Assembly (NCBI RefSeq): GCF_030546575.1
Contig: NZ_JAUOTN010000002.1
Span: 186,001-250,000, forward strand
DNA from: Pontibacter coccineus
GTDB taxonomy: Bacteria > Bacteroidota > Bacteroidia > Cytophagales > Hymenobacteraceae
Direction of reading: 5' to 3'
DNA length: 64,000 nucleotides
Of this stretch, positions 1 to 64,000 are shown in pieces (the first letter of the stretch is position 1; each line of letters starts with the position of its first letter). Both the position numbers and the translations under genes were made by a program. The notes under the pieces were generated by a model. It was not told the origin of the DNA. It was given only the letters and a program-made list of their open reading frames with translations, and ran no database searches.

Positions 1-15
1 AATTCAGACATCAAG

Positions 16-339
16 ATGAATAAGAAAAAACTTCATGTAAAGACTGGCGATACAGTAAAAGTGATTGCCGGTGACGACCGCGGAAAAACAGGCCGCATTA
101 CAGCTGTTAATATAGAGAAGCAGAGAGTAACTGTTGAGGGTATCAACATGGTGACAAAGCATGCAAAGCCAAGCGCCAAAAACCCACAGGGTGGAATCTC
201 TAAAATGGAAGCTCCTATTCATGCCAGCAATGTAGCTTTAGTAGATCCTAAGTCAGGAGAGACTACTACAGTGGGCAGAAGAAAGAACAGCGAAGGTAAA
301 ACAGAGCGTTATTCTAAAAAATCAGGAGAAGTAATCTAA
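16..339 (+). CDS. rplX: 50S ribosomal protein L24
   Basis: Early-assembly 50S protein that binds 23S rRNA near the polypeptide exit. The 107-residue product has the KOW-type N-terminal segment ([18 protein letters not shown], about residues 9-26) and a basic tail, as usual for bacterial L24. It is followed by rplE after one base, the canonical spc order. The ATG at 16 fits the family N-terminus; the genes expected before it lie outside the window. Confidence 0.97.
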
Positions 340-340
340 T

Positions 341-895
341 ATGGCAACTGCAAGATTTAAAGAAAAATATCAGAAGGAGGTTGTACCTGCTCTGCTAGAG
401 AAGTTCCAGTACAAGAATGTAATGCAGGTGCCTAAGATCACTAAGATCTCCATTAACAAAGGTATCGGTGCTGCTGTAGCTGATAAAAAATTGGTTGACA
501 TCGGGGTAGAAGAGCTTACAACCATTTCTGGTCAGAAGGCTGTTGCTACTATCGCTAAGAAATCAGTTTCAAACTTCAAGCTTCGTGAAGGTATGCCGAT
601 CGGCGCTCGCGTGACGCTTAGAGGTCAGCGTATGTACGAATTCATGGATCGCCTTTTAACAATCGCCCTTCCACGTGTACGTGACTTCAGAGGCGTAAAC
701 GATAAAGGTTTTGATGGTCGTGGTAACTATACACTAGGTGTAAAGGAGCAGATCATTTTCCCAGAGATCAGCATCGATAAAATTAAAGCCATTAGTGGTA
801 TGGATATTACCTTCGTAACTACTGCTCAGACAGATGAGGAGAGCTACGAGTTGCTTAAAGCGTTTGGTATGCCTTTCACTAATATTAAGAAATAA
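341..895 (+). CDS. rplE: 50S ribosomal protein L5
   Basis: Binds 5S rRNA and forms part of the central protuberance of the 50S subunit. The 184 residues include the family segments [12 protein letters not shown] (about residues 32-43), IGARVTLRG and the C-terminal [15 protein letters not shown]. Length and order between rplX and rpsN are canonical. The start follows the rplX stop by a single base, so translation is probably coupled. Confidence 0.97.
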
Positions 896-900
896 GAAAA

Positions 901-1170
901 ATGGCTAAAGAAGCAGTAAAAGCGAGAGAGCTTAAAAGACAGAAATTAGTAGCTAAGTATGCTGCGAAGCGTGCAGAACTCAAAGCTAAAGGAGATTACG
1001 AAGGACTCGACAAACTTCCTAAGAACTCTTCTCCTGTAAGACTACACAATCGTTGCAAGTTAACCGGAAGGCCACGTGGCTACATGAGAAAGTTTGGTAT
1101 TTCTCGTGTTACTTTCAGAGAGCTTGCTTCTGCTGGTAAAATCCCTGGAGTAACAAAGTCCAGCTGGTAA
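901..1170 (+). CDS. rpsN: 30S ribosomal protein S14, zinc-free form
   Basis: S14 of the 30S head. At 89 residues it is the longer form without the CXXC-X(n)-CXXC zinc ribbon: the only cysteine is in [17 protein letters not shown] (about residues 50-66), where short zinc forms have paired cysteines. The C-terminus ends in the typical GVTKSSW. A 90-base spacer with a promoter-like sequence separates it from rpsH, the widest gap in this part of the operon. Confidence 0.97.
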
Positions 1171-1209
1171 TTTTTTCTTAAGAAACTAAGAAAGAAGAAA
1201 AGATATTCT

Positions 1210-1217
1210 TATCTTTG
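1210..1217 (+). promoter_or_regulatory. Possible internal promoter (-7 element) ahead of rpsH
   Basis: TATCTTTG matches the Bacteroidota -7 consensus TAnnTTTG and lies 43 bases before the rpsH start in an unusually wide, A/T-rich intra-operon spacer. No clean TTTG is seen 19 bases upstream, so this is half of a promoter signature only. Confidence 0.4.
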
Positions 1218-1260
1218 CCGCTCGCTTAGAAAAAAGCAATCAAGATTTAAGTGATTCATA

Positions 1261-1659
1261 ATGAACTCAGATCCAATAGCAGATTATTTAACTAGAGTGC
1301 GTAACGCCATCAAGGCAAACCACAGAGTAGTTGAAATACCATCTAGCAATATCAAGAAAGAGATAACAAAAGTATTGTACGACAAAGGATACATTCAAAG
1401 CTATAAGTTTGAAGATTCTTCTGTACAAGGTACTATTAAGATCGCTCTGAAATACAATCCTACCACTAAGCAATCTGCTATTGTGAAACTTGAGAGGATT
1501 AGTAAGCCAGGGCTTCGTAAGTACACCGGAAATGACAACTTACCACGTGTTTTGAACGGGTTGGGTGTAGCTATCCTGTCAACTTCCAAAGGTGTAATGA
1601 CTGAAAAAGAAGCCAAGTCACTGAATGTAGGTGGTGAGGTATTGTGTTACGTTTACTAA
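1261..1659 (+). CDS. rpsH: 30S ribosomal protein S8
   Basis: Primary 16S rRNA-binding protein of the 30S platform, and in many bacteria the translational repressor of the spc operon. The 132 residues start with the typical DPIADYLTRVRNA (about 4-16) and contain RISKPGLRKY and the C-terminal segment GVMTEKEAKSLNVGGEVLCYVY (given here in outline). It is followed 14 bases later by rplF. Confidence 0.97.
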   Translation: MNSDPIADYLTRVRNAIKANHRVVEIPSSNIKKEITKVLYDKGYIQSYKFEDSSVQGTIKIALKYNPTTKQSAIVKLERISKPGLRKYTGNDNLPRVLNGLGVAILSTSKGVMTEKEAKSLNVGGEVLCYVY

Positions 1660-1673
1660 TAGGAGGATAGACA

Positions 1674-2228
1674 ATGTCACGTATAGGAAAATTGCCAATC
1701 ACCCTGCCAAATAACGTTGAATTTGCAATTGCAAAAGACAACGTTGTTACTGTAAAAGGTCCAAAAGGTTCACTTACTACTCCGGTAGACAAAGACATTA
1801 TTGTAAAGCAGGAAGAAAACCAGATTGTGGTGGAGCGTCCTACTGAGCAAAAGCGTCACAAGGCTATGCACGGTCTTTACCGCTCACTGATCAACAACAT
1901 GGTGGTTGGTGTAAGTGAAGGTTACAAAGAGCAGCTTGAGCTAGTGGGTGTAGGTTATAAGGCGACCGTTCAGGGTAACATCCTGGAACTTGCCCTGGGA
2001 TACTCACACAATATCTTTATGGCCATGCCTGCAGAAGTTACCGCTACGGCTGTAACAGAAAAAGGTAAGGCACCAGTTATTACGCTTGAAAGCAATGACA
2101 AGCAACTGATCGGTCAAGTAGCTGCTAAAATCAGATCACTGCGCAAAGTAGAGCCTTACAAAGGTAAAGGTATCCGTTTTGTAGGTGAAGTTGTACGAAG
2201 AAAAGCTGGTAAGACAGCGTCTAAATAA
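1674..2228 (+). CDS. rplF: 50S ribosomal protein L6
   Basis: 50S protein near the GTPase-associated region. The 184 residues carry the tandem L6 fold with MSRIGKLPI at the N-terminus, [10 protein letters not shown] mid-protein and [20 protein letters not shown] near the end. The ATG is preceded by TAATAGGAGGATAGACA, a strong Shine-Dalgarno-like AGGAGG that is uncommon in this phylum; it overlaps the end region of rpsH. Confidence 0.97.
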
Positions 2229-2236
2229 TCATCATC

Positions 2237-2587
2237 ATGTCTGTTAATAAAGTATCAAGAAGACTTAGAATTAAAAGAAGTATCAGAAACAAGATTTCTG
2301 GTACTTCTGCCAGACCGAGATTATCTGTTTTTAGAAGCAACAAAGCTATCTATGCGCAGTTGATCGATGACACTACAGGAAAAACTTTGGCGGCTGCCTC
2401 TTCTGCGAAGCTTGACGGTGTAACCAATGCTAATATTTCGGTGTCCAATCAGGTTGGAAAAGAAATAGGAGCTAAAGCTCTCGAGATGGGTATCTCTCAG
2501 GTGGTGTTTGACCGTTCTGGATACCTTTACCATGGTAACGTAAAATCATTGGCTGAAGGCGCTCGCGAGGCAGGCCTAAAATTCTAA
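2237..2587 (+). CDS. rplR: 50S ribosomal protein L18
   Basis: 5S rRNA-binding protein of the 50S central protuberance. 116 residues with the conserved [15 protein letters not shown] start, [20 protein letters not shown] (about residues 27-46) and the typical end [20 protein letters not shown]. It sits between rplF and rpsE as expected. Confidence 0.97.
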
Positions 2588-2592
2588 GAATT

Positions 2593-3111
2593 ATGTTGAA
2601 AAATAATGTTCGTAGTGTAAAGGCTAGCGAGATCGAACTCAAAGAAAGAGTTGTAGCGATCAATCGTGTAGCTAAAGTTGTAAAAGGCGGTAGAAGATTT
2701 AGCTTCGCTGCCATCGTCGTAGTAGGTGATGGTAATGGAGTAGTTGGATACGGCCTTGGTAAAGCAAATGAAGTAACTGACGCTATTGCGAAAGGTATCG
2801 ATGATGCTAAGAAGAATCTGGTTAAGGTTCCTCTTTACCATCACACTGTACCCCATGCAATGGAAGGAAAGTACTCAGGCGGATTCGTACTTGTGAAGCC
2901 TGCTGCTCCCGGTACAGGTGTAATTGCCGGTGGTGCAATGCGTGCAGTACTTGAAAGTGCTGGTATTAAAGACGTACTTTGTAAGTCTAAAGGTTCTTCT
3001 AACCCACACAACGTGGTAAAGGCAACATTTGATGCTTTGGCCAAAATGCGTGATCCTTTGGCAGTAGCCCAGCAGCGTGGTGTTAATTTGCAGAAAGTAT
3101 TTAACGGTTAA
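2593..3111 (+). CDS. rpsE: 30S ribosomal protein S5
   Basis: 30S protein involved in decoding fidelity. The 172-residue product has the N-terminal double-stranded RNA-binding fold with [19 protein letters not shown] (about residues 28-46) and the C-terminal domain with [17 protein letters not shown]. Its TAA stop shares a base with an ATG at 3111, so it is tightly coupled to rpmD. Confidence 0.97.
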
Positions 3112-3116
3112 TGGAG

Positions 3117-3296
3117 ATGGCTAAAGTAACAATCACACAAGTTAAAAGCATTATTGACAGACCAAAGAGCCAGAAGCTTACAATTCAAGCTTTAGGTCTT
3201 GGAAAGATCAATAAATCAGTAACTGTTGAAAAAACGCCTCAGATTGCTGGTATGATTAACAAGGTTCACAATTTAGTAGAAGTAAAGGACATTTAA
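3117..3296 (+). CDS. rpmD: 50S ribosomal protein L30
   Basis: Small 50S protein of 59 residues (MAKVTITQVKSIIDRPKSQK start, then QALGLGKINKSV). I chose the ATG at 3117 because MAKVTIT is the usual N-terminus; an in-frame ATG at 3111, overlapping the rpsE stop, would add only Met-Glu. It ends just before rplO. Confidence 0.95.
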   Translation: MAKVTITQVKSIIDRPKSQKLTIQALGLGKINKSVTVEKTPQIAGMINKVHNLVEVKDI

Positions 3297-3297
3297 T

Positions 3298-3744
3298 ATG
3301 TATTTGAATTCATTAAAACCTGCAGAAGGGTCTGTTAAGACTAGAAAGAGAATAGGCAGAGGAACTGGCTCAGGTAGAGGTGGAACTTCTACAAGAGGCC
3401 ACAAAGGTGCCAAGTCTCGTTCAGGCTACTCGCAGAAGTCTGGTTTTGAAGGTGGTCAGATGCCACTTCAGAGACGTGTTCCTAAGTTTGGTTTCAAAAA
3501 CTTCAACAGAGTAGAGTATAAAGGAATTAATTTAGATGTTCTGGAGTCATTGGCTGCAGATACTAATGAAAAAGTTTTTAACTTTGATTTCTTCAAGGCA
3601 CACGGTTTGGTGTCTAAGAATGACAAAGTTAAAATCTTAGGTAGAGGAGAGATCTCTAAAGCTGTAGAAGTACACGCTCACGCTTTTTCTCAGACTGCCA
3701 TTTCATCCATCGAAAAAGCAGGCGGTAAAACAGTAGCCCTTTAA
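3298..3744 (+). CDS. rplO: 50S ribosomal protein L15
   Basis: Late-assembly 50S protein. The 148 residues show the glycine/arginine-rich N-terminal extension (RIGRGTGSGRGGTSTRGHKG, about residues 18-37), the GFEGGQMPLQRRVPKFGF segment and the C-terminal globular domain. It precedes secY by five bases, the canonical arrangement. Confidence 0.97.
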   Translation: MYLNSLKPAEGSVKTRKRIGRGTGSGRGGTSTRGHKGAKSRSGYSQKSGFEGGQMPLQRRVPKFGFKNFNRVEYKGINLDVLESLAADTNEKVFNFDFFKAHGLVSKNDKVKILGRGEISKAVEVHAHAFSQTAISSIEKAGGKTVAL

Positions 3745-3749
3745 TTTTT

Positions 3750-5066
3750 ATGAAGAAGTTTATAACAACAATTAAGAACATTTTTGCTATTGATGATCTA
3801 AGGGTACGCATACTCAATACCTTAGGTTTTATAGCTATTTTTAGATTAGGTTCTTATGTTGTTCTTCCTGGTATAGATCCTAACCAGCTCAAGGCCAACA
3901 CGGAGGGTATATTCGGCCTGTTGGATACGTTCTTAGGTGGAGCATTTAGCAATGCTTCCATCTTTGCGTTGGGTATCATGCCATACATTTCAGCTTCTAT
4001 CGTATTACAGCTACTAACAATAGCCGTCCCTTATTTCCAAAAAATGCAGAAGGAGGGTGAGTCTGGAAGAAAAAAAATCAACCAAATCACCCGCGTTCTT
4101 ACGATTATCATTACGCTTGCACAGGCAGTAGGCTTTGTCGCCACCATCAACAGCGAGGCAATTATAGTCAACACGACACTGTTTACAATCAGTTCTATGA
4201 TTGTATTGACATCAGGCACCATATTCTGTATGTGGCTTGGTGAAAAGATAACAGATAAAGGCATAGGCAATGGTATATCAATGCTTATCATGATAGGCAT
4301 TATCTCTCGTTTTCCGGGGGCCATCGTAGCTGAGGCGTTATCAAAAGAATTGAATGGCGCTTTGCTGTTTATATTTGAATTGATTGTTCTCTTCTTTGTT
4401 GTGATGTCTGTTGTCATGCTCACGCAAGCTATCAGAAGAATCCCTGTGCAGTATGCTAAGCAAGTAGGTGGTAGTTCTCTTTACAGCGGTCAGCGTCAGT
4501 TCATTCCATTGAAAGTTAACGCTGCTGGTGTGATGCCGATTATTTTCGCGCAATCGCTTATGTTCCTGCCTTCGATGATTGCTTCAATCTGGGCTGATTC
4601 GAATGAGACAGCAAGCTACATTGGAGCTACATTTTCTGACTTTACTTCTTGGCAGTATAATGTAGTGTTTGGTTTGATGATCCTGATCTTCACTTACTTT
4701 TATACAGCGATCACCGTTAATCCAAATCAGATTGCTGACGATCTGAAACGGAGCGGAGGCTTTGTGCCAGGAGTAAAACCGGGTCGTGCCACCTCTGAGT
4801 ATATTGATAATATTCTTACTAAGATCACGCTTCCTGGTGCTATTTATCTGGCCCTTGTTGCAATCTTTCCTGCTATCGCCATGCTGTTTGGAGTAACAAG
4901 AGAGTTTGCTCAGTTCTATGGTGGTACATCACTTATCATCATGGTGGGTGTAGTACTTGACACGCTGCAGCAGATTGAAAGTTATTTACTAATGCGTCAT
5001 TATGATGGCATGATGAAATCTGGAAAGCTAAGAGGCAGAACAGAGAATATTGCCATGGTATCTTAA
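3750..5066 (+). CDS. secY: Sec translocon channel subunit SecY
   Basis: Central pore of the SecYEG inner-membrane translocon, partner of SecA (encoded at 26138). The 438 residues show about ten hydrophobic segments, beginning after LRVRILNTLGFIAIFRLGSY. Family segments include GIMPYISASIVLQLL, the cytoplasmic loop QAIRRIPVQYAKQVGG, NPNQIADDLKRSGGFVPGV and a C-terminus ending in LRGRTENIAMVS. It lies inside the ribosomal operon as in most bacteria. Confidence 0.97.
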   Translation: MKKFITTIKNIFAIDDLRVRILNTLGFIAIFRLGSYVVLPGIDPNQLKANTEGIFGLLDTFLGGAFSNASIFALGIMPYISASIVLQLLTIAVPYFQKMQKEGESGRKKINQITRVLTIIITLAQAVGFVATINSEAIIVNTTLFTISSMIVLTSGTIFCMWLGEKITDKGIGNGISMLIMIGIISRFPGAIVAEALSKELNGALLFIFELIVLFFVVMSVVMLTQAIRRIPVQYAKQVGGSSLYSGQRQFIPLKVNAAGVMPIIFAQSLMFLPSMIASIWADSNETASYIGATFSDFTSWQYNVVFGLMILIFTYFYTAITVNPNQIADDLKRSGGFVPGVKPGRATSEYIDNILTKITLPGAIYLALVAIFPAIAMLFGVTREFAQFYGGTSLIIMVGVVLDTLQQIESYLLMRHYDGMMKSGKLRGRTENIAMVS

Positions 5067-5069
5067 TAA

Positions 5070-5843
5070 ATGGTTTTTTACAAGACTGAAGAAGAAATAG
5101 AGCTAATTCGCCAGAGTGCTTTAATATTAAGTAAAGCACATGGCGAAATAGCTCTTCTTATAAAAGAAGGGGTTTCCACCCTTACACTGGATAAAAGAGC
5201 TGAAGAGTTCATTAAAGATCATGGTGCTGTCCCATCTTTTAAAAACTATAATGGGTTTCCTTTTAGCCTTTGTATCTCGGTAAACTCTACTGTAGTACAT
5301 GGAATGCCAGGGAACTACGTTTTGAACGATGGGGATGTGATTTCTGTTGACTGTGGAGTCTATCACAACGGCTTCCATAGTGACTCAGCTTACACTCATG
5401 CGGTTGGGAATGTTTCAGAGGAGGTAGCCCGGCTATTGGAAGTTACCAAAGAGTCTTTGAACAAGGGCATTGAAATGGCAGTTGTTGGGAACAGGCTTGG
5501 TGATATAAGCCATGCTATTCAGACACATGCTGAAGCTTCTAAATATGGAGTTGTTCGTGAGTTGGTGGGACATGGTATTGGTCGTAACCTGCATGAATCG
5601 CCCGAAGTGCCTAATTACGGAAAGCGTGGTCAGGGAATGAAACTTCAAAACGGTTTGGTACTTGCGATTGAGCCTATGGTCAATCTTGGTACCAGGTATA
5701 TTATTCAGGAAGAGGATGGATGGACCATCCGCACCCGTGATAATAAGCCTTCTGCTCATTTTGAGCATACAGTGGTCATAAGAAATAACAAAGCAGAAGT
5801 ATTAACAACTTTTGATTACATAGATAAAGCTAAACAACAATAA
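5070..5843 (+). CDS. map: Type I methionine aminopeptidase
   Basis: Removes the initiator methionine from new proteins. The 257-residue product has the pita-bread fold residues in order: His77 (VHGMPG), metal ligands Asp94 (SVDCG) and Asp105 (HSDSA), His168 (GHGIGR), Glu201 (AIEPM) and Glu232 (HFEHT). Without an N-terminal zinc finger it is a type Ia enzyme. It starts three bases after secY and ends directly against infA. Confidence 0.97.
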   Translation: MVFYKTEEEIELIRQSALILSKAHGEIALLIKEGVSTLTLDKRAEEFIKDHGAVPSFKNYNGFPFSLCISVNSTVVHGMPGNYVLNDGDVISVDCGVYHNGFHSDSAYTHAVGNVSEEVARLLEVTKESLNKGIEMAVVGNRLGDISHAIQTHAEASKYGVVRELVGHGIGRNLHESPEVPNYGKRGQGMKLQNGLVLAIEPMVNLGTRYIIQEEDGWTIRTRDNKPSAHFEHTVVIRNNKAEVLTTFDYIDKAKQQ

Positions 5844-6062
5844 ATGGCGAAGCAGTCCTCTATCGAGCAAGACGGTACTATCATCGAAGCATTATCAAAT
5901 GCAATGTTCCGGGTAGAGTTAGAAAATGGACATCAGGTGGTTGCACATATCTCAGGTAAAATGCGAATGAATTATATCAAGATACTACCAGGTGACCGCG
6001 TTAAGTTAGAGATGTCACCCTATGATTTAACTAAAGGAAGAATTGTTTATCGTTATAAATAA
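5844..6062 (+). CDS. infA: Translation initiation factor IF-1
   Basis: 72-residue S1/OB-fold protein that binds the ribosomal A site during initiation. Conserved segments are [36 protein letters not shown] and the C-terminal [11 protein letters not shown]. The start codon follows the map stop without a gap. Confidence 0.97.
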
Positions 6063-6067
6063 CTACA

Positions 6068-6184
6068 ATGAAAGTCAAAGCATCAGTAAAAAAGAGAAGT
6101 GTTGACTGTAAGATTATCCGACGCAAGGGTAAGCTCTACGTTATCAACAAAAAGAATCCAAGATATAAACAAAGACAAGGATAA
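6068..6184 (+). CDS. rpmJ: 50S ribosomal protein L36, zinc-free form
   Basis: Small 38-residue ORF between infA and rpsM reading [15 protein letters not shown], then [21 protein letters not shown]. This is L36, the smallest 50S protein. Only one cysteine (position 14) remains of the Cys-Cys-Cys-His zinc site of classical L36, so this is a C-minus form that should not bind zinc. Length and position are canonical. Confidence 0.96.
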
Positions 6185-6193
6185 TTATTAATT

Positions 6194-6571
6194 ATGGCAA
6201 GAATAGCAGGAGTTGATATTCCGGACAACAAAAGAGGAGAGATCTCTTTGACTTACATTTTTGGTATAGGTCGTAATCTCTCTGTGCAAATCCTAAACAA
6301 AGCCGGGGTGGATCTTGACAAAAAGGTGAAAGACTGGACCGAAGATGAAGCTAATGAGATCAGAAATATCATTGCAGCTGAGATCAAAACAGAAGGTGTT
6401 CTGAGATCAGAAGTGCAATTGCATATTAAGCGTCTTCTTGATATTGGCTGCTACCGTGGTTTGAGACACCGTAAAGGTCTACCTGTACGAGGTCAGCGCA
6501 CGAAGAATAACTCGCGCACAAGAAAAGGTAAGCGCAAGACAGTAGCAAACAAGAAGAAAGCTTCTAAATAA
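6194..6571 (+). CDS. rpsM: 30S ribosomal protein S13
   Basis: 30S head protein that contacts the P-site tRNA and the 50S subunit. 125 residues with [17 protein letters not shown] at the start, the helix-two-turn-helix region and the basic C-terminal tail [20 protein letters not shown]. It begins the alpha-operon gene order (rpsM, rpsK, rpsD, rpoA, rplQ). Confidence 0.97.
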
Positions 6572-6580
6572 TTTTTGATC

Positions 6581-6973
6581 ATGGCTCAGAAAAGAAAAGA
6601 CAAAGCTAAGAAGCGTGTTGTAATTGTTGAATCAACAGGCCAGGTACACATCAAAGCTTCTTTCAACAATATCATTATCTCAGTAACCAATAACGCAGGA
6701 CAAGTTATCTCTTGGGCTTCTGCTGGTAAAATGGGTTTTAAAGGTTCTAAAAAGAACACTCCTTACGCTGCACAAATGGCAGCTTCAGATTGCGCCAAGG
6801 TCGCTTATGACCTGGGAATGCGTAAAGCTGAGGTTTTCGTTAAAGGTCCTGGTGCAGGTAGAGAGTCCGCCATCCGTACTGTACAGAACACTGGCATCGA
6901 AGTAACAACTATCAAAGATGTTACGCCACTTCCTCACAACGGATGTCGTCCTCCTAAACGCAGAAGAGTTTAA
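6581..6973 (+). CDS. rpsK: 30S ribosomal protein S11
   Basis: 30S platform protein near the mRNA exit. The family segments are [36 protein letters not shown] and the C-terminal [14 protein letters not shown] start it at the ATG at 6581 ([11 protein letters not shown], 130 residues); an in-frame TTG six bases upstream is less likely. Confidence 0.96.
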
Positions 6974-6995
6974 TTAGTAATTCAGATTAAATACA

Positions 6996-7601
6996 ATGGC
7001 AAGATATACTGGTCCTAAAAGCAAAATCTCCAGAAAGTTCAACGAGGAGATTTTCGGCCCAAGCAAAGCATTAAAAAAGAAAAGCTATCCTCCGGGACAG
7101 CACGGACGTGGTCGTCGTAAGAAGCAGTCAGAATACGCGCTTCAGCTTACAGAAAAGCAGAAAGCCAAGTTTATTTACGGCATGCTGGAGAAGCAGTTCG
7201 CCAACCTGTTTGAGAAAGCTGCCAGAAAAGGCGGTGTAACTGGTGAGCAATTCCTGACTCTGTTGGAGTCTAGATTGGATAACACAGTTTACAGACTTGG
7301 TATTGCTCCGACAAGAAGAGCTGCTCGTCAGCTTGTATTGCACAAGCACATCACTGTTAACGGTGAGATTGTTAACATACCTTCATATAGCTTAAAAGTT
7401 GGTGATACGGTAGCTGTTAGAGAGAAATCAAAATCTCTAGAAGCAATTACTACTAGCCTGAGCGTTCGCAATGCGCGTGCTTTCAGCTGGTTAGAGTGGG
7501 ATGGAGCTGAGATGGTTGGTAAATTTGTGTCTGCGCCACAGCGTGACCAGATCCCTGAGAAAATTCAGGAGCAGCTGATCGTCGAGTTCTATTCTAAGTA
7601 A
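6996..7601 (+). CDS. rpsD: 30S ribosomal protein S4
   Basis: Primary 16S rRNA binder that nucleates 30S assembly. The 201 residues include [20 protein letters not shown], the [14 protein letters not shown] segment and an S4 RNA-binding domain from about residue 92 ([22 protein letters not shown]). There is no N-terminal zinc-cysteine cluster, consistent with the zinc-free S14 and L36 here. Confidence 0.97.
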
Positions 7602-7638
7602 GCCGCGTAATCAAATTTTAACCTTTAACACTGCAAGT

Positions 7639-8628
7639 ATGTCAATATTAGCATTTCAAATGCCAGAGAAAGTTGTGATGGAAAAAGCCGACGACTTTCA
7701 TGGTTTATTTGAATTCAAGCCGCTTGAAAAAGGTTACGGAGTAACCATCGGTAATGCTCTGCGAAGAATTTTGCTTTCTTCTCTTGAAGGATTCGCAATT
7801 ACTAGCGTTCGCATACCTGGTGTACTGCATGAGTTCTCGTCTGTTGAAGGCGTAGTGGAGGATGTATCTGATATTATCCTCAACCTGAAAATGGTTCGCT
7901 TCAAAAAAATTAGCGAAGTTATCGATGACAAGGTTACCGTTACCATCTCAGGTCAGGATAAGTTTGTAGCTGGCGATATTAGCAAGTTTTCTACAAGTTT
8001 TGAAGTATTAAACCCTGAGCTGGTAATCTGCAACCTGGATAAGAACATGACCCTGGAAGTTGAATTGACTATTCAGAAAGGACGTGGTTACGTTCCTGCT
8101 GAAGAGAACAAGCCAGTAGATCAGGTGTTCGGACTTATCCCAATCGATGCCATCTTCACGCCCATCAAGAATGTAAAGTTCAGTGTTGAAAATACACGCG
8201 TTGAGCAGAAGACTGACTATGAAAAGCTAGTGCTTGACATACAGACTGATGGTTCTATTCATCCGGAAGATGCCCTGAAAGGTGCTGCCAATATTTTGAT
8301 CCAGCACTTCATGCTCTTCTCTGACAACACAATGACTTTCGAAACGGCCAAGCCTGAAGAAGAAGAAGCTGTGGATGAGGAATTGCTGCACATGCGCAAA
8401 GTACTGAAGACTTCACTTCAGGATATGGATCTTTCAGTTAGAGCTTACAACTGCCTCAAGGCTGCCGACATCAAAACACTTGGCGACCTTGTACAGCTTG
8501 ACATCTCTGACATGATGAAGTTCCGTAACTTCGGTAAGAAGTCTTTGACTGAGCTTGAGAACCTGGTACAAGAGAAAGGCCTGACTTTTGGCATGGACCT
8601 TTCTAAGTATAAACTAGAAGAAGATTAA
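7639..8628 (+). CDS. rpoA: RNA polymerase alpha subunit
   Basis: Dimer platform of RNA polymerase. The 329 residues comprise the N-terminal dimerisation domain ([20 protein letters not shown], about 26-45; [10 protein letters not shown]) and, after an acidic linker EEEEAVDEE near residue 240, the DNA/activator-binding C-terminal domain ([29 protein letters not shown]). Normal length for the phylum. It is followed by an odd palindrome-rich spacer before rplQ. Confidence 0.97.
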
Positions 8629-8653
8629 TAATCCTGCGGCATAATTCCCGATC

Positions 8654-8686
8654 CCCGGGTGGGTCGATCGACGGTATGCACGTGCA
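8654..8686. promoter_or_regulatory. Cluster of palindromes between rpoA and rplQ
   Basis: The 70-base spacer holds CCCGGG (8654-8659), the perfect 10-base palindrome GTCGATCGAC (8663-8672) and the perfect 10-base palindrome TGCACGTGCA (8677-8686). It is more G/C-rich than the flanking ribosomal genes. Function is unknown; an RNA structure controlling rplQ or an operator are both possible. Confidence 0.35.
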
Positions 8687-8698
8687 CAATTCAAAATA

Positions 8699-9211
8699 AT
8701 GAGACACGGTAAAAAATTTAATCACTTAGGAAGAACTGCTTCGCATCGTAAAGCAATGCTGTCAAACATGGCTGCTTCGCTTATCCTGCACAAGCGTCTT
8801 TCTACAACAGTAGCCAAAGCAAAAGCACTACGTAAGTATGTGGAGCCTCTACTGACTAAAGCTAAAAACGACACAACTCACTCCAGAAGAACTGTTTTCG
8901 CTTACCTGCAAGACAAAGAATCTGTGAAAGAGCTGTTCGACGAAGTATCTGTGAAGATCGCCAACAGACCTGGTGGTTACACCCGTATCCTGAAGACTGG
9001 TTACAGACTTGGTGACAACGCTGAAATGTGCGTTATTGAGCTTGTTGACTACAACGAGGATATGCTGACTACAACTGGTACTGCCGGTGGTGCTAAGAAA
9101 ACTCGTCGTCGTTCTACTTCTAAGAAAAAAGGCGCAGAGCCTACTGAGGCTTCAACTCCTGCAACTCCGGATGCAGAGGGTACTAAAGAAGAAACAAAAG
9201 ATGCTGAATAA
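8699..9211 (+). CDS. rplQ: 50S ribosomal protein L17 with acidic C-terminal tail
   Basis: 50S protein near the exit tunnel. The conserved core is the first 120 residues or so ([55 protein letters not shown]). A further 45 or so residues form a low-complexity Lys/Arg then Thr/Glu/Ala-rich tail ([18 protein letters not shown] onward), giving 170 residues in total. Such tails are common in Bacteroidota L17. It ends the operon, with a strong terminator downstream. Confidence 0.96.
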
Positions 9212-9232
9212 GCTTCATTTGTGAAATATTGT

Positions 9233-9271
9233 AAAAGGGACATGACATTAGTCGTGTCCCTTTTTATTTTT
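9233..9271 (+). terminator. Rho-independent terminator after rplQ
   Basis: Stem AAAAGGGACATGAC / GTCGTGTCCCTTTT (one G-T type pair) with the 4-base loop ATTA, followed by TTTTTATTTTT. It ends the long ribosomal operon. The T tract runs directly into a TAnnTTTG promoter element for carA. Confidence 0.9.
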
Positions 9272-9272
9272 G
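9265..9272 (+). promoter_or_regulatory. Probable carA promoter (-7 element)
   Basis: TATTTTTG fits TAnnTTTG and lies 15 bases before the carA ATG, implying a very short leader. It overlaps the T tract of the preceding terminator, so the T-richness could be coincidental. No good -33 TTTG is visible. Confidence 0.45.
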
Positions 9273-9287
9273 TATCAAATTATCAAG

Positions 9288-11692
<2,405 letters not shown>

Positions 11693-11717
11693 CGAGCATC
11701 CCGAAAATATTTTAGGC

Positions 11718-11755
11718 ATAAGGCTGTGGGTTTACGACTCACAGCCTTATTTTTG
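11718..11755 (+). terminator. Rho-independent terminator after eno
   Basis: Inverted repeat ATAAGGCTGTG / CACAGCCTTAT with an 11-base loop, followed by TTTTTG. It ends the carA-eno unit. Confidence 0.88.
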
Positions 11756-11793
11756 TGTAAAGCCCTCAGGATAATATCTATAGTTTTCTATAT

Positions 11794-12093
11794 ATGCTTC
11801 ATCGTATACCTAAGTTTGTTCGCAGTTTCTATTTCATAACAGGTATGCTGTTTTTGGTGTGGATGTTGTTTTTCGATTCCAACGACTTTATTACGCAGTA
11901 CCGCATGAGCAGGGAGCTGAGCAATAAAGAGAAAGACAAGGAGTACTACCTCGAGAAAATGGCCGAAGTGCAGCAGGACCGCGAGGAACTGATGGGCAAC
12001 CCGGAACTGCTCGAAAAGTTCGCCAGAGAGAAATACCTGATGAAGCGTCCGGGGGAGGATGTGTTCATCGTGGTGCCGAAGAAAGAGCAGTAA
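11794..12093 (+). CDS. Septum formation initiator (DivIC/FtsB) family protein
   Basis: Small cell-division membrane protein thought to stabilise the FtsL/FtsQ-type divisome complex. The 99 residues contain one transmembrane helix (about 12-27, FYFITGMLFLVWMLFF), then a coiled-coil segment rich in Glu/Lys (about 38-75), and the family C-terminal FAREKYLMKRPGEDVFIV. The eno-then-DivIC order is common in Bacteroidota. The stop runs into a GGTATAG motif. Confidence 0.9.
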   Translation: MLHRIPKFVRSFYFITGMLFLVWMLFFDSNDFITQYRMSRELSNKEKDKEYYLEKMAEVQQDREELMGNPELLEKFAREKYLMKRPGEDVFIVVPKKEQ

Positions 12094-12120
12094 GGTATAG
12101 ATCCCACCAATAGAGGTGCT

Positions 12121-12152
12121 GAAAGCTGTTTTGACGAACAGCTTTCTGTGTT
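12121..12152 (+). terminator. Weak terminator-like hairpin
   Basis: GAAAGCTGT / ACAGCTTTC with a short loop, followed by only a broken T stretch (TGTGTTT). It lies between the DivIC-like gene and the HTH gene and may end the former's transcript. Confidence 0.45.
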
Positions 12153-12181
12153 TATGGCCCTTTGGAGCCCGGAAGTCATAA

Positions 12182-12199
12182 ATGTCATAGGAATGACAT
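12182..12199. promoter_or_regulatory. Palindrome upstream of the HTH regulator
   Basis: ATGTCAT-AGGA-ATGACAT is a perfect 7-base inverted repeat with a 4-base spacer, 64 bases before the HTH gene. Further GTCAT/TGACA half-sites lie on both sides (12175-12179 and near 12220). This is a plausible autoregulatory operator; binding is inferred only. Confidence 0.4.
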
Positions 12200-12262
12200 A
12201 GAAATACCGCAAGCGTGAATGACACTTTCACTGTAGTATTGAGAAACAAACCTAAAAACACC

Positions 12263-12829
12263 ATGAAGCAGTTAGGAAACAGGATTCTCGAAATACGAAA
12301 GCGACAGGGCCTGAGCCAGGAGGAGCTATCAGAAAAGGCAGGTATCAGCCTGCGGACTTTGCAGCGTATAGAGAAGGGGGAGACCGAACCGCGGGGCTAT
12401 ACCTTGAAATCCATTTGCCAGGCACTGGGAGTAGACGTAGAGGAAGTGTACGACTATGGCAAGGAGCCCGACAAGAGCGTGTTGCTGTTGATGCACCTCT
12501 CCGTGCTTTCATATTTGCTGATGCCACTCGGCAATCTTGTTTTTCCACTGATCATCTGGATAACTCAAAAGAAGAAAGTGCTTTATGTGCACGAACAGGG
12601 CATCAGCCTCCTGAACTTTCAGATCACCTGGTCTCTGGTCACCTATCCGCTGGTCATGCTTTTTGCCTGGATGAAGATCATGCACTACCCGGGTTCTTGG
12701 TATGTCTTCGTCGTCTACCTCATCTTGTATTTCCTCAATGCGCTCTACGTCATTGGCGTGTGCTGGCGGGTGAGCAAAGACGCAACCCACGATCCATACC
12801 CTGTCTCGCTCAATATATTGAGGGCATAA
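12263..12829 (+). CDS. XRE-family HTH regulator with membrane domain
   Basis: About 188 residues from the ATG at 12263. Residues 1-65 are a Cro/C1-type helix-turn-helix (LGNRILEIRKRQGLSQEELS, ISLRTLQRIEKGETEPRGYT). The remainder has about three hydrophobic segments resembling the DUF4870 membrane domain (VLSYLLMPLGNLVFPLIIW, VTYPLVMLFAWMKI, YVFVVYLILYFLNALYVIGV). It is therefore a membrane-tethered regulator of unknown target. A start at 12215 would add 16 residues without family support. A palindrome lies upstream. Confidence 0.85.
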   Translation: MKQLGNRILEIRKRQGLSQEELSEKAGISLRTLQRIEKGETEPRGYTLKSICQALGVDVEEVYDYGKEPDKSVLLLMHLSVLSYLLMPLGNLVFPLIIWITQKKKVLYVHEQGISLLNFQITWSLVTYPLVMLFAWMKIMHYPGSWYVFVVYLILYFLNALYVIGVCWRVSKDATHDPYPVSLNILRA

Positions 12830-12884
12830 GCCCGGGTATCAGGTATAAAGCAACGACATCCCGACACCTCCCCTGTTTTTTTCG

Positions 12885-12892
12885 TAACTTTG
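12885..12892 (+). promoter_or_regulatory. Probable promoter (-7 element) of the Hsp70 gene
   Basis: TAACTTTG matches TAnnTTTG and lies 49 bases before the ATG at 12941. The -33 region is T-rich but lacks an exact TTTG at the 19-base distance. An ATG at 12890 lies inside this element and so is an unlikely start. Confidence 0.55.
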
Positions 12893-12940
12893 CGTATAGC
12901 GCTGCCCATGTATAGGGCGGCCTCACTAACGTATACAAAC

Positions 12941-14803
12941 ATGGCAAAAGTTGCGATAAACCTTTCTACAGGAGCCCTTCAGCAGGAAGAGGTGATTGTA
13001 GGTATAGACCTCGGGACTACCAACAGCCTGGTAGCCTACATACATCCCGAAACCAAAAAGCCGGTAGCCATCAACGACCTGGGTCGTGGTACCATTGTGC
13101 CGTCCATTGTGCATTTCACGCCGCATGGCGAAACAATTGTCGGCACGGAGGCCAGGGACTACCTGACCACAGACCCCGCCAACACCATTTACTCTGTCAA
13201 GCGCCTGCTGGGCAAATCTTACAAAGACCTCGGCGAGCACAAAGACTACTTCGGCTATAAGATCATCGATGACGACAGCGAAGGCCTGGTGAAAATCAGG
13301 GTAGGGGACAGGTTCTACTCCCCGATCGAGCTGTCGGCGGAGATTCTGAAGGAGCTGCGCGAGCGTGCCGAGCATGCCCTGAAAACGCCGGTGAACAGGG
13401 CCGTGATCACAGTGCCCGCTTACTTCAACGACTCCCAGCGCCAGGCCACCCGCGACGCCGGCAAACTGGCCGGGCTGGAAGTGCTGCGCATCGTAAATGA
13501 GCCAACGGCGGCCTCGCTCGCCTACGGTATAGGTATAGATCCTTCCGAAGAGAAAACCATTGCGGTATACGACCTGGGCGGCGGTACATTTGATATCTCT
13601 ATCCTGAGCCTACACCAAGGGATATTTGAAGTGCTCTCCACGCACGGCGACACCTACCTGGGCGGCGACGACATGGACCGCGCCATTATCAATTACTGGA
13701 TTCAGGAAAACCAACTGGTGGCCGATACCCTCAACGAGGACAAAAAATTGCAGCAGGCCCTGCGCCTGAAAGCAGAGGAGGCCAAGAAGGCGCTCAGTCA
13801 GCAGCAGATCTACACCAGCACGGTGAACGGTGCCATAGAATGCGGAATCACGCGGCACAAGTTCGAGGAGCTGATCGCCCCGATCGTGGCCAAAACCATC
13901 GAGAGTTGCCGACAGGCGATGGGCGATGCCAAACTGAAGCCGGAACAGATTGATGCAGTGATCATGGTAGGGGGCTCTACCCGCGTGCCGCTGGTATACG
14001 AGGCGGTATCGGAGTTTTTTGGTAAGCCGGCGAACATCTCCCTCAACCCCGATGAAGTAGTTTCCCTGGGCGCGGCCATACAAGCCGATATCCTGTCGGG
14101 CAACCGCAAAGACATCCTCCTGCTGGACGTGACGCCCCTTACGCTAGGTATTGAAACCATGGGCGGACTGATGGACTCGATCATCCCGCGCAACTCCAAG
14201 ATCCCCACCAAAGCCGGTCGCCAGTACACAACCTCCATCGACGGGCAGGTGAACATGAAAATATCCGTTTACCAGGGCGAACGCGACCTGGTGCAGGAAA
14301 ACCGAAAACTGGCCGAGTTCGACCTGAAAGGTATACCGGCCATGCCCGCCGGTTTCCCGAAAGTGGACGTGAACTTCATTCTGAACGCCGACGGCATCCT
14401 GAAAGTAGAGGCGATTGAACTGCGCTCCGGCGTGCGCCAGGAGGTGGAAGTGAAGCCACAGTACGGCCTGACCGACCAGCAGGTAGAGCAGATGCTGATG
14501 GACTCCATTACCCACGCCCGTGAAGATGTGTCGGCACGTATGGTGATTGAGGCCCGCACCACGGCTGAGCAGATGCTCTACCAGGTGGAGCGCTTCCTGG
14601 AGAAGAACGGCCAACACCTGACAGAAACCGAAGTGAACCTGACGCGTGAGAATTTGCAGAAGCTGCGCGATGCGCTGCCGAGCGGCGACAAAGACCAGAT
14701 TCTGAAAGCGGTGGATAATCTGGAAGAACAGACCAGCCCGTTCGCGGAGCGTGTGATGCAGATTTCGATCAAGCAGGCGATGGCCGGCAAGAAAATAGAG
14801 TAG
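12941..14803 (+). CDS. hscA: Hsp70-family chaperone, HscA-like
   Basis: ATP-dependent Hsp70. From the ATG at 12941 it has 620 residues, the length of HscA rather than DnaK. It has the HscA-like N-terminal extension before [13 protein letters not shown] (about 21-33), the ATPase motifs [13 protein letters not shown] and [13 protein letters not shown], and a substrate-binding domain with [17 protein letters not shown]. The lid is short and the C-terminus lacks the DnaK EEVD-like tail. HscA normally serves Fe-S cluster assembly with HscB and IscU, but none of those genes is adjacent, so the specific role is inferred. A doubled GGTATA encodes Gly-Ile-Gly-Ile at 13526-13537. Confidence 0.82.
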
Positions 14804-14828
14804 GCTATACCAGTTGCCTATACCTGTA

Positions 14829-14870
14829 AACAAGAAGAGCTGACCGCCATGGCCAGCTCTTCTTGTTTTT
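14829..14870. terminator. Bidirectional terminator between convergent genes
   Basis: Fourteen-base inverted repeat AACAAGAAGAGCTG / CAGCTCTTCTTGTT with an 11-base loop, followed by TTTTT on the plus strand and flanked by A residues on the other side. It serves the Hsp70 gene and probably the convergent membrane-protein gene ending at 14869. Confidence 0.88.
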
Positions 14871-15207
14871 ATCGGCTGATGGAAATCAGGGCGTCGAGTA
14901 AGGTATAGTTCAGGTATAGCAACGTTATGGCCACGATCACCCCGACCAGCACGCTGGCATACGGCTCCTCTTGTTCGCGCACGCCTTTGATGCCCCAATA
15001 TACGTAGGCAGCCAGTGCCAGCAGGCCGTAAAGCAGCAGGAGCACAGGTATAGCAATCAGCACGGACACAGGGACGAGGCGCCAGGAATAATTGAAACCG
15101 ATCCAGGCCACATTCAAGGTCCAGGACACTACCAGCATCAGGATGCTGCGCTGCGTCGAGTGCAGTCCCAGCGCCCGTAACAGGGCTATACCTTTGTCGG
15201 TCGCCAT
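14869..15207 (-). CDS. Small integral membrane protein, unknown function
   Basis: 112 residues with three predicted membrane helices (around 20-40, 44-72 and 84-108: LMLVVSWTLNVAWIGFNYSW, LIAIPVLLLLYGLLALAAYV, VLVGVIVAITLLYLNYTLL). I recognise no family. The last helix ends close to the C-terminus. It starts three bases after the dehydrogenase gene ends on the same strand, so the two are probably cotranscribed. Confidence 0.72.
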   Translation of the reverse strand: MATDKGIALLRALGLHSTQRSILMLVVSWTLNVAWIGFNYSWRLVPVSVLIAIPVLLLLYGLLALAAYVYWGIKGVREQEEPYASVLVGVIVAITLLYLNYTLLDALISISR

Positions 15208-15210
15208 GGC

Positions 15211-16278
15211 TTAGAATTTTACGCCGAACTTCCTGCCCACTTCCGCCAGGTCTTTCTCAACGGGGGACAACAGCGGTATACCTTTTTGCAGGCGTATGGC
15301 CGTCATGATGCGCTCCGGATCGCCAGGTATAAGAACAGCTTCCTCACCGCGTTTCACATCCGCCTTCCGGAATGAAGTGATCCAGTTGTCCATATGCTGC
15401 TTAAACTCGTCGGCCGGGCGGAAGGCATCGATGCGCATGGCACCCAGAAAGTGGCCTATACCTCGTCCCACCGGGTCGGCGGGCGGAGCCAGGAAGCTCA
15501 CGAAAGGCGGCACCCACGGGCCATAGTTGGCACCCGACAGCACTGCAGAGAAGATATCGACAATAGCGCCTAGGGCATAGCCCTTGTGACTGCCGTGCGT
15601 CAGGTCGCTGCCTAGTGGCAGGAGCGAACCACCCTGTTTTAGTTCGTCAGCATTGTCCGTGTCCTCGCCTTGAGCCGTTTGTATCCAGCCTAGCGGCGCT
15701 TTTTCATGTTTGCGCTGCAGGATTTCCAGCTTGCCGTTCGCTGCAGATGCAGTGGCAAAGTCTGCCACGAAAGGCGGCTGCTCGTTGGCTGGCACGGCCA
15801 CCGCAATCGGGTTGGTGCCCAGCATGCGCTGCGTCGAGTGGGTAGGCGCCACCAGCGGACTGGCGTTGGTCATGGCCATTCCGATCATGTCGTGCTGCAG
15901 GGCCTGCATGGCGTGGTAGCCCGCTATACCGAAGTGGTTCGAGTTCCGCACCGACACCCAGCCTGTACCTACATTCTCTGCTTTCTTTATGGCAATTTCC
16001 ATAGCGCGCGGCGCCACCACCAGGCCAAGTCCGCCGTCGCCGTCCACTGTCGCGGTGCTGGGCGTTTCGTGCACAATGGAAATGGAGGGTTTCGCATTGA
16101 TGCGGCCGGCTTCCCAAAGGCGAACGTAGCCGCTCAGTCGGGCCACGCCGTGTGAGTCTATACCACGCAGGTCGGCCTCCAGCAGTACCTGGGTAGCCAG
16201 TTGGGCATCATCCAGCGGGCAGCCGATGTTCAGAAAAATCTCACGGGTGAAGTCAAAGAGGTGTCGGTATGGGTACAT
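15211..16278 (-). CDS. Malate/L-lactate/ureidoglycolate dehydrogenase family oxidoreductase
   Basis: 355-residue NAD(P)-dependent 2-hydroxyacid dehydrogenase of the Ldh_2 (COG2055) family, unrelated to Rossmann-fold malate dehydrogenase. Typical segments are LLEADLRGIDSHGVARLSGY (about 29-48), NSNHFGIAGYHA with the catalytic His, MTNASPLVAPTHSTQRMLGT and GSDLTHGSHKGYALGAIVDI. The substrate cannot be fixed from sequence: malate, lactate, sulfolactate and ureidoglycolate are all possible. It is upstream of a small membrane-protein gene on the same strand. Confidence 0.9.
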   Translation of the reverse strand: MYPYRHLFDFTREIFLNIGCPLDDAQLATQVLLEADLRGIDSHGVARLSGYVRLWEAGRINAKPSISIVHETPSTATVDGDGGLGLVVAPRAMEIAIKKAENVGTGWVSVRNSNHFGIAGYHAMQALQHDMIGMAMTNASPLVAPTHSTQRMLGTNPIAVAVPANEQPPFVADFATASAANGKLEILQRKHEKAPLGWIQTAQGEDTDNADELKQGGSLLPLGSDLTHGSHKGYALGAIVDIFSAVLSGANYGPWVPPFVSFLAPPADPVGRGIGHFLGAMRIDAFRPADEFKQHMDNWITSFRKADVKRGEEAVLIPGDPERIMTAIRLQKGIPLLSPVEKDLAEVGRKFGVKF

Positions 16279-16467
16279 AGCAATCTTGTTAGGGCAGCAA
16301 ATTAAAAAAATATCAGGCCAATGCCTCGCAATTCCTAAAGCGATTATCCTTCACGTAAATTATGGGGCTGATTACCATTTATATACCCTTTTTTCTATAC
16401 TTTCGGAGTTTGGTAGAAAAGTGGAATAGATTTTGACTTGGCCAAAGCAGGCTAGAACGATACGATT

Positions 16468-18855
16468 ATGAAAAGAGCACTACTTCTGATTTGGATACTC
16501 ACAGCGGCCGTGGCGGTACAGGCACAGAGCCAGCTTGTGTTTAACGAAGCCATCCCTGTTTCTTTCCTGATCAAACAGGAAGCGGCTGCCAACAGCAGTC
16601 AGGTGAACAGCAACAAGCTGATACAGTTGCTAACCGAGGGCGGCACAACCGCGAGCAAAACCGGCGGACGCCCCAGTCGCAAGCCTGAGTTTGTGGTGCG
16701 CCTAGAGCAGCAGTCCCGCATTGCCAGGGCCGGTGACCAATTGCAGCTCAAGGTGCAGTTGCAGCAAATAGGTGTGAATGGTGATGTGCACTACCGCGGT
16801 TTCGATATGGGCAATGTACTACTGCCGGAGCAGGCCAAAATGACCGTACGTTTGCTCAACGGCCAGCAGAAAGAGGTGAAGCGATACAGCCTGCCTATCC
16901 TGAATTTAAAGCAAAATGGCATCGTAGCGCTGGAAACTTCTGTGCCCGACACGGCCAACAGCCAGGGCTATACCTTAAAGGTTGAAGGTTTGGAGCTCGT
17001 GTATACCCAGGCTGATGTGCAGGAACTGGAAGGGCAGATCAGCCTAATCAAAGACTATTATGCAGCCGATGCCACGCTGAACAAGATGCTGCAGGATGTG
17101 GTGCTGATCAAGCACTACGATGTGGACCGCATCAAGCAACAGGACGAACGCTTGCACGATATGGAAGAAATGCTGGACAAACTGCAGGGCAAGCGCTTCT
17201 CTGATAAGCTGAGCCTGAACCAGTACGACCCGCAGCGTTATACCGCCAAGGCGAACCAGCTGAACCAGTTGCTGAAAGAGCGCCGCAAGGCTGTGAACCA
17301 TACCCTGGCCACGCTCGACCAGCAGTTTTATAACCGGGGCATCAGCCTGATGGCCCGCAACAACCTAGCAGCTGCCAGCACTTACTTTGTGAAATCCCTG
17401 GAAGTGAACCCACGCTTTGCTCCGGCCCACCTGCAACTGGCCCGCCTAGACTTTATGAGCGGTAACCTGCAAGAAGCAGCCGGCCGCACCCGCGATATCC
17501 TCACCCAAATGCGGGTAGATCCTGAAACACAGCAGATGGCCCTGGGTCTGGCGCACGATATCTACAGCTCGTTCATGGCAGAAGGCCACGCGCACAACGG
17601 CGGCGGCGACTACCGTAGTGCCGTCGCCGCCTACGCCGATGCCCGCGCCCTGTGCAGCACCCTGGGCGGACTACGCTGCAACATGCCCGCCCTGAACGAC
17701 GGCGAAGGCCGTGCCGTGTATGGCTATTACCGCAGCATGGTGGAAGAGGGCAAGCACTTTTTGAGTCGGGGCGACCTGGCGCAGGCTGAGCAGCTGGCCG
17801 CCGAGGCCTATACCTTCCAGCGCCAGTACGATTACCTGCTCCACGACGCACCCGAAGCGGCCGAGCTGCAGGGGCAGGTGAAATACCAGTACTACGTGCA
17901 GCACATCGACAAAGGTCGCCAGGCCATGAAGTCTAGAGACTACCGTAATGCGCTGGAGCAGTTTGAGTCGGCATTGGCTTTGGAGCAGGGTAATACCTTT
18001 CAGCCTGTGCGTGAGCTTGGTGGTTTGCTGCAGCAGGCGGCCAAACCGGTGTTGCTGAGTCAGCTGGCGGAAGGCTATACCCTGGCCATGAACAACCGGT
18101 TAAGCGATGCCAGAGCAGTGGCCAGTTCCGCTGAGAACATGCGCGCACGTTACGCCCTGGAGCGCGACAAGGAGGTGCAGGGCAAGTACATTGAGCTCCG
18201 GGACCGCATCTTCACGCAGGAGTGTCTGAATGTGCAGGCCGACTATGACCGCCACTACCAGAATGCGCAGGCGCTGGTGCGTGAGAAGAAATTCATTGCC
18301 GCCGACCAGGCCTACCAGGCTGCTATCAACGCAGCGGGTACAAAAGCGACCTGCACCATCGCTACCTTCACGGCAGAGGACGGAATTGCCACCATTGCCG
18401 AGGCTGCCGCCTACCAGCGCATACTCGAAGAGGCAAACCGTATGGTGGCGACTGGCCGCTATACCGATGCGATACAACGTTACAACGCTGCCGAGCAGCA
18501 CTACCTGAACAAGTCGATCGCCCGCTTTGGATTGAATCACATTTCGCTCTACAACTTTGCCCAGGCGCAAAGCAAGCTGGCCTTTACAGCAACGGTGGTA
18601 GATCACTTTACGAGCATCCACCAGGAGAAAGCAGCCCTGCAACTCCTGACCAACCTGCTCAATAATGGCTATGCAAAGGGTAAAACCAAGAAGGTGCAGC
18701 AGCAGCTAGGTATACAGTTGGCCATACTGGACGTAAACGCCGGCCGGACCGAGACGGCCAACGTACTGGCAGCCAGCTATACCCAAGGCGACAAGAAACT
18801 GAAACACCTGGGCAAGGCCTACGAGAAAGAGCGGAAGAAATTGGCGAAAGGCTGA
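16468..18855 (+). CDS. Large secreted TPR-like protein, unknown function
   Basis: 795 residues. It begins with a signal peptide (MKRALLLIWILTAAVAVQAQ, cut near residue 20). Residues 50-200 look like a beta-rich domain, followed by a helical region with coiled-coil character (about 205-290) and then TPR-like repeats to the end (NNLAAASTYFVKSLEVNPRF, KSRDYRNALEQFESALALEQ, REKKFIAADQAYQAAINA, ATGRYTDAIQRYNAAEQHYL). It is probably periplasmic or cell-surface associated. No enzymatic motif is seen. Several CTATACC motifs sit in frame. It is followed by a perfect terminator. Confidence 0.8.
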   Translation: MKRALLLIWILTAAVAVQAQSQLVFNEAIPVSFLIKQEAAANSSQVNSNKLIQLLTEGGTTASKTGGRPSRKPEFVVRLEQQSRIARAGDQLQLKVQLQQIGVNGDVHYRGFDMGNVLLPEQAKMTVRLLNGQQKEVKRYSLPILNLKQNGIVALETSVPDTANSQGYTLKVEGLELVYTQADVQELEGQISLIKDYYAADATLNKMLQDVVLIKHYDVDRIKQQDERLHDMEEMLDKLQGKRFSDKLSLNQYDPQRYTAKANQLNQLLKERRKAVNHTLATLDQQFYNRGISLMARNNLAAASTYFVKSLEVNPRFAPAHLQLARLDFMSGNLQEAAGRTRDILTQMRVDPETQQMALGLAHDIYSSFMAEGHAHNGGGDYRSAVAAYADARALCSTLGGLRCNMPALNDGEGRAVYGYYRSMVEEGKHFLSRGDLAQAEQLAAEAYTFQRQYDYLLHDAPEAAELQGQVKYQYYVQHIDKGRQAMKSRDYRNALEQFESALALEQGNTFQPVRELGGLLQQAAKPVLLSQLAEGYTLAMNNRLSDARAVASSAENMRARYALERDKEVQGKYIELRDRIFTQECLNVQADYDRHYQNAQALVREKKFIAADQAYQAAINAAGTKATCTIATFTAEDGIATIAEAAAYQRILEEANRMVATGRYTDAIQRYNAAEQHYLNKSIARFGLNHISLYNFAQAQSKLAFTATVVDHFTSIHQEKAALQLLTNLLNNGYAKGKTKKVQQQLGIQLAILDVNAGRTETANVLAASYTQGDKKLKHLGKAYEKERKKLAKG

Positions 18856-18873
18856 GTACAGGTATAGCCCAAT

Positions 18874-18915
18874 AAAACAGAACGAGCCTACTGGAGAGTA
18901 GGCTCGTTCTGTTTT
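18874..18915. terminator. Strong bidirectional terminator
   Basis: Perfect 18-base stem AAAACAGAACGAGCCTAC / GTAGGCTCGTTCTGTTTT with the 6-base loop TGGAGA. It lies between the convergent TPR-protein and Ppx/GppA genes and directly abuts the GGTATA array. Confidence 0.93.
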
Positions 18916-18917
18916 AA

Positions 18918-18960
18918 GGTATAGGTATAGGTATAGGTATAGGTATAGGTATAGGTATAG
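18918..18960. repeat. Tandem array of GGTATA, seven units
   Basis: Seven uninterrupted copies of the hexamer GGTATA plus one G, between a terminator and the 3-prime end of the Ppx/GppA gene (stop at 18967). The unit is the core of the motif GGTATAG dispersed over the whole window. Confidence 0.97.
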
Positions 18961-18966
18961 CGCCGA

Positions 18967-19905
18967 CTACATCGACTCGAGTGCCTGTGCCAGCACACCC
19001 TCTTTCAGTGCATAAGCCGACACCCGGATCTCTTTCAGGTTATAAGTTTCGAGCACGAAGTCCACCAGTATACTGGCCAATACGATCATATCGACGCGCA
19101 TCTCCAACATGCCTGGTATAGCCAGTCGCTCATCGTGGGTTTTGTGCAGCAGCTCCTGGTATATCTTGTAGAAGTCAGCGATCTGCAATGAAAAAGCGGC
19201 AGGCTGCGAAAGCTGTCGGGTATTATCTCCGTGGCTCAGGGCATCAATGTCGCAAAGGGTGTCGAAAGTGCCGGAGGCGCCTATCAGTCGGACAGGCTTA
19301 TACCTTTCCACGGAATCGGTGAGCGGCTGCAGTTGCTCTGCCAAGAATCGTTTTTCGGCTGCGACCTCGGCATCCGGTATAGGGTCGGCGCTGAAGAACC
19401 TATCCATCAGGCGCTGGGCTCCTACTTCGAAGCTTTGCTTCCAGAAAATCTCCTGGTTGTTGCAAATAATAAACTCCACACTGCCTCCGCCAATATCCAT
19501 GATCAGCGAGGTCTGCTCATCCAACACACCGGCCGAGCGAACGCCGTAGTAGATTAACTCTGCTTCGCGCTCGCCCTCAATGATCTCTACCTGTATATCG
19601 GTTTGCTTGAACACATCTTTCACAAAGTCATCGCCATTGCTGGCGTTGCGCACCATGCTCGTCGCCATCGCCCGCACCGTCTCTACATCGTATTCGTCGA
19701 TCTGCTTTCGAAAATCTCTCAGCGTTTTCAAGGCGCGCTCATAGGCTTCCGGCGCAATAGCCCCCTTGCTGATGCCGCCCTGCCCAAGCCGTACCGGCAA
19801 CTTGGTTTTCACGAAGTCCGTGCGATTACCGCCTTCATCGACCTCTGTGATGAGGAGGTGAAAGGTGTTGGTGCCCATGTCGATGAGTGCGAGGCGTTTG
19901 GTCAT
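18967..19905 (-). CDS. Ppx/GppA family phosphatase (exopolyphosphatase-like)
   Basis: 312 residues of the ASKHA fold. The two phosphate-binding glycine loops are visible, IDMGTNTFHLLI (about 8-19) and MDIGGGSVEFIIC (about 141-153), plus ATSMVRNASNGDDF. These enzymes degrade polyphosphate or pppGpp; sequence alone does not separate the two activities. It is shorter than E. coli Ppx, lacking its C-terminal domains, which is usual for the phylum. Confidence 0.9.
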   Translation of the reverse strand: MTKRLALIDMGTNTFHLLITEVDEGGNRTDFVKTKLPVRLGQGGISKGAIAPEAYERALKTLRDFRKQIDEYDVETVRAMATSMVRNASNGDDFVKDVFKQTDIQVEIIEGEREAELIYYGVRSAGVLDEQTSLIMDIGGGSVEFIICNNQEIFWKQSFEVGAQRLMDRFFSADPIPDAEVAAEKRFLAEQLQPLTDSVERYKPVRLIGASGTFDTLCDIDALSHGDNTRQLSQPAAFSLQIADFYKIYQELLHKTHDERLAIPGMLEMRVDMIVLASILVDFVLETYNLKEIRVSAYALKEGVLAQALESM

Positions 19906-19926
19906 AGGGGAGGGGGTTAAAAAGAA

Positions 19927-20193
19927 TTACATACTTTCAAAAGTGGCGAAGATCGCCCCGATCAGAAACAAGAGAATATAAAAAGCTACTACAGAAGATA
20001 TCAGGACGAATAGCATAAAAAACAGGTATACGAATACTTTCTGTATTGCCGGGTAATTCGTATAACTTAAGTTATAAAAAGGAGTTCTGGTAGCGTAAAT
20101 ATGTGACCAGATAAAAACTGCCACTGCACCTGCGGATGCCCCAAGAAGGCTGGTAAGCATACCTATTGATAATCCTCCATTTACCAGAATCAT
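19927..20193 (-). CDS. Small membrane protein, unknown function
   Basis: 88 residues with two hydrophobic helices (about 6-30, GMLTSLLGASAGAVAVFIW, and about 52-84, VFVYLFFMLFVLISSVVAFY). No recognised family. It lies 21 bases upstream of the Ppx/GppA gene on the same strand and could be cotranscribed with it. Confidence 0.6.
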   Translation of the reverse strand: MILVNGGLSIGMLTSLLGASAGAVAVFIWSHIYATRTPFYNLSYTNYPAIQKVFVYLFFMLFVLISSVVAFYILLFLIGAIFATFESM

Positions 20194-20391
20194 ATTAATT
20201 TGCTCTATTTCGATGTTCAGTTCAAGCTGTTAAATAGGTGTGGTAGTGTACAGGCAGCTCGTATCTTGTTAGCAGTTGCCATTTTTATTCTTGATTGGGC
20301 TTTCTGCTTAGGCTCTTTAAACTGCGGGCTTCGTACGCTTTGTGTACCTGCAAACAGGTAAGACTAAGGGCTCGCATATCTGGTAAAAATA
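20194..20391. other. Intergenic, nothing recognised
   Basis: About 200 bases between two minus-strand genes. I see no convincing hairpin, promoter or small gene. Confidence 0.5.
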
Positions 20392-21399
20392 TTATCCGAT
20401 CCTGAAACTAACCGGTATGCTCAGTATGGATTCATAAGGTTTGCCATCGAGTAGAGCAGGGACCAGTTTAGGCGCCACTAACTCGATCACCCTTACCGCC
20501 TCAGCATCTAGGGTCGGGCTCAACGATTTTAATACTTTCAGGTCTTTTAGCTGGCCCTTCTCATCGATTGCAAAACTGACAATAACCTGCCCCTGAATTT
20601 TGGCCCGCTGGTCCTGTGCCGGGTATCTGATATTACTGCCAACGTCCTGCATAAACGCGGCCATACCGCCAGGGTACGCTATATCGCGCTGCACTTGCTC
20701 AATTCCTTTTATCGGGTAATGCTCAAAAAACTGTTGCAACTGCTTAATTGAAGTGGTGTCCAGTTCAAGGTTTTCTATGGCTATGTAGTCAAAGGCAGGG
20801 CGGGCATCAAATCTATAGCTCATCTCATAGCTCCGGTTCTGGCTGTGAATAAAGCCTTTTCGCTTTAAGAATGCGCCCGCTTTATAATCTTCTTCATACA
20901 AGACAATTTTCTGCTCACTGTCAAATACCCATTTCCCGTCCCGCTTCCCATCTTTCATCTGGCCATGCATCAGCCCGGTTTTCCAGGTTTGCCCTACAAC
21001 ACCCCGATCTAAGTAGGTATAGGGCATGGTAAAGGTGCCTGCCCCGTTTGTCACTTGCCTTTGGCCGGTAGCATCTATCCACTCACGAATAACGAATTCG
21101 TTGTCATTAAACTCGATTTCCGATTCCAACTGGCCATTGCGGTACGTTTTAAACAACCCACCCTTACTTCCGTTGACATAAGTGCCTTCGGCTACCAGAT
21201 TTCCCTTGCTGTCATAGTCCTTGAACGGTCCGTTAAATTGCAGCTGGCTCATGTCCATCGCAACTTCTCTTTTGATAGCGGCCTTATCCTCGGTAGTGAG
21301 CTGGTTAAGCTCATTAAAATAGAGGGTAGCGTTTACTTGGCCAAAGGCGCCGGAATAAGCCAGAAGTATGGCAAAAAAGCTGAGGTAAAGGTGTTTCAT
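20392..21399 (-). CDS. Secreted MORN-like/TonB C-terminal domain protein
   Basis: 335 residues with a signal peptide (MKHLYLSFFAILLAYSGAFG). Residues 50-200 contain YwqK/MORN-like repeats (GPFKDYDSKGNLVAEGTYVN, GGLFKTYRNGQLESEIEF, MHGQMKDGKRDGKWVFDSEQ). The last 90 residues or so are a TonB C-terminal domain (IRYPAQDQRAKIQGQVIVSF, LSPTLDAEAVRVIE). There is no transmembrane anchor besides the signal, so it is a periplasmic TonB-like protein rather than a classical TonB. Role unknown. Confidence 0.82.
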   Translation of the reverse strand: MKHLYLSFFAILLAYSGAFGQVNATLYFNELNQLTTEDKAAIKREVAMDMSQLQFNGPFKDYDSKGNLVAEGTYVNGSKGGLFKTYRNGQLESEIEFNDNEFVIREWIDATGQRQVTNGAGTFTMPYTYLDRGVVGQTWKTGLMHGQMKDGKRDGKWVFDSEQKIVLYEEDYKAGAFLKRKGFIHSQNRSYEMSYRFDARPAFDYIAIENLELDTTSIKQLQQFFEHYPIKGIEQVQRDIAYPGGMAAFMQDVGSNIRYPAQDQRAKIQGQVIVSFAIDEKGQLKDLKVLKSLSPTLDAEAVRVIELVAPKLVPALLDGKPYESILSIPVSFRIG

Positions 21400-21654
21400 A
21401 ACTAAGTTATTCTGGACGTGCTAATTATCAGTTGGACGAATTCAACTTATGCTTTTTCGATTAGTTTGACAAATAACCGTAACTATTCAGGCATCATGCT
21501 TCTGTAGCACCTTTCTCTACCAAACCGGAGAAGTCTTGCCGCTGGCAGCTTCTACACCCCTCAACCATACAGGTATAGCCGACCCGTTTTTTCAACGATC
21601 ACTCCTCACCACTCCGATCACAGCCTCAGGTAACCGCAACCAGCAAGATTCAAA
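21400..21654. other. Intergenic, one GGTATAG copy only
   Basis: About 255 bases between two minus-strand genes. One GGTATAG motif lies near 21573. I see no gene or strong hairpin. Confidence 0.5.
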
Positions 21655-22731
21655 TCAAGGGTAGATCATCAAGAACACGAAAGCGAACAGGTTGACGAGC
21701 AGCACGACCCCATACACAATATTGGTCTTGCCGCCGCTCAACGACAGCATCACCGTGAATACGGACAGCCCCAACAGGATAATGGATTTGATGTCGAGCC
21801 CCAGGATAATGGGTATATCATAGTAAATGCAGACTGCGGCCACGCTTGGTATGGTTAGGCCGATACTTGCCAGGGCCGAGCCAAGCGACAGGTTGATACT
21901 GGTCTGTAGTCTGTTTTTTCTGGCGGCGTTGATGGCGGCTATAGCTTCTGGCAACAGAATAATGCCTGCAATCACAATGCCCACCAGTGTTTTGGGAAGG
22001 CTATAGCTCGTAATAATGCTCTCGATGGTGGGAGAGAGTGTTTTTGCCAGCAGCACGACAATGCCCAGGCAGACAATCAGAAACAGCAGACTGATTATGA
22101 ATATCCGGTTGCTGATGAGGATAGGCACCGCCTTTTCTTCATCTTCGTCCTTACCAACCGTCAGAAAATACTGGCGGTATTTTCTGGTTTGCGCAAACAG
22201 AAAGCATCCGTAAATAACCAGACAAGCAATAGAGGCAAAAACGAGCTGGGGAGTGGAGTAATAGGCCCCCGAAACGCTTTCCGTGAATGTGGGGAATACG
22301 AGCGTGAAAACGACGATGGAGATCAGCGAAACCAGGGCGATGGTAACAGAGGGTTTGGAAAAGTCCTGTTCGTAATGCTTCAGACTCCCGATCAGCAGGC
22401 AAAGCCCGACTATGCCGTTCAGTATCAGCATGGTGGCAGCATACACCGTGTCTCTGGCCAGCGAAACAGCCGCCTGTCCCTCTGTCATCATCAGCGAGAC
22501 AATGATCGAAACTTCAATGACTGTAATGGATATGGCCAGAATAATAGTACCATAGGGTTCCCCGACCCTTTCCGCGATCACTTCAGAATGATGCACTGCC
22601 GCCATCACACTAAAAATAAGCAGTAAACTTGCTATAATCTGAAATAAACCGCTATTGTCCACCAGCCCGGAAAAGAAAAGCACCCAGGCCAGCACCGGAA
22701 TGACAGTCGTCCACTGTATCAATGATCTCAT
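21655..22731 (-). CDS. Calcium/proton antiporter, ChaA-like
   Basis: 358-residue inner-membrane exchanger of the CaCA superfamily with about eleven helices. The two alpha repeats are visible: AISITVIEVSIIVSLMMTEG (about 85-104) and VGIVIAGIILLPEAIAAINA (about 242-261), each with the key acidic residue, followed by SINLSLGSALASIGLTIP. The overall length and the NAARKNRLQTS loop match ChaA-type Ca2+(Na+)/H+ antiporters, which aid calcium and salt/alkali tolerance. Confidence 0.88.
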   Translation of the reverse strand: MRSLIQWTTVIPVLAWVLFFSGLVDNSGLFQIIASLLLIFSVMAAVHHSEVIAERVGEPYGTIILAISITVIEVSIIVSLMMTEGQAAVSLARDTVYAATMLILNGIVGLCLLIGSLKHYEQDFSKPSVTIALVSLISIVVFTLVFPTFTESVSGAYYSTPQLVFASIACLVIYGCFLFAQTRKYRQYFLTVGKDEDEEKAVPILISNRIFIISLLFLIVCLGIVVLLAKTLSPTIESIITSYSLPKTLVGIVIAGIILLPEAIAAINAARKNRLQTSINLSLGSALASIGLTIPSVAAVCIYYDIPIILGLDIKSIILLGLSVFTVMLSLSGGKTNIVYGVVLLVNLFAFVFLMIYP

Positions 22732-22873
22732 CGTATATAATTAAGGTATAGGTGTGATATAATAGTTTTTCAACTTGTTTGGTAGCGCCACCCTGGTGCC
22801 AGCACTACTGATTGTTTCTAGTAGGCTTGTCAGAAAACAAAAGTGCCAGGAAGCGTCTATCTCGGCAGTATTC

Positions 22874-23767
22874 CTACTTCCCTGCTGAGCTAAACCGGAA
22901 GAAGGTGCCCAGCGGCAGCTTGCGCGCTCCTCTGTCGTGCAGGTATATTTCGCCTAGTTCTTCATTTCGAATCTGCTCCCCAAACGTCAAACGCATCAGG
23001 TTGTCCAGGATCAGGGCCGAGAAGCCGAGGGAGTAGAGGTTGATGACCAGGAAATAGTCGGTCTTGTCGAGCATCTGGTGGCAGAGTTTGATGAGTTCGT
23101 TCAGTTCGTTTTCCAGTTGCCACTTCTCCCCGTTCGGACCACGGCCGTAGGCAGGTGGGTCCAGGATGATGCCGTTGTAGGTATTGCCGCGCTTCACCTC
23201 CCGACGGGCGTACTTCATGGCATCCTCCACAATCCAGCGCACGTTGTCCAGGCCACTGGCCTCCATGTTATCGCGGGCCCAGAAGTTCACCTGCTTCACC
23301 GAGTCGAGGTGCGTTACGTCGGCGCCGGCGGCTTTGGCGGCCAGGGTGGCGGCACCGGTATAGGCGAACATGTTGAGCACCTTGGGCGTTTTGGTTTTGA
23401 GTGAGCGGGTCTTGTTGTAGATGAACTTCCAGTTACTGTCCTGCTCCGGGAACAGGCCCACGTGCTTGAACGAGGACAAACCCAGCCGGAAGCGCAACTT
23501 CAAATCCTGGTACTGGTAATTGATGAACCACTGCTCGGGCATTCCTTTTTTGAGTTTCCACTGGCCTTTGTCCTGGCTGCCTTTGTCGCGTGTAAACTCG
23601 GCATTGGCCATGCGCTGCCACTCCGACTCGGGGAGGTGCTTGTCCCAGATAGCCTGCGGCTCGGGGCGTGCCACGTAATACTGTCCGAAGCGCTCCAGCT
23701 TTTCGAAATTTCCGGAGTCAACCAGTTCGTAGTCAGCCCAGTTTTCTGTTGTTAAAAAGGAATACAT
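22874..23767 (-). CDS. Class I SAM-dependent methyltransferase, RlmI-like
   Basis: 297 residues. The C-terminal two thirds is a Rossmann methyltransferase with LNMFAYTGAATLAAKAAGAD (SAM loop, about 133-152), THLDSVKQVNFWARDN and the catalytic-region motif IILDPPAYGRGPNGEKW. This matches the RlmI/RlmK class that methylates 23S rRNA cytosines, but the PUA domain of RlmI is missing, so it is a shorter relative. The N-terminus is rich in aromatic residues and may bind RNA. Confidence 0.85.
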   Translation of the reverse strand: MYSFLTTENWADYELVDSGNFEKLERFGQYYVARPEPQAIWDKHLPESEWQRMANAEFTRDKGSQDKGQWKLKKGMPEQWFINYQYQDLKLRFRLGLSSFKHVGLFPEQDSNWKFIYNKTRSLKTKTPKVLNMFAYTGAATLAAKAAGADVTHLDSVKQVNFWARDNMEASGLDNVRWIVEDAMKYARREVKRGNTYNGIILDPPAYGRGPNGEKWQLENELNELIKLCHQMLDKTDYFLVINLYSLGFSALILDNLMRLTFGEQIRNEELGEIYLHDRGARKLPLGTFFRFSSAGK

Positions 23768-23869
23768 ATATTTGCTGTTTATAATCGGCGCACGCCGGGG
23801 GACGGCAATTTACGAATTTAATGCCGCGTCTGAAAGTGCACGTATCAGCTGTTTTAAATGTTTTAAAGT

Positions 23870-24655
23870 ATGCCACTAAGCTTTTATAAATACCAGGGTA
23901 CGGGCAACGACTTCGTTATGGTTGATAACCGGAAGATGAACTTCCCGGCAGAGGACGAACAGATGATAAAACATTTGTGCGACCGCCGGACCGGCATCGG
24001 TGCCGATGGGCTGATCCTGCTGCAGGACCACGACGAATACGACTTCGAGATGGTGTACTTCAATGCAGACGGCCGTTTGGGCTCTATGTGCGGAAACGGG
24101 GCCCGCTGCACCGTTCGTTTCGCCAAGCAACTCGGCGTGATCGAGGATGTGGCCTATTTCCTGGCAGCTGACGGTGAGCACCAGGCCACCATTGAGCGCG
24201 AGGAAATACAACTGAAAATGGGTGATGTGACCGCTGTGGAGCGGATCGGACAGGATTTTTACCTGAATACCGGCTCGCCTCATTTTGTGCGCTTTGTAGA
24301 CAATGTGCGCGACCTCGATGTATACGACGAGGGCCGCGCTGTACGCTACAACGACCGATTCGAGGCCCAGGGGACCAACGTGAATTTTGTGGAGCGCCTT
24401 TCTGAGGATACCATTTACGTGCGCACCTACGAGCGCGGCGTGGAAGATGAAACACTGTCGTGCGGAACCGGCGTGACGGCCTGTGCCCTGGTGGCAGGTA
24501 TGCGCGGCATGGAAAGCCCGGTGCGCGTAAAAACCCCTGGAGGCAACCTGCAGGTGAGTTTCGAACAGCATGGTGACGGCTTCCGGTACGTATACCTGAC
24601 GGGGCCTGCTAAAATGGTGTTTACAGGCACAGTGCCGCTTCCGGAGAAGGTATAG
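23870..24655 (+). CDS. dapF: Diaminopimelate epimerase
   Basis: Converts LL- to meso-diaminopimelate for lysine and peptidoglycan synthesis. 261 residues with the two catalytic cysteines Cys74 (SMCGNGARC) and Cys198 (LSCGTGVTAC), the N-terminal YQGTGNDFVMVDN and GADGLILL. The last codons before the stop form a GGTATAG motif. The next gene starts three bases later, so the two are cotranscribed. Confidence 0.97.
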   Translation: MPLSFYKYQGTGNDFVMVDNRKMNFPAEDEQMIKHLCDRRTGIGADGLILLQDHDEYDFEMVYFNADGRLGSMCGNGARCTVRFAKQLGVIEDVAYFLAADGEHQATIEREEIQLKMGDVTAVERIGQDFYLNTGSPHFVRFVDNVRDLDVYDEGRAVRYNDRFEAQGTNVNFVERLSEDTIYVRTYERGVEDETLSCGTGVTACALVAGMRGMESPVRVKTPGGNLQVSFEQHGDGFRYVYLTGPAKMVFTGTVPLPEKV

Positions 24656-24658
24656 ATT

Positions 24659-25180
24659 ATGTTCCTGAAAGGCGACCATACTTACCTGCGGGCGCTCGAG
24701 CCTACCGACCTCGATTTTCTGTATACCTTAGAGAACGATACCTCTACCTGGCATGTCAGCAACACGTTCACGCCCTATGCTAAGTTTGTGCTGGAGCAAT
24801 ACCTCGAAAACGCCGCCCTCGACATCTACACCGTCAAGCAGCTCCGGCTCGTCATCTGCAACCACGAGCAGAAAGCCATCGGCGCCATCGACCTCTTCGA
24901 CTTCGACCCGCTGCACCGCCGCGCAGGTATAGGTGTAGTGGTCTCGGCCCCGTACCGCGGTAAAGGGCATGCCGCCGAAGCCTTGCATCTTTTGCTTAAT
25001 TACTGTGAGCACACCTTGCAGCTGCACCAGGTATACTGCAGCATCACAGCCACCAACCACACCAGCATCAGGCTTTTTAAAAGCGCCGGCTTTGAGGAAG
25101 CAGGTATAAGAAGGGAATGGCTGCGCAAGTCTGACGGTAGTTGGGACGACGTGGTAGAAATGCAGCGGCTATTTGTCTGA
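24659..25180 (+). CDS. GNAT family N-acetyltransferase
   Basis: 173 residues of the RimJ/RimL/SpeG type: LRALEPTDLDFLYTLEND at the N-terminus, acetyl-CoA motif VVVSAPYRGKGHAAEALHLL (about 96-115), and SIRLFKSAGFEEAGIRREW near the end. The substrate (protein N-terminus, spermidine or another amine) cannot be assigned. Tightly downstream of dapF. Its TGA stop is part of a repeat (GTCTGAATC...) seen again at 36973. Confidence 0.9.
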   Translation: MFLKGDHTYLRALEPTDLDFLYTLENDTSTWHVSNTFTPYAKFVLEQYLENAALDIYTVKQLRLVICNHEQKAIGAIDLFDFDPLHRRAGIGVVVSAPYRGKGHAAEALHLLLNYCEHTLQLHQVYCSITATNHTSIRLFKSAGFEEAGIRREWLRKSDGSWDDVVEMQRLFV

Positions 25181-25207
25181 ATCAGGATTTGCAGGACTGA
25201 CTGAATT
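25175..25207. repeat. GTCTGAATC-type dispersed repeat
   Basis: GTCTGAATCAGGATTTGCAG and following bases match 36973-36997 at about 20 of 22 positions. Both copies lie at the stop codon of a plus-strand gene; here the TGA stop lies inside the repeat. Confidence 0.7.
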
Positions 25208-25232
25208 TCTGTGCACGATTAACATCCCCCTG

Positions 25233-25248
25233 CCCCCTTCGAAGGGGG
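25233..25248. repeat. REP-like palindrome 1
   Basis: Perfect 16-base palindrome CCCCCTTCGAAGGGGG, preceded by AACATCCCCCTG. First of a row of C/G-rich hairpins in this gene-free stretch. Confidence 0.8.
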
Positions 25249-25331
25249 ACTTTTCGGCTGCTGCTTTCCCATCTGTCATCCTAGAAGGATCTTGGTTGAA
25301 GGGAGGTCAAGCAGCTGCTATAACACCCCCC

Positions 25332-25351
25332 TTCCCCTCTCGGGAGGGGAA
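25332..25351. repeat. REP-like palindrome 2
   Basis: TTCCCCTC-TCGG-GAGGGGAA, an 8-base stem with a 4-base loop, preceded by AACACCCCCC and followed by TTTT, like palindrome 1. Confidence 0.75.
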
Positions 25352-25432
25352 TTTTCAGCAGCTAGTTAGTTGTCAGGTATAAGTTTCGTGGTTATAGCAG
25401 TTCTTTTGCCGTACCGGGTCCAACCACCCCTG

Positions 25433-25454
25433 CCCCTACTTGTCCAAGGAGGGG
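25433..25454. repeat. REP-like palindrome 3
   Basis: CCCCTaCTTG-TC-CAAGgAGGGG, a stem with one internal mismatch, preceded by CAACCACCCCTG and followed by AGTTT. Same layout as palindromes 1 and 2. Confidence 0.7.
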
Positions 25455-25472
25455 AGTTTCACCCCATCCCAG

Positions 25473-25496
25473 CCTTCCCCTAAAAACAGGGGAAGG
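25473..25496. repeat. REP-like palindrome 4
   Basis: CCTTCCCCT-AAAAAC-AGGGGAAGG, a 9-base stem. It differs in loop and flanks from the first three but continues the row. Confidence 0.65.
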
Positions 25497-25618
25497 AGCC
25501 TGAAACTACCATTTCAAGGTATAAGCGCTGTGGGATTTGACACACACCACTGGCAGGTATAGCAAAAGTAACTTGCACTGAACCTACGAAGCAAATAGCA
25601 CTAGCCCAGTGCACTAAC

Positions 25619-25659
25619 GACGATTTTGTGTTTGAGCGGTCAGCGAGTTTAAAAGCGTC
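25619..25659. repeat. Hairpin element with GTTTGAGC...GAGTTT core
   Basis: GACGATTTT / AAAAGCGTC arms (one mismatch) enclose GTGTTTGAGCGGTCAGCGAG. The following bases TTGATTTTTTTGCTTACT and ATCAAGGAAAAAAGTGAG (to about 25720) form a second, poorer inverted pair. I recall similar intergenic sequences in related bacteria, but that is memory, not a search result. Confidence 0.4.
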
Positions 25660-25793
25660 TTGATTTTTTTGCTTACTGGGGGTAGGGGCCCTCTTTCATT
25701 TCATCAAGGAAAAAAGTGAGGCCCGCCCGGCCAGGGCAAGCTATAAAACCAATTAGCTTAAGGTATAGGTAGGTTGAAACTACGCCAGTCATA

Positions 25794-25823
25794 GGTATAG
25801 GTATAGGTATAGGTATAGGTATA
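25794..25823. repeat. Tandem array of GGTATA, five units
   Basis: Five exact copies of GGTATA in the secA upstream region. Isolated GGTATAG copies lie nearby (25554, 25761) and CTATACC copies at about 25879 and 26022. Confidence 0.95.
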
Positions 25824-26084
25824 ACTCACACGGAGCCAGAGAACCCTCTATGGCAGACATAAGCAAGGACGCTCGCGCTATACCTGCACCAGCTTCGCAA
25901 AGACAAACAACTCACTCTGTCACAATGCCACAACTCTTTCCTCTGTCTGACACAGGAATTTACACGGCCTGGGCTTTGTTGAGAAGATAAGCATAGCCGA
26001 TCGGCAAATATGGCAGATGGGCTATACCTGTGTTATTCTGGTATTGTTTTAGAGCATTGCCTTAGATATGTCAGAAAAACACTT

Positions 26085-26092
26085 TATTTTTG
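26085..26092 (+). promoter_or_regulatory. Probable secA promoter (-7 element)
   Basis: TATTTTTG fits TAnnTTTG and lies 46 bases before the secA ATG. The -33 element is not clear (a TTGC lies near 26057). Confidence 0.55.
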
Positions 26093-26137
26093 ACGATATT
26101 GCGAACGCAGAATTTCATTTAAGAACAACCAATACAG

Positions 26138-29100
26138 ATGTTTGATTTTTTCGGTAAAACCGTTGCGAAACTATTCGGAACCAAGTCCGACAGAGATATA
26201 AAGGAGGTAGTGCCTTACGTATCCAAGATTAACGCGGAGTACGCGAAGCTTACCAACCTGACCGACGACCAGCTTCGTCAGAAAACGATAGAGATAAAGG
26301 GTGTCATTGATGAGCGCCTGAAGCCTACCGACGATAAAATAGCTGCCCTGCACAAGCGTGTGGTTGATGAGACGGAACTGAACATCGTGCAGAAAGAGAG
26401 TATCTTCTCTGAAATAGATGAACTGGAGAAGGAGCGCAACAAAGAACTGGAGGTCGTGCTGATGGAAGTGCTGCCTGTCGGTTTTGCCATTGTGAAAGAA
26501 ACAGCCCGCCGCTGGAAAGAGAACGGTCAGCTGGTAGTAACCGCCAACGACATGGACCGCCAACTGGCTGCCCGCAAGCCGAACGTTCAACTAGACGGTG
26601 ACAAAGCTGTTTGGGCCAACAAGTGGATGGCTGCCGGCAACGAAATCACCTGGGACATGCTGCACTACGATGTGCAGTTGATCGGTGGTATTGTGCTGCA
26701 CCAGGGCAAGATCGCGGAGATGGCCACAGGTGAGGGTAAAACCCTGGTGGCAACGCTGCCTGCTTTCCTGAACGCGCTGTCTAAGCGCGGCGTGCACGTT
26801 GTAACAGTAAACGACTACCTGGCACGTCGTGACTCCGAGTGGATGGCGCCGTTGTTCGAGTTCCACGGCCTGACCATCGACTGCATCGACAAACACCAGC
26901 CTAACTCCGAAGGCCGCCGCAACGCCTACCGCGCCGACATTACCTATGGTACCAACAACGAGTTCGGCTTTGACTACCTGCGCGACAATATGTCACGCGA
27001 AACCAAAGACCTGGTACAGCGCAAGCACCATTACGCCATGGTCGATGAGGTGGACTCGGTACTGATTGACGACGCCCGTACGCCATTGATTATCTCTGGT
27101 CCGGTACCGCGCGGCGACGAGCACGAATTCTACCAACTGAAGCCACGCATCGCGATGCTGGTGGAGGCGCAGCGTAAAATCGTGAATAACTACCTGACCG
27201 AGGCCAAGCGCCTGATCAAGGAAGGAAATACACAGGAGGGCGGTCTTTCGCTTTTCAGGGCCTACCGTGGTCTGCCGAAGAGCAAGCCGCTGATTAAGTT
27301 CCTGAGTGAGACGGGTAACCGCGCCATCATGCAGAAGGTGGAAAACCACTACCTGCAGGACAACTCCCGCATGATGCCGGAGGCTGATGAGCCGCTTTAC
27401 TTCACTATCGACGAGAAGCACAACCAGATCGAGCTGACCGAAAAAGGCATTGACCTGATCACGGGCCAGGGCGAAGATCCGCAGCTGTTCATCTTGCCAG
27501 ATATCGGCACCGAGATCGCCAACATCGAAAACAACAAATCGCTTAACGAGGAAGAGGCACTGCACGCTAAAGAGAAGCTGATCGCTGACTTCCAGGAGAA
27601 GACCAAGCGTGTGCATACCATCAACCAGTTGCTGAAGGCCTATACCTTGTTCGAGAAAGACACGGAGTATATCGTGACGCCGGACAATAAGGTGAAGATC
27701 GTAGACGAGCAAACCGGTCGTGTGATGGAAGGCCGCCGCTACTCGGATGGTCTGCACCAGGCCATTGAGGCGAAAGAAAACGTGAAAGTAGAGGATGCGA
27801 CGCAGACCTACGCCACAGTTACGCTGCAGAACTACTTCCGTATGTACCACAAGCTGTCAGGTATGACAGGTACAGCTGAGACAGAAGCGGGCGAATTCTG
27901 GGACATCTATAAACTGGATGTGGTGGTCATCCCAACCAACCGCCCAATCTCCAGACAAGACGAGCACGACAAGGTATACAAAACCACGCGTGAGAAATAT
28001 AATGCCGTAGCCGACGAGATCGTAGAATTGACAGGGAAAGGCAGACCGGTGCTGGTGGGTACTACTTCGGTAGAGATCTCGGAGCTCCTGAGCCGTATGC
28101 TGACGCTGCGCAAGATCAAGCACCAGGTACTCAACGCCAAAATGCACCAGAAAGAGGCCGAGATTGTGGCCGAAGCTGGTAAGCCGGGCACGGTAACCAT
28201 TGCCACCAACATGGCCGGTCGTGGTACGGACATTAAGCTGACACCAGAGTCGAAGGGTTCAGGTGGTCTGGCCATCATTGGTACGGAGCGCCACGAGTCC
28301 CGCCGCGTTGACCGCCAGCTGCGTGGTCGTGCCGGCCGCCAGGGTGACCCAGGTTCTTCGCAGTTCTTCGTATCGCTGGAGGATAACCTGATGCGTCTGT
28401 TCGGTTCTGACCGTATCGCCCGTCTGATGGACCGCATGGGGCTGGAAGAAGGTGAGGTGATTCAGCACTCGATGATCACCAACTCGATTGAGCGTGCGCA
28501 GAAGAAAGTAGAGGAAAACAACTTCGGACAGCGTAAGCGCCTGCTCGAGTACGACGACGTGATGAACGCACAGCGTGAGGTGGTGTACAAGCGCCGCCGC
28601 AATGCCCTGTACGGCGAGCGTCTGGAGCTCGATATCTGGAACATGATCTATGATATCAGCGAGGACATGGTGGTGAACTACAAAAACACAGTTGACTACG
28701 ACAACTTCCAGCTGAACATCATCCGTGTATTCGGTATCAATACCTCGATCACGGAAGACGAGTTTAAGTCCGGTCAGGCCAACGCCCTGGTAGAGCGTCT
28801 GTATAACGAGGCCCTGAACCACTACCTGACCAAGAACAAGCAAATGGCGGAGCAGGCATACCCGATTATCGAGAACATCCACCTGAACCGTGGGCCGATG
28901 ATCGAGAACGTGGCCGTGCCGTTCACGGATGGCAAGCGCCAGCTAGCTGCCGTGGCTAACCTGACCAAGACGTATGAGTCGCATGGTATGGAGCTGATGC
29001 GTGCGATGGAGAAAATCATTACGCTGGGTACCATTGACCAGGCCTGGACCGACCACCTGCGCCAGATGGACGACCTGAAGCAAGTAGTGCAGAACGCGGT

Positions 29101-29503
29101 GTACGAACAGAAAGATCCGCTGTTGATCTACAAGTTCGAGTCGTTTGAGCTGTTCAAGCGCATGATCGGCAAAGTGAACGAGGAAACAGTTTCGTTCCTG
29201 TTCCATGCCTTTATACCTGTACAGGCACCGGAGCAGGTGCAGGAGCCGCGTGTGCCGCAAATGCCAAAGGCGCCGGTGTTGCATGAGCAGAAAGAGGAAG
29301 TGCACTCGTCGCTGGATCATAACAGTGGCCCGATGCACGCTCCGGAGCCCGAGAAGATCCTGCCTGCTCACTCGCAGAAAGTGGCCGGACGCAATGACCG
29401 CGTGAGTGTGCAGTACAGCGATGGCCGCGTGCTGAAAGACGTGAAATTCAAAACGGTTGAGCAGGATTTGCTCCAGAACCGCTGCGTACTGATTGAAGAA
29501 TAA
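26138..29503 (+). CDS. secA: Preprotein translocase ATPase SecA, long form
   Basis: Motor that drives unfolded preproteins through SecYEG. 1121 residues, about 200 more than E. coli SecA, as in other Bacteroidota; the extra length includes an insert near residues 345-430 and a longer N-terminus. Motifs: [15 protein letters not shown] (Walker A, about 197-211), [35 protein letters not shown] and [19 protein letters not shown]. The C-terminus is a Pro/Glu-rich linker ending in [11 protein letters not shown]; the SecB-binding CXCX(n)CH zinc motif is absent. A terminator follows. Confidence 0.97.
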
Positions 29504-29510
29504 GACAAGA

Positions 29511-29546
29511 TAGCCGCCTGCTGAAAAGCCTGGCGGCTATACTTTT
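29511..29546 (+). terminator. Rho-independent terminator after secA
   Basis: TAGCCGCC / GGCGGCTA stem with a 13-base loop, followed by TACTTTTTAT, eight bases after the secA stop. Confidence 0.85.
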
Positions 29547-29565
29547 TATATGATCATCTAAAAGC

Positions 29566-29609
29566 AAAGGATATAAAAGCGGGCGCAAAACCCAGTCTTT
29601 ATATCCTTT
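29566..29609. promoter_or_regulatory. 12-base inverted repeat at the deoC promoter
   Basis: AAAGGATATAAA (29566-29577) and TTTATATCCTTT (29598-29609) are perfect reverse complements 20 bases apart. The right arm touches the deoC -7 element. It may be an operator for a deoxynucleoside-responsive repressor or a hairpin. Confidence 0.5.
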
Positions 29610-29616
29610 ACTTTTG
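29609..29616 (+). promoter_or_regulatory. Probable deoC promoter (-7 element)
   Basis: TACTTTTG fits TAnnTTTG, 26 bases before the deoC ATG at 29642. No TTTG at -33 is seen. Confidence 0.5.
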
Positions 29617-29641
29617 TCAAACACATCTTTTGTCAAAAATT

Positions 29642-30313
29642 ATGTCAGGAGAAGAACTTGCTACCTATATAGACCACACCATCCTGCGCCCTGATGCAAC
29701 AGTAGAGCAGGTGTTGCAGCTGTGTGACGAGGCCCGTGACTTCGGTTTTGCGGCGGTATGCGTGCCACCGTGCCACGTGCAGGCTGCCACTGAGCGCCTG
29801 GGACCGGGCGCTCGGGTAAAAGTGGCCACAGTGATCGGCTTTCCATTAGGTTATCAGCACCCGAAAGTAAAGATTCTGGAAATTCACCAGGCCATAGCCG
29901 ACGGTGCCAACGAGATTGATGTCGTGATGAACGTGTCGTTTTTCAAGTCTGGCAGGTATAGCGACATACAGAGCGAATTGAGCGACCTGGCCAACTTCTG
30001 CCATCTGGAAGAGGCGGAACTGAAGGTGATCATCGAGACGGCCTTGCTTTCGCAGGACGAGATTGCCAAGGCATGCGAGATATGTGCTGCGGCCGGGGTG
30101 GACTTTGTAAAGACATCGACAGGCTTTGCGTCGGGTGGTGCCCGGGTAGAGGATGTGCAACTGATGCGCCGCGTACTGCCAAACCACATCAAAATAAAAG
30201 CATCGGGCGGCATTAAAACATACGCCGATGCTGTCGCGTTAATTGAGGCTGGAGCCGACCGCCTAGGTTGCTCTGCCAGTATCCAAATTGTAAAACATGA
30301 ACAGAGCGCTTAG
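29642..30313 (+). CDS. deoC: Deoxyribose-phosphate aldolase
   Basis: Class I aldolase splitting 2-deoxyribose 5-phosphate into glyceraldehyde 3-phosphate and acetaldehyde, used in deoxynucleoside breakdown. 223 residues from the ATG at 29642; a TTG at 29630 is less likely. Schiff-base Lys157 in FVKTSTGF, Lys186 in IKIKASGGI and Asp93 in NEIDVVMN are present, with YIDHTILRPDAT at the N-terminus. Its last 17 bases overlap the next gene. Confidence 0.96.
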   Translation: MSGEELATYIDHTILRPDATVEQVLQLCDEARDFGFAAVCVPPCHVQAATERLGPGARVKVATVIGFPLGYQHPKVKILEIHQAIADGANEIDVVMNVSFFKSGRYSDIQSELSDLANFCHLEEAELKVIIETALLSQDEIAKACEICAAAGVDFVKTSTGFASGGARVEDVQLMRRVLPNHIKIKASGGIKTYADAVALIEAGADRLGCSASIQIVKHEQSA

Positions 30314-30803
30314 TTTTCTTTTTATCATTGCCCTGATAGTGTCGTCGGCCTGCAAGCCCTCGGCAGAGGCCCGCACTAGCTCACCGGACAAAATCAGTGC
30401 CCGTGTAGTGGACGACATCAGCGTATACCGTCCTACCTACCCAGCCGATGATGCCAATGCTCCGGCAGCTGCCAGGATAGAACCCACGAACCATGCGAAT
30501 GCCAAGTTAGCTGTACTGATGGATTCAGTGGCCAGCGTCAACAAGAACATACGCTATGCACAGGGCTACCGTATTCTGGCTTACAACGGCTCGGAACGCC
30601 ATATCGTGATGGACCTGCGCAAAGCGATCATTGCACGCGTGCCGGAACAGAAGGACTACCTGACTTACCAGCAACCGAACTTCAGGCTCAAGATAGGCGA
30701 CTACTTCAGCCGTATAGAGGCACAGCAGGTGCTCAACCAGATCAGCGACCTGATACCCAACGCGCACATTGTGCAGGACCAGATCAACATACCGAAGAAC
30801 TAA
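30297..30803 (+). CDS. SPOR-like lipoprotein
   Basis: 168 residues. The N-terminus (MNRALSFLFIIALIVSSACK) is a lipoprotein signal with Cys19 as the likely acylation site. After a disordered, Pro/Ala-rich segment, residues 70-165 resemble a SPOR-type domain (YAQGYRILAYNGSERH, FRLKIGDYFSRIEAQQVLNQ), which binds denuded peptidoglycan in other proteins. Translation is probably coupled to deoC through a 17-base overlap in another frame. A terminator follows. Confidence 0.82.
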   Translation: MNRALSFLFIIALIVSSACKPSAEARTSSPDKISARVVDDISVYRPTYPADDANAPAAARIEPTNHANAKLAVLMDSVASVNKNIRYAQGYRILAYNGSERHIVMDLRKAIIARVPEQKDYLTYQQPNFRLKIGDYFSRIEAQQVLNQISDLIPNAHIVQDQINIPKN

Positions 30804-30832
30804 GGTATAGCGGTCCGCTACAAGGTATACAG

Positions 30833-30866
30833 CGTTGCAGTTGCTTAGGCGGCTGCAACGTTTTTC
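30833..30866 (+). terminator. Rho-independent terminator after the SPOR-like gene
   Basis: CGTTGCAG / CTGCAACG stem with a 12-base loop, followed by TTTTTCTTTT. It also abuts the next promoter. Confidence 0.87.
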
Positions 30867-30870
30867 TTTT

Positions 30871-30878
30871 TATATTTG
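30871..30878 (+). promoter_or_regulatory. Probable promoter (-7 element) of the M20 gene
   Basis: TATATTTG fits TAnnTTTG, immediately after the terminator T tract and 46 bases before the ATG. Confidence 0.55.
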
Positions 30879-30924
30879 ACAGATTGGAATAAGGACAGTA
30901 GTGCCTTATCGCTGAAATACTTAC

Positions 30925-32127
30925 ATGATTCAACTCGCACAGAAAATAAAAGAGCTGGCCACGACCTATACTCAGGATACAGTAGGTATACGCCGGCACA
31001 TCCACGCCAATCCGGAGCTTTCCTTTGAAGAGCATAACACAGCCGCTTATGTAGAGCAGGTGCTGCAAAGCTATGGCCTGGAAACAGCGCGTATGGCTAA
31101 TACGGGTGTGGTAGCTTTGATTAAAGGAAGAAACCCGGAAAGCAAAACCATTGCCCTGCGTGCCGACTTGGATGCGCTGCCAATCACAGAGCAAAACGCC
31201 GTGGATTACAGATCGAAGAACGAAGGCGTAATGCATGCCTGCGGACACGATGTGCACACGGCCTCTTTGCTGGGCGCGGCCCGCATTCTGCAGGAACTGC
31301 GCGGAGAGTTTGAAGGCACCGTGAAGCTGGTGTTCCAGCCAGGGGAGGAGAAATTTCCGGGTGGAGCCTCCGTTATGATTAAAGAGGGGGTACTGCAGCA
31401 GCCTGCCCCATCAGGTATAATCGGCCAGCACGTGTTTCCAATGCTGCCGGCAGGTAAGGTCGGTTTCCGGTCAGGTATGTACATGGCCAGCGCCGACGAG
31501 ATCTACATCACTGTGAAAGGCAAAGGCGGTCATGCGGCCCTGCCAGAGCTTAATGTGGATCCGGTCCTGATCACATCGCATCTGATCGTAGCCCTGCAGC
31601 AGATCGTGAGCCGCCATGCCAGCCCTAAAGTGCCGACGGTGCTCTCCTTTGGAAAAGTGGAAGCCCTGGGTGCCACCAACGTGATTCCGAACGAGGTGAA
31701 GGTAGAAGGCACTTTCAGGACCATGGATGAGGTATGGCGCAAAGAGGCGCACCGCCGTATACGCAAACTGGCCGAAGGGCTCTGCGAAAGCATGGGCGGC
31801 AGCTGCGACATCGACATCAAGTTTGGCTACCCTTTCCTGAAGAATGACCCTGACCTGACCGGCCGTGCCCGCGAGGCGGCAGCGCTATACCTTGGGGAGG
31901 AAAACGTGGTGGACCTTGACCTGTGGATGGGAGCCGAGGATTTTGCCTATTACTCGCAGGAAGTGGCTGCCTGCTTCTACCGGCTGGGTACCCGCAATGA
32001 GGCGCGCGGCATCACCTCTGGCGTGCATACCCCAACGTTCGACATTGACGAAGCCGCGCTGGAAACCGGCAGCGGGCTGATGGCCTGGATTGCCGTACAG
32101 GAATTGGAAGCTCAAACAGTAGGATAA
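30925..32127 (+). CDS. M20 family metallo-amidohydrolase
   Basis: 400 residues of the M20D (hippurate/IAA-amino acid/N-acyl-amino acid amidohydrolase) type. The zinc site residues are seen in ACGHDVHTASLLGAA (about 95-109) and FQPGEEKFPGGASVM (about 137-151), with IRRHIHANPELSFEEHNTAA near the N-terminus and WMGAEDFAYYSQEV near residue 335. It probably frees amino acids from N-acyl conjugates; the natural substrate is unknown. A DUF2490 gene follows six bases later. Confidence 0.92.
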   Translation: MIQLAQKIKELATTYTQDTVGIRRHIHANPELSFEEHNTAAYVEQVLQSYGLETARMANTGVVALIKGRNPESKTIALRADLDALPITEQNAVDYRSKNEGVMHACGHDVHTASLLGAARILQELRGEFEGTVKLVFQPGEEKFPGGASVMIKEGVLQQPAPSGIIGQHVFPMLPAGKVGFRSGMYMASADEIYITVKGKGGHAALPELNVDPVLITSHLIVALQQIVSRHASPKVPTVLSFGKVEALGATNVIPNEVKVEGTFRTMDEVWRKEAHRRIRKLAEGLCESMGGSCDIDIKFGYPFLKNDPDLTGRAREAAALYLGEENVVDLDLWMGAEDFAYYSQEVAACFYRLGTRNEARGITSGVHTPTFDIDEAALETGSGLMAWIAVQELEAQTVG

Positions 32128-32133
32128 CCGAAA

Positions 32134-32910
32134 ATGAAAAAACTATACCTGATTCTCTTACTGGCTGTGTTGCCGCTTTTGAGCCATGCTCAGAGCAAAG
32201 TAAGTGCGCCTACCGCCCTCTGGCCCGAGCTGCAACTGAGCTACGGCTTGGGCGAAAGTGGCCTGTTGTTTCTGCAGAATCAGTACCGCATCAACACCGA
32301 CGGCCGCTACAATGGGGTGGGTAGCTTCGAGCGCATCGAGTTCACGCTGGGCTACGAGCACACCTTTACGGAGCACTGGCTGGCGGGTGCTATGTTCCGC
32401 TACGCCAAGGAAGACATGCCCTCGAGCAATTTCACGTCGGCTTTCCTCCGCCATGCCGGCACCATCAAAGGCTTATACTTCAACAAACAGCTGACGCTCG
32501 ATTACGTGAACCAGGAGCGCCGCGATCCATTCGCACGGTTCAGGCTGGGTGCGGAGCTGGGCAAACGGCTTCCATTGGGCGAGCGCTTTATCACACCATC
32601 CCTGTCGTATGAGTTGTTGGTGGTAAAGGATTTTGGGGAAGAAACGAACGAGCTGCTGGTACGCACCATCGACCGGACCCGCCTCAGATTAGACGCCACC
32701 TACGAGATCAGCGACAAGATCCGCGTTACGCCTTACTTCCTGCGCCAGACCGACTACTATTTTGTGGAAGTGAGTCCGAAATATGATGAAGACGGGGTGC
32801 TGGTCGAGCAGGGCTATACCACGAAGCGAAACCGCATCTCGCCTGTGTTTGGGCTGGAGCTGAAGTATACCTTCAACAGATCCATCTCTACAGCCAGCTA
32901 TACCTACTAG
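32134..32910 (+). CDS. DUF2490-type outer-membrane protein
   Basis: 258 residues with a signal peptide (MKKLYLILLLAVLPLLSHAQ). The body has alternating polar/aromatic strands expected of a small beta-barrel (WPELQLSYGLGESGLLFLQN, GYEHTFTEHWLAGAMFRYA, KIRVTPYFLRQTDYYFVEV), ending in an aromatic residue (TASYTY). This fits DUF2490. It is likely in the outer membrane; function unknown. Probably cotranscribed with the M20 gene. Confidence 0.82.
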   Translation: MKKLYLILLLAVLPLLSHAQSKVSAPTALWPELQLSYGLGESGLLFLQNQYRINTDGRYNGVGSFERIEFTLGYEHTFTEHWLAGAMFRYAKEDMPSSNFTSAFLRHAGTIKGLYFNKQLTLDYVNQERRDPFARFRLGAELGKRLPLGERFITPSLSYELLVVKDFGEETNELLVRTIDRTRLRLDATYEISDKIRVTPYFLRQTDYYFVEVSPKYDEDGVLVEQGYTTKRNRISPVFGLELKYTFNRSISTASYTY

Positions 32911-33041
32911 TTCCTGAAAAATTGACAGGAAAGGCTGGTTTATACCTTTAATATAAATGACATTATTTCATGATTTGATAAAATAATCCGGCTGGCAGGC
33001 TATTCGCTATACCCTTCTTGTATTGAAAACAACAACTTAAA

Positions 33042-33050
33042 AAAAGGAGG
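33042..33050 (+). promoter_or_regulatory. Strong Shine-Dalgarno site of the Hsp20 gene
   Basis: AAAAGGAGG sits a few bases upstream of the ATG at 33056. Most genes in this window have no such site, so translation of this stress gene may be set differently. Confidence 0.7.
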
Positions 33051-33055
33051 TAGCT

Positions 33056-33550
33056 ATGGTACTCAGAAAATATAATGGCATGCAGAATGACGTGCCGCAG
33101 ACTTTCAGCTCCATGCTGGACAGATTCTTCAACGAGTCTGTAAACTCAAGAGGCTTTTCCGGCTTTACGCCACATGTGGATGCCTGCGAAACCGAGAATG
33201 GTTACGAGATCGAGGTAGCCCTGCCCGGCATTCGCAAAGAGGACGTTGCCATCGATTTTCAGGAAGGCAAGCTGACCATTTCAGGTGAGCGCCGTTTCGA
33301 GAAGAAAGAGGAAGGGCGCCGCTACCAGATGCTGGAAACCCAGTACGGTACATTCTCCCGCTCTTTCTACCTGCCTGACAACGTGAACCCGGACAAGATC
33401 TCGGCCCAGTTGCAGGACGGCGTGCTGCTGGTAAACGTGCCAAAAGACGAGCACAAAACCATGAAGCGTCAGATCACGATTGCAGGTGGCGAGGAAGCCA
33501 AACAGAACGCCAAGCAAAAACGCGTGACTGCTTCTGAGGATGGTAAATAA
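33056..33550 (+). CDS. Small heat-shock protein, Hsp20/alpha-crystallin family
   Basis: 164-residue holdase chaperone. The alpha-crystallin domain spans about residues 39-142, from VDACETENGYEIEVALPGIR through KLTISGERRFEKKEEG to the beta-9 segment DGVLLVNVPKD. The C-terminal tail QITIAGGEEAKQNAKQKRV has an I-T-I motif in the position of the usual I-x-I. A run of A plus AAGGAGG lies seven bases before the ATG, a textbook Shine-Dalgarno site that is unusual for this phylum. Confidence 0.95.
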   Translation: MVLRKYNGMQNDVPQTFSSMLDRFFNESVNSRGFSGFTPHVDACETENGYEIEVALPGIRKEDVAIDFQEGKLTISGERRFEKKEEGRRYQMLETQYGTFSRSFYLPDNVNPDKISAQLQDGVLLVNVPKDEHKTMKRQITIAGGEEAKQNAKQKRVTASEDGK

Positions 33551-33571
33551 CAATTAGGAATATAAATTGAT

Positions 33572-33605
33572 AAAAAGGAGGCTACCAAAACTGGCCTCCT
33601 TTTTG
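33572..33605 (+). terminator. Rho-independent terminator after Hsp20
   Basis: AAAAAGGAGG / CCTCCTTTTT with a 13-base loop, then TTG. The stem repeats the AAAAAGGAGG sequence of the upstream Shine-Dalgarno site, so its right arm could also pair with that site. Confidence 0.88.
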
Positions 33606-33734
33606 TTATAAAAATGTTAAAGAGTGCAAATTGCCTTGACTAGGTATACTGCCGTATAGTATATTAGCGTTAAAGGTTTGTTATATATATAATTCTTAAT
33701 ATTTAAAACCCATCAATCAGAAGGAGTTCAATAC

Positions 33735-35228
33735 ATGAAGACGAAACAGTTTATTGTTGGCCTCACACTTTCGGCGCTAATGGGCGGCGGTGTGGCAGTA
33801 GGCAGCTATAAGTTGCTGGAGAATGATAGTCCGCAGGGGGTAGAGACTCAACAGCAGTACCCAACCGTACGTTACACAAGCGACATGCGCAGCAGCGACG
33901 TCATTGTGCCGGAAGGGCTTAACTTTATTAAAGCAGCGCAGGTAACCACGCCTGCCGTCGTGCACGTTATGACCGAGTATAGCGTGCGTTCAGCGCAGCG
34001 CAGCAACACGCCCATGGATCCGTTCCTGCGTGAGTTCTTTGGCGACGGTTTTGGCGAGCAGGTGCCGCGTGGTCCGCAAATGGGCTCAGGCTCGGGTGTG
34101 ATCATTGCCTCTAACGGCTACATCGTTACCAACAACCACGTAATCGACCGTGCCGATAAAATAGAAGTGACGCTGGACGACAAGCGCAAGTTTGAAGCCA
34201 CGCTGGTAGGCACCGACCCAACAACAGACCTGGCCCTGCTGAAGATCAACGCCGACAAACTGCCTGTGATCCGCTACGGTAACTCCGACGAACTGCAGGT
34301 AGGTGAGTGGGTGCTGGCCGTGGGTAACCCCATGAACCTGACCTCTACGGTAACAGCAGGTATCGTGAGCGCCAAAGGCCGTAATATTAACATATTGCGC
34401 ACCAGCCAGAACCGCGACCTGAGCATTGAATCGTTCATCCAGACGGATGCAGCCGTGAACCCGGGAAACAGTGGTGGCGCCTTGGTGAACCTGAACGGTG
34501 ACCTGGTAGGCATCAACACAGCCATCGCTTCGCAGACAGGCTCTTTTGCCGGTTACTCTTTTGCCGTGCCATCTGCGCTTGTAAGCAAGGTAGTGGATGA
34601 TCTGCTGAAGTATGGTGAGGTGCAGCGTGCCCTGCTGGGCGCCGAAATCCGCGAAATTGATGCCGCCTTTGCAAAAGAAAAGAACCTGAACACTCTCAAT
34701 GGGGTGTACCTGAATCTTGTGGAAGAAGGCGGTGCGAAAGAAGCCGGGCTCCGTGCCGGCGATGTGATCACGGCGATCAACGATGTGAAAGTAGCCCGAT
34801 CTTCGCAGTTGCTGGAGCAGGTAGCCCGCTACCGCCCTGGTGATAAAGTGAAGGTGGAGTACCTGCGAGACGGTAAGACCCGCACAGCTAATGTGACGCT
34901 CAAAAACGTTAACAACAGTACTGAAATATCCAAGCGCAGCACAGCCAACTCCGTAACGTTTGACGGCGCTACCTTTGAAGCGTTGAGCAAACAGGAAATG
35001 AACAAACTGGGCATAGACGGCGGTGCCAAGATTTCCAATGTGGACAAGAGCAAGTTCCGCGATACCGGTATGAAGGACGGATTCATCATCACCCGCATCG
35101 ACAAGTATGCCGTGAATGTGCCAACCGATGTGGAGCGCCACCTGAAGAACTTCGAAACCGGCGTCGTTTACATCGAAGGTGTGTACCCTGACGGTCTCAA
35201 AGCTTACTACCCGATCGGGAAACGCTAA
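33735..35228 (+). CDS. DegP/HtrA-family serine protease
   Basis: 497-residue periplasmic protease/chaperone of the Do family. A signal or anchor segment lies at residues 5-25. The trypsin-like domain has the triad His135 (TNNHVID), Asp165 (TTDLALL) and Ser246 (NPGNSGGAL). Two PDZ domains follow: residues about 300-385 (EGGAKEAGLRAGDVITAIND) and 405-495 (ISNVDKSKFRDTGMKDGFII). It removes misfolded envelope proteins. AAGGAG lies nine bases before the ATG. Its position next to hsp20 suggests a shared envelope or heat stress theme. Confidence 0.94.
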   Translation: MKTKQFIVGLTLSALMGGGVAVGSYKLLENDSPQGVETQQQYPTVRYTSDMRSSDVIVPEGLNFIKAAQVTTPAVVHVMTEYSVRSAQRSNTPMDPFLREFFGDGFGEQVPRGPQMGSGSGVIIASNGYIVTNNHVIDRADKIEVTLDDKRKFEATLVGTDPTTDLALLKINADKLPVIRYGNSDELQVGEWVLAVGNPMNLTSTVTAGIVSAKGRNINILRTSQNRDLSIESFIQTDAAVNPGNSGGALVNLNGDLVGINTAIASQTGSFAGYSFAVPSALVSKVVDDLLKYGEVQRALLGAEIREIDAAFAKEKNLNTLNGVYLNLVEEGGAKEAGLRAGDVITAINDVKVARSSQLLEQVARYRPGDKVKVEYLRDGKTRTANVTLKNVNNSTEISKRSTANSVTFDGATFEALSKQEMNKLGIDGGAKISNVDKSKFRDTGMKDGFIITRIDKYAVNVPTDVERHLKNFETGVVYIEGVYPDGLKAYYPIGKR

Positions 35229-35244
35229 GATTTAACCATTCAAC

Positions 35245-35284
35245 AAAAAAGCTTCTGCCAGGCAAGGCGGGAGCTTTTTTGTTT
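35245..35284 (+). terminator. Rho-independent terminator after the DegP gene
   Basis: AAAAAAGCTTCTGCC / GGCGGGAGCTTTTTT with a 6-base loop and a few mispairs, then GTTTT. Confidence 0.87.
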
Positions 35285-35394
35285 TATTAGAACAGAAAAA
35301 AAGGCTATCTTCATGCTGCAGAGCTTCCTGCATACAGGAAATACTGCTTAGAAGATGTTTAAACACCTATAACCCGAAAATAACAGGTAGAATT

Positions 35395-36969
35395 ATGAAA
35401 CAAGCCATAGATGAAATGCCGATGACAAAGGCCATTGCCGATGTTCTGCAGGAGCTGGGTATAAAAGAACTGAACCCGGCCTACAGCACCGGTTTGAACT
35501 GGGGCGGCGAAAACAACAAAACAACCCGCGACATCCTGTCTCCTGCCGACGGCAACCTGATCGCGAGCGTGAACATGGCCACTGCCGACGACTACGAGCA
35601 AGTAGTGAAGACCGCGCAGGAAGCCTTTAAGGTATGGCGCACCGTGCCAGCTCCGAAGCGCGGCGATGTCGTGCGGCAGATCAGCAACAAGCTGCGTGAG
35701 CACAAAGAGGCGCTAGGCAAACTGGTGAGCTACGAGATGGGCAAGATCCTGCAGGAAGGCCTTGGCGAAGTGCAGGAGATGATCGACATCTGCGACTTCG
35801 CCGTTGGCCTGTCGCGCCAGTTGCACGGGTATACGATGCACTCCGAGCGTCCGCAGCACCGCATGTACGAGCAGTATCATCCGCTGGGCATCGTGGGTGT
35901 GATCTCAGCCTTCAACTTCCCGGTGGCGGTTTGGAGCTGGAACGCCATGCTGGCAGCCGTTTGCGGTGACGTGACCATCTGGAAACCATCTGAAAAAACA
36001 CCACTTACAGCCATTGCCTGTCAGCACATTATCCGCGACGTGTTGGCCGAAAATGAGTTGCCGGAGGGAATCTTCAACGTGATCATCGGGGATGCGGAGA
36101 TCGGCAGCCTGATGGCGCATGACACGCGTGTACCGCTTGTGTCGGCTACAGGCTCTACCCGCATGGGTAAGAAAGTAGGGGAGGCAGTTGGTGCCCGTCT
36201 GGGCAAATCTTTGCTGGAACTGGGCGGTAACAATGCCATCATCATCACTGAAAATGCCGACATCGAAATGGCGCTTCGTGCTGTGGTGTTCGGTGCCGTG
36301 GGTACCTGCGGGCAGCGCTGTACTTCTACCCGCCGCTTGATCGTGCACGAGAATGTGTTTGATCAGGTACGCGACCGATTGCTCAAGATTTACCCGAACC
36401 TGCCGATCGGTCACCCGCTGAGCGACACGACCCTGGTTGGTCCGCTGATCGACAAGGATGCCGTGAAGGCTTTCCTGAACGCGCTGGAAGAAGTGCAGGG
36501 CGAAGGCGGCAAGCTGCTGATCGGTGGCGAGGTGCTGGAAGGCGAGCAGTACGCAACCGGTACCTACGTGACGCCGGCCATTGTGGAGGCCGAGAACCAT
36601 TACCACATGGTGCAGGAAGAGACCTTTGCCCCGATCCTATACCTGATCAGGTATAGCGGTGACGTGGAGAATGCCATCGACATTCAAAACGGGGTGAAGC
36701 AAGGTTTGTCTTCGTCCATCTTCTCAACCAACCTACTGGAAACAGAAGCCTTCCTGACCCATTGGGGTTCAGACTGCGGTATAGCCAACGTGAACATCGG
36801 CACGTCCGGTGCCGAGATCGGTGGTGCCTTCGGGGGTGAGAAAGACACAGGCGGCGGGCGCGAGTCCGGTTCTGATGCCTGGAGAATCTACATGCGTCGT
36901 CAGACCAACACCATCAACTACAGCCGCGAGCTGCCACTGGCACAGGGCATCAAGTTTGATATTGGGTAG
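35395..36969 (+). CDS. ALDH7-type aldehyde dehydrogenase (piperideine-6-carboxylate dehydrogenase-like)
   Basis: 524 residues. NAD-binding and catalytic parts show GVISAFNFPVAVWSWNAML (about 168-186), WKPSEKTPL, GSTRMGKKVGE, general base Glu275 (LLELGGNNA) and catalytic Cys309 (GTCGQRCTSTRR). The pattern, including SGAEIGGAFGGEKDTGGGRE near the end, is that of ALDH7/AmaB enzymes, which oxidise alpha-aminoadipic semialdehyde in lysine breakdown. No other lysine-degradation gene is adjacent. Translation could also begin at an ATG 24 bases downstream. Confidence 0.9.
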   Translation: MKQAIDEMPMTKAIADVLQELGIKELNPAYSTGLNWGGENNKTTRDILSPADGNLIASVNMATADDYEQVVKTAQEAFKVWRTVPAPKRGDVVRQISNKLREHKEALGKLVSYEMGKILQEGLGEVQEMIDICDFAVGLSRQLHGYTMHSERPQHRMYEQYHPLGIVGVISAFNFPVAVWSWNAMLAAVCGDVTIWKPSEKTPLTAIACQHIIRDVLAENELPEGIFNVIIGDAEIGSLMAHDTRVPLVSATGSTRMGKKVGEAVGARLGKSLLELGGNNAIIITENADIEMALRAVVFGAVGTCGQRCTSTRRLIVHENVFDQVRDRLLKIYPNLPIGHPLSDTTLVGPLIDKDAVKAFLNALEEVQGEGGKLLIGGEVLEGEQYATGTYVTPAIVEAENHYHMVQEETFAPILYLIRYSGDVENAIDIQNGVKQGLSSSIFSTNLLETEAFLTHWGSDCGIANVNIGTSGAEIGGAFGGEKDTGGGRESGSDAWRIYMRRQTNTINYSRELPLAQGIKFDIG

Positions 36970-36972
36970 TGC

Positions 36973-37085
36973 GTCTGAATCCGGATTTTCAGGATTTCTT
37001 ATCGGATGAACTTCAAAATCCTCAAATTCTGAACTATCGGATGCTAACTTTTGGGAATCCCTAAATTTTGCAAATTCTGAACATT
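36973..37085. repeat. GTCTGAATC-type repeat and degenerate tandem units
   Basis: The first 25 bases match 25175-25196. They are followed by two degenerate units, each with TATCGGATG and CAAATTCTGAAC. The block begins three bases after the ALDH stop. Confidence 0.65.
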
Positions 37086-37089
37086 ACAG

Positions 37090-37118
37090 GCCAGCTCCAT
37101 TTGGAGCTGGCTTTTTTT
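37090..37118 (+). terminator. Rho-independent terminator after the ALDH gene
   Basis: GCCAGCTC / GAGCTGGC stem with a 6-base loop, followed by TTTTTTT. Confidence 0.9.
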
Positions 37119-37190
37119 GTGGCTATACCTGACAAATAAGTAAAGCGCCGTAATGCAGCCGTGAGCAACGGATAATTTTTAAAAATATTT

Positions 37191-37206
37191 TGCAACTTGA
37201 TGCAAC
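37191..37206 (+). promoter_or_regulatory. TGCAAC direct repeat upstream of the ECF sigma gene
   Basis: TGCAAC at 37191 and 37201, one helical turn apart, with related GCAA sequences nearby (37163, 37212). This may be an activator or ECF-type promoter element for the sigma operon. Inference only. Confidence 0.3.
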
Positions 37207-37321
37207 CCAACGCAATTACCTGTGTCTTTAGTGCAGATAGAATGAAGGGAGGGGCAAAATTAAGATGAAGTAAGAGAATAGGTCGACTAACAAGGTAAAT
37301 AGAACGATAAACGAGGCGATT

Positions 37322-37879
37322 TTGGAAAAAGGCATTTTTCAGGATGTAAATGCACAGGTTGTGCAGCGCTGCAGGGCAGGGGATAACCGTGCCCAGTATG
37401 AGCTTTACAAACTGTATTCCAAGGCCATGTTTAACGTGAGCATGCGCATCACCAACGACTATGCCGAGTCCGAAGATGTGTTGCAGGAAGCCTTCATCAG
37501 TGCCTTTAAAAACTTACATTCTTACAAAGCAGAAGCTTCATTCGGGAGCTGGCTCAAGCGGATCGTGATCAATGCATCGGTCAACGCCGTGCGCAAACGG
37601 CGCTCGGAGCTGGTGCCGCTCGAAGACCGGCTGGCTGAGGACGTACCTGAGGAAGAGTACGACGATGACACAGAGTGGCAGGTAGAGCAGGTGCGTCGCG
37701 CCATACAGCGCTTGCCTGACGGCTACAGAGTGGTGCTCAGCCTATACCTGCTGGAAGGCCTCGACCATGCTGAAATAGGAGAGGTGCTGGGTATAAGCGA
37801 GTCTACTTCGAAGTCGCAGTACAGCAGGGCCCGCAAGAAGCTCCTGGAGATTATGAAAGACACACATTCCATGGCCTAG
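37322..37879 (+). CDS. ECF-family RNA polymerase sigma factor
   Basis: 185 residues. Sigma region 2 spans about 12-80 (VQRCRAGDNRAQYELYKLYS, MRITNDYAESEDVLQEAFIS, SFGSWLKRIVINASVN). After an acidic linker, region 4 lies at about 122-180 (AIQRLPDGYRVVLSLYLLEG, AEIGEVLGISESTSKSQYSR). The start is taken as TTG at 37322: there is no earlier in-frame ATG or GTG before a stop, and the next ATG would remove part of region 2. Two genes follow closely, the first probably its anti-sigma factor. Confidence 0.92.
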   Translation: MEKGIFQDVNAQVVQRCRAGDNRAQYELYKLYSKAMFNVSMRITNDYAESEDVLQEAFISAFKNLHSYKAEASFGSWLKRIVINASVNAVRKRRSELVPLEDRLAEDVPEEEYDDDTEWQVEQVRRAIQRLPDGYRVVLSLYLLEGLDHAEIGEVLGISESTSKSQYSRARKKLLEIMKDTHSMA

Positions 37880-37888
37880 CCGTGGTCA

Positions 37889-38572
37889 ATGATAAAGAAG
37901 AGAAAGATGAAAGACAGATTAAAGGATTTTGTGAGTGAAAACCGGGAGGAGTTCGACGTGTTCGAGCCCAGACCGGAGCTGTGGCAGGAGATCTGTACCG
38001 AACTGAAGATACAGAAGGCACAGGAAGAGAAGCCCCGCAAAGAAGCCAAGGTGATCAGCATCAATTTCGGGGAGCGCCTCAACTTCACTGCCGACTTCAT
38101 GTTCATGCGGGTGGCCGCCACCGTTGTGCTCTTGCTGGCCTGTGGCATCACGCTCTGGACAGTGAAGGAGAACAGTCCCGCAACTACCAACACCCTTGCT
38201 GCTACTACCGAGACAGGTGAACAGGCATCGGTCTACCAGGTGGCGCCCGAACTTGCCGAGGTGGAGGTATACTATACCAGCCAGATCAACAGCAAGCGCG
38301 AAGAGCTGAGTGAGTACGACCTGAAAGTGCTCGGTCTGGACGAAACGCGCGAGATCGATAGCGAACTGGCCCGGCTCGACAGCAGCTATACCCGACTCAA
38401 GAATCAGTTATACACTACCCCGAATACCGACCAGGTGATGGCGGCTATGATCAGGAACCTGCAGATCCGGATCGACGTGCTGAACCGTCAGTTGGAAGTG
38501 CTTAAGAAAATAGAAACTATAAAAGAACAGGATACTACTGAACCACAGAACAATGAAACTACTACTATTTAA
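37889..38572 (+). CDS. Putative membrane anti-sigma factor
   Basis: 227 residues with a basic/acidic cytoplasmic N-terminus (about 1-70; FDVFEPRPELWQEICTELK), one transmembrane helix (about 73-90, MRVAATVVLLLACGITLW) and a helical, Glu/Leu-rich periplasmic part (NLQIRIDVLNRQLEVLKK). This topology and position ten bases after an ECF gene suggest an anti-sigma factor, but the zinc-type anti-sigma motif is missing. An ATG at 37907 is an alternative start. Its end overlaps the next gene by 20 bases. Confidence 0.7.
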   Translation: MIKKRKMKDRLKDFVSENREEFDVFEPRPELWQEICTELKIQKAQEEKPRKEAKVISINFGERLNFTADFMFMRVAATVVLLLACGITLWTVKENSPATTNTLAATTETGEQASVYQVAPELAEVEVYYTSQINSKREELSEYDLKVLGLDETREIDSELARLDSSYTRLKNQLYTTPNTDQVMAAMIRNLQIRIDVLNRQLEVLKKIETIKEQDTTEPQNNETTTI

Positions 38573-39668
38573 ATCGTTGCGCTACCACATAGCCACGCTT
38601 TTGGTTATTCTGCCCGCCCTGGCCCTTGCACAGCCCTATGCGCCGGAGCCTTGCCCAAGCCAAACGCCACCTGCACCACCCACCCCAGTCGTGCAGCAGA
38701 CACTACCGCCCGCCCCTCCAATGCCTCCCGTGGTAGTGCCACATCAGGCGGGCTGCAAGGAAGCCGAAGTTTATACCTACAGTTCAGAAAAGCGCAAGAC
38801 TTTCGACAAGACCTATAAGGTAAGTAAGTCGGATGTGCTGAACATCAATAACGAGTTCGGTAACGTGCACGTGAATACCTGGAACCGCAGTGAGATACAG
38901 GTAAAGGTCGACATCATCAGCCGTGCCAACTCAGAGCAACAGGCGCAGGAAATGTTGAATAAAATTAATGTAGCCGACAGCCGAAGCGGCAACACCATCT
39001 CTGTCAAAACCCAAATGGGCTCAATACACTCCAACGGCCGTAACCAGAACTTCGAGATCAACTATACCATCAACATGCCAACTGATAATGCACTGACTGT
39101 GAAAAATAAGTTTGGTAGCGTATACCTGCCTGATATGAAAGGGAAAGTAGATTTAAACGTGCAGTACGGTTCATTTAAGGTGGGTAACTTGTCAAATGTG
39201 ACAAATAACATCAAAGCCTCTTTTTGCACGAATACACAAAACACAATTGGTTTTTTGAATAAGGGAAGTTTGGATTTGGATTACTCTAATGTAAATCTAA
39301 ATGCCACAAATGGGGTGAATGGTTCATCCAATTTTACAGACCTAATGATCGGGAACCTAGCTGAAGTGCTAAATATGGAGGTAAAATATGGCACTTTCAG
39401 GGTAAATAAGGTACAGAAGGACTTTAAAAACATTTCTCTAGATGGCGGCTTCACACCTATCCAGATATACTTTGAAGATGACGCTGCTTTTAATTTTGAT
39501 GTTAATGTGCAATTCGCCGACTTTAAAGTAGACAGAAATTTAGTGAAGTTCACAAACCTGGAGCAAGGCCATACCTCATCCGCTTATAAAGGCAAATATG
39601 GAAGTGCTACACCTAAAGGAACCATAAACATCACCTCAAAGTATAAAGATGTGAAGTTCACAAAATAA
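38553..39668 (+). CDS. Secreted DUF4097-like beta-helix protein
   Basis: 371 residues. A signal peptide (LATLLVILPALALAQ, cut near residue 27; first residues MKLLLFKSLRYHI) is followed by a Pro-rich stretch (SQTPPAPPTPVVQQTLPPAP, about 35-54). The rest repeats short beta strands (LNINNEFGNVHVNTWNRSEI, LTVKNKFGSVYLPDMKGKVD, LNVQYGSFKVGNL) typical of DUF4097/putative adhesin right-handed helices. Third gene of the sigma/anti-sigma unit and a likely regulon member. From about 39170 on the gene is clearly more A/T-rich than its first half and neighbours. Confidence 0.8.
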   Translation: MKLLLFKSLRYHIATLLVILPALALAQPYAPEPCPSQTPPAPPTPVVQQTLPPAPPMPPVVVPHQAGCKEAEVYTYSSEKRKTFDKTYKVSKSDVLNINNEFGNVHVNTWNRSEIQVKVDIISRANSEQQAQEMLNKINVADSRSGNTISVKTQMGSIHSNGRNQNFEINYTINMPTDNALTVKNKFGSVYLPDMKGKVDLNVQYGSFKVGNLSNVTNNIKASFCTNTQNTIGFLNKGSLDLDYSNVNLNATNGVNGSSNFTDLMIGNLAEVLNMEVKYGTFRVNKVQKDFKNISLDGGFTPIQIYFEDDAAFNFDVNVQFADFKVDRNLVKFTNLEQGHTSSAYKGKYGSATPKGTINITSKYKDVKFTK

Positions 39669-39730
39669 ATCCCTGATTTGAAACATATTAGCCTCGATTG
39701 GGTTGAATAATAGAGTTTGTTTAAGGTAAG

Positions 39731-39760
39731 AAAAGCCGGCTTGGTTAAGGCCGGCTTTTT
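39731..39760 (+). terminator. Rho-independent terminator after the DUF4097-like gene
   Basis: AAAAGCCGG / CCGGCTTTT with an 11-base loop, followed by TC. It ends the sigma-factor unit. Confidence 0.87.
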
Positions 39761-39815
39761 CTATGGATGCGGTATAGGAGCAACACCCTAAAGCTGAATG
39801 CTGACCAGAATGTTT

Positions 39816-39823
39816 TATATTTG
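39816..39823 (+). promoter_or_regulatory. Probable ridA promoter (-7 element) next to the start codon
   Basis: TATATTTG fits TAnnTTTG, but ends three bases before the ATG at 39827. If used, the transcript would start at or just inside the coding sequence, giving a leaderless mRNA. Confidence 0.5.
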
Positions 39824-39826
39824 AAT

Positions 39827-40252
39827 ATGACAAACGACAAAGAGCTTCTCAACTCCTCGAAAGCCCCGGAGCCGGTGGGGTTATACCCGCATGCCCGCCG
39901 CGTGGGCAATCTTTTGTTCCTGTCTGGCGTTGGACCAAGGGAGCGGGGCACTAAAAAGATCCCCGGTGTGGAATTGGATGAGGCAGGCAACATTACTTCG
40001 TACGACATTGAGACGCAGTGCCGCTCCGTGTTCCAGAATGTGCGTTACATACTGGAAGACGCCGGATCGAGCTGGGCAAACCTGGTGGACGTGACTGTAT
40101 ACCTGACCAACATGAAAGATGACTTTGCGACTTACAACCGCATCTACGCTGAGTATTTCAAGGACAACCAGCCTTGCCGCACCACTGTGGAGATCAACAA
40201 ATTGCCAACGCCCATTGCCATTGAGTTGAAGTGCATCGCCACAATCGACTAG
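39827..40252 (+). CDS. RidA/YjgF/YER057c family protein
   Basis: 141 residues from the ATG at 39827 (MTNDKELLNSSKAPEPVGLY). Family segments are GLYPHARRVGNLLFLSGVGP and QCRSVFQNVRYILEDAGSSW, then VDVTVYLTNMKDDFATYNRI and PCRTTVEINKLPTPIAIELK. RidA proteins hydrolyse reactive enamine/imine intermediates; members of this subgroup may instead act as 2-aminomuconate-type deaminases. The catalytic Arg of RidA appears as PCRTTVE. The upstream in-frame extension overlaps the promoter and is not counted. Confidence 0.9.
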   Translation: MTNDKELLNSSKAPEPVGLYPHARRVGNLLFLSGVGPRERGTKKIPGVELDEAGNITSYDIETQCRSVFQNVRYILEDAGSSWANLVDVTVYLTNMKDDFATYNRIYAEYFKDNQPCRTTVEINKLPTPIAIELKCIATID

Positions 40253-40280
40253 GCTATACCTGCAAACAGAACAGCGATAC

Positions 40281-42101
40281 GTGAACAGCAGAGAAAACGA
40301 ATTTAAGCAGCGGGCCGCGGCCTACGCGGAACAAGAACAGAAAGCGGCCGGCAAATCAAAGTCGGTGTCGTGGTTGAGGGTGGTGGTGTTCGTAGCGGGC
40401 GCTATTGCGGCCTGGCTCTTTTTCAGGGACGGCAACACCAGCGCAGGCATTATCAGCATCGTGGGGTTCTACATCCTTTTTATACTGGTGATGCGCTGGC
40501 ACAGCCGGCTAGACTACAGGTATAGGCAATTGCAGTTGCTCAGCAAACTCAACCTGCAGGAGATCGACCGGCTACAGGGCAAGCTCCATACCTTCGACGG
40601 GGGTAACGCCTTCAAAGACGACCAGCATCCCTATACCTCCGACCTGGATATCTTCGGTCCGGATTCGCTTTTCCAGCTGATGAACCGCTCCGTGACCAGC
40701 ATCGGGAAGCTGCGGTTGGCTCAGTGGTTTCAGCAAGGGGCACCTATACCTGTGATACAGCGCAGACAGGAAGCAGTGGCAGAACTGGCCCAACCTGACC
40801 AGCAAGAATGGCTGCAGCAGGCCATCGTGAAGCCCATGCACTACCAGCATACCGAGACAAACACACAAGAGTTCTTTGACTGGCTACGTGCACAGGACTT
40901 GTACAAAGCGCATCCCTGGCTGAAGCTCCTGGTGTTTGTGCTGCCTATATTGACTCTAGCTTCGATTGCGGCCTGGTTCTACGGCTATTCCGGCTACATT
41001 GCGGTCGGCTTTCTGGCTATCCAGTATCTGTTGGGTCTCAAGTTCCAGAAGGCGCGCGACGATTACTACGACAAAAGCATCGGCATGTACGAGGCCATGC
41101 AAAGCTATACCGACCAACTACGGCACCTGGAGGCACATACTTTTCAGGCGCCGCTTCTGGAAGAAATCAGGACACGTCTCTACAAAGGTAGCACGCCTGC
41201 TTCTGTGGCGATTGGCAAGGTAGCCACCATCATCGATTATTTCTCGTGGCGACTCAGCACCCTGATGAGCTTTTTCCTGAATACCATTCTGATGTGGGAT
41301 TTTGTGTGGATCTACCGGATTGAGTCCTGGAAAGCAGCACATCTGGACCAGGTAGAGAATAGCCTTGATCTGTTGGCAGAGTTCGAAGCGTTGTCCAGCA
41401 TGGCAGCTTATCAGTACGCACAGCCGCATTTCGCTATACCTGAGTTGAGCGCTATACCTTTCGAGTTTGATGCTGAGCGACTGGCGCACCCGCTTATTTT
41501 TTCGGTGGAGCGTATCGCCAATGATTTCCGGATGCAGGGAGCGGGCAAAACCATTGTGGTCACGGGCTCGAATATGTCCGGGAAGACGACTTTCCTGCGC
41601 ACGGTAGGTATCAACATGGTGCTGGCCTTTATGGGAGCAGCCGTTTGCGCCCGCCGCCTGGCAGTGGCCCCCGCACAGGTATACACGGCCATGCGTACCG
41701 CCGATAACCTGGCAGAGAATACCTCTTCTTTCTACGCCGAGCTCAAGCGCCTTCGTATTTTGCTGAACATGACCGAAGGAGAGGAGCCGGTCTTTTACCT
41801 TTTAGATGAGATACTCAAAGGTACCAATTCCCGCGACCGCCACGCCGGCGCGATGGCCCTTATCCGCCAGCTGCACCGCCGCACCGCCTCCGGCCTTATC
41901 TCGACACACGACCTGGAGCTGGGCGCCATGGAGCAGGAGTTGCCGGGCAGTGTGGAGAACTTCAGCTTCAACAGCACCATCGAGGGCGACAAGATCCTCT
42001 TCGACTATACCTTGCACCGGGGTATCTGCCGCAGTTTTAATGCCAGCAAGCTGATGCAGCTGATGGGTATAGAGATGGAGCGGACCGACGCGGCAGGGTA
42101 G
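40281..42101 (+). CDS. Membrane-anchored MutS-family ATPase
   Basis: 606 residues starting with GTG. There are membrane helices at about 31-48 and 54-71, and again at about 214-255 (LLVFVLPILTLASIAAWFYG, AVGFLAIQYLLGL). A MutS core/clamp-like region follows, then the MutS ATPase domain: Walker A GSNMSGKTTFLRTVG (429-443), FYAELKRLR, Walker B YLLDEILKGTNSRDR, and TGLISTHDLEL-like SGLISTHDLELGAM. No mismatch-recognition domain I is present, so this is not a canonical MutS. Such proteins occur across Bacteroidota; their role is unknown. Confidence 0.88.
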   Translation: MNSRENEFKQRAAAYAEQEQKAAGKSKSVSWLRVVVFVAGAIAAWLFFRDGNTSAGIISIVGFYILFILVMRWHSRLDYRYRQLQLLSKLNLQEIDRLQGKLHTFDGGNAFKDDQHPYTSDLDIFGPDSLFQLMNRSVTSIGKLRLAQWFQQGAPIPVIQRRQEAVAELAQPDQQEWLQQAIVKPMHYQHTETNTQEFFDWLRAQDLYKAHPWLKLLVFVLPILTLASIAAWFYGYSGYIAVGFLAIQYLLGLKFQKARDDYYDKSIGMYEAMQSYTDQLRHLEAHTFQAPLLEEIRTRLYKGSTPASVAIGKVATIIDYFSWRLSTLMSFFLNTILMWDFVWIYRIESWKAAHLDQVENSLDLLAEFEALSSMAAYQYAQPHFAIPELSAIPFEFDAERLAHPLIFSVERIANDFRMQGAGKTIVVTGSNMSGKTTFLRTVGINMVLAFMGAAVCARRLAVAPAQVYTAMRTADNLAENTSSFYAELKRLRILLNMTEGEEPVFYLLDEILKGTNSRDRHAGAMALIRQLHRRTASGLISTHDLELGAMEQELPGSVENFSFNSTIEGDKILFDYTLHRGICRSFNASKLMQLMGIEMERTDAAG

Positions 42102-42165
42102 CGGTGTGTACCTGCCGCCTGATTTTACGTTAGCATACCAACACATTTAACCAGCACATAAACCT

Positions 42166-42408
42166 ATGAGAGTAGTAGCCGACATTCCCAACCCGCACGT
42201 GAAGATCACGCTGCATTCCTATAACAACAAGTACATCCTGAAACTGGAGAAAGCCAACCTGGAGCAGATTTATAAGATAGAAGAAACCGAAGTAGCGGGA
42301 GACGAAGGCGCTATGGCCTTACTGGACGAGGATTTTATCGAGGCCGTTGTCAATCGTTTTCAGGACATGCGTGACGCCTTTGTGAGCACGGTCAGGCGGA
42401 ATAGCTAA
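42166..42408 (+). CDS. Conserved small protein, unknown function
   Basis: 80 residues (MRVVADIPNPHVKITLHSYN start) with a predicted beta-hairpin then helices (FIEAVVNRFQDMRDAFVSTV). It resembles a short protein I associate with Bacteroidota genomes, without known function. It lies 64 bases after the MutS homologue, probably in the same unit. Confidence 0.7.
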   Translation: MRVVADIPNPHVKITLHSYNNKYILKLEKANLEQIYKIEETEVAGDEGAMALLDEDFIEAVVNRFQDMRDAFVSTVRRNS

Positions 42409-42521
42409 GATTATGGAGGATGATCAGCCTTCTAAAGGTTTGGACTTGAATCATTTAGATGTATATTTACTTCTGTCTATTCTTTGGCGAGAGCATTCTA
42501 ATCTGATAATCCAGACAAGCG

Positions 42522-42839
42522 ATGAAGAAACTGATACTGCAAAACACCTTAGTAACCCAACTGCTGATCTATGGCGGTTTAGCCCTGATGATGTGGCCCA
42601 ATATGCTACGCTCACTGGGCATAGTGAATTATGAAGCCACTTCTAATTCCATCTTTCTATATGCAGGCCTGACAGTTGCACTTGCGGGTGTTGTCTTGCG
42701 CCTGTACCAGCAGCAGCAAATGGGGCAGCCAGCGCTTAGGAGCTATCTGCTCCGCTTTGCTTTTGGGATAGCCATTGTCGTGATCATGATGTTGACAGGT
42801 TTGGTCCGAACACCAGCTTTCATGCAGCATCTGTTTTAA
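42522..42839 (+). CDS. Small membrane protein, unknown function
   Basis: 105 residues with three hydrophobic segments (about 10-28, 45-62 and 83-98: VTQLLIYGGLALMMWPNML, IFLYAGLTVALAGVVLRLY, FAFGIAIVVIMMLTGLV). No family recognised. An overlapping frame (42413-42634) encodes a less protein-like product and is not called. Ends shortly before a bidirectional terminator. Confidence 0.65.
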   Translation: MKKLILQNTLVTQLLIYGGLALMMWPNMLRSLGIVNYEATSNSIFLYAGLTVALAGVVLRLYQQQQMGQPALRSYLLRFAFGIAIVVIMMLTGLVRTPAFMQHLF

Positions 42840-42881
42840 GGCTGAGTAGCATTTCTTTGGATTCTACAGGTATAGACAAAT

Positions 42882-42913
42882 AAAAAAGGCTCTGATTTCT
42901 CAGAGCCTTTTTT
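42882..42913. terminator. Bidirectional terminator between convergent genes
   Basis: Perfect 13-base stem AAAAAAGGCTCTG / CAGAGCCTTTTTT with a 6-base loop. It serves tsf on the minus strand and the small membrane-protein gene on the plus strand. Confidence 0.93.
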
Positions 42914-42933
42914 AATATAGTTGCTAAAGCAGA

Positions 42934-43767
42934 TTAACCGATCGCTACACGCTTGAACTCAGTTACAGTCAAACCTTTGCTTGTTTTCTCAAGCAACTGA
43001 GAGATAGTAAGTGAAGAGTCTTTTACGAACTCCTGGTTCAACAGAGTGCTCTCCTTGTAGAACTTGTTCAGTTTACCTTGAGCGATCTTCTCCAGCATCT
43101 GCTCTGGCTTGCCTTCCTGACGCGCCTGCTCTTTGCCGATCTCGATCTCACGCTCGATAGTAGCAGCGTCAACGCCGTCTTTGTCCAGCGCAATTGGCTT
43201 CATGGCAGCGATCTGCATCGCGATGTCCTTGCCAACTTCAGTCACGTCTGTACCGCTGGTGTTGTTCATACCTACCAATACACCCAACTTACCGTTAGAG
43301 TGGTTATAAGCTACCACTTTCTCAGCCTTCACAGTCTCGTAAGAAACCACGTCGATCTTCTCACCGATTTTACCCATCAGATCCGTGATGTGGTCCTGCA
43401 GCGAACGACCGTCAGCCTGAGGAGCAGCTAGCAATTCTTCTTTAGAAGTAGCGTTAGTAGAAACAGCAGCCTCCAGAACAGTGTTAGCCAGGTTCTTGAA
43501 GTCTTCAACCTTAGATACCGGCTCAGTTTCGCAAGCCAATGCCACTACGCGACCAGTAGAACCGTCTGCGCTTACGTTTGTCAACACGATACCTTCAGAA
43601 GTAGCATTGTCAGCACGCTTGCTGGCAATCTTCTGGCCTTGCTTGCGCAGAATATCTTTAGCAGCTTCGAAGTCACCGTTGGCTTCCGTAAGTGCTTTTT
43701 TGCAATCCATCATACCTGCACCAGTTTCCTGGCGAAGTCTGTTAACGTCTTGTGCTGTAATAGCCAT
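42934..43767 (-). CDS. tsf: Elongation factor Ts
   Basis: Guanine-nucleotide exchange factor for EF-Tu. 277 residues with the N-terminal UBA-like domain LRQETGAGMMDCKKALTEAN (about 11-30), the conserved DILRKQGQKIASKRADN and the core subdomains with VALACETEPVSK and KPIALDKDGV. Full family length. It follows rpsB on the same strand, the usual order, but with a 222-base spacer that holds a hairpin. Confidence 0.97.
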   Translation of the reverse strand: MAITAQDVNRLRQETGAGMMDCKKALTEANGDFEAAKDILRKQGQKIASKRADNATSEGIVLTNVSADGSTGRVVALACETEPVSKVEDFKNLANTVLEAAVSTNATSKEELLAAPQADGRSLQDHITDLMGKIGEKIDVVSYETVKAEKVVAYNHSNGKLGVLVGMNNTSGTDVTEVGKDIAMQIAAMKPIALDKDGVDAATIEREIEIGKEQARQEGKPEQMLEKIAQGKLNKFYKESTLLNQEFVKDSSLTISQLLEKTSKGLTVTEFKRVAIG

Positions 43768-43921
43768 CTTTTTATAATTAAGAATTAAGAATTATAAATG
43801 TTGTATTCAGTTTGGGAGGAGCCTTGTAGGAAGGTATAGAACGGCAACGTAGAGTTCCCGTCTTTGTCTTTTGTCAGAATTGCTTGTGTCAAAAAGCCTG
43901 TTTCCTTCCGATTTGCCCTAA

Positions 43922-43966
43922 AACAAACTGAACATTGAAGCTTTTGAGCCCAATGTTCAGTTTGTT
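43922..43966 (-). terminator. Strong hairpin between rpsB and tsf
   Basis: Perfect 16-base inverted repeat AACAAACTGAACATTG / CAATGTTCAGTTTGTT with a 13-base loop. Read on the minus strand it is followed by TTAGGG after GTTTGTT, so the T tract is weak. It may be a terminator that lowers rpsB read-through into tsf, or a processing/regulatory structure. Confidence 0.65.
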
Positions 43967-43989
43967 GACTATGCTATATGCATGCGAGA

Positions 43990-44757
43990 TTATTGCTCGT
44001 CAGCTTCCTGCTTGGCTTTGATGCCTTCTTCTTCAGAACGCTTACGCTCAGTCTCTTCTTTGTCTACTTTACGCTCAGACAGACCTTCTTCGATAGCCTT
44101 ACCGATGATAGACACGATAAGAGCGATAGACTTGGAAGCATCGTCGTTTGCTGGAATTGGGAAGTCAACCGTCTCTGGGTTAGAGTTTGTATCGCAAACT
44201 GCGAATACAGGCAGGTTCAACTTCTGTGCTTCCTTCACGGCAATGTGCTCACGCTTCACGTCCACGATAAACAGAGCAGCTGGCAGGCGAGACAGGTCGG
44301 CAATACCACCCAGTACACGCTCCAGTTTCTCACGCTCACGAGAAAGCATCAGACGCTCACGCTTTGCAATTGCTGCATAAGCGGTGTTGTCTTTCACCAT
44401 CTTGTCGATGGTAGACATTTTCTTAAGCGACTTGCGCACAGTGGCGAAGTTCGTCAGCATACCACCCAACCAACGGTCAGTTACATAAGGCATTTTCAGA
44501 CGACGTGCTTCTTCCGCAACGATGTCCTGGGCCTGCTTTTTAGTAGCTACGAAAAGGATTTTGCGACCAGACTTGGCGATGTTCTTGATAGCTGAAGTAG
44601 CTTCGTCAAGGGCAACCAGCGTCTTGTTCAGGTCAATGATGTGGATTCCGTTCTTCTCCATGAAGATGTACGGAGCCATTTTCGGATCCCACTTGCGGGT
44701 AAGGTGACCGAAGTGAACACCTGCCTCAAGTAATTCTTTATAATTAGTACTTGCCAT
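43990..44757 (-). CDS. rpsB: 30S ribosomal protein S2
   Basis: 255 residues with LLEAGVHFGHLTRKWDPKMA (about 10-29), the FVATKKQAQDIVAEEARRLK segment, DRWLGGMLTNFATVRKSL, and NLPVFAVCDTNSNPETVDFP. The C-terminus is acidic/lysine-rich (KEETERKRSEEEGIKAKQEA). Part of the rplM-rpsI-rpsB-tsf order on the minus strand. Confidence 0.97.
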   Translation of the reverse strand: MASTNYKELLEAGVHFGHLTRKWDPKMAPYIFMEKNGIHIIDLNKTLVALDEATSAIKNIAKSGRKILFVATKKQAQDIVAEEARRLKMPYVTDRWLGGMLTNFATVRKSLKKMSTIDKMVKDNTAYAAIAKRERLMLSREREKLERVLGGIADLSRLPAALFIVDVKREHIAVKEAQKLNLPVFAVCDTNSNPETVDFPIPANDDASKSIALIVSIIGKAIEEGLSERKVDKEETERKRSEEEGIKAKQEADEQ

Positions 44758-44778
44758 GTTGTTGATACACCTTTAATA

Positions 44779-45165
44779 TTAACGTTTACTGAACTGGAAC
44801 GAACGACGCGCTTTGCGCTTACCGAACTTCTTACGCTCCACCATGCGAGGATCTCTGGTTACGAATCCTTCTTTGCGGAGTGCAGATTTAGTCTCGGCGT
44901 TTTCTACTACCAGTGCTTTAGATATAGCAAGTCTAAGTGCTTCAGCCTGGCCGCTTACACCACCACCTTTTAAGTTGGCAGTAACATCGTACTTGCCAAT
45001 TAGTTCTAAGGTTTGAAACGGCTGATTCACAATAGTTTGCAGTACTTCGTCAGGGAAGTACGCCTTGATATCTTTACCGTTAATAGTGATATTCCCTTGC
45101 CCGGCCGTCATGTAGATACGAGCCACCGAGGTTTTTCTTCTACCAGATGTATTGATAACTTCCAT
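44779..45165 (-). CDS. rpsI: 30S ribosomal protein S9
   Basis: 128 residues with INTSGRRKTSVARIYMTAGQ near the N-terminus and the basic tail DPRMVERKKFGKRKARRSFQ ending in FSKR, which reaches the P-site tRNA. It lies six bases after rplM and 21 before rpsB. Confidence 0.97.
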   Translation of the reverse strand: MEVINTSGRRKTSVARIYMTAGQGNITINGKDIKAYFPDEVLQTIVNQPFQTLELIGKYDVTANLKGGGVSGQAEALRLAISKALVVENAETKSALRKEGFVTRDPRMVERKKFGKRKARRSFQFSKR

Positions 45166-45171
45166 TAATTA

Positions 45172-45621
45172 TTAGATGTTGAGGGTTAATTCTTTAGGCT
45201 GCTGAGCTCCGAAAGGATGCTCACTTCCTGCAAAAACATGAAGATTTCTGAATAGCTCGCTGCCTAGAGGGCCTTTAGGCAACATGCCACGAACTGCACG
45301 CTCTACTAGCAAAGTAGAGGATTTAGCTTTTAATTCACGTGGAGTAGTCTTGCGCTGACCACCTGGGTAACCAGTGTGCGACAGGTAATACTTCTGATCC
45401 CACTTGCGTCCTGTGAAACGCGTATCATCAGCATTGATGATGATTACGTTGTCACCGCAGTCAGCGTTTGGCGTGAATGAAGGCTTGTTCTTGCCTCTGA
45501 GGATCTTGGCAACTTCCGATGCCACGCGACCCAAGCTTCCTTGCCCTGCATCAATAATCACCCAGCCTTTGTTGGCTGTCTTCTTATTGACAGTAAGGGT
45601 CTTATAACTTAAATGATCCAT
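45172..45621 (-). CDS. rplM: 50S ribosomal protein L13
   Basis: 149 residues with WVIIDAGQGSLGRVASEVAK (about 21-40), DNVIIINADDTRFTGRKWDQ and YYLSHTGYPGGQRKTT. First gene of the rplM-rpsI-rpsB-tsf unit, with a promoter-like element 67 bases upstream. Confidence 0.97.
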   Translation of the reverse strand: MDHLSYKTLTVNKKTANKGWVIIDAGQGSLGRVASEVAKILRGKNKPSFTPNADCGDNVIIINADDTRFTGRKWDQKYYLSHTGYPGGQRKTTPRELKAKSSTLLVERAVRGMLPKGPLGSELFRNLHVFAGSEHPFGAQQPKELTLNI

Positions 45622-45687
45622 TTTTGGTGGTTGTAAGCGATTTATTTAACAATTAATTTTCTCTCGAGGGTTCTTGAAAAATGGTCA

Positions 45688-45695
45688 CAAAGATA
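45688..45695 (-). promoter_or_regulatory. Probable rplM promoter (-7 element)
   Basis: On the minus strand this reads TATCTTTG, matching TAnnTTTG, 67 bases before the rplM start. No exact TTTG at -33 is seen. Confidence 0.55.
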
Positions 45696-45758
45696 GGAAC
45701 TCTTTATTTGATATGCAATACTTGGTGTAGAAATATGCTGGAATACAGGGGGATACTA

Positions 45759-45794
45759 AAAAAGATGGCGGTGGCACAGAGCTGCGCCACCGCC
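45759..45794 (-). terminator. Rho-independent terminator after the M56 gene
   Basis: GGCGGTGGC / GCCACCGCC stem with a 10-base loop; on the minus strand it is followed by ATCTTTTTTAG. It lies 28 bases after the stop at 45822. Confidence 0.85.
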
Positions 45795-45821
45795 TGTAAG
45801 CTAATCTATTATTTATAACCC

Positions 45822-48035
45822 TTATCTCGGTGCAAGTGTGGTTGCTATACGCACCTCCCCAGTTTTCTTGTTGCCTTGTACTATCACGATGTTGTCTGCA
45901 TCCAGAATGCTTTTTAAGGCCTCCGCATTATAAGTGGCATTGGCGCGGGACTTCTTGTCTCCGGAAGCAAGCTCGATTTTCAGGCTGCTAACTTTTCCGC
46001 CTGCATATTTCTCATTGAAAGTTAAATCGAAGTTACTTTCGTTGAATGCCTTTTGTGCCGCTTCCAGCTCCCGTTTCGTGATTTCTGCTGGCCAAAGGAA
46101 ATAAGTGACATACTCGTCTGTTTCCACCAGCCTGGCTCCACCTGCCTTAGGTATAGCAGGGCCTTCATACCTGGTTGGCGGTGGCGGAGGAGGCAACCGC
46201 TCTCCTGCTGGTGCCGGAGGTACGGGTGGGACTGCTTCTTTGCCGGGCGCAGGGGGCGGAGGTGGCGTTCCTGGTGCAGGTGGTGCCTTCGGCATAGCTA
46301 GCGGTGGCGAAGGCAGATTTTTCAGTTTCTTGTTGAATTCCTGTACCTGACGGGAGTCCTTGTTTTGCTTTGTGATAATGGAAACTACCCCTGTAGCAGT
46401 TTTATCATTTAAAAGTATTTGAGCAGATTCGCCCCTGAATGTACTCATGCTATGAACAGACTCCTTATCAAGCGCTATGGCTCGTGCTGCTTCTATGTTA
46501 GACTTTACCCCATCAATGAAGTAATGTTTCTCCACGGGCAGTATTACTTCTGCTATAACGTCTTCTTCCTTGTTAGGGGCCGGTGGAGCAGGTGGTGCAT
46601 CTGGTGCATCTGGCGCAGCCGGTACAGGGGGTGGCGGAGGTGGCAGGAAAGGAAGTTGGCCCCACTTTGCCTCGGCAGCCGGAATGCGCTGGCTTTTGTT
46701 GTAATCGTAGGTTTCTGTCTTCCCGTTTTTGAGGTAGATGATGATTGATTCCAGATTCTTGTTCCTGCTGTTGTCAAACTTCCAGGCTACCTCCTTTACA
46801 TTGGGATGACGCTTCAGAAAATCCTTGTAATCCTCAGGCCAGTTCGCTTTGTCATCGTAATAGCCGATGTTCTCTAGCTTCAAGATGTAGGGTTCATCCT
46901 GATCCGGATTGTCCCTTCTGGCAACGGGTGGTGCGCTGGGCATTTCGCCATACTTCAGCTCGGCCGAGGCCATGCTCTGCTTGTCACCGAAGGTATAGGT
47001 TTCCTCAGCACCGGACTTCAGTGCCACTACTATTTTCCTGTTCGATCTCCAGGAAATTCGGCTTACCTCGGGGTTTCGCGCATAGAAGGCGGCGTATTCA
47101 TCTTTGGGGTCTGTAGGAGCCTGTGTAGCTTCTTCCAGGAATATGGTTTCCGTCATAGAGGAAATATCCTCCTGCGAGGCGCTCCGGAAGGCGACCAATA
47201 GCACAGTTATGAGCGGCAGCACAACCAGCAGTCTGAGCCGGTTTGCCTTGCTTGTGGGCATTTTGTTCATCATGGCAATTCTTCGTTTAAGTGATGGAAA
47301 ATTAAACTGATTGGCAATCTGAGGTTGTGTGGCGCCCACAACTTTCAGTAAGAGGTACTGGTAAGCTACTCGGTCGACGCCAGCATTTACAACATGCTGG
47401 TCGGCTATAAATTCAAGGTTTTCTTTCATGGCCTGCTTCATGAGCCATACGCCCGGGTTGAACCAGTAAAACACGGTGCTCAGCTCGGCCAGCAGCACAT
47501 CCAGGGTGTGCCAGCCGTTCACGTGTATCTGCTCGTGCCGCAGGATCGACTCCAGTTCGGGCGACTGATGCTGTGCCGGGTTCAGGTAGATGGTTTTCCA
47601 GAACGAGAAGGCTTCGCTGATGCCTGGCACTTTTCGGAATTCCACCCCATGATAAGAGGCGGGCACCGAGGCGCGGTGTATGCGGTAGAGCGAGACAAAC
47701 TGCACGGCCAGCCGCAGCAGCATCAATCCGCAGCCGAGCCAGAACAGGGCAACAGGTATAAGCCAGTAGTCGAATGCGGCCTGCGCAGGTATAGCCGTTG
47801 GGGTCCAGGCAGGTATAACGACGGCATAGCTTTGCACCACGGCTAGCTCTTCGTGCCGGCTGAACAGCTCCGTGAGGTCTATCAGCGGATAGACCGCAGA
47901 GAACAGGATGCCGAACACCAGGAAAAGCCGGTTGAGGTGGTAGAACGTGAGCTTGCGCAGCACCAGGTGGTAGGCTAGGTAAAAGAGCACCAGGGCCACG
48001 TTCGCTTTCAGCAGGTATAGGAGCAGGGCAGGCAT
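45822..48035 (-). CDS. BlaR1-like M56 family metallopeptidase
   Basis: 737-residue membrane protein. Three helices (about 5-25, 35-52, 91-117) precede the zinc protease site His167-Glu168-x-x-His171 (LRHEQIHVNGW); a fourth helix is at about 268-283 (LRLLVVLPLITVLLVAF). A long periplasmic part follows with two Pro-rich runs (LPFLPPPPPPVPAAPDAPDA and a later one) and a TonB-box-like internal piece (KSNIEAARAIALDKESV, VVSIITKQN). It starts two bases after the BlaI-like gene, the standard sensor/repressor pairing. The signal is unknown; beta-lactams are only the textbook case. Confidence 0.88.
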   Translation of the reverse strand: MPALLLYLLKANVALVLFYLAYHLVLRKLTFYHLNRLFLVFGILFSAVYPLIDLTELFSRHEELAVVQSYAVVIPAWTPTAIPAQAAFDYWLIPVALFWLGCGLMLLRLAVQFVSLYRIHRASVPASYHGVEFRKVPGISEAFSFWKTIYLNPAQHQSPELESILRHEQIHVNGWHTLDVLLAELSTVFYWFNPGVWLMKQAMKENLEFIADQHVVNAGVDRVAYQYLLLKVVGATQPQIANQFNFPSLKRRIAMMNKMPTSKANRLRLLVVLPLITVLLVAFRSASQEDISSMTETIFLEEATQAPTDPKDEYAAFYARNPEVSRISWRSNRKIVVALKSGAEETYTFGDKQSMASAELKYGEMPSAPPVARRDNPDQDEPYILKLENIGYYDDKANWPEDYKDFLKRHPNVKEVAWKFDNSRNKNLESIIIYLKNGKTETYDYNKSQRIPAAEAKWGQLPFLPPPPPPVPAAPDAPDAPPAPPAPNKEEDVIAEVILPVEKHYFIDGVKSNIEAARAIALDKESVHSMSTFRGESAQILLNDKTATGVVSIITKQNKDSRQVQEFNKKLKNLPSPPLAMPKAPPAPGTPPPPPAPGKEAVPPVPPAPAGERLPPPPPPTRYEGPAIPKAGGARLVETDEYVTYFLWPAEITKRELEAAQKAFNESNFDLTFNEKYAGGKVSSLKIELASGDKKSRANATYNAEALKSILDADNIVIVQGNKKTGEVRIATTLAPR

Positions 48036-48036
48036 A

Positions 48037-48402
48037 TTATTCTGATTTTTTATTCTCGATCATGTGGATGATTTCCTTCAGCTCCTCCGCGCTGATCTGC
48101 TTTTCCTGGGCAAAAAAGGCCACCAGCTCTTTGTAGGAGTTCTTGAAGTAGTCGCCCACAAAGCCCTTCATAAACCGCTTCTTGTAGTCTTCTTCTTTGA
48201 TGGCCGGGGTATAGCGGTAGGTGTTGCCAAACTTCTCGCTCTGCAAAAAGCCTTTCTTCTCCAGATTCTTCACCGTAGAGGCCAGCGTGGTGTAAGGCGG
48301 CTTCGGCTCCTCAAGCTTCTCCAGAAATTCTTTGATAAAGCCCCCATCCAGCGACCAAATCGCCTGCATGGCTTCCTCTTCTTGTTGTGTCAGCTTTTCC
48401 AT
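48037..48402 (-). CDS. BlaI/MecI/CopY family repressor
   Basis: 121 residues: winged helix with LTQQEEEAMQAIWSLDGGFI, PPYTTLASTVKNLEKKGFLQ (recognition helix, about 34-53) and YTPAIKEEDYKKRFMKGFVG, followed by a helical dimerisation tail. These repressors are inactivated by the paired M56 protease. Two TACGA...TCGTA palindromes directly upstream are likely its own operators. Confidence 0.93.
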   Translation of the reverse strand: MEKLTQQEEEAMQAIWSLDGGFIKEFLEKLEEPKPPYTTLASTVKNLEKKGFLQSEKFGNTYRYTPAIKEEDYKKRFMKGFVGDYFKNSYKELVAFFAQEKQISAEELKEIIHMIENKKSE

Positions 48403-48407
48403 AGTTC

Positions 48408-48442
48408 TACGATGTTTTCGTATAGTTACGAAAGTTTCGTAA
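48408..48442. promoter_or_regulatory. Two BlaI-type operator palindromes
   Basis: TTACGAAA-G-TTTCGTAA (48426-48442) is a perfect 8-base inverted repeat around a single base. TACGA-N5-TCGTA (48408-48422) is a second, shorter palindrome sharing the TACGA/TCGTA core. Both are within 40 bases of the BlaI start, consistent with autorepression of the operon. Confidence 0.8.
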
Positions 48443-48525
48443 TAAGGTCAAGTGTTTGAGCTTATATTTCTTGAAAATAATTACCGTCTAGGTATAGTAG
48501 TGCTTATACGGCGAGCAGAGGCTGT

Positions 48526-48556
48526 TTTGCGAGGAAGAAAGAAACATCTAATTTTG
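48526..48556 (+). promoter_or_regulatory. Consensus Bacteroidota promoter of the quinone oxidoreductase gene
   Basis: TTTG (48526-48529), exactly 19 bases, then TAATTTTG (48549-48556): a full match to the Bacteroidota housekeeping consensus TTTG-N19-TAnnTTTG. The ATG follows 46 bases later. Best promoter in the window. Confidence 0.85.
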
Positions 48557-48602
48557 GCTGGCGTCTTAAGGTATAGCCACAACCAAAACCTAACTAACTG
48601 AT

Positions 48603-49583
48603 ATGAAAGCCATACTTGTAAAGCAGCCCGGCGGACCAGAGCAACTGGCGCTGGGGGAGTACGAACAGCCGTTGCCCAAACCGTACGAGTTGCTGGTGCG
48701 CGTGCATGCCACTGCGCTCAACCGTGCCGACACCATGCAGCGCCAGGGTAAATACCCGCCCCCGAAGGGAGAAAGTCCGCTGCTGGGCCTCGAAATAGCC
48801 GGGGAGGTGGTGGAGGCAGGTATAAGCTGCACCCGTTTCAGGAAAGGTGACAAAGTGATGGGCCTGCTGCCGGGCGGTGGCTATGCCGAGTACGCCGTGA
48901 TACACGAAGAAATGGCCATGGCTATACCTGATAACCTGAGCATGGAGGCCGCAGCCGCTATACCCGAGGTCTTCCTCACGGCCTGGCAGGCAATCTCCTG
49001 GCTGGGAAAACTACAGCCAGGCGAGCGGCTGCTTATTCATGCTGGGGCCAGTGGCGTAGGTACGGCAGGTATACAGTTGGCCCGCGCCCTGGAGGCCGAG
49101 GTGCTGGTAACGGCTTCTGAAAGCAAAGTTAAAGCCTGCCTGGACCTGGGGGCGCACAAAGCCATCAATTACAAAGAGGTGCCGTTCGAAGACGAAGTGC
49201 TGGCCTATACCAATTCCGAAGGAGTGGACGTGATCGTGGACTTTATCGCGGGGCCCTACTTCAGGCAAAACATTGAGTGTTTGCGCCTGGATGGCCGGAT
49301 GGTACTGCTGGCGAGTTTAGGCGGCGGCAAGGTAGAAGACTTCGACCTGCGCAAAATACTAACCAAACGCCTGCAACTGATCGGATCCACGTTGCGCTCC
49401 CGTACCCGCGACTACCAGATCAAACTCACGCAAGACATGGCCGCCTTTGCGATGCCTTTGTTTGAGAACGGTACGATTAAGCCGGTAGTGGACTCCGTAT
49501 TCGACTGGGCCGATGTAGCCGAGGCGCACCGCTACATGGAGGCCAATAAGAACATCGGGAAGATTGTGCTGCGGGTGAGTTGA
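48603..49583 (+). CDS. NAD(P)H-quinone oxidoreductase, PIG3/QOR-like
   Basis: 326 residues of the medium-chain dehydrogenase/reductase superfamily without the zinc cysteines. GroES-like N-terminal domain (VRVHATALNRADTMQRQGKY, about 32-51), NADPH-binding loop HAGASGVGTAGIQLARALEA (about 156-175) and YMEANKNIGKIVLRV at the end. The pattern is that of TP53I3/PIG3-type quinone reductases. Monocistronic, with a consensus promoter. Confidence 0.92.
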   Translation: MKAILVKQPGGPEQLALGEYEQPLPKPYELLVRVHATALNRADTMQRQGKYPPPKGESPLLGLEIAGEVVEAGISCTRFRKGDKVMGLLPGGGYAEYAVIHEEMAMAIPDNLSMEAAAAIPEVFLTAWQAISWLGKLQPGERLLIHAGASGVGTAGIQLARALEAEVLVTASESKVKACLDLGAHKAINYKEVPFEDEVLAYTNSEGVDVIVDFIAGPYFRQNIECLRLDGRMVLLASLGGGKVEDFDLRKILTKRLQLIGSTLRSRTRDYQIKLTQDMAAFAMPLFENGTIKPVVDSVFDWADVAEAHRYMEANKNIGKIVLRVS

Positions 49584-49676
49584 TCTTTATTTTGACAAAA
49601 GAGCTTTTGCCAAAGGACTATTTGATAAAGAAGTATTTGGTACAGAGTAATAAAGGGTTAGTACCAGCAGATTATA

Positions 49677-49689
49677 GGTATAGGTATAG
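49677..49689. repeat. GGTATA, two tandem units
   Basis: Two GGTATA units plus G in the spacer between convergent genes, a short version of the arrays at 18918 and 25794. Confidence 0.9.
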
Positions 49690-49716
49690 ACGGGCGGCCT
49701 GGTGAGCTGAAAGCAC

Positions 49717-49760
49717 AAAGGACAAAAGAAACCGGTTTCCCGGAGCTTCTTTTGTCCTTT
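49717..49760. terminator. Bidirectional terminator between convergent genes
   Basis: Perfect 14-base stem AAAGGACAAAAGAA / TTCTTTTGTCCTTT with a 16-base loop. It lies between the quinone oxidoreductase and pseudouridine synthase genes. Parts of the stem recur nearby (CAAAGGAC at 49612, GTCCTTTG at 49769). Confidence 0.75.
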
Positions 49761-49783
49761 GTCGATAAGTCCTTTGTCAAAGT

Positions 49784-50497
49784 CTAATTGTACTGTCTGA
49801 GTTGTTTGATCAGCACAGCCATGTCCTTCGGGTAAGGTGCCTCAATTTTGATCGGCTCCTCGTTCATCAGCCTAAAGCCGATGGCGTGCGAATGCAGCGC
49901 AAAGCGCTTGATCAGCGGCTGCTCTTCGGTTTGCTGCTTGAGGTTGAACTTGCGCTTCAGTGTGCTCAGGTATAGGTCCTCGCCACCGTACAGTTTGTCT
50001 CCTACAATCGGTGCTCCCAAAAAGGCCAGGTGCACGCGTATCTGGTGCAGGCGACCTGTTACGGGCATACACTCCAGCAAGGTATGGCGGCTGTAGTTCT
50101 CCAGCGTCGTGAAGTAGGTTTCGGCGGGTTTGCCCTGCGGTGTGAGCTTGGCGACACCTTTGGCGCCCGCTAGTATGGAGCGGTCCACCAGCTGGTCTTC
50201 GAACTTGTGCGTGCCCCAGGCCACGGCATGGTACACCTTGTATACCTCACGGTGCTCAAACTGCATCGATACGTGGCGGTAGGCCTCCGGATTTTTGGCA
50301 AATACCAGGCAGCCCGACGTGTCTTTGTCGAGGCGGTGGCAGGCTTGCAGTTCAGGGTTGTGCTGCTTGGCAAGCTTGAGCAGGTTGGTGGTATTCGGAG
50401 TGCGGTCTTCGAGCGTGGCCAGAAAAGGCGGCTTGTTCACCACCAGAAAGTCCTCATTCTCAAATATAATCAGGTCTTTAAAAACCGGGTATCTCAT
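49784..50497 (-). CDS. RluA-family RNA pseudouridine synthase
   Basis: 237 residues. Catalytic Asp57 in CHRLDKDTSGCLVFAKN (about 53-69), then LLECMPVTGRLHQIRVHLAF and APIVGDKLYGGEDLYL. No S4 domain is present, so it belongs to the shorter RluA/TruC-like group; the target could be tRNA or 23S rRNA. A probable single-gene unit. Confidence 0.92.
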   Translation of the reverse strand: MRYPVFKDLIIFENEDFLVVNKPPFLATLEDRTPNTTNLLKLAKQHNPELQACHRLDKDTSGCLVFAKNPEAYRHVSMQFEHREVYKVYHAVAWGTHKFEDQLVDRSILAGAKGVAKLTPQGKPAETYFTTLENYSRHTLLECMPVTGRLHQIRVHLAFLGAPIVGDKLYGGEDLYLSTLKRKFNLKQQTEEQPLIKRFALHSHAIGFRLMNEEPIKIEAPYPKDMAVLIKQLRQYN

Positions 50498-50571
50498 GCT
50501 GAACTGTATCGTTAATGCGCGCAGCTATACCTTAGCCACACAGCCCGCAAAGATACGCATTTTTGGCGGGG

Positions 50572-50758
50572 GTGTTGATTGTTGGGATTCCAAATGGTTG
50601 AATTGTTAATTGCTTATTGTTGATCGCCTAAAGGTGAATAAGGTATAGCCTTCGTTTTTCTATTCAATCAAGCACATCATCCAAAGTTATACCCGCCTAA
50701 TCGTTTTGGGATCGCAACAATTCAACCATCAACAATTTAACAATTCAATTAATTAACC
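50572..50758. repeat. MITE-like AT-rich inverted-repeat element, copy 1
   Basis: Left arm with TGGTTGAATTGTT (50595-50607) and right arm with its exact reverse complement AACAATTCAACCA (50716-50728), inside longer arms rich in AATTGTT/AACAATT. The right arm runs into the stop codon of the histidine kinase gene. The interior includes a GGTATAG copy. No gene inside. Same class as 58286-58550. Confidence 0.65.
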
Positions 50759-51792
50759 TTCGCCTTTAGCAATTTAAACCGAAGTGTAGTGCCCTTGTCG
50801 AGCTCGCTCTTGACGGCGATGAAGGAGCGGTGGGCTTCGATGATGTGCTTGGAAATGGCCAGGCCGAGGCCTGAGCCGCCTTTGTCGCGGGAGCGGCTCT
50901 TGTCGATGCGGTAGAAGCGCTCGAATATGCGGTTGATGTGCTCCTGGGCTATACCCGGGCCGTCGTCTTTCACGGTAATGGTAAAGCGCTTACGGCCTTC
51001 TGTGAACGAAACCCAGATATTGCCGCCTTCATGACCGTATTTGATGGCATTGTCCACCAGGTTGATGAACACCTGGCGGATACGATTAGGGTCGGCGTGA
51101 ATCATCACTTTCTCGTCAGGATTCACATCCACCAGATGCAGTTTTGTTTGGCTTTTACTGGCTTTTTGCTCCAGCTGTTCAAAAACTTCCCGAACTAGCT
51201 GCACAGCGTCGAAGTCCTGCTTCTCCATTCTCACAACGCCCTTCTCGAACTGCGATATGCTGATCAGGTCCTGCACCAGGGTATCGAGGCCGTCGAGGCT
51301 GTTAGCCGCTTTCTGCAGAAACTTGTCGCGCACATCGGGATCGTCCATGGCACCGTCGAGCAAGGTATGGATAAAGCCCTGCGCGGCAAAGATCGGGGTC
51401 TTGAGCTCGTGCGACACATCAGCCAGAAACTCGCGACGCATTACCTGCAAGTGTTTCAGTTCGTCAATTTCCTGCTGCTTGCGCTCGGCTATGTTGAAGA
51501 TGTCGTCCTTTATTTTTCGGAGGGGGTCGGCCGTGAACATGGAGCGGCCCTCTGCCTTGCGGTACTCCTGCTTCTTTATTTTCTCTAGGCTGGAGTACAC
51601 GTTTTTGATCTCGCGGAACACAAGCGCCTCGTAAGAGAAATAGATCAGCAGGAAGCAGCAGATGAAAACCAGTACAAGTGCCGCCATCAAGCCCCGTGAG
51701 GAAAAGTAGCTGGCTAAAGCCAAAAAGGCAGTGAGCACAAGGGCCACTGCCAGGGATACCAAAAGGGCAAGCGTACGGGAGTTTAAATTCAT
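50749..51792 (-). CDS. Sensor histidine kinase, PhoR-like
   Basis: 347 residues. Two membrane helices (about 8-30 and 35-55) with almost no periplasmic loop, then a coiled linker. DHp box with His128 (EFLADVSHELKTPIFAAQGF), N box FINLVDNAIKYG, G1 VKDDGPGI and G2 GGSGLGLAISKHI. The lack of a sensor loop suggests it senses via the membrane or a partner, as PhoR does with Pst/PhoU. It starts three bases after the response regulator. Its final codons lie within a repeat arm. Confidence 0.93.
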   Translation of the reverse strand: MNLNSRTLALLVSLAVALVLTAFLALASYFSSRGLMAALVLVFICCFLLIYFSYEALVFREIKNVYSSLEKIKKQEYRKAEGRSMFTADPLRKIKDDIFNIAERKQQEIDELKHLQVMRREFLADVSHELKTPIFAAQGFIHTLLDGAMDDPDVRDKFLQKAANSLDGLDTLVQDLISISQFEKGVVRMEKQDFDAVQLVREVFEQLEQKASKSQTKLHLVDVNPDEKVMIHADPNRIRQVFINLVDNAIKYGHEGGNIWVSFTEGRKRFTITVKDDGPGIAQEHINRIFERFYRIDKSRSRDKGGSGLGLAISKHIIEAHRSFIAVKSELDKGTTLRFKLLKAKVN

Positions 51793-51795
51793 GTT

Positions 51796-52554
51796 TTAGT
51801 CAGTGTTAAACTTATAGCCTACCCCCTTGATGGTCCTGATCTGATCGTCGCCAATCTTCTCGCGCACTTTCCGAATGTGTACGTCCACGGTGCGGGCGAT
51901 CACATACACGTCGCTCCCCCACACGTTGTTGAGCAGCTCTTCGCGCGTGAACACCTTGTTAGGAGTAGCTGCCAGGAAGGCTAAAAGTTCAAATTCTTTT
52001 TTAGGGAGCGTGATTTTCTCTTCGCCCTTGTACACAGCAAAGCTGGTGCGGTCTATCCGCAAACCACCGATCTCGATCACCTGCTCCTGTTCTTCCTGCT
52101 GCGCATCGCGGCGGGCGTAGGCTGCCAGGCGGCTCAGGAGCGCACGCGGCTTTATCGGTTTGGTGATAAAGTCATCAGCGCCCGCATCGAAGGCGGCTAC
52201 CTCAGAGAACTCCTCTGATCGGGCAGTCAGGAAAATAATGTGCGTTTGACGGAAATCCTGCTCTTCGCGTAGTTGGCGGCAGGCGGCTATACCGTCCAGC
52301 ACCGGCATCATCACGTCCATCAGGATCACGTCAGGCTTAAATGCATGCGCTACCTCGATCGCTTTTTTGCCATTTTCGGCCTGGGCTACGTCGTAGCCTT
52401 CGCGGGCCAGGTTGTACTGCAGCAATTCTATGATATCCGGGTCATCGTCAACTACCAGTATCTTGTATTGGGCTTGGTTGGGTGTCTGCACGTCTTTAGG
52501 ATTAGGTTCTCCTGCCTTTACCAACAGGCAGGTATAGCTAGCGTCGGAGACCAT
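51796..52554 (-). CDS. OmpR/PhoB-family response regulator
   Basis: 252 residues: receiver domain (about 30-150) with Asp80 (VILMDVMMPVLDG), acidic pair in LVVDDDPD and Lys in DFITKPIKP, then an OmpR-type winged helix (RTSFAVYKGEEKITLPKKEF, VWGSDVYVIARTVDVHIRKV). It is paired with the kinase downstream. The start is uncertain: the ATG adds about 27 residues before the receiver, and a GTG at 52491 is an alternative. A CTATACC motif lies in that extension. Confidence 0.92.
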   Translation of the reverse strand: MVSDASYTCLLVKAGEPNPKDVQTPNQAQYKILVVDDDPDIIELLQYNLAREGYDVAQAENGKKAIEVAHAFKPDVILMDVMMPVLDGIAACRQLREEQDFRQTHIIFLTARSEEFSEVAAFDAGADDFITKPIKPRALLSRLAAYARRDAQQEEQEQVIEIGGLRIDRTSFAVYKGEEKITLPKKEFELLAFLAATPNKVFTREELLNNVWGSDVYVIARTVDVHIRKVREKIGDDQIRTIKGVGYKFNTD

Positions 52555-52651
52555 TCAGTGGCTTCCATTTCAATACAAAGATACCATTCCGGAAGGTATG
52601 GAAGTCGCTTGCTGACAAACATAATAGTTTCTTAACATTCGCTTTTCAGCA

Positions 52652-52688
52652 AATGAAAAAACCAGCTGTCTAAGCTGGTTTTTTCATT
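52652..52688 (-). terminator. Terminator after the DUF3108 gene
   Basis: Perfect 16-base stem AATGAAAAAACCAGCT / AGCTGGTTTTTTCATT with the 5-base loop GTCTA. The stem begins at the stop codon of the DUF3108 gene and contains the T tract. Confidence 0.9.
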
Positions 52689-53500
52689 TACTTCTGGGCC
52701 ACAAGGGCAGGTTTATGCTTTAGATTCCTGTGTTCATACAGATCCACTTTTACAGATCCCACAAACATATTAGCGGAGATGAGTACCGGTATCTTGTTTT
52801 TGTCATCTGACAGGTATACCGTAATGGCATCCTCGCCATTGAACAGCTTGTTTTTTGGCATGCGCGGCACCAGCTTGATCGCTCTAAAGGCCCCAGCTTT
52901 GGTGCTAATCGTCTCGCGGCCCTGGTAAGTGACTACCATGTCGAATGCCTCTTCATCGAAGAATCCCTTAACCGTAAACTTGTCGCCCGGCTTGTAGCGG
53001 TCGTAATCGAGGGTGCGCAGGTAGTAAAAACCACTCACAATATCCTGGGCACCGGAAGGAATCTTATGGCTGCTTTGCCTTTTGTCTCTGTTCTTTTTCT
53101 TCGATTCTACCTGAGCCGTATTTGTATAGTGGTTAAAATCGACGGTTTCGCGCTTGCGGTAGCTGCCCTCCTCAATATTACGGAAAGAGCGGTGCGGCAG
53201 AATGGCGGCTGTATCAATGTAAGACTGGTAGGTATTGCGAATCTTGATGAACAGATCGAACGAGCTGCTGGTCTTACCATATACGGTGGCTTTATAAGTC
53301 GGCCTGTCGTTGATGCGGTGCAGGTTAGGTGCGATATCGATTACAGCCTCAGCCGCTGTGATAGGGCCGTAATGCACTTTATACTTGAGCAGTTCGCCTG
53401 CACTAAAGCTTTCGTTGGGAATAGTGCGAAGTGACTCTTTGGCTGCGAAGCCAGAAAGCACCATGATGGCCAATATTATCGCTGGAAAAATCTTCTTCAT
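52688..53500 (-). CDS. DUF3108 domain-containing secreted protein
   Basis: 270 residues with a signal peptide (MKKIFPAIILAIMVLSGFAA). The body matches DUF3108 layout: SFSAGELLKYKVHYGPITAA (about 30-49), AQDIVSGFYYLRTLDYDRYK, GKFTVKGFF-like DKFTVKGFFDEEAFDMVVTY, and LYLSDDKNKIPVLISANMFV-like VYLSDDKNKIPVLISANMFV. Probably periplasmic; function unknown. Confidence 0.87.
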   Translation of the reverse strand: MKKIFPAIILAIMVLSGFAAKESLRTIPNESFSAGELLKYKVHYGPITAAEAVIDIAPNLHRINDRPTYKATVYGKTSSSFDLFIKIRNTYQSYIDTAAILPHRSFRNIEEGSYRKRETVDFNHYTNTAQVESKKKNRDKRQSSHKIPSGAQDIVSGFYYLRTLDYDRYKPGDKFTVKGFFDEEAFDMVVTYQGRETISTKAGAFRAIKLVPRMPKNKLFNGEDAITVYLSDDKNKIPVLISANMFVGSVKVDLYEHRNLKHKPALVAQK

Positions 53501-53617
53501 ATGCAGTTTCAGACTTACAGTGTTTTATAGTATCTCCAATATCAACTATTATACCAACTGCGGGCCCTTACTCTAAAGATAATAAGTTGTCTTCACACTA
53601 CCAACAACTTAAAATGC

Positions 53618-53649
53618 AAAAAGGTGCTACACAGGGCAGCACCTTTTTT
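53618..53649 (-). terminator. Terminator after recA
   Basis: AAAAAGGTGCT / AGCACCTTTTTT with a 9-base loop. On the minus strand the stem is followed by a T run (the complement of the left A run). It lies 27 bases after the recA stop. Confidence 0.85.
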
Positions 53650-53675
53650 GATTATTTGTTAGTCGGGAACAATGT

Positions 53676-54719
53676 TCATTCCGCGCCGCTCAGATCTTCC
53701 AATGCTGCGGCCACCTTCTCAGGCTCGCCTTTTACAATGGCTCTGATCTTGGCTTCGATCTCCTCCTGCAGCTCCGGGTTGTCAAGCAGGATCTGCTTCA
53801 CACCGTCGCGTCCCTGACCCAGCTTGTCGCCGTTGTAAGAGAACCACGAGCCAGACTTCTGCACCACACCCAGCTCAACGCCCAGGTCCAGAATCTCACC
53901 AACTTTAGAAATACCTTCGCCATACATGATGTCGAACTCTACCACTTTGAACGGAGGCGCCACTTTGTTTTTCACCACCTTCACGCGGGTACGGTTACCC
54001 GTAATGTTATCGGCAGACTCTTTGATCTGGCCAATACGACGGATATCCAGACGCACAGAGGCGTAGAACTTCAGGGCGTTACCACCGGTAGTAGTCTCCG
54101 GGTTACCGAACATCACACCGATCTTCTCACGAAGCTGGTTGATGAAGATACAGCAGCAACCGGTTTTGTTGATCGTGCCGGTCAGCTTACGCAATGCCTG
54201 CGACATCAAACGAGCCTGAAGACCCATTTTGCTGTCACCCATGTCGCCTTCCAGTTCGCCTTTCGGTACGAGGGCGGCCACAGAGTCAATTACAATAATA
54301 TCGATCGCGCCGGAGCGAATCAGGTGATCGGCGATCTCCAGGGCCTGCTCACCGTTGTCAGGCTGCGAGATCAGTAGGTTTTCAGTGTCTATTCCAAGTT
54401 TTTCGGCGTATGCCTTGTCGAATGCGTGCTCTGCGTCGATAAAGGCGGCCAGACCACCGGCGCGCTGCGCCTCTGCAATGGCATGCATGGTAAGCGTGGT
54501 TTTACCAGACGATTCAGGACCGTAGATTTCGATGACACGGCCGCGCGGCAAACCGCCAATTCCTAAAGCAATGTCAAGTCCAAGCGAGCCGGTAGAGATA
54601 GCCGGAATATCTTCCACTTTGTTGTCGCTCAACTTCATAACGGTACCTTTACCGTAAGTCTTGTCAAGCTTGTCTATCGTCAGCTGCAGGGCTTTTAGTT
54701 TTTCGTTGCTTACGCTCAT
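53676..54719 (-). CDS. recA: DNA recombinase RecA
   Basis: 347 residues with Walker [10 protein letters not shown] (67-75), the [21 protein letters not shown]-terminal segment, L1/L2-adjacent [20 protein letters not shown], and Walker [11 protein letters not shown]. It forms filaments for homologous recombination and SOS induction. Full length and typical acidic C-terminus. Confidence 0.98.
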
Positions 54720-54750
54720 GTGTGTTTAATTAAATAGCTTTATATTGATG

Positions 54751-54782
54751 TGAAATTACGACGTTCAAAATCAATTTGCAAA
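54751..54782 (-). promoter_or_regulatory. Possible recA promoter
   Basis: On the minus strand: TTTG (54782-54779), 20 bases, then TAATTTCA (54758-54751), a near match to TTTG-N19-TAnnTTTG, about 32 bases before the recA start. I see no clear SOS-box palindrome. Confidence 0.4.
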
Positions 54783-54879
54783 AAAAGTAGCAGGTATTTT
54801 GCTAAATATTTTAGTTGATTATGGCCGTCTTGTTACAACATATACCGACCGGCTTTTGTGCCATCTTACATGCTTTTTT

Positions 54880-56028
54880 ATGATATATTTCAGGCTTTTA
54901 TTTTGCGCGTTTGCTGTGCTATACAGCTCTTTAGCCTACGGTCAACTAAACAACGACGCACTGAAGCTGGCTATACCTGTTAATCCTGAAAATGCTAACC
55001 AGATTAGAATTGGCCTGCACGCCTTTGGCTTTTCTAAAAACAACGAGTACTTTAATAGAATAGCCGACGGCTATACCTTGTTTGGCTACCATTTGATGCC
55101 CCGGGTGAGCTATTACCCATCTGCTTCCGTGCGAATTGATGCGGGCGCTTTTATCTGGAAGGACTTTGGCAGTTCAGGTTATCAGGACTTTCAACCGACC
55201 TTCACCGTAAAGTGGCAGCAGGAAAACTGGGCTTTTGTGTTCGGCACATTGGAGGGTAACATCAGCCATGGTTATGTGGAGCCGCTATACGATTTTGAGC
55301 GGGTGATCAATGACCGGCTGGAGAACGGCCTGCAGTTTTTACTGAACACCCACCGGGTAAAACTGGATGCCTGGATCGACTGGAGCAAAATGATCTACCC
55401 GGCTGACCCGGTGCGGGAGGAAGTGGCCGGCGGCATCAGCTCCGCCATACGCCTGCTCAACAAACCCGGCAGAGTAGAGGGCGACACCTTGCGCCTGGCT
55501 ATACCTGTGCAGTTCACAGCGCAGCACAAGGGCGGCCAGATCGACAGCTCTCCCTTGCCGCTGTTGACCGTGTTCAATGCCGCCGTAGGCTTTGAGTTGG
55601 AGCGGCAACTGCCCCACCGCGTACTCCACCGGGTATACACGAAGAACTACCTGCTCGGTTTCAATGACTTCTCCAATACGTTTCAACTGCCTTTCACAAA
55701 AGGTGCTGCCGTATACCTGAACGCAGGTATAGACACCAAATACCAGGATGTGATGCTGAGCTATTGGCGTGGAGACGGGTATATTACGGAGCTGGGTGGC
55801 AAATTATTTCAGTCGGCTTCCACAACCTACAAGAACCCTGACTACATTCAGGAAGACCGGCACCTGCTGATCCTGCGCCTGATGAAAGACATCGAAATAA
55901 TGGAGGACCTATCTCTGACGCTGCGCCTGGAGCCTGTGGTCGATCTTGATGATCCGAAACTGGAATTTTCGAACGCCATCTACCTGACGTTCGATACGGA
56001 CTTTTTTGTCGCGAGGCCCCGTAAGTAA
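54880..56028 (+). CDS. Secreted or outer-membrane protein, unknown function
   Basis: 382 residues from the ATG at 54880, chosen because it gives a clean signal peptide (MIYFRLLFCAFAVLYSSLAY, cut before GQLNND). The body has many aromatic, alternating strands (VSYYPSASVRIDAGAFIWKD, FTVKWQQENWAFVFGTLEGN, DVMLSYWRGDGYITELGGKL) and ends FDTDFFVARPRK, which suggests a beta-barrel or outer-membrane protein. No family recognised. Confidence 0.72.
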   Translation: MIYFRLLFCAFAVLYSSLAYGQLNNDALKLAIPVNPENANQIRIGLHAFGFSKNNEYFNRIADGYTLFGYHLMPRVSYYPSASVRIDAGAFIWKDFGSSGYQDFQPTFTVKWQQENWAFVFGTLEGNISHGYVEPLYDFERVINDRLENGLQFLLNTHRVKLDAWIDWSKMIYPADPVREEVAGGISSAIRLLNKPGRVEGDTLRLAIPVQFTAQHKGGQIDSSPLPLLTVFNAAVGFELERQLPHRVLHRVYTKNYLLGFNDFSNTFQLPFTKGAAVYLNAGIDTKYQDVMLSYWRGDGYITELGGKLFQSASTTYKNPDYIQEDRHLLILRLMKDIEIMEDLSLTLRLEPVVDLDDPKLEFSNAIYLTFDTDFFVARPRK

Positions 56029-56033
56029 AAGGC

Positions 56034-56663
56034 TTATACCGCCGCCTGGGAATTGCGCTCTTTGAGCTGGGTGGATTGTTCGTAATCGTCGCGCGTCATG
56101 CCGTAATAGCTTATGTCGAGGAGCTCCTCGGAATCAGCCCCCCTGAAGTCGCTCCTCAGCACACCTTCTTTCACAAAGCCGCAGCTCTCGGCCAGCCGGG
56201 CACATCCATTATTATACTGTGTGCAGCGCATGTATACCTTGTTGAGCTTCACGTCTTCAAACGCAAAGTGAAGCACCGCCCTGAAAGCCTCCTGCGCCAG
56301 GTCCAGCATGTCGGACCAGCTGGTGAAGTACAAGGCGGCCTCCGCTTTCGGCACGGAACGGTCTATGTTCTTGAGCGTGATATCGCCAATGTACGTGTTA
56401 CTTTCCCGAAGCCACACCCCAAAATCAAACTGCTTGCGGTTATCCCAGTCCGTGCGCAGCTGGGCCAGCTGCGTGCGTGCATCCTCCAGTACGCGCACAC
56501 GCGCCACTCTTCCGATAAAGGCAGGTCTTAAGGCAGATGTATCTTCCTGAATGAGGCGCATAAACTCCTGCTCATCGCCTTCTGCATACGGCCTGATGAC
56601 CAGGTGATCTGTCACTAGCTGTTCGTCAAAAGCATCTGGCAGGGTATTGTATAAAAAGCTCAT
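56034..56663 (-). CDS. GNAT family N-acetyltransferase, RimJ/RimL-like
   Basis: 209 residues: LVIRPYAEGDEQEFMRLIQE (about 22-41), FGVWLRESNTYIGDITLKNI, ALYFTSWSDMLDLAQEAFRA, and VYMRCTQYNNGCARLAESCG (about 144-163). The acetyl-CoA loop differs from the usual Q/R-x-x-G-x-G/A, so activity is likely but less certain. Converges with the preceding plus-strand gene with five bases between stops. Confidence 0.85.
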   Translation of the reverse strand: MSFLYNTLPDAFDEQLVTDHLVIRPYAEGDEQEFMRLIQEDTSALRPAFIGRVARVRVLEDARTQLAQLRTDWDNRKQFDFGVWLRESNTYIGDITLKNIDRSVPKAEAALYFTSWSDMLDLAQEAFRAVLHFAFEDVKLNKVYMRCTQYNNGCARLAESCGFVKEGVLRSDFRGADSEELLDISYYGMTRDDYEQSTQLKERNSQAAV

Positions 56664-56844
56664 AGGTGTCGTTTCGTTTTAATGGAACAGGTGGATTGTT
56701 GCCGCTCCAGCTTTGTCTGTCATACGCTATTCAGCCAAAAATGTAAGGATAATCTTCATTGCCTTGGCCGGTACCAACCGACCACGAGTTGCGGCCGTTA
56801 TAGGATGATACAAGGTATGTGCTAAAAACTTTAACCATTGATCT

Positions 56845-57711
56845 ATGAAAAACAGACTGGAAGGCAAAGTCGCCATCGTAACGGGCGGCGGAACAGGTAT
56901 AGGAGAGGCCATTTGCAAGAAATTTGCGCAAGAAGGAGCCCGCGTCGTGGTGGCGGGCTTCCCCGAGGACCCCGTGGAGGATGTAGCGAAGGAAATCCAA
57001 AAGGAGGGAGGAGAAGCGATCGCCTATACCGGCGACATTTCTACGGCAGCCAATGCGAAGGCCTGTGTTGACTTGGCGGTGAAGCAATATGGACAGCTCA
57101 ACATCCTGGTCAACAATGCCGGCGTTTTCCCGGAGGTAAATCTGCTGCAGGACTACACCGAAGAAGCCCTGGACTATATGATCAAGAACAACATCAAGTC
57201 GGCCTTTGCCATGAGCAAGGCCGCGCTGCCCGAACTGCACAAGACGAAAGGAAATATCGTGTCGGCCGGATCGGAGGCTGGCGTGATAGGTATAGCGCAG
57301 AACACACCCTACGGTGGCACCAAAGGTTTTATTCATGCCTTTATGAAAGGACTGGCCGTGGAGCAGGCGCAGTTCGGGGTAAGGGTCAACATCGTGGGCC
57401 CGGGACCGATTGACACCGCCTGGACGCATGAGAGTACCGGCCCGATGGATGGCAAAATGGTGAAGACCATGAAAGGTGCCACGCCCATGGGCCGCAGAGG
57501 CAGCCCGGAGGAAGTGGCGAACGTTTACTGCTTCCTGGCCTCAGACGAAGCCTCATATGTGACAGGTGCGCTCTATATGGTAGATGGGGGCATCACGGTG
57601 GCAAAAGGCCCGGTAGGAGAGGAAGCGGACTCGAGTATGAAGGAACAGCCCAAAGGTAAGCTGGACCTAGAGCACTCTAAAGAGGGCCATACCTCCATCC
57701 GGAATAAATAA
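56845..57711 (+). CDS. SDR family oxidoreductase
   Basis: 288 residues of the classical short-chain dehydrogenase/reductase type. Cofactor loop TGGGTGIG (13-20), NNAG at 90-93, catalytic Ser around 140-143 (IVSAGSEAG), Tyr156 and Lys160 (PYGGTKGF). The final 40 residues are a charged tail (KEQPKGKLDLEHSKEGHTS) beyond the usual SDR end. The substrate is unknown; a 3-oxoacyl-ACP or sugar-alcohol type is possible. A terminator with GGTATAG in its loop follows. Confidence 0.9.
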   Translation: MKNRLEGKVAIVTGGGTGIGEAICKKFAQEGARVVVAGFPEDPVEDVAKEIQKEGGEAIAYTGDISTAANAKACVDLAVKQYGQLNILVNNAGVFPEVNLLQDYTEEALDYMIKNNIKSAFAMSKAALPELHKTKGNIVSAGSEAGVIGIAQNTPYGGTKGFIHAFMKGLAVEQAQFGVRVNIVGPGPIDTAWTHESTGPMDGKMVKTMKGATPMGRRGSPEEVANVYCFLASDEASYVTGALYMVDGGITVAKGPVGEEADSSMKEQPKGKLDLEHSKEGHTSIRNK

Positions 57712-57732
57712 GCACTCCCAGGTATAATAATC

Positions 57733-57766
57733 AAAGCGCCCGCAGGTATAGGACTGCGGGCGCTTT
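57733..57766. terminator. Terminator with GGTATAG in the loop
   Basis: Perfect 13-base stem AAAGCGCCCGCAG / CTGCGGGCGCTTT; the 8-base loop is GTATAGGA, so the GGTATAG motif spans the stem-loop junction. T residues follow (GCTTTTAT). It separates convergent genes. Confidence 0.85.
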
Positions 57767-57790
57767 GCTTTTATCAGGTATAGCCGAGGG

Positions 57791-58222
57791 CTATTGATTC
57801 AGGAGGAATGGGTACTTGAAGTGTTTCGGGCTGTTGAGCTGCTGCTGGCGCATCATCACCTGCAGGGTATGGGCCGTTTCGTTGAAATACTCCAGCCTGC
57901 GGATCAGCATTTCTTTCTGCAGGATGACACCGCCTGCCGTTTTCATGTAAGCTTTTTTGTCTTCCATCACACGCTGCAGTGTATCCATCACCGTGTTCTC
58001 GTTTTGCTCAAACCAACGCGTGAAATCCTCCAGGCGGGCTGCCCCGGTCGTTTCAGATTTGAACTCAAGGCCGTGCAAACGCAGAATGTCGGCTAGCAGG
58101 TCTACCTCCAGCGGAATAGATACATTGTAAGGCATGGAGCGAACCTCCAGTTTGCTGTTCAGGGCTCCGATGATCGTGGCCAGGTTTTCTTTAAAGCGAA
58201 CGTATAGTGCTGCCGCCTCCAT
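57791..58222 (-). CDS. Conserved protein of unknown function
   Basis: 143 residues, mostly alpha-helical and without a signal peptide (MEAAALYVRFKENLATIIGA start; later VMDTLQRVMEDKKAYMKTAG, MLIRRLEYFNETAHTLQVMM). I do not recognise a family. It lies downstream of MoxR on the same strand but is separated from it by a repeat element. Confidence 0.7.
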   Translation of the reverse strand: MEAAALYVRFKENLATIIGALNSKLEVRSMPYNVSIPLEVDLLADILRLHGLEFKSETTGAARLEDFTRWFEQNENTVMDTLQRVMEDKKAYMKTAGGVILQKEMLIRRLEYFNETAHTLQVMMRQQQLNSPKHFKYPFLLNQ

Positions 58223-58549
58223 AGGTTTCAGGGTATTGTGTCAAAAAATCAGTACAGGCGCAAAATTACACCAATAAGCTTAGATTGCTAAATTGTTGGT
58301 AGGTTAAATTGCTAAATGGCTGAATTGTTAAGTGGTTGAAAGCTTAGGCTACTGATTGTCAGTTGCTGGTAGTTGAATGGTTTAATTGTTCAATTGCTAA
58401 ATTGCTAAATTGTTGAAACCCTGTATACCTGAAAAGTAGAATAGGGCACGTCTCTGGTTTAACTTTCAACTGCATTCAGCTAGCTGAAGGTATACCTGAG
58501 AAATTCTATACAATCAACAATTTAACCATCAACAATTTAACAATTTAAT
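58223..58549. other. 327-base spacer occupied by a repeat element
   Basis: No gene is visible. The left 60 bases are ordinary; the rest is an AT-rich inverted-repeat element (58286-58550) with GTATACC-type motifs inside (58423, 58490). Confidence 0.7.
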
Positions 58550-58550
58550 T
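58286..58550. repeat. MITE-like AT-rich inverted-repeat element, copy 2
   Basis: Left arm around 58286-58315 (CTAAATTGTTGG, GGTTAAATTGCT) and right arm 58511-58550 (AACAATTTAACCATCAACAA and on) are imperfect inverted repeats. Internal copies of AATTGCTAAATTG also occur (58390-58416). The right arm shares an exact run of about 21 bases, from ACCATCAACAATTT on, with the right arm of the element at 50572-50758, and likewise touches the stop codon of a minus-strand gene. Confidence 0.65.
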
Positions 58551-59515
58551 TATAACAACTCCTGTATCAGCTGCTCCACTGTTATACCTTCTGCCTCGGC
58601 TCTGAAGTTGCGCACGATGCGGTGACGGAGAATGGGCAAGGCCACAGCCTGCACGTCTTCTATATCAGGTGAGTATTTGCCGTTGAGCAGGGCGTTGCAC
58701 TTTGCCCCGATGATCAGATGCTGCGAGGCCCGTGGTCCGGCACCCCACTCGAGGTATTGGCTGGCTCGTTCAGATCCCATCGCTGTGTTAGGACGGGTTT
58801 TGTGCACCAGTTTCACGGCATACTCCACCACATTGTCCACCACCGGTACGCGGCGCACCAGTTGCTGGAAAGCCAGGATGTCATCAGCGTGCAGGATCTT
58901 GTCGAGGGCCACACGGGCAGCGCCGGTTGTGTTCTTCACAATCTGCAGTTCCGACTCGTAGCTCGGATAGCCCAACGTGATGTTGAACATGAAACGGTCG
59001 AGCTGTGCTTCGGGTAGGGGGTAGGTGCCTTCCTGCTCGATCGGGTTTTGAGTGGCCAGCACGAAGAAGGGGCGGGGCAGTTCGTAGCGCTTGCCGGCAA
59101 CGGTTACGGCATACTCCTGCATGGCCTCCAGCAGGGCCGCCTGCGTTTTAGGAGGTGTGCGGTTTATCTCATCCGCCAGAATGATGTTGGCGAAGATGGG
59201 GCCCGTCACGAAGTTGAAATTACGGTCCTTGTCCATCGTTTCGGCCCCTACAATGTCGCTCGGCATCAGGTCCGGGGTAAACTGCACCCGGCTGAAAGAC
59301 ATGTCGAGCGAGGAGGCGATGGTCTGGATGAGGAGGGTTTTGGCAAGGCCCGGCACGCCAACCAAGAGGCAGTGCCCCTGACAAAAAACAGCTGTGAGCA
59401 CCAGGCGCACGACTTCTTCCTGTCCTACGATCACTTTTGATATTTCGGAAGTGAGGTCGTGGTAGGACCGGTGCAGCGCGTCGGCTGCTTCTTTGTCAGA
59501 GGTATACTGCTTCAT
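58550..59515 (-). CDS. MoxR-family AAA+ ATPase
   Basis: 321 residues. Walker A GVPGLAKT (53-60), Walker B IILADEINRTPPKTQAALLE (about 110-129), sensor ATQNPIEQEGTYPLPEAQLD, and the C-terminal lid with SERASQYLEWGAGPRASQHL. MoxR ATPases act as chaperones, often with VWA/DUF58 partners; those are not adjacent here. It starts eight bases after the SurA-like gene, so it is probably cotranscribed with the PPIase genes. Confidence 0.93.
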   Translation of the reverse strand: MKQYTSDKEAADALHRSYHDLTSEISKVIVGQEEVVRLVLTAVFCQGHCLLVGVPGLAKTLLIQTIASSLDMSFSRVQFTPDLMPSDIVGAETMDKDRNFNFVTGPIFANIILADEINRTPPKTQAALLEAMQEYAVTVAGKRYELPRPFFVLATQNPIEQEGTYPLPEAQLDRFMFNITLGYPSYESELQIVKNTTGAARVALDKILHADDILAFQQLVRRVPVVDNVVEYAVKLVHKTRPNTAMGSERASQYLEWGAGPRASQHLIIGAKCNALLNGKYSPDIEDVQAVALPILRHRIVRNFRAEAEGITVEQLIQELL

Positions 59516-59523
59516 GTAGGTGT

Positions 59524-60900
59524 CTATTGCGTTAAGTCAAGCACTTTGCATTGGTCGTACTCCGGGTCGATCTCAATGAACACGGTGTCCATGTTCTTTC
59601 GGAACCACTCATCCACAGCCTTGTCTCGCTTCTGCGCCAGAGCGGCGGCGGCTATCTTCTGGTAGTCGTCGCTCATATTGGCCACGTGAGGAGTCGATTT
59701 GTAGCGAAGCATAATGATACGGGCTGCCTCTCTGCCGTCAGGCGTGGTAAAGGTCACCGGCTTCGACACGTCACCCACTTTCATGGTGTCGATCACGAAG
59801 AAAATACCTGGCTCCACTTCATTCATCGGGATGTACGAATTACCCGTCATACGACTGATGATGGTACCTCCGTTGTCCTTTGTGTTCTTATCGTCCGAAA
59901 ATTCTTTGGCAGCCTTTGCAAAGCTGATGCTGTCGTTCACGATGAGGGTGCGCACGCTGTCCAGTGCGGCGATCGCGTCCTGCACATCCACGCGGGCAGT
60001 TTCAGGTTTGATGAGGATGTGACGTGTGTTGAACTCCTGACCCTTGCGCTCGATCAGCTGGATCAGGTGAAAACCGAACATCGACTCGATTACGTTCGAC
60101 ATCTGGCCTGGCTCGAGGCGCAGCGCAGCAGCTTCGTACTCCGGCACCAGTTCTTTTTTCTTGAAGAAACCAAGCTCTCCGCCTGCTTCTGCCGAGCCCG
60201 GGTCTTCTGAGTGTTCTTTTGCCAATGTGGCAAAATCTTCCCCGGCCACAATGCGGGCACGCAGTGCTTCCAGCTTCTGGCGGGCTGCCTGCTTCTGCTG
60301 GCGGCTCACCTCGGCATACTTCACAATGTGGCTCAGCTGCACTTCGCTCGAGAAGTAAGGCAAGCTGTCAGCGGGGATCTGGTTGAAATAGCGGCGTACC
60401 TCTTTCGGGGTTACGGTTACTTTGTCAGTGATCTCGCGCTGCATCTTTTCCGATACCATCTGGTTGCGAACAGAGCGGCGCAGTTCGTCGCGCAGTTGTT
60501 TCACGCTCTTGTTATAATATTGTTCCAGACGCTCTGTACCGCCTACCTGCGAGGCCAGGTAATCAATTCTGCGGTTCAGTTCGCCGGTTATGGCAGTTTC
60601 TTCCACTACAACAGAGTCGATCTCGGCACGGGCCAGCAACAGCTTCTCCTGCACCATCGATTTCAGAATCTCGCACTTCATGGGCTCGGTCTGCGCGCTC
60701 GGCTGCTGTTTGTTCTGGGCCAGGAACTGCAGGTAGCTGAACTCAAGCTCCGATCGCAGGATCACGTGGTTGTCTACCTTGGCTATGATGCCATCCAGTT
60801 TCTTCTGGGTAGGCGCCTGTGCCGTAGCTGTTGTAAAGGCTGTGATCAGGCTGAGCAGTAGCAGGGCCAGGGTTTTCGTTTTATGGGTTGTGTTATGCAT
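59524..60900 (-). CDS. SurA-like periplasmic peptidyl-prolyl isomerase
   Basis: 458 residues with a signal peptide (TLALLLLSLITAFTTATAQA, cut near 28). SurA N-terminal domain about 35-165 (DGIIAKVDNHVILRSELEFS), then two parvulin domains: about 180-285 (VQLSHIVKYAEVSRQQKQAA, DPGSAEAGGELGFFKKKELV) and 292-400 (FNTRHILIKPETARVDVQDA, TKDNGGTIISRMTGNSYIP). It helps outer-membrane proteins fold. It follows the larger PPIase lipoprotein gene by 36 bases. Confidence 0.93.
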   Translation of the reverse strand: MHNTTHKTKTLALLLLSLITAFTTATAQAPTQKKLDGIIAKVDNHVILRSELEFSYLQFLAQNKQQPSAQTEPMKCEILKSMVQEKLLLARAEIDSVVVEETAITGELNRRIDYLASQVGGTERLEQYYNKSVKQLRDELRRSVRNQMVSEKMQREITDKVTVTPKEVRRYFNQIPADSLPYFSSEVQLSHIVKYAEVSRQQKQAARQKLEALRARIVAGEDFATLAKEHSEDPGSAEAGGELGFFKKKELVPEYEAAALRLEPGQMSNVIESMFGFHLIQLIERKGQEFNTRHILIKPETARVDVQDAIAALDSVRTLIVNDSISFAKAAKEFSDDKNTKDNGGTIISRMTGNSYIPMNEVEPGIFFVIDTMKVGDVSKPVTFTTPDGREAARIIMLRYKSTPHVANMSDDYQKIAAAALAQKRDKAVDEWFRKNMDTVFIEIDPEYDQCKVLDLTQ

Positions 60901-60936
60901 GTTAGCTTCTATCGGTTCTCTTGTTGCGGACCCGCT

Positions 60937-63246
60937 TTATTTTCTGATGATTTTATCGACCTCTGTCTGGTTAACGCTAACCGGATTTTTTTCCTGCAGC
61001 TGCTTTACCCATTGCTCGTCCAGGTAGTTCTGGTAGTCGGCCGTTACCTGGCCTCTCACCTCGGAAAGCTGCTTCGGAGCAGGAGCCAGCACATCGTGCA
61101 CGATCACCAGGTACTGGCGTCCGTTCAGTTCGGTGTTGTAAGTGCCCTTTTCCCACTTCACAGCGTCTACAGCTTTGTTCTCGCCTTTCTGGAATTTCTT
61201 CTCTGTGATCTGCACACCCAGCGGGTTGCCGGCATTCAGGTTTTCGGCCAGCACGCTTAGTTCAGGCGAGTAAAGCGTGAACGATACGCGTCTGTTGCGG
61301 CGGCGACCGGTTTCGGTATTGTCAGCGGCGGCCTGCTTTGTCTTGCCCAGAGCTTTGGCGCTGAGTTGGCTGGCTGGTACGCCACGCTTGGTCAGGTAGG
61401 CGACAATGGCTTTGGAGCGCTCAGCAGAGAGGTTGCGCTTGCCCGCTGCCTCACGTGCGTCGGCATGGCCGTTCACTTCCAGCGTCAGGTTCGGGTTATT
61501 GCTCAGGCGGTCAGCCAGTTCGTTCAGGCGCGCTATACTTGCCTGATCCGGCGTGGCGCTGTTTGTCTCAAACGAAATGTCGGCTGGTTTGCCGTTGCGT
61601 ACCTCGTAGCGGCGATCGTTCAACTGCTGCTGGGCCTTGTTGAGCAGTTCCGCATTGGCAGCACTGATCACGGTGGCGTGCGCACGCTCTTTCCACTGGT
61701 ACTTGTCGCGGTTCTGATCAAAAAATGCCTTCAGTCCAGTGGTGTCTTCCACCGCCTTAGACCATACCTTCTCGTCCATCAACTGGAAAAGCAGGATGCC
61801 GTCGTGGTACTCACGTACCAGCATGCGGTAGTCAGGGTATTTGTTCTCCAGGTTAGCACGCTCATACGCCAGCAGGCTCTTCTGCACAAAGTTGTCGTAG
61901 AGCGAGTTCATGTGGTGTTGCGGAGTGCCGGCCATGCGCGGGCGCTGCTCCGCTTTCACGTAGGTATAGAAGTCGGCTACGGTATAAGGCTTGCCCTGAA
62001 TCGTGAACAAGTTGTTCTTCAGCGTTTTGTCGGCGGCATCAAAATCCCACTTGCCTTGCAGCAGGTCGTCTGTCGCCTTGCTTAAAGCCGCGGCTTTGAC
62101 AGTAGCGTCTTCGGTAAAGTTGTTTTCTGATTTAATGCGCTTTAGGAAGGCCGCCTTGTTGAGCTCGGATCGGGAGTCCTTGGCGATCTTGTTGCGCAGG
62201 TTTTGCTCCATGTCCTCGAACGAAGGGATGGGTTGCTTGCCGAGCAGCTTGATGATGTGCCAGCCATAGGGTGTCAGGACAGGAGGGGCCACTTCGCCTT
62301 CTTTCTTGAGGGCAAATGCCACTTCCTCGAAAGACGGAATCATGCGGCCAGTACCGAACCAGGGCAGTTCACCGCCGTTGGCGGCAGAGTTGGCGTCTTC
62401 CGAAAACTCAGCCGCCAGGCGGTCCCAGTTCTCGTTGCGCTGCACACGCTTGTAAATGGCGTCCACGCGCTGCTTGGCAGCCAGCGAGTCTGCCTTTGGA
62501 ATGCCCGGCGTGGCGCGCACCATGATGTGGGCCACTTTCACTTCGCCCTGCGCGGCACGTTTGTCGTTTACTTTGATCAGGTGATAGCCAAAACGGGAGC
62601 GAACCGGCTGCGAGATCTGGCCAACCGGTGTTTTGTAGGCGGCGTCTTCGAAGCGGTACACCATCTGCATGGCTGTGAAATAACCCAGGTTGCCACCGTT
62701 CTCGCTGGCGGATGGGTCGTGAGAAAACTCACGGGCCAGCTTGCCGAAATCCTCACCGGCCTCGAGCCGCTTGCGCAGCTCCAGGGCCTGGTTGTAGGCA
62801 GCCAGGGTGTCCTGCGGGCTCGGGTCGTTTGGCAGGCCCAGCAGTATGTGCGATGCGTTTACCTCCTGTTTCAGGCGCTCGTAAGCTTCCCGCACCAGTT
62901 GGTCGGTCACGCTCTTTTCAGTGAGGTAGGGTTGTGCAAGCTGCTCTTTGTAGCCCTCCAGTTCGCGCTTAAAAGCGGCAGTGGTGTCCAGGCCACGGCC
63001 CTCGCCTTCCATCACCTTCAGTTTAAACCGGGTATAGAGGTCGAGGTACTCGCTTACACTCTGGCGGGTATAGGCGTCTTCATTGCCCCCGTTGTTCTTC
63101 TCATACACATACTGAAACTCGGATGTGTAGATAGGTTGGGATCCAATGGTCGCAATGATAGGTTCCTGCTTGTCATTCTTCTTAGTTGCGGTACAGCCGG
63201 CCATAACAAGGGCCGCTGCCGCAACAAGTAGTTGATTGCTGCGCAT
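60937..63246 (-). CDS. PPIase lipoprotein with a nested OmpA-like domain
   Basis: 769 residues from the ATG at 63246, chosen because it gives a lipoprotein signal (MRSNQLLVAAAALVMAGCTA, Cys18); an upstream ATG adds 18 residues. Two parvulin domains lie at about 130-235 (VNASHILLGLPNDPSPQDTL, ENGGNLGYFTAMQMVYRFED) and 240-350 (VKVAHIMVRATPGIPKADSL, NGGELPWFGTGRMIPSFEEV). Residues about 555-660 are OmpA-like and peptidoglycan-binding in type (LEVNGHADAREAAGKRNLSA, LSAERSKAIVAYLTKRGVPA, TGRRRNRRVSFTL), inserted within the helical PPIase C-terminal region, which resumes at VQITEKKFQKGENKAVDAVK. Likely an envelope chaperone held to the cell wall. First of three genes with SurA and MoxR. Confidence 0.87.
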   Translation of the reverse strand: MRSNQLLVAAAALVMAGCTATKKNDKQEPIIATIGSQPIYTSEFQYVYEKNNGGNEDAYTRQSVSEYLDLYTRFKLKVMEGEGRGLDTTAAFKRELEGYKEQLAQPYLTEKSVTDQLVREAYERLKQEVNASHILLGLPNDPSPQDTLAAYNQALELRKRLEAGEDFGKLAREFSHDPSASENGGNLGYFTAMQMVYRFEDAAYKTPVGQISQPVRSRFGYHLIKVNDKRAAQGEVKVAHIMVRATPGIPKADSLAAKQRVDAIYKRVQRNENWDRLAAEFSEDANSAANGGELPWFGTGRMIPSFEEVAFALKKEGEVAPPVLTPYGWHIIKLLGKQPIPSFEDMEQNLRNKIAKDSRSELNKAAFLKRIKSENNFTEDATVKAAALSKATDDLLQGKWDFDAADKTLKNNLFTIQGKPYTVADFYTYVKAEQRPRMAGTPQHHMNSLYDNFVQKSLLAYERANLENKYPDYRMLVREYHDGILLFQLMDEKVWSKAVEDTTGLKAFFDQNRDKYQWKERAHATVISAANAELLNKAQQQLNDRRYEVRNGKPADISFETNSATPDQASIARLNELADRLSNNPNLTLEVNGHADAREAAGKRNLSAERSKAIVAYLTKRGVPASQLSAKALGKTKQAAADNTETGRRRNRRVSFTLYSPELSVLAENLNAGNPLGVQITEKKFQKGENKAVDAVKWEKGTYNTELNGRQYLVIVHDVLAPAPKQLSEVRGQVTADYQNYLDEQWVKQLQEKNPVSVNQTEVDKIIRK

Positions 63247-63410
63247 AAATAGATGATAAACTAACGCTTGGTTTTGCCCTGACGAGGTCAGATCATGCAA
63301 TTTTAGTTAATTTTTCTGACAGATTAGTCAAAAAGTACCACTATAATCCTATTGCATGCGATTTCGTTCCGGATAACGGACGCGGGGCGCTAAAAGTGTG
63401 CAGTTCAGCC

Positions 63411-63821
63411 CTATTTAATTTTTTTGTACAGGAAGCAGGTGTTCTGGCTGTCGCTAGTCTCAAATTCCACACGGTCCATGATGCGGTTGACGAGGGCGAT
63501 GCCGACGCCCCCCTTTTTTCCGACCCGGATGTGCTCTTCGATGTTGGGCTCTTTATACTCAGAGCGGCGGAAGGCCACCCCGTTGTCGACGATCTCGAAT
63601 TTGAGCATGCCCGCCTTCTCCGTGATGAAGAGGGAAATGCTTTTGGACGGGTCTTCGCTGTTGGCATGGATGATGAGGTTGGCGCATATCTCATCCACGG
63701 CCAATACGATCTGGTTCATCTGGATGTCTGTCAGGGTATACGCTGCCAGATACTCCGTCACGAAGTCCCGTATTTGCTTCAGATTTTTTTTAGTACAGCT
63801 AACTGTAATTTTATTATTCAT
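63411..63821 (-). CDS. RsbW-like anti-sigma factor (HATPase kinase)
   Basis: 136 residues from the ATG at 63821; a TTG two codons upstream is less likely. The GHKL ATPase boxes are visible: N box IVLAVDEICANLIIHAN (about 40-56), G1-like FEIVDNGVAF and G2 RVGKKGGVGIALVNRIMD. Such kinases phosphorylate STAS antagonists or bind a sigma factor. Its start overlaps the STAS gene end by eight bases, so the two form a partner-switching pair. The controlled sigma factor or effector is not visible here. Confidence 0.88.
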   Translation of the reverse strand: MNNKITVSCTKKNLKQIRDFVTEYLAAYTLTDIQMNQIVLAVDEICANLIIHANSEDPSKSISLFITEKAGMLKFEIVDNGVAFRRSEYKEPNIEEHIRVGKKGGVGIALVNRIMDRVEFETSDSQNTCFLYKKIK

Positions 63822-64000
63822 CAGCAATGGTCATGGCTTCCTCGTAATCCGAAACGATGGTCATGAGCAGGTCGAGGCCCAGGATTTCGAATACGTTGCG
63901 CACTTTGTCCTGCATGTTGTAGAAAATGAGTTTGATCTGTGCATCCTCAAAGCGCTGCAGGTGCGAGATGAACACCCCAAGGCCGGCAGACGATATGTAG
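63814..64000 (-). CDS. STAS-domain anti-sigma factor antagonist (partial)
   Basis: The 3-prime end of a gene that continues beyond the window; the last 61 codons are seen. It reads YISSAGLGVFISHLQRFEDA, then LIFYNMQDKVRNVFEILGLD and DYEEAMTIADE. The SSAGLGVF segment is the conserved phosphorylatable-serine loop of STAS antagonists (SpoIIAA/RsbV). Overlaps the start of the RsbW-like gene. Confidence 0.88.
   Translation of the reverse strand, partial: YISSAGLGVFISHLQRFEDAQIKLIFYNMQDKVRNVFEILGLDLLMTIVSDYEEAMTIADE

Follow-up and report, generated by a model that had tools for sequence, protein, structure and literature searches.

The chaperone gene and its neighbours

The 64-kb window (the whole stretch of DNA analysed) carries on its minus strand the gene P0001, which encodes a PPIase and probable lipoprotein (Table 1). 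Pfam found two parvulin domains in the protein, as the first-pass annotation had claimed: Rotamase_3 (PF13616; 8.2e-55, 184.8 bits against a cut-off of 22.5) and Rotamase (PF00639; 7.5e-53, 177.9 bits against 21.7) each matched in two stretches. Invariant histidines were found in the alignments of both domains, H10 and H99 in that of domain 1 (23 rows; SHIL...GYH in P0001) and H7 and H97 in that of domain 2 (22 rows; AHIM...GWH in P0001), and we take these motifs to have a catalytic, active-site role. The OmpA-type domain that the same annotation had placed at about residues 555-660 was likewise borne out, since PF00691 matched significantly at residues 559-652 (1e-15, 58.3 bits; curated cut-off 27.2), positions 2-98 of the 98 in the profile were covered, and the motifs quoted for the domain are present. 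After residue ~347, nothing on either side of OmpA rose above the Pfam cut-offs. There are 18 PF00691 matches in the genome, 17 of them over the cut-off, and the one in the chaperone ranks 15th by score.

Table 1. Features of the chaperone locus, with coordinates in the window
Feature	Position	Strand	Basis or remark
PPIase gene P0001, probable lipoprotein, 769 aa	60937..63246	-	ORF (ATG at 63246, stop at 60937); Pfam; full-length matches within genus
Signal peptide and lipobox, residues 1-18 (...LVMAGC)	63193..63246	-	Pattern only
Parvulin domain 1, residues 124-230	62557..62877	-	Pfam; invariant His columns
Parvulin domain 2, residues ~235-342	62221..62544	-	Pfam; PDB sequence match; invariant His columns
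Third parvulin-like domain, N-terminal half, residues ~505-552	61591..61734	-	Alignment; predicted structures
Inserted OmpA/Pal domain, residues 553-659	61270..61590	-	Pfam; predicted structure; alignments to solved domains
Third parvulin-like domain, C-terminal half, residues 663-720	61087..61260	-	Predicted structures
Asp596, aligned with the diaminopimelate-binding Asp of OmpA domains	61459..61461	-	Alignments; PMC12108004 (accessible part)
Arg610, aligned with the diaminopimelate-binding Arg of OmpA domains	61417..61419	-	Alignments; PMC12108004 (accessible part)
SurA-like chaperone gene, SurA_N-type and two rotamase stretches	59524..60900	-	Downstream; Pfam
MoxR-type AAA ATPase gene	58550..59515	-	Downstream; Pfam
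HATPase_c_2 gene, RsbW/anti-sigma-like	63411..63827	-	Upstream; below NCBIfam equivalog cut-offs

By pattern, the N-terminus of P0001 (MRSNQLLVAAAALVMAGC) holds a lipobox-like signal. Acidic residues at +2 to +6 of lipoproteins are a signal for surface export; in P0001 these positions read TATKK, with no acid. Full-length matches (residues 1-768 or 1-769) were found in 37/37 genomes of the genus, the genome under study included, and this rules out an assembly or fusion artefact. The nearest named relatives are Pontibacter proteins (93-96% identical); Pontibacter and Hymenobacter are both placed in Cytophagales, Hymenobacteraceae (NCBI). A 342-aa frame on the plus strand (62203-63231) runs antisense to the chaperone gene, probably by chance.

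P0001 shares two consecutive parvulin domains with SurA, the periplasmic chaperone of E. coli, which is also its best PDB sequence match (1m5y, E 1.5e-27, residues 126-346). What sets it apart from SurA is a lipobox and an additional, long C-terminal half, which contains a third parvulin-like domain and the OmpA insert; a separate SurA-like gene also follows it. Its scores against equivalog models all lay below the cut-offs: 118.5 bits for the NCBIfam SurA model NF008038 (cut-off 394), 144 and 153 bits for the PrsA models (361 and 343), and 42.4 bits for the Pal model TIGR02802 (125.35). The order HATPase, PPIase, SurA-like, MoxR on one strand was found in 80/80 named loci, the best 80 of 145 relatives, from Pontibacter, Adhaeribacter, Hymenobacter, Solirubrum and one Sporocytophaga. 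A 143-aa gene at 57791-58222 matched no Pfam family and gave one NCBIfam line far below the cut-off (E 0.05), and Rfam and tRNA scans of the window found none.

The OmpA domain and its host

The search for homologues covered 59 relatives, 241 genomes of the order and 198 of the class, and yielded matches in 55 (at 1e-30), 198 (1e-60) and 176 (1e-40) of these, respectively. They are of two kinds. Matches of the first kind extend to roughly residue 768 and mostly lie in frames of 760-830 residues; those of the second mostly end near 530-560, and their frames mostly have 645-700. Some of these latter frames are longer, up to 846 residues, through other extensions or insertions, and OmpA is absent from the longer ones that were fetched (L157-L164). 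In a first alignment of 67 rows (60 fetched representatives, the window protein and six named loci), 31 rows have the OmpA domain. In each of the other 36, the columns that hold residues 548-665 of P0001, 118 in all, contain 5-8 residues.

The third domain of such an OmpA-less homologue, when predicted alone, gave one compact fold (pLDDT 94). In a model of P0001 residues 490-769 with the insert (mean pLDDT 88, pTM 0.71), strands and helices of the third domain flank OmpA on both sides: a strand (521-529) and a helix (532-542) precede it, and a helix (663-670) and three strands (678-686, 701-707 and 710-720) follow. The predicted insert itself, P0001 553-659 (model residues 64-170), superposes on A. 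baumannii Pal with Z 17.9 and rmsd 1.9 over 105 aligned residues. It thus shares its fold with the Pal/OmpA C-terminal domain and differs in placement, being nested inside another domain, whereas the Pal/OmpA domain is free or C-terminal. In the model, OmpA occupies the loop that joins helix 1 to helix 2 of the third domain and is a true nested insertion. Sequence and predicted structure together give P0001 two well-preserved parvulin domains, a helical stretch and this third domain. The first-pass annotation had described a PPIase-type region continuing on both sides of OmpA and had called the arrangement a domain insertion. The former was right in substance, as ~505-550 and ~663-720 are the halves of the third domain, and the latter holds, as the flanks form a single domain, which runs unbroken in 36/36 OmpA-less homologues. 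The two outcomes named beforehand as speaking against it, namely no significant OmpA match and flanks that are two separate domains in all homologues, did not occur.

With moderate confidence, we assign the host of the insert as a third, degenerate, parvulin-like domain, on the strength of predicted structure together with weak and partial profile matches. Its order of strands and helices in the predicted structures fits the parvulin fold. Foldseek gave five matches with E <= 0.001, namely PEB4 (1.8e-5), three chains of H. pylori HP_0175/Cell binding factor 2 and a YRVJ-YACD model, and TM-scores by query length of the five best matches were 0.29-0.40. In a second look with VIA, whose tables re-align only top-ranked Foldseek matches, 48/50 rows bore names of PPIases, parvulins or SurA/PrsA-type chaperones, and LIC12922 and YRVJ-YACD made up the rest; the best Z was 7.0, below the tool's caution level of 8. 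A third-domain profile searched against the PDB found Cj1289 (4.5e-4, profile positions 5-46 of 156) and PEB4 (2.7e-3), both weak and partial, and after them mostly unrelated Rab proteins. Against the two parvulin domains of the same proteins, its hhalign probability was under 1%. The third domain resembles the parvulin-like chaperone folds of the SurA-like foldases PrsA, PEB4 and Cj1289. PrsA is a lipoprotein; to our knowledge none of the three has an OmpA domain.

That the flanks might instead be two independent domains in all homologues, with OmpA as a plain domain placed in a linker, would agree with the silence of Pfam beside OmpA and with the hhalign result, but 47 of the 91 rows of a larger alignment lack OmpA and the flanks, nearly abutting in the 36 rows measured, are predicted as one fold, so we reject this highly improbable reading.

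Distribution and history of the insert

The profile of the OmpA-bearing C-terminus gave some match at 1e-12 in 370/390 genomes of the order, a figure that is no count of carriers because it includes OmpA-less homologues and other OmpA proteins. In a class sample of 395 genomes it gave 10 matches at 1e-36: the genome under study, seven others of the order, G298 outside it (full length) and G346 (C-terminal part only). In a phylum sample of 296 genomes there were six at 1e-30, five of the order and G411 (C-terminal part only). These two thresholds could miss degenerate carriers; within the order, the carriers G241, G478 and G560 score only 1e-33 to 1e-37.

The larger alignment has 43 rows with OmpA and 47 without, with L186 not counted. 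Among the homologues fetched and aligned, carriers occur in 14/18 families of the order (f1, f2, f4, f5, f7, f9, f10, f11, f14, f15, f17, f18, f20 and f22, where the codes denote families in the genome collection searched) and, outside it, in G298. The sampled members of f3 and f12 (one genome each), f16 (two) and f19 (many) are without the insert, as are all 30 other rows from outside the order. At the thresholds used, no homologue was found in families f6, f8, f13 and f21, which have small genomes, nor in single genomes of f2, f9 and f20 and a few of f19. The gene of G298 (L147/L269), the one carrier found outside the order and the sole genome of its own order in the collection, is cut by a contig end. 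Its insert is canonical (75 bits), with Gly kept at Asp+3; in 28/31 carriers Glu stands there instead of the canonical Gly.

Four f19 loci of genus g235 (L186, L253, L255 and L258) have an insert of ~80 residues at the same place. It had no significant match to the OmpA-insert profile (E 0.6-1.3), and its end resembles the last OmpA strand; as a guess, it may be a decayed OmpA domain. Within the family of the genome under study, the match at G273:C1:2345949-2347493 covers residues 248-769 and has internal stop codons, and a second match is present, so that this chaperone gene may be broken or frameshifted.

Two trees were built, a quick one of all 91 rows and a careful one of 60 rows with the insert columns removed, for which 31 of the 91 rows, carriers and non-carriers, were dropped. 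They agree that the labels are clustered and disagree on deep branching. In the 60-row tree, a split with 99/99 support separates the order together with G298 from OmpA-less rows belonging to other orders. We conclude that the insert was probably gained a single time, close to the base of the order (Cytophagales, judging from its named relatives), and then lost from some families. Several independent insertions at the same loop would account for the carriers not forming one clade, as the 60-row tree needs at least 6 changes (bootstrap range 5-8), a single carrier clade appeared in 0% of 200 bootstrap trees and had an AU p of 0.032, and one carrier (L147) lies outside the order; the bootstrap had not settled. 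We nevertheless consider this improbable: the same type of domain sits at the same loop in all 43 carriers, the Glu at Asp+3 is widely shared among them, all 31 carriers of the tree fall within the group of the order plus G298, and the well-supported branches alone force only 1 change.

Lipobox calls across 90 rows, by pattern only and with L147 left out because its gene is cut, were positive in 36/42 carriers of the order against 4/30 OmpA-less rows from other orders; of these four, at least two (L157 and L158) look doubtful. They were also positive in 10/17 OmpA-less rows of the order and in L186. The carrier L139 (...FQC) was scored negative and may yet be a lipoprotein. For most rows from elsewhere in the class, the sequence suggests a soluble periplasmic protein with an ordinary signal peptide. 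Judged by these patterns, lipid anchor and OmpA insert appear to go together broadly with the order, in counts that are uncorrected for kinship.

The diaminopimelate pocket and its proposed role

In A. baumannii OmpA, diaminopimelate is bound by Asp271 and Arg286, according to the accessible part of PMC12108004. In alignments to solved OmpA domains, Asp596 and Arg610 of P0001 stand at the places of this conserved pair. We surveyed 126 distinct inserts from 145 rows. The pocket Arg was invariant (126/126). The Asp was kept in 41/41 Pontibacter, 3/3 Adhaeribacter and 22/37 other distinct carriers, being missing in the remaining 15 of these; in Hymenobacter (loci L071-L116 without L094) it was found in 0/45 distinct sequences, with Lys in 41 and Arg in 4. 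The spacing between the two positions was 14 in 33 inserts, 11 in 84 and another value in 9, and the short spacing of 11 also occurs in 10/41 Pontibacter. Judged from these alignments, the pocket is not maintained across the whole family of carriers.

Other OmpA domains served as a control, taken from the genome under study and five further ones (48 loci, 4 of which gave no row). Among the 49 rows besides the PPIase, some of which are the same domain seen from two loci, Asp was present in 48 and Arg in 49, and the exception without Asp (TCDVG) looks like a one-residue shift. In G066, whose chaperone groups with Hymenobacter, six OmpA loci were fetched of 20 PF00691 matches, and all have Asp. 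Since the control domains keep it, loss of the Asp is specific to the chaperone insert and does not concern the OmpA domains of these genomes generally.

Selective constraint was compared by dN/dS (Nei-Gojobori, median for close pairs); median dS was 0.81-1.09, near saturation, so that only the contrast between regions is meant. For Pontibacter (65 pairs, 64 for the insert) the values were 0.047 in the parvulins, 0.068 in the third-domain flanks and 0.094 in the OmpA insert, and for Hymenobacter (672 pairs, 653 for the insert) they were 0.169, 0.262 and 0.619. In the Pontibacter insert, G593, H594, D596, E599 and R610 are invariant in 31/31.

We consider it fairly probable that P0001 is a SurA/PrsA-like periplasmic chaperone that is held by lipid and, in Pontibacter, grips the wall via its nested OmpA domain. 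The N-terminal Cys would be lipidated and tether the protein to the outer membrane on its inner side, and the insert would grip the meso-diaminopimelate of peptidoglycan stems with Asp596 and Arg610. The chaperone would then sit between outer membrane and wall, on the path of unfolded outer-membrane and secreted proteins, and probably work with the SurA-like protein encoded next to it. A single insertion of OmpA near the base of the order would have been followed by losses, with the pocket changed in other families. For the Pontibacter insert, a wall anchor is the best reading and a reasonably likely one, because the Asp/Arg pair is kept in all 41 sequences, the insert has a dN/dS of about 0.09 and the protein has a lipobox; in the Pal/OmpA domain, too, this pair is present. 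The first-pass annotation had the insert fix a folding chaperone to the cell wall. As far as sequence can tell, this stands for Pontibacter, where both pocket residues are kept under strong purifying selection, and fails as a general statement, the Asp being missing in every distinct Hymenobacter sequence and in 15 of the 37 other distinct carriers.

Those losses and the reversal in Hymenobacter would fit an insert that is a spacer or a protein-docking module, in which peptidoglycan binding is ancestral and dispensable, as would the absence of the whole insert in sampled members of four families (f3, f12, f16 and f19) and the insert of G066, the weakest of its 20 PF00691 matches (32 bits). Its docking partners might, just as tentatively, be the neighbouring SurA-like protein or the BAM complex, for example. 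The strong purifying selection on the Pontibacter insert, its five invariant residues and the pocket Arg kept throughout the 126 inserts all speak against a spacer or docking module, and we hold it to be rather unlikely.

A comparable case may be BamM of the Flavobacterium BAM complex, which, by its description in the accessible part of PMC12611786, bears lipid, as P0001 probably does, and has a PPIase fold at the outer membrane of one Bacteroidota species; it differs in having an N-terminal PPI domain and a calcium-bound C-terminal domain. The same source, in the part accessible to us, portrays the outer-membrane assembly machinery of Bacteroidota as heavily remodelled, and the words parvulin, PPIase, SurA and peptidoglycan are absent from its main text. 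In the papers searched, with most subscription journals outside their scope, we found no description of an OmpA-in-parvulin architecture, and the accessible part of PMC9820271 does not mention one.

In Hymenobacter, the insert keeps a basic residue at position 596 and Arg610 in 45/45 sequences, Glu599 in 43/45 and Gly at 598 in 41/45. To judge from the aligned sequences, a new role fits a fast-changing domain that keeps the basic residue everywhere better than plain decay does; a change in a common ancestor with slow loss afterwards is also possible. A canonical wall-anchor function is unlikely here. It is conceivable, and in our view distinctly doubtful, that the insert changed its ligand rather than decayed, with the acidic pocket residue now basic and the Arg kept. 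If so, the doubly basic pocket would bind an acidic ligand instead of diaminopimelate, such as an envelope phosphate or carboxylate or an acidic protein patch, and the target of a single nested anchoring module would have changed from one genus to another within one family.

The usual picture of a periplasmic chaperone such as SurA is one of free diffusion. If the proposed anchoring is true, P0001 would be immobilised by both lipid and cell wall, by way of a defined domain insertion. Nature offers forms that lack the insert, forms whose pocket is intact and forms whose pocket has its charge reversed, and these would allow a direct test of what a chaperone gains from tethering.
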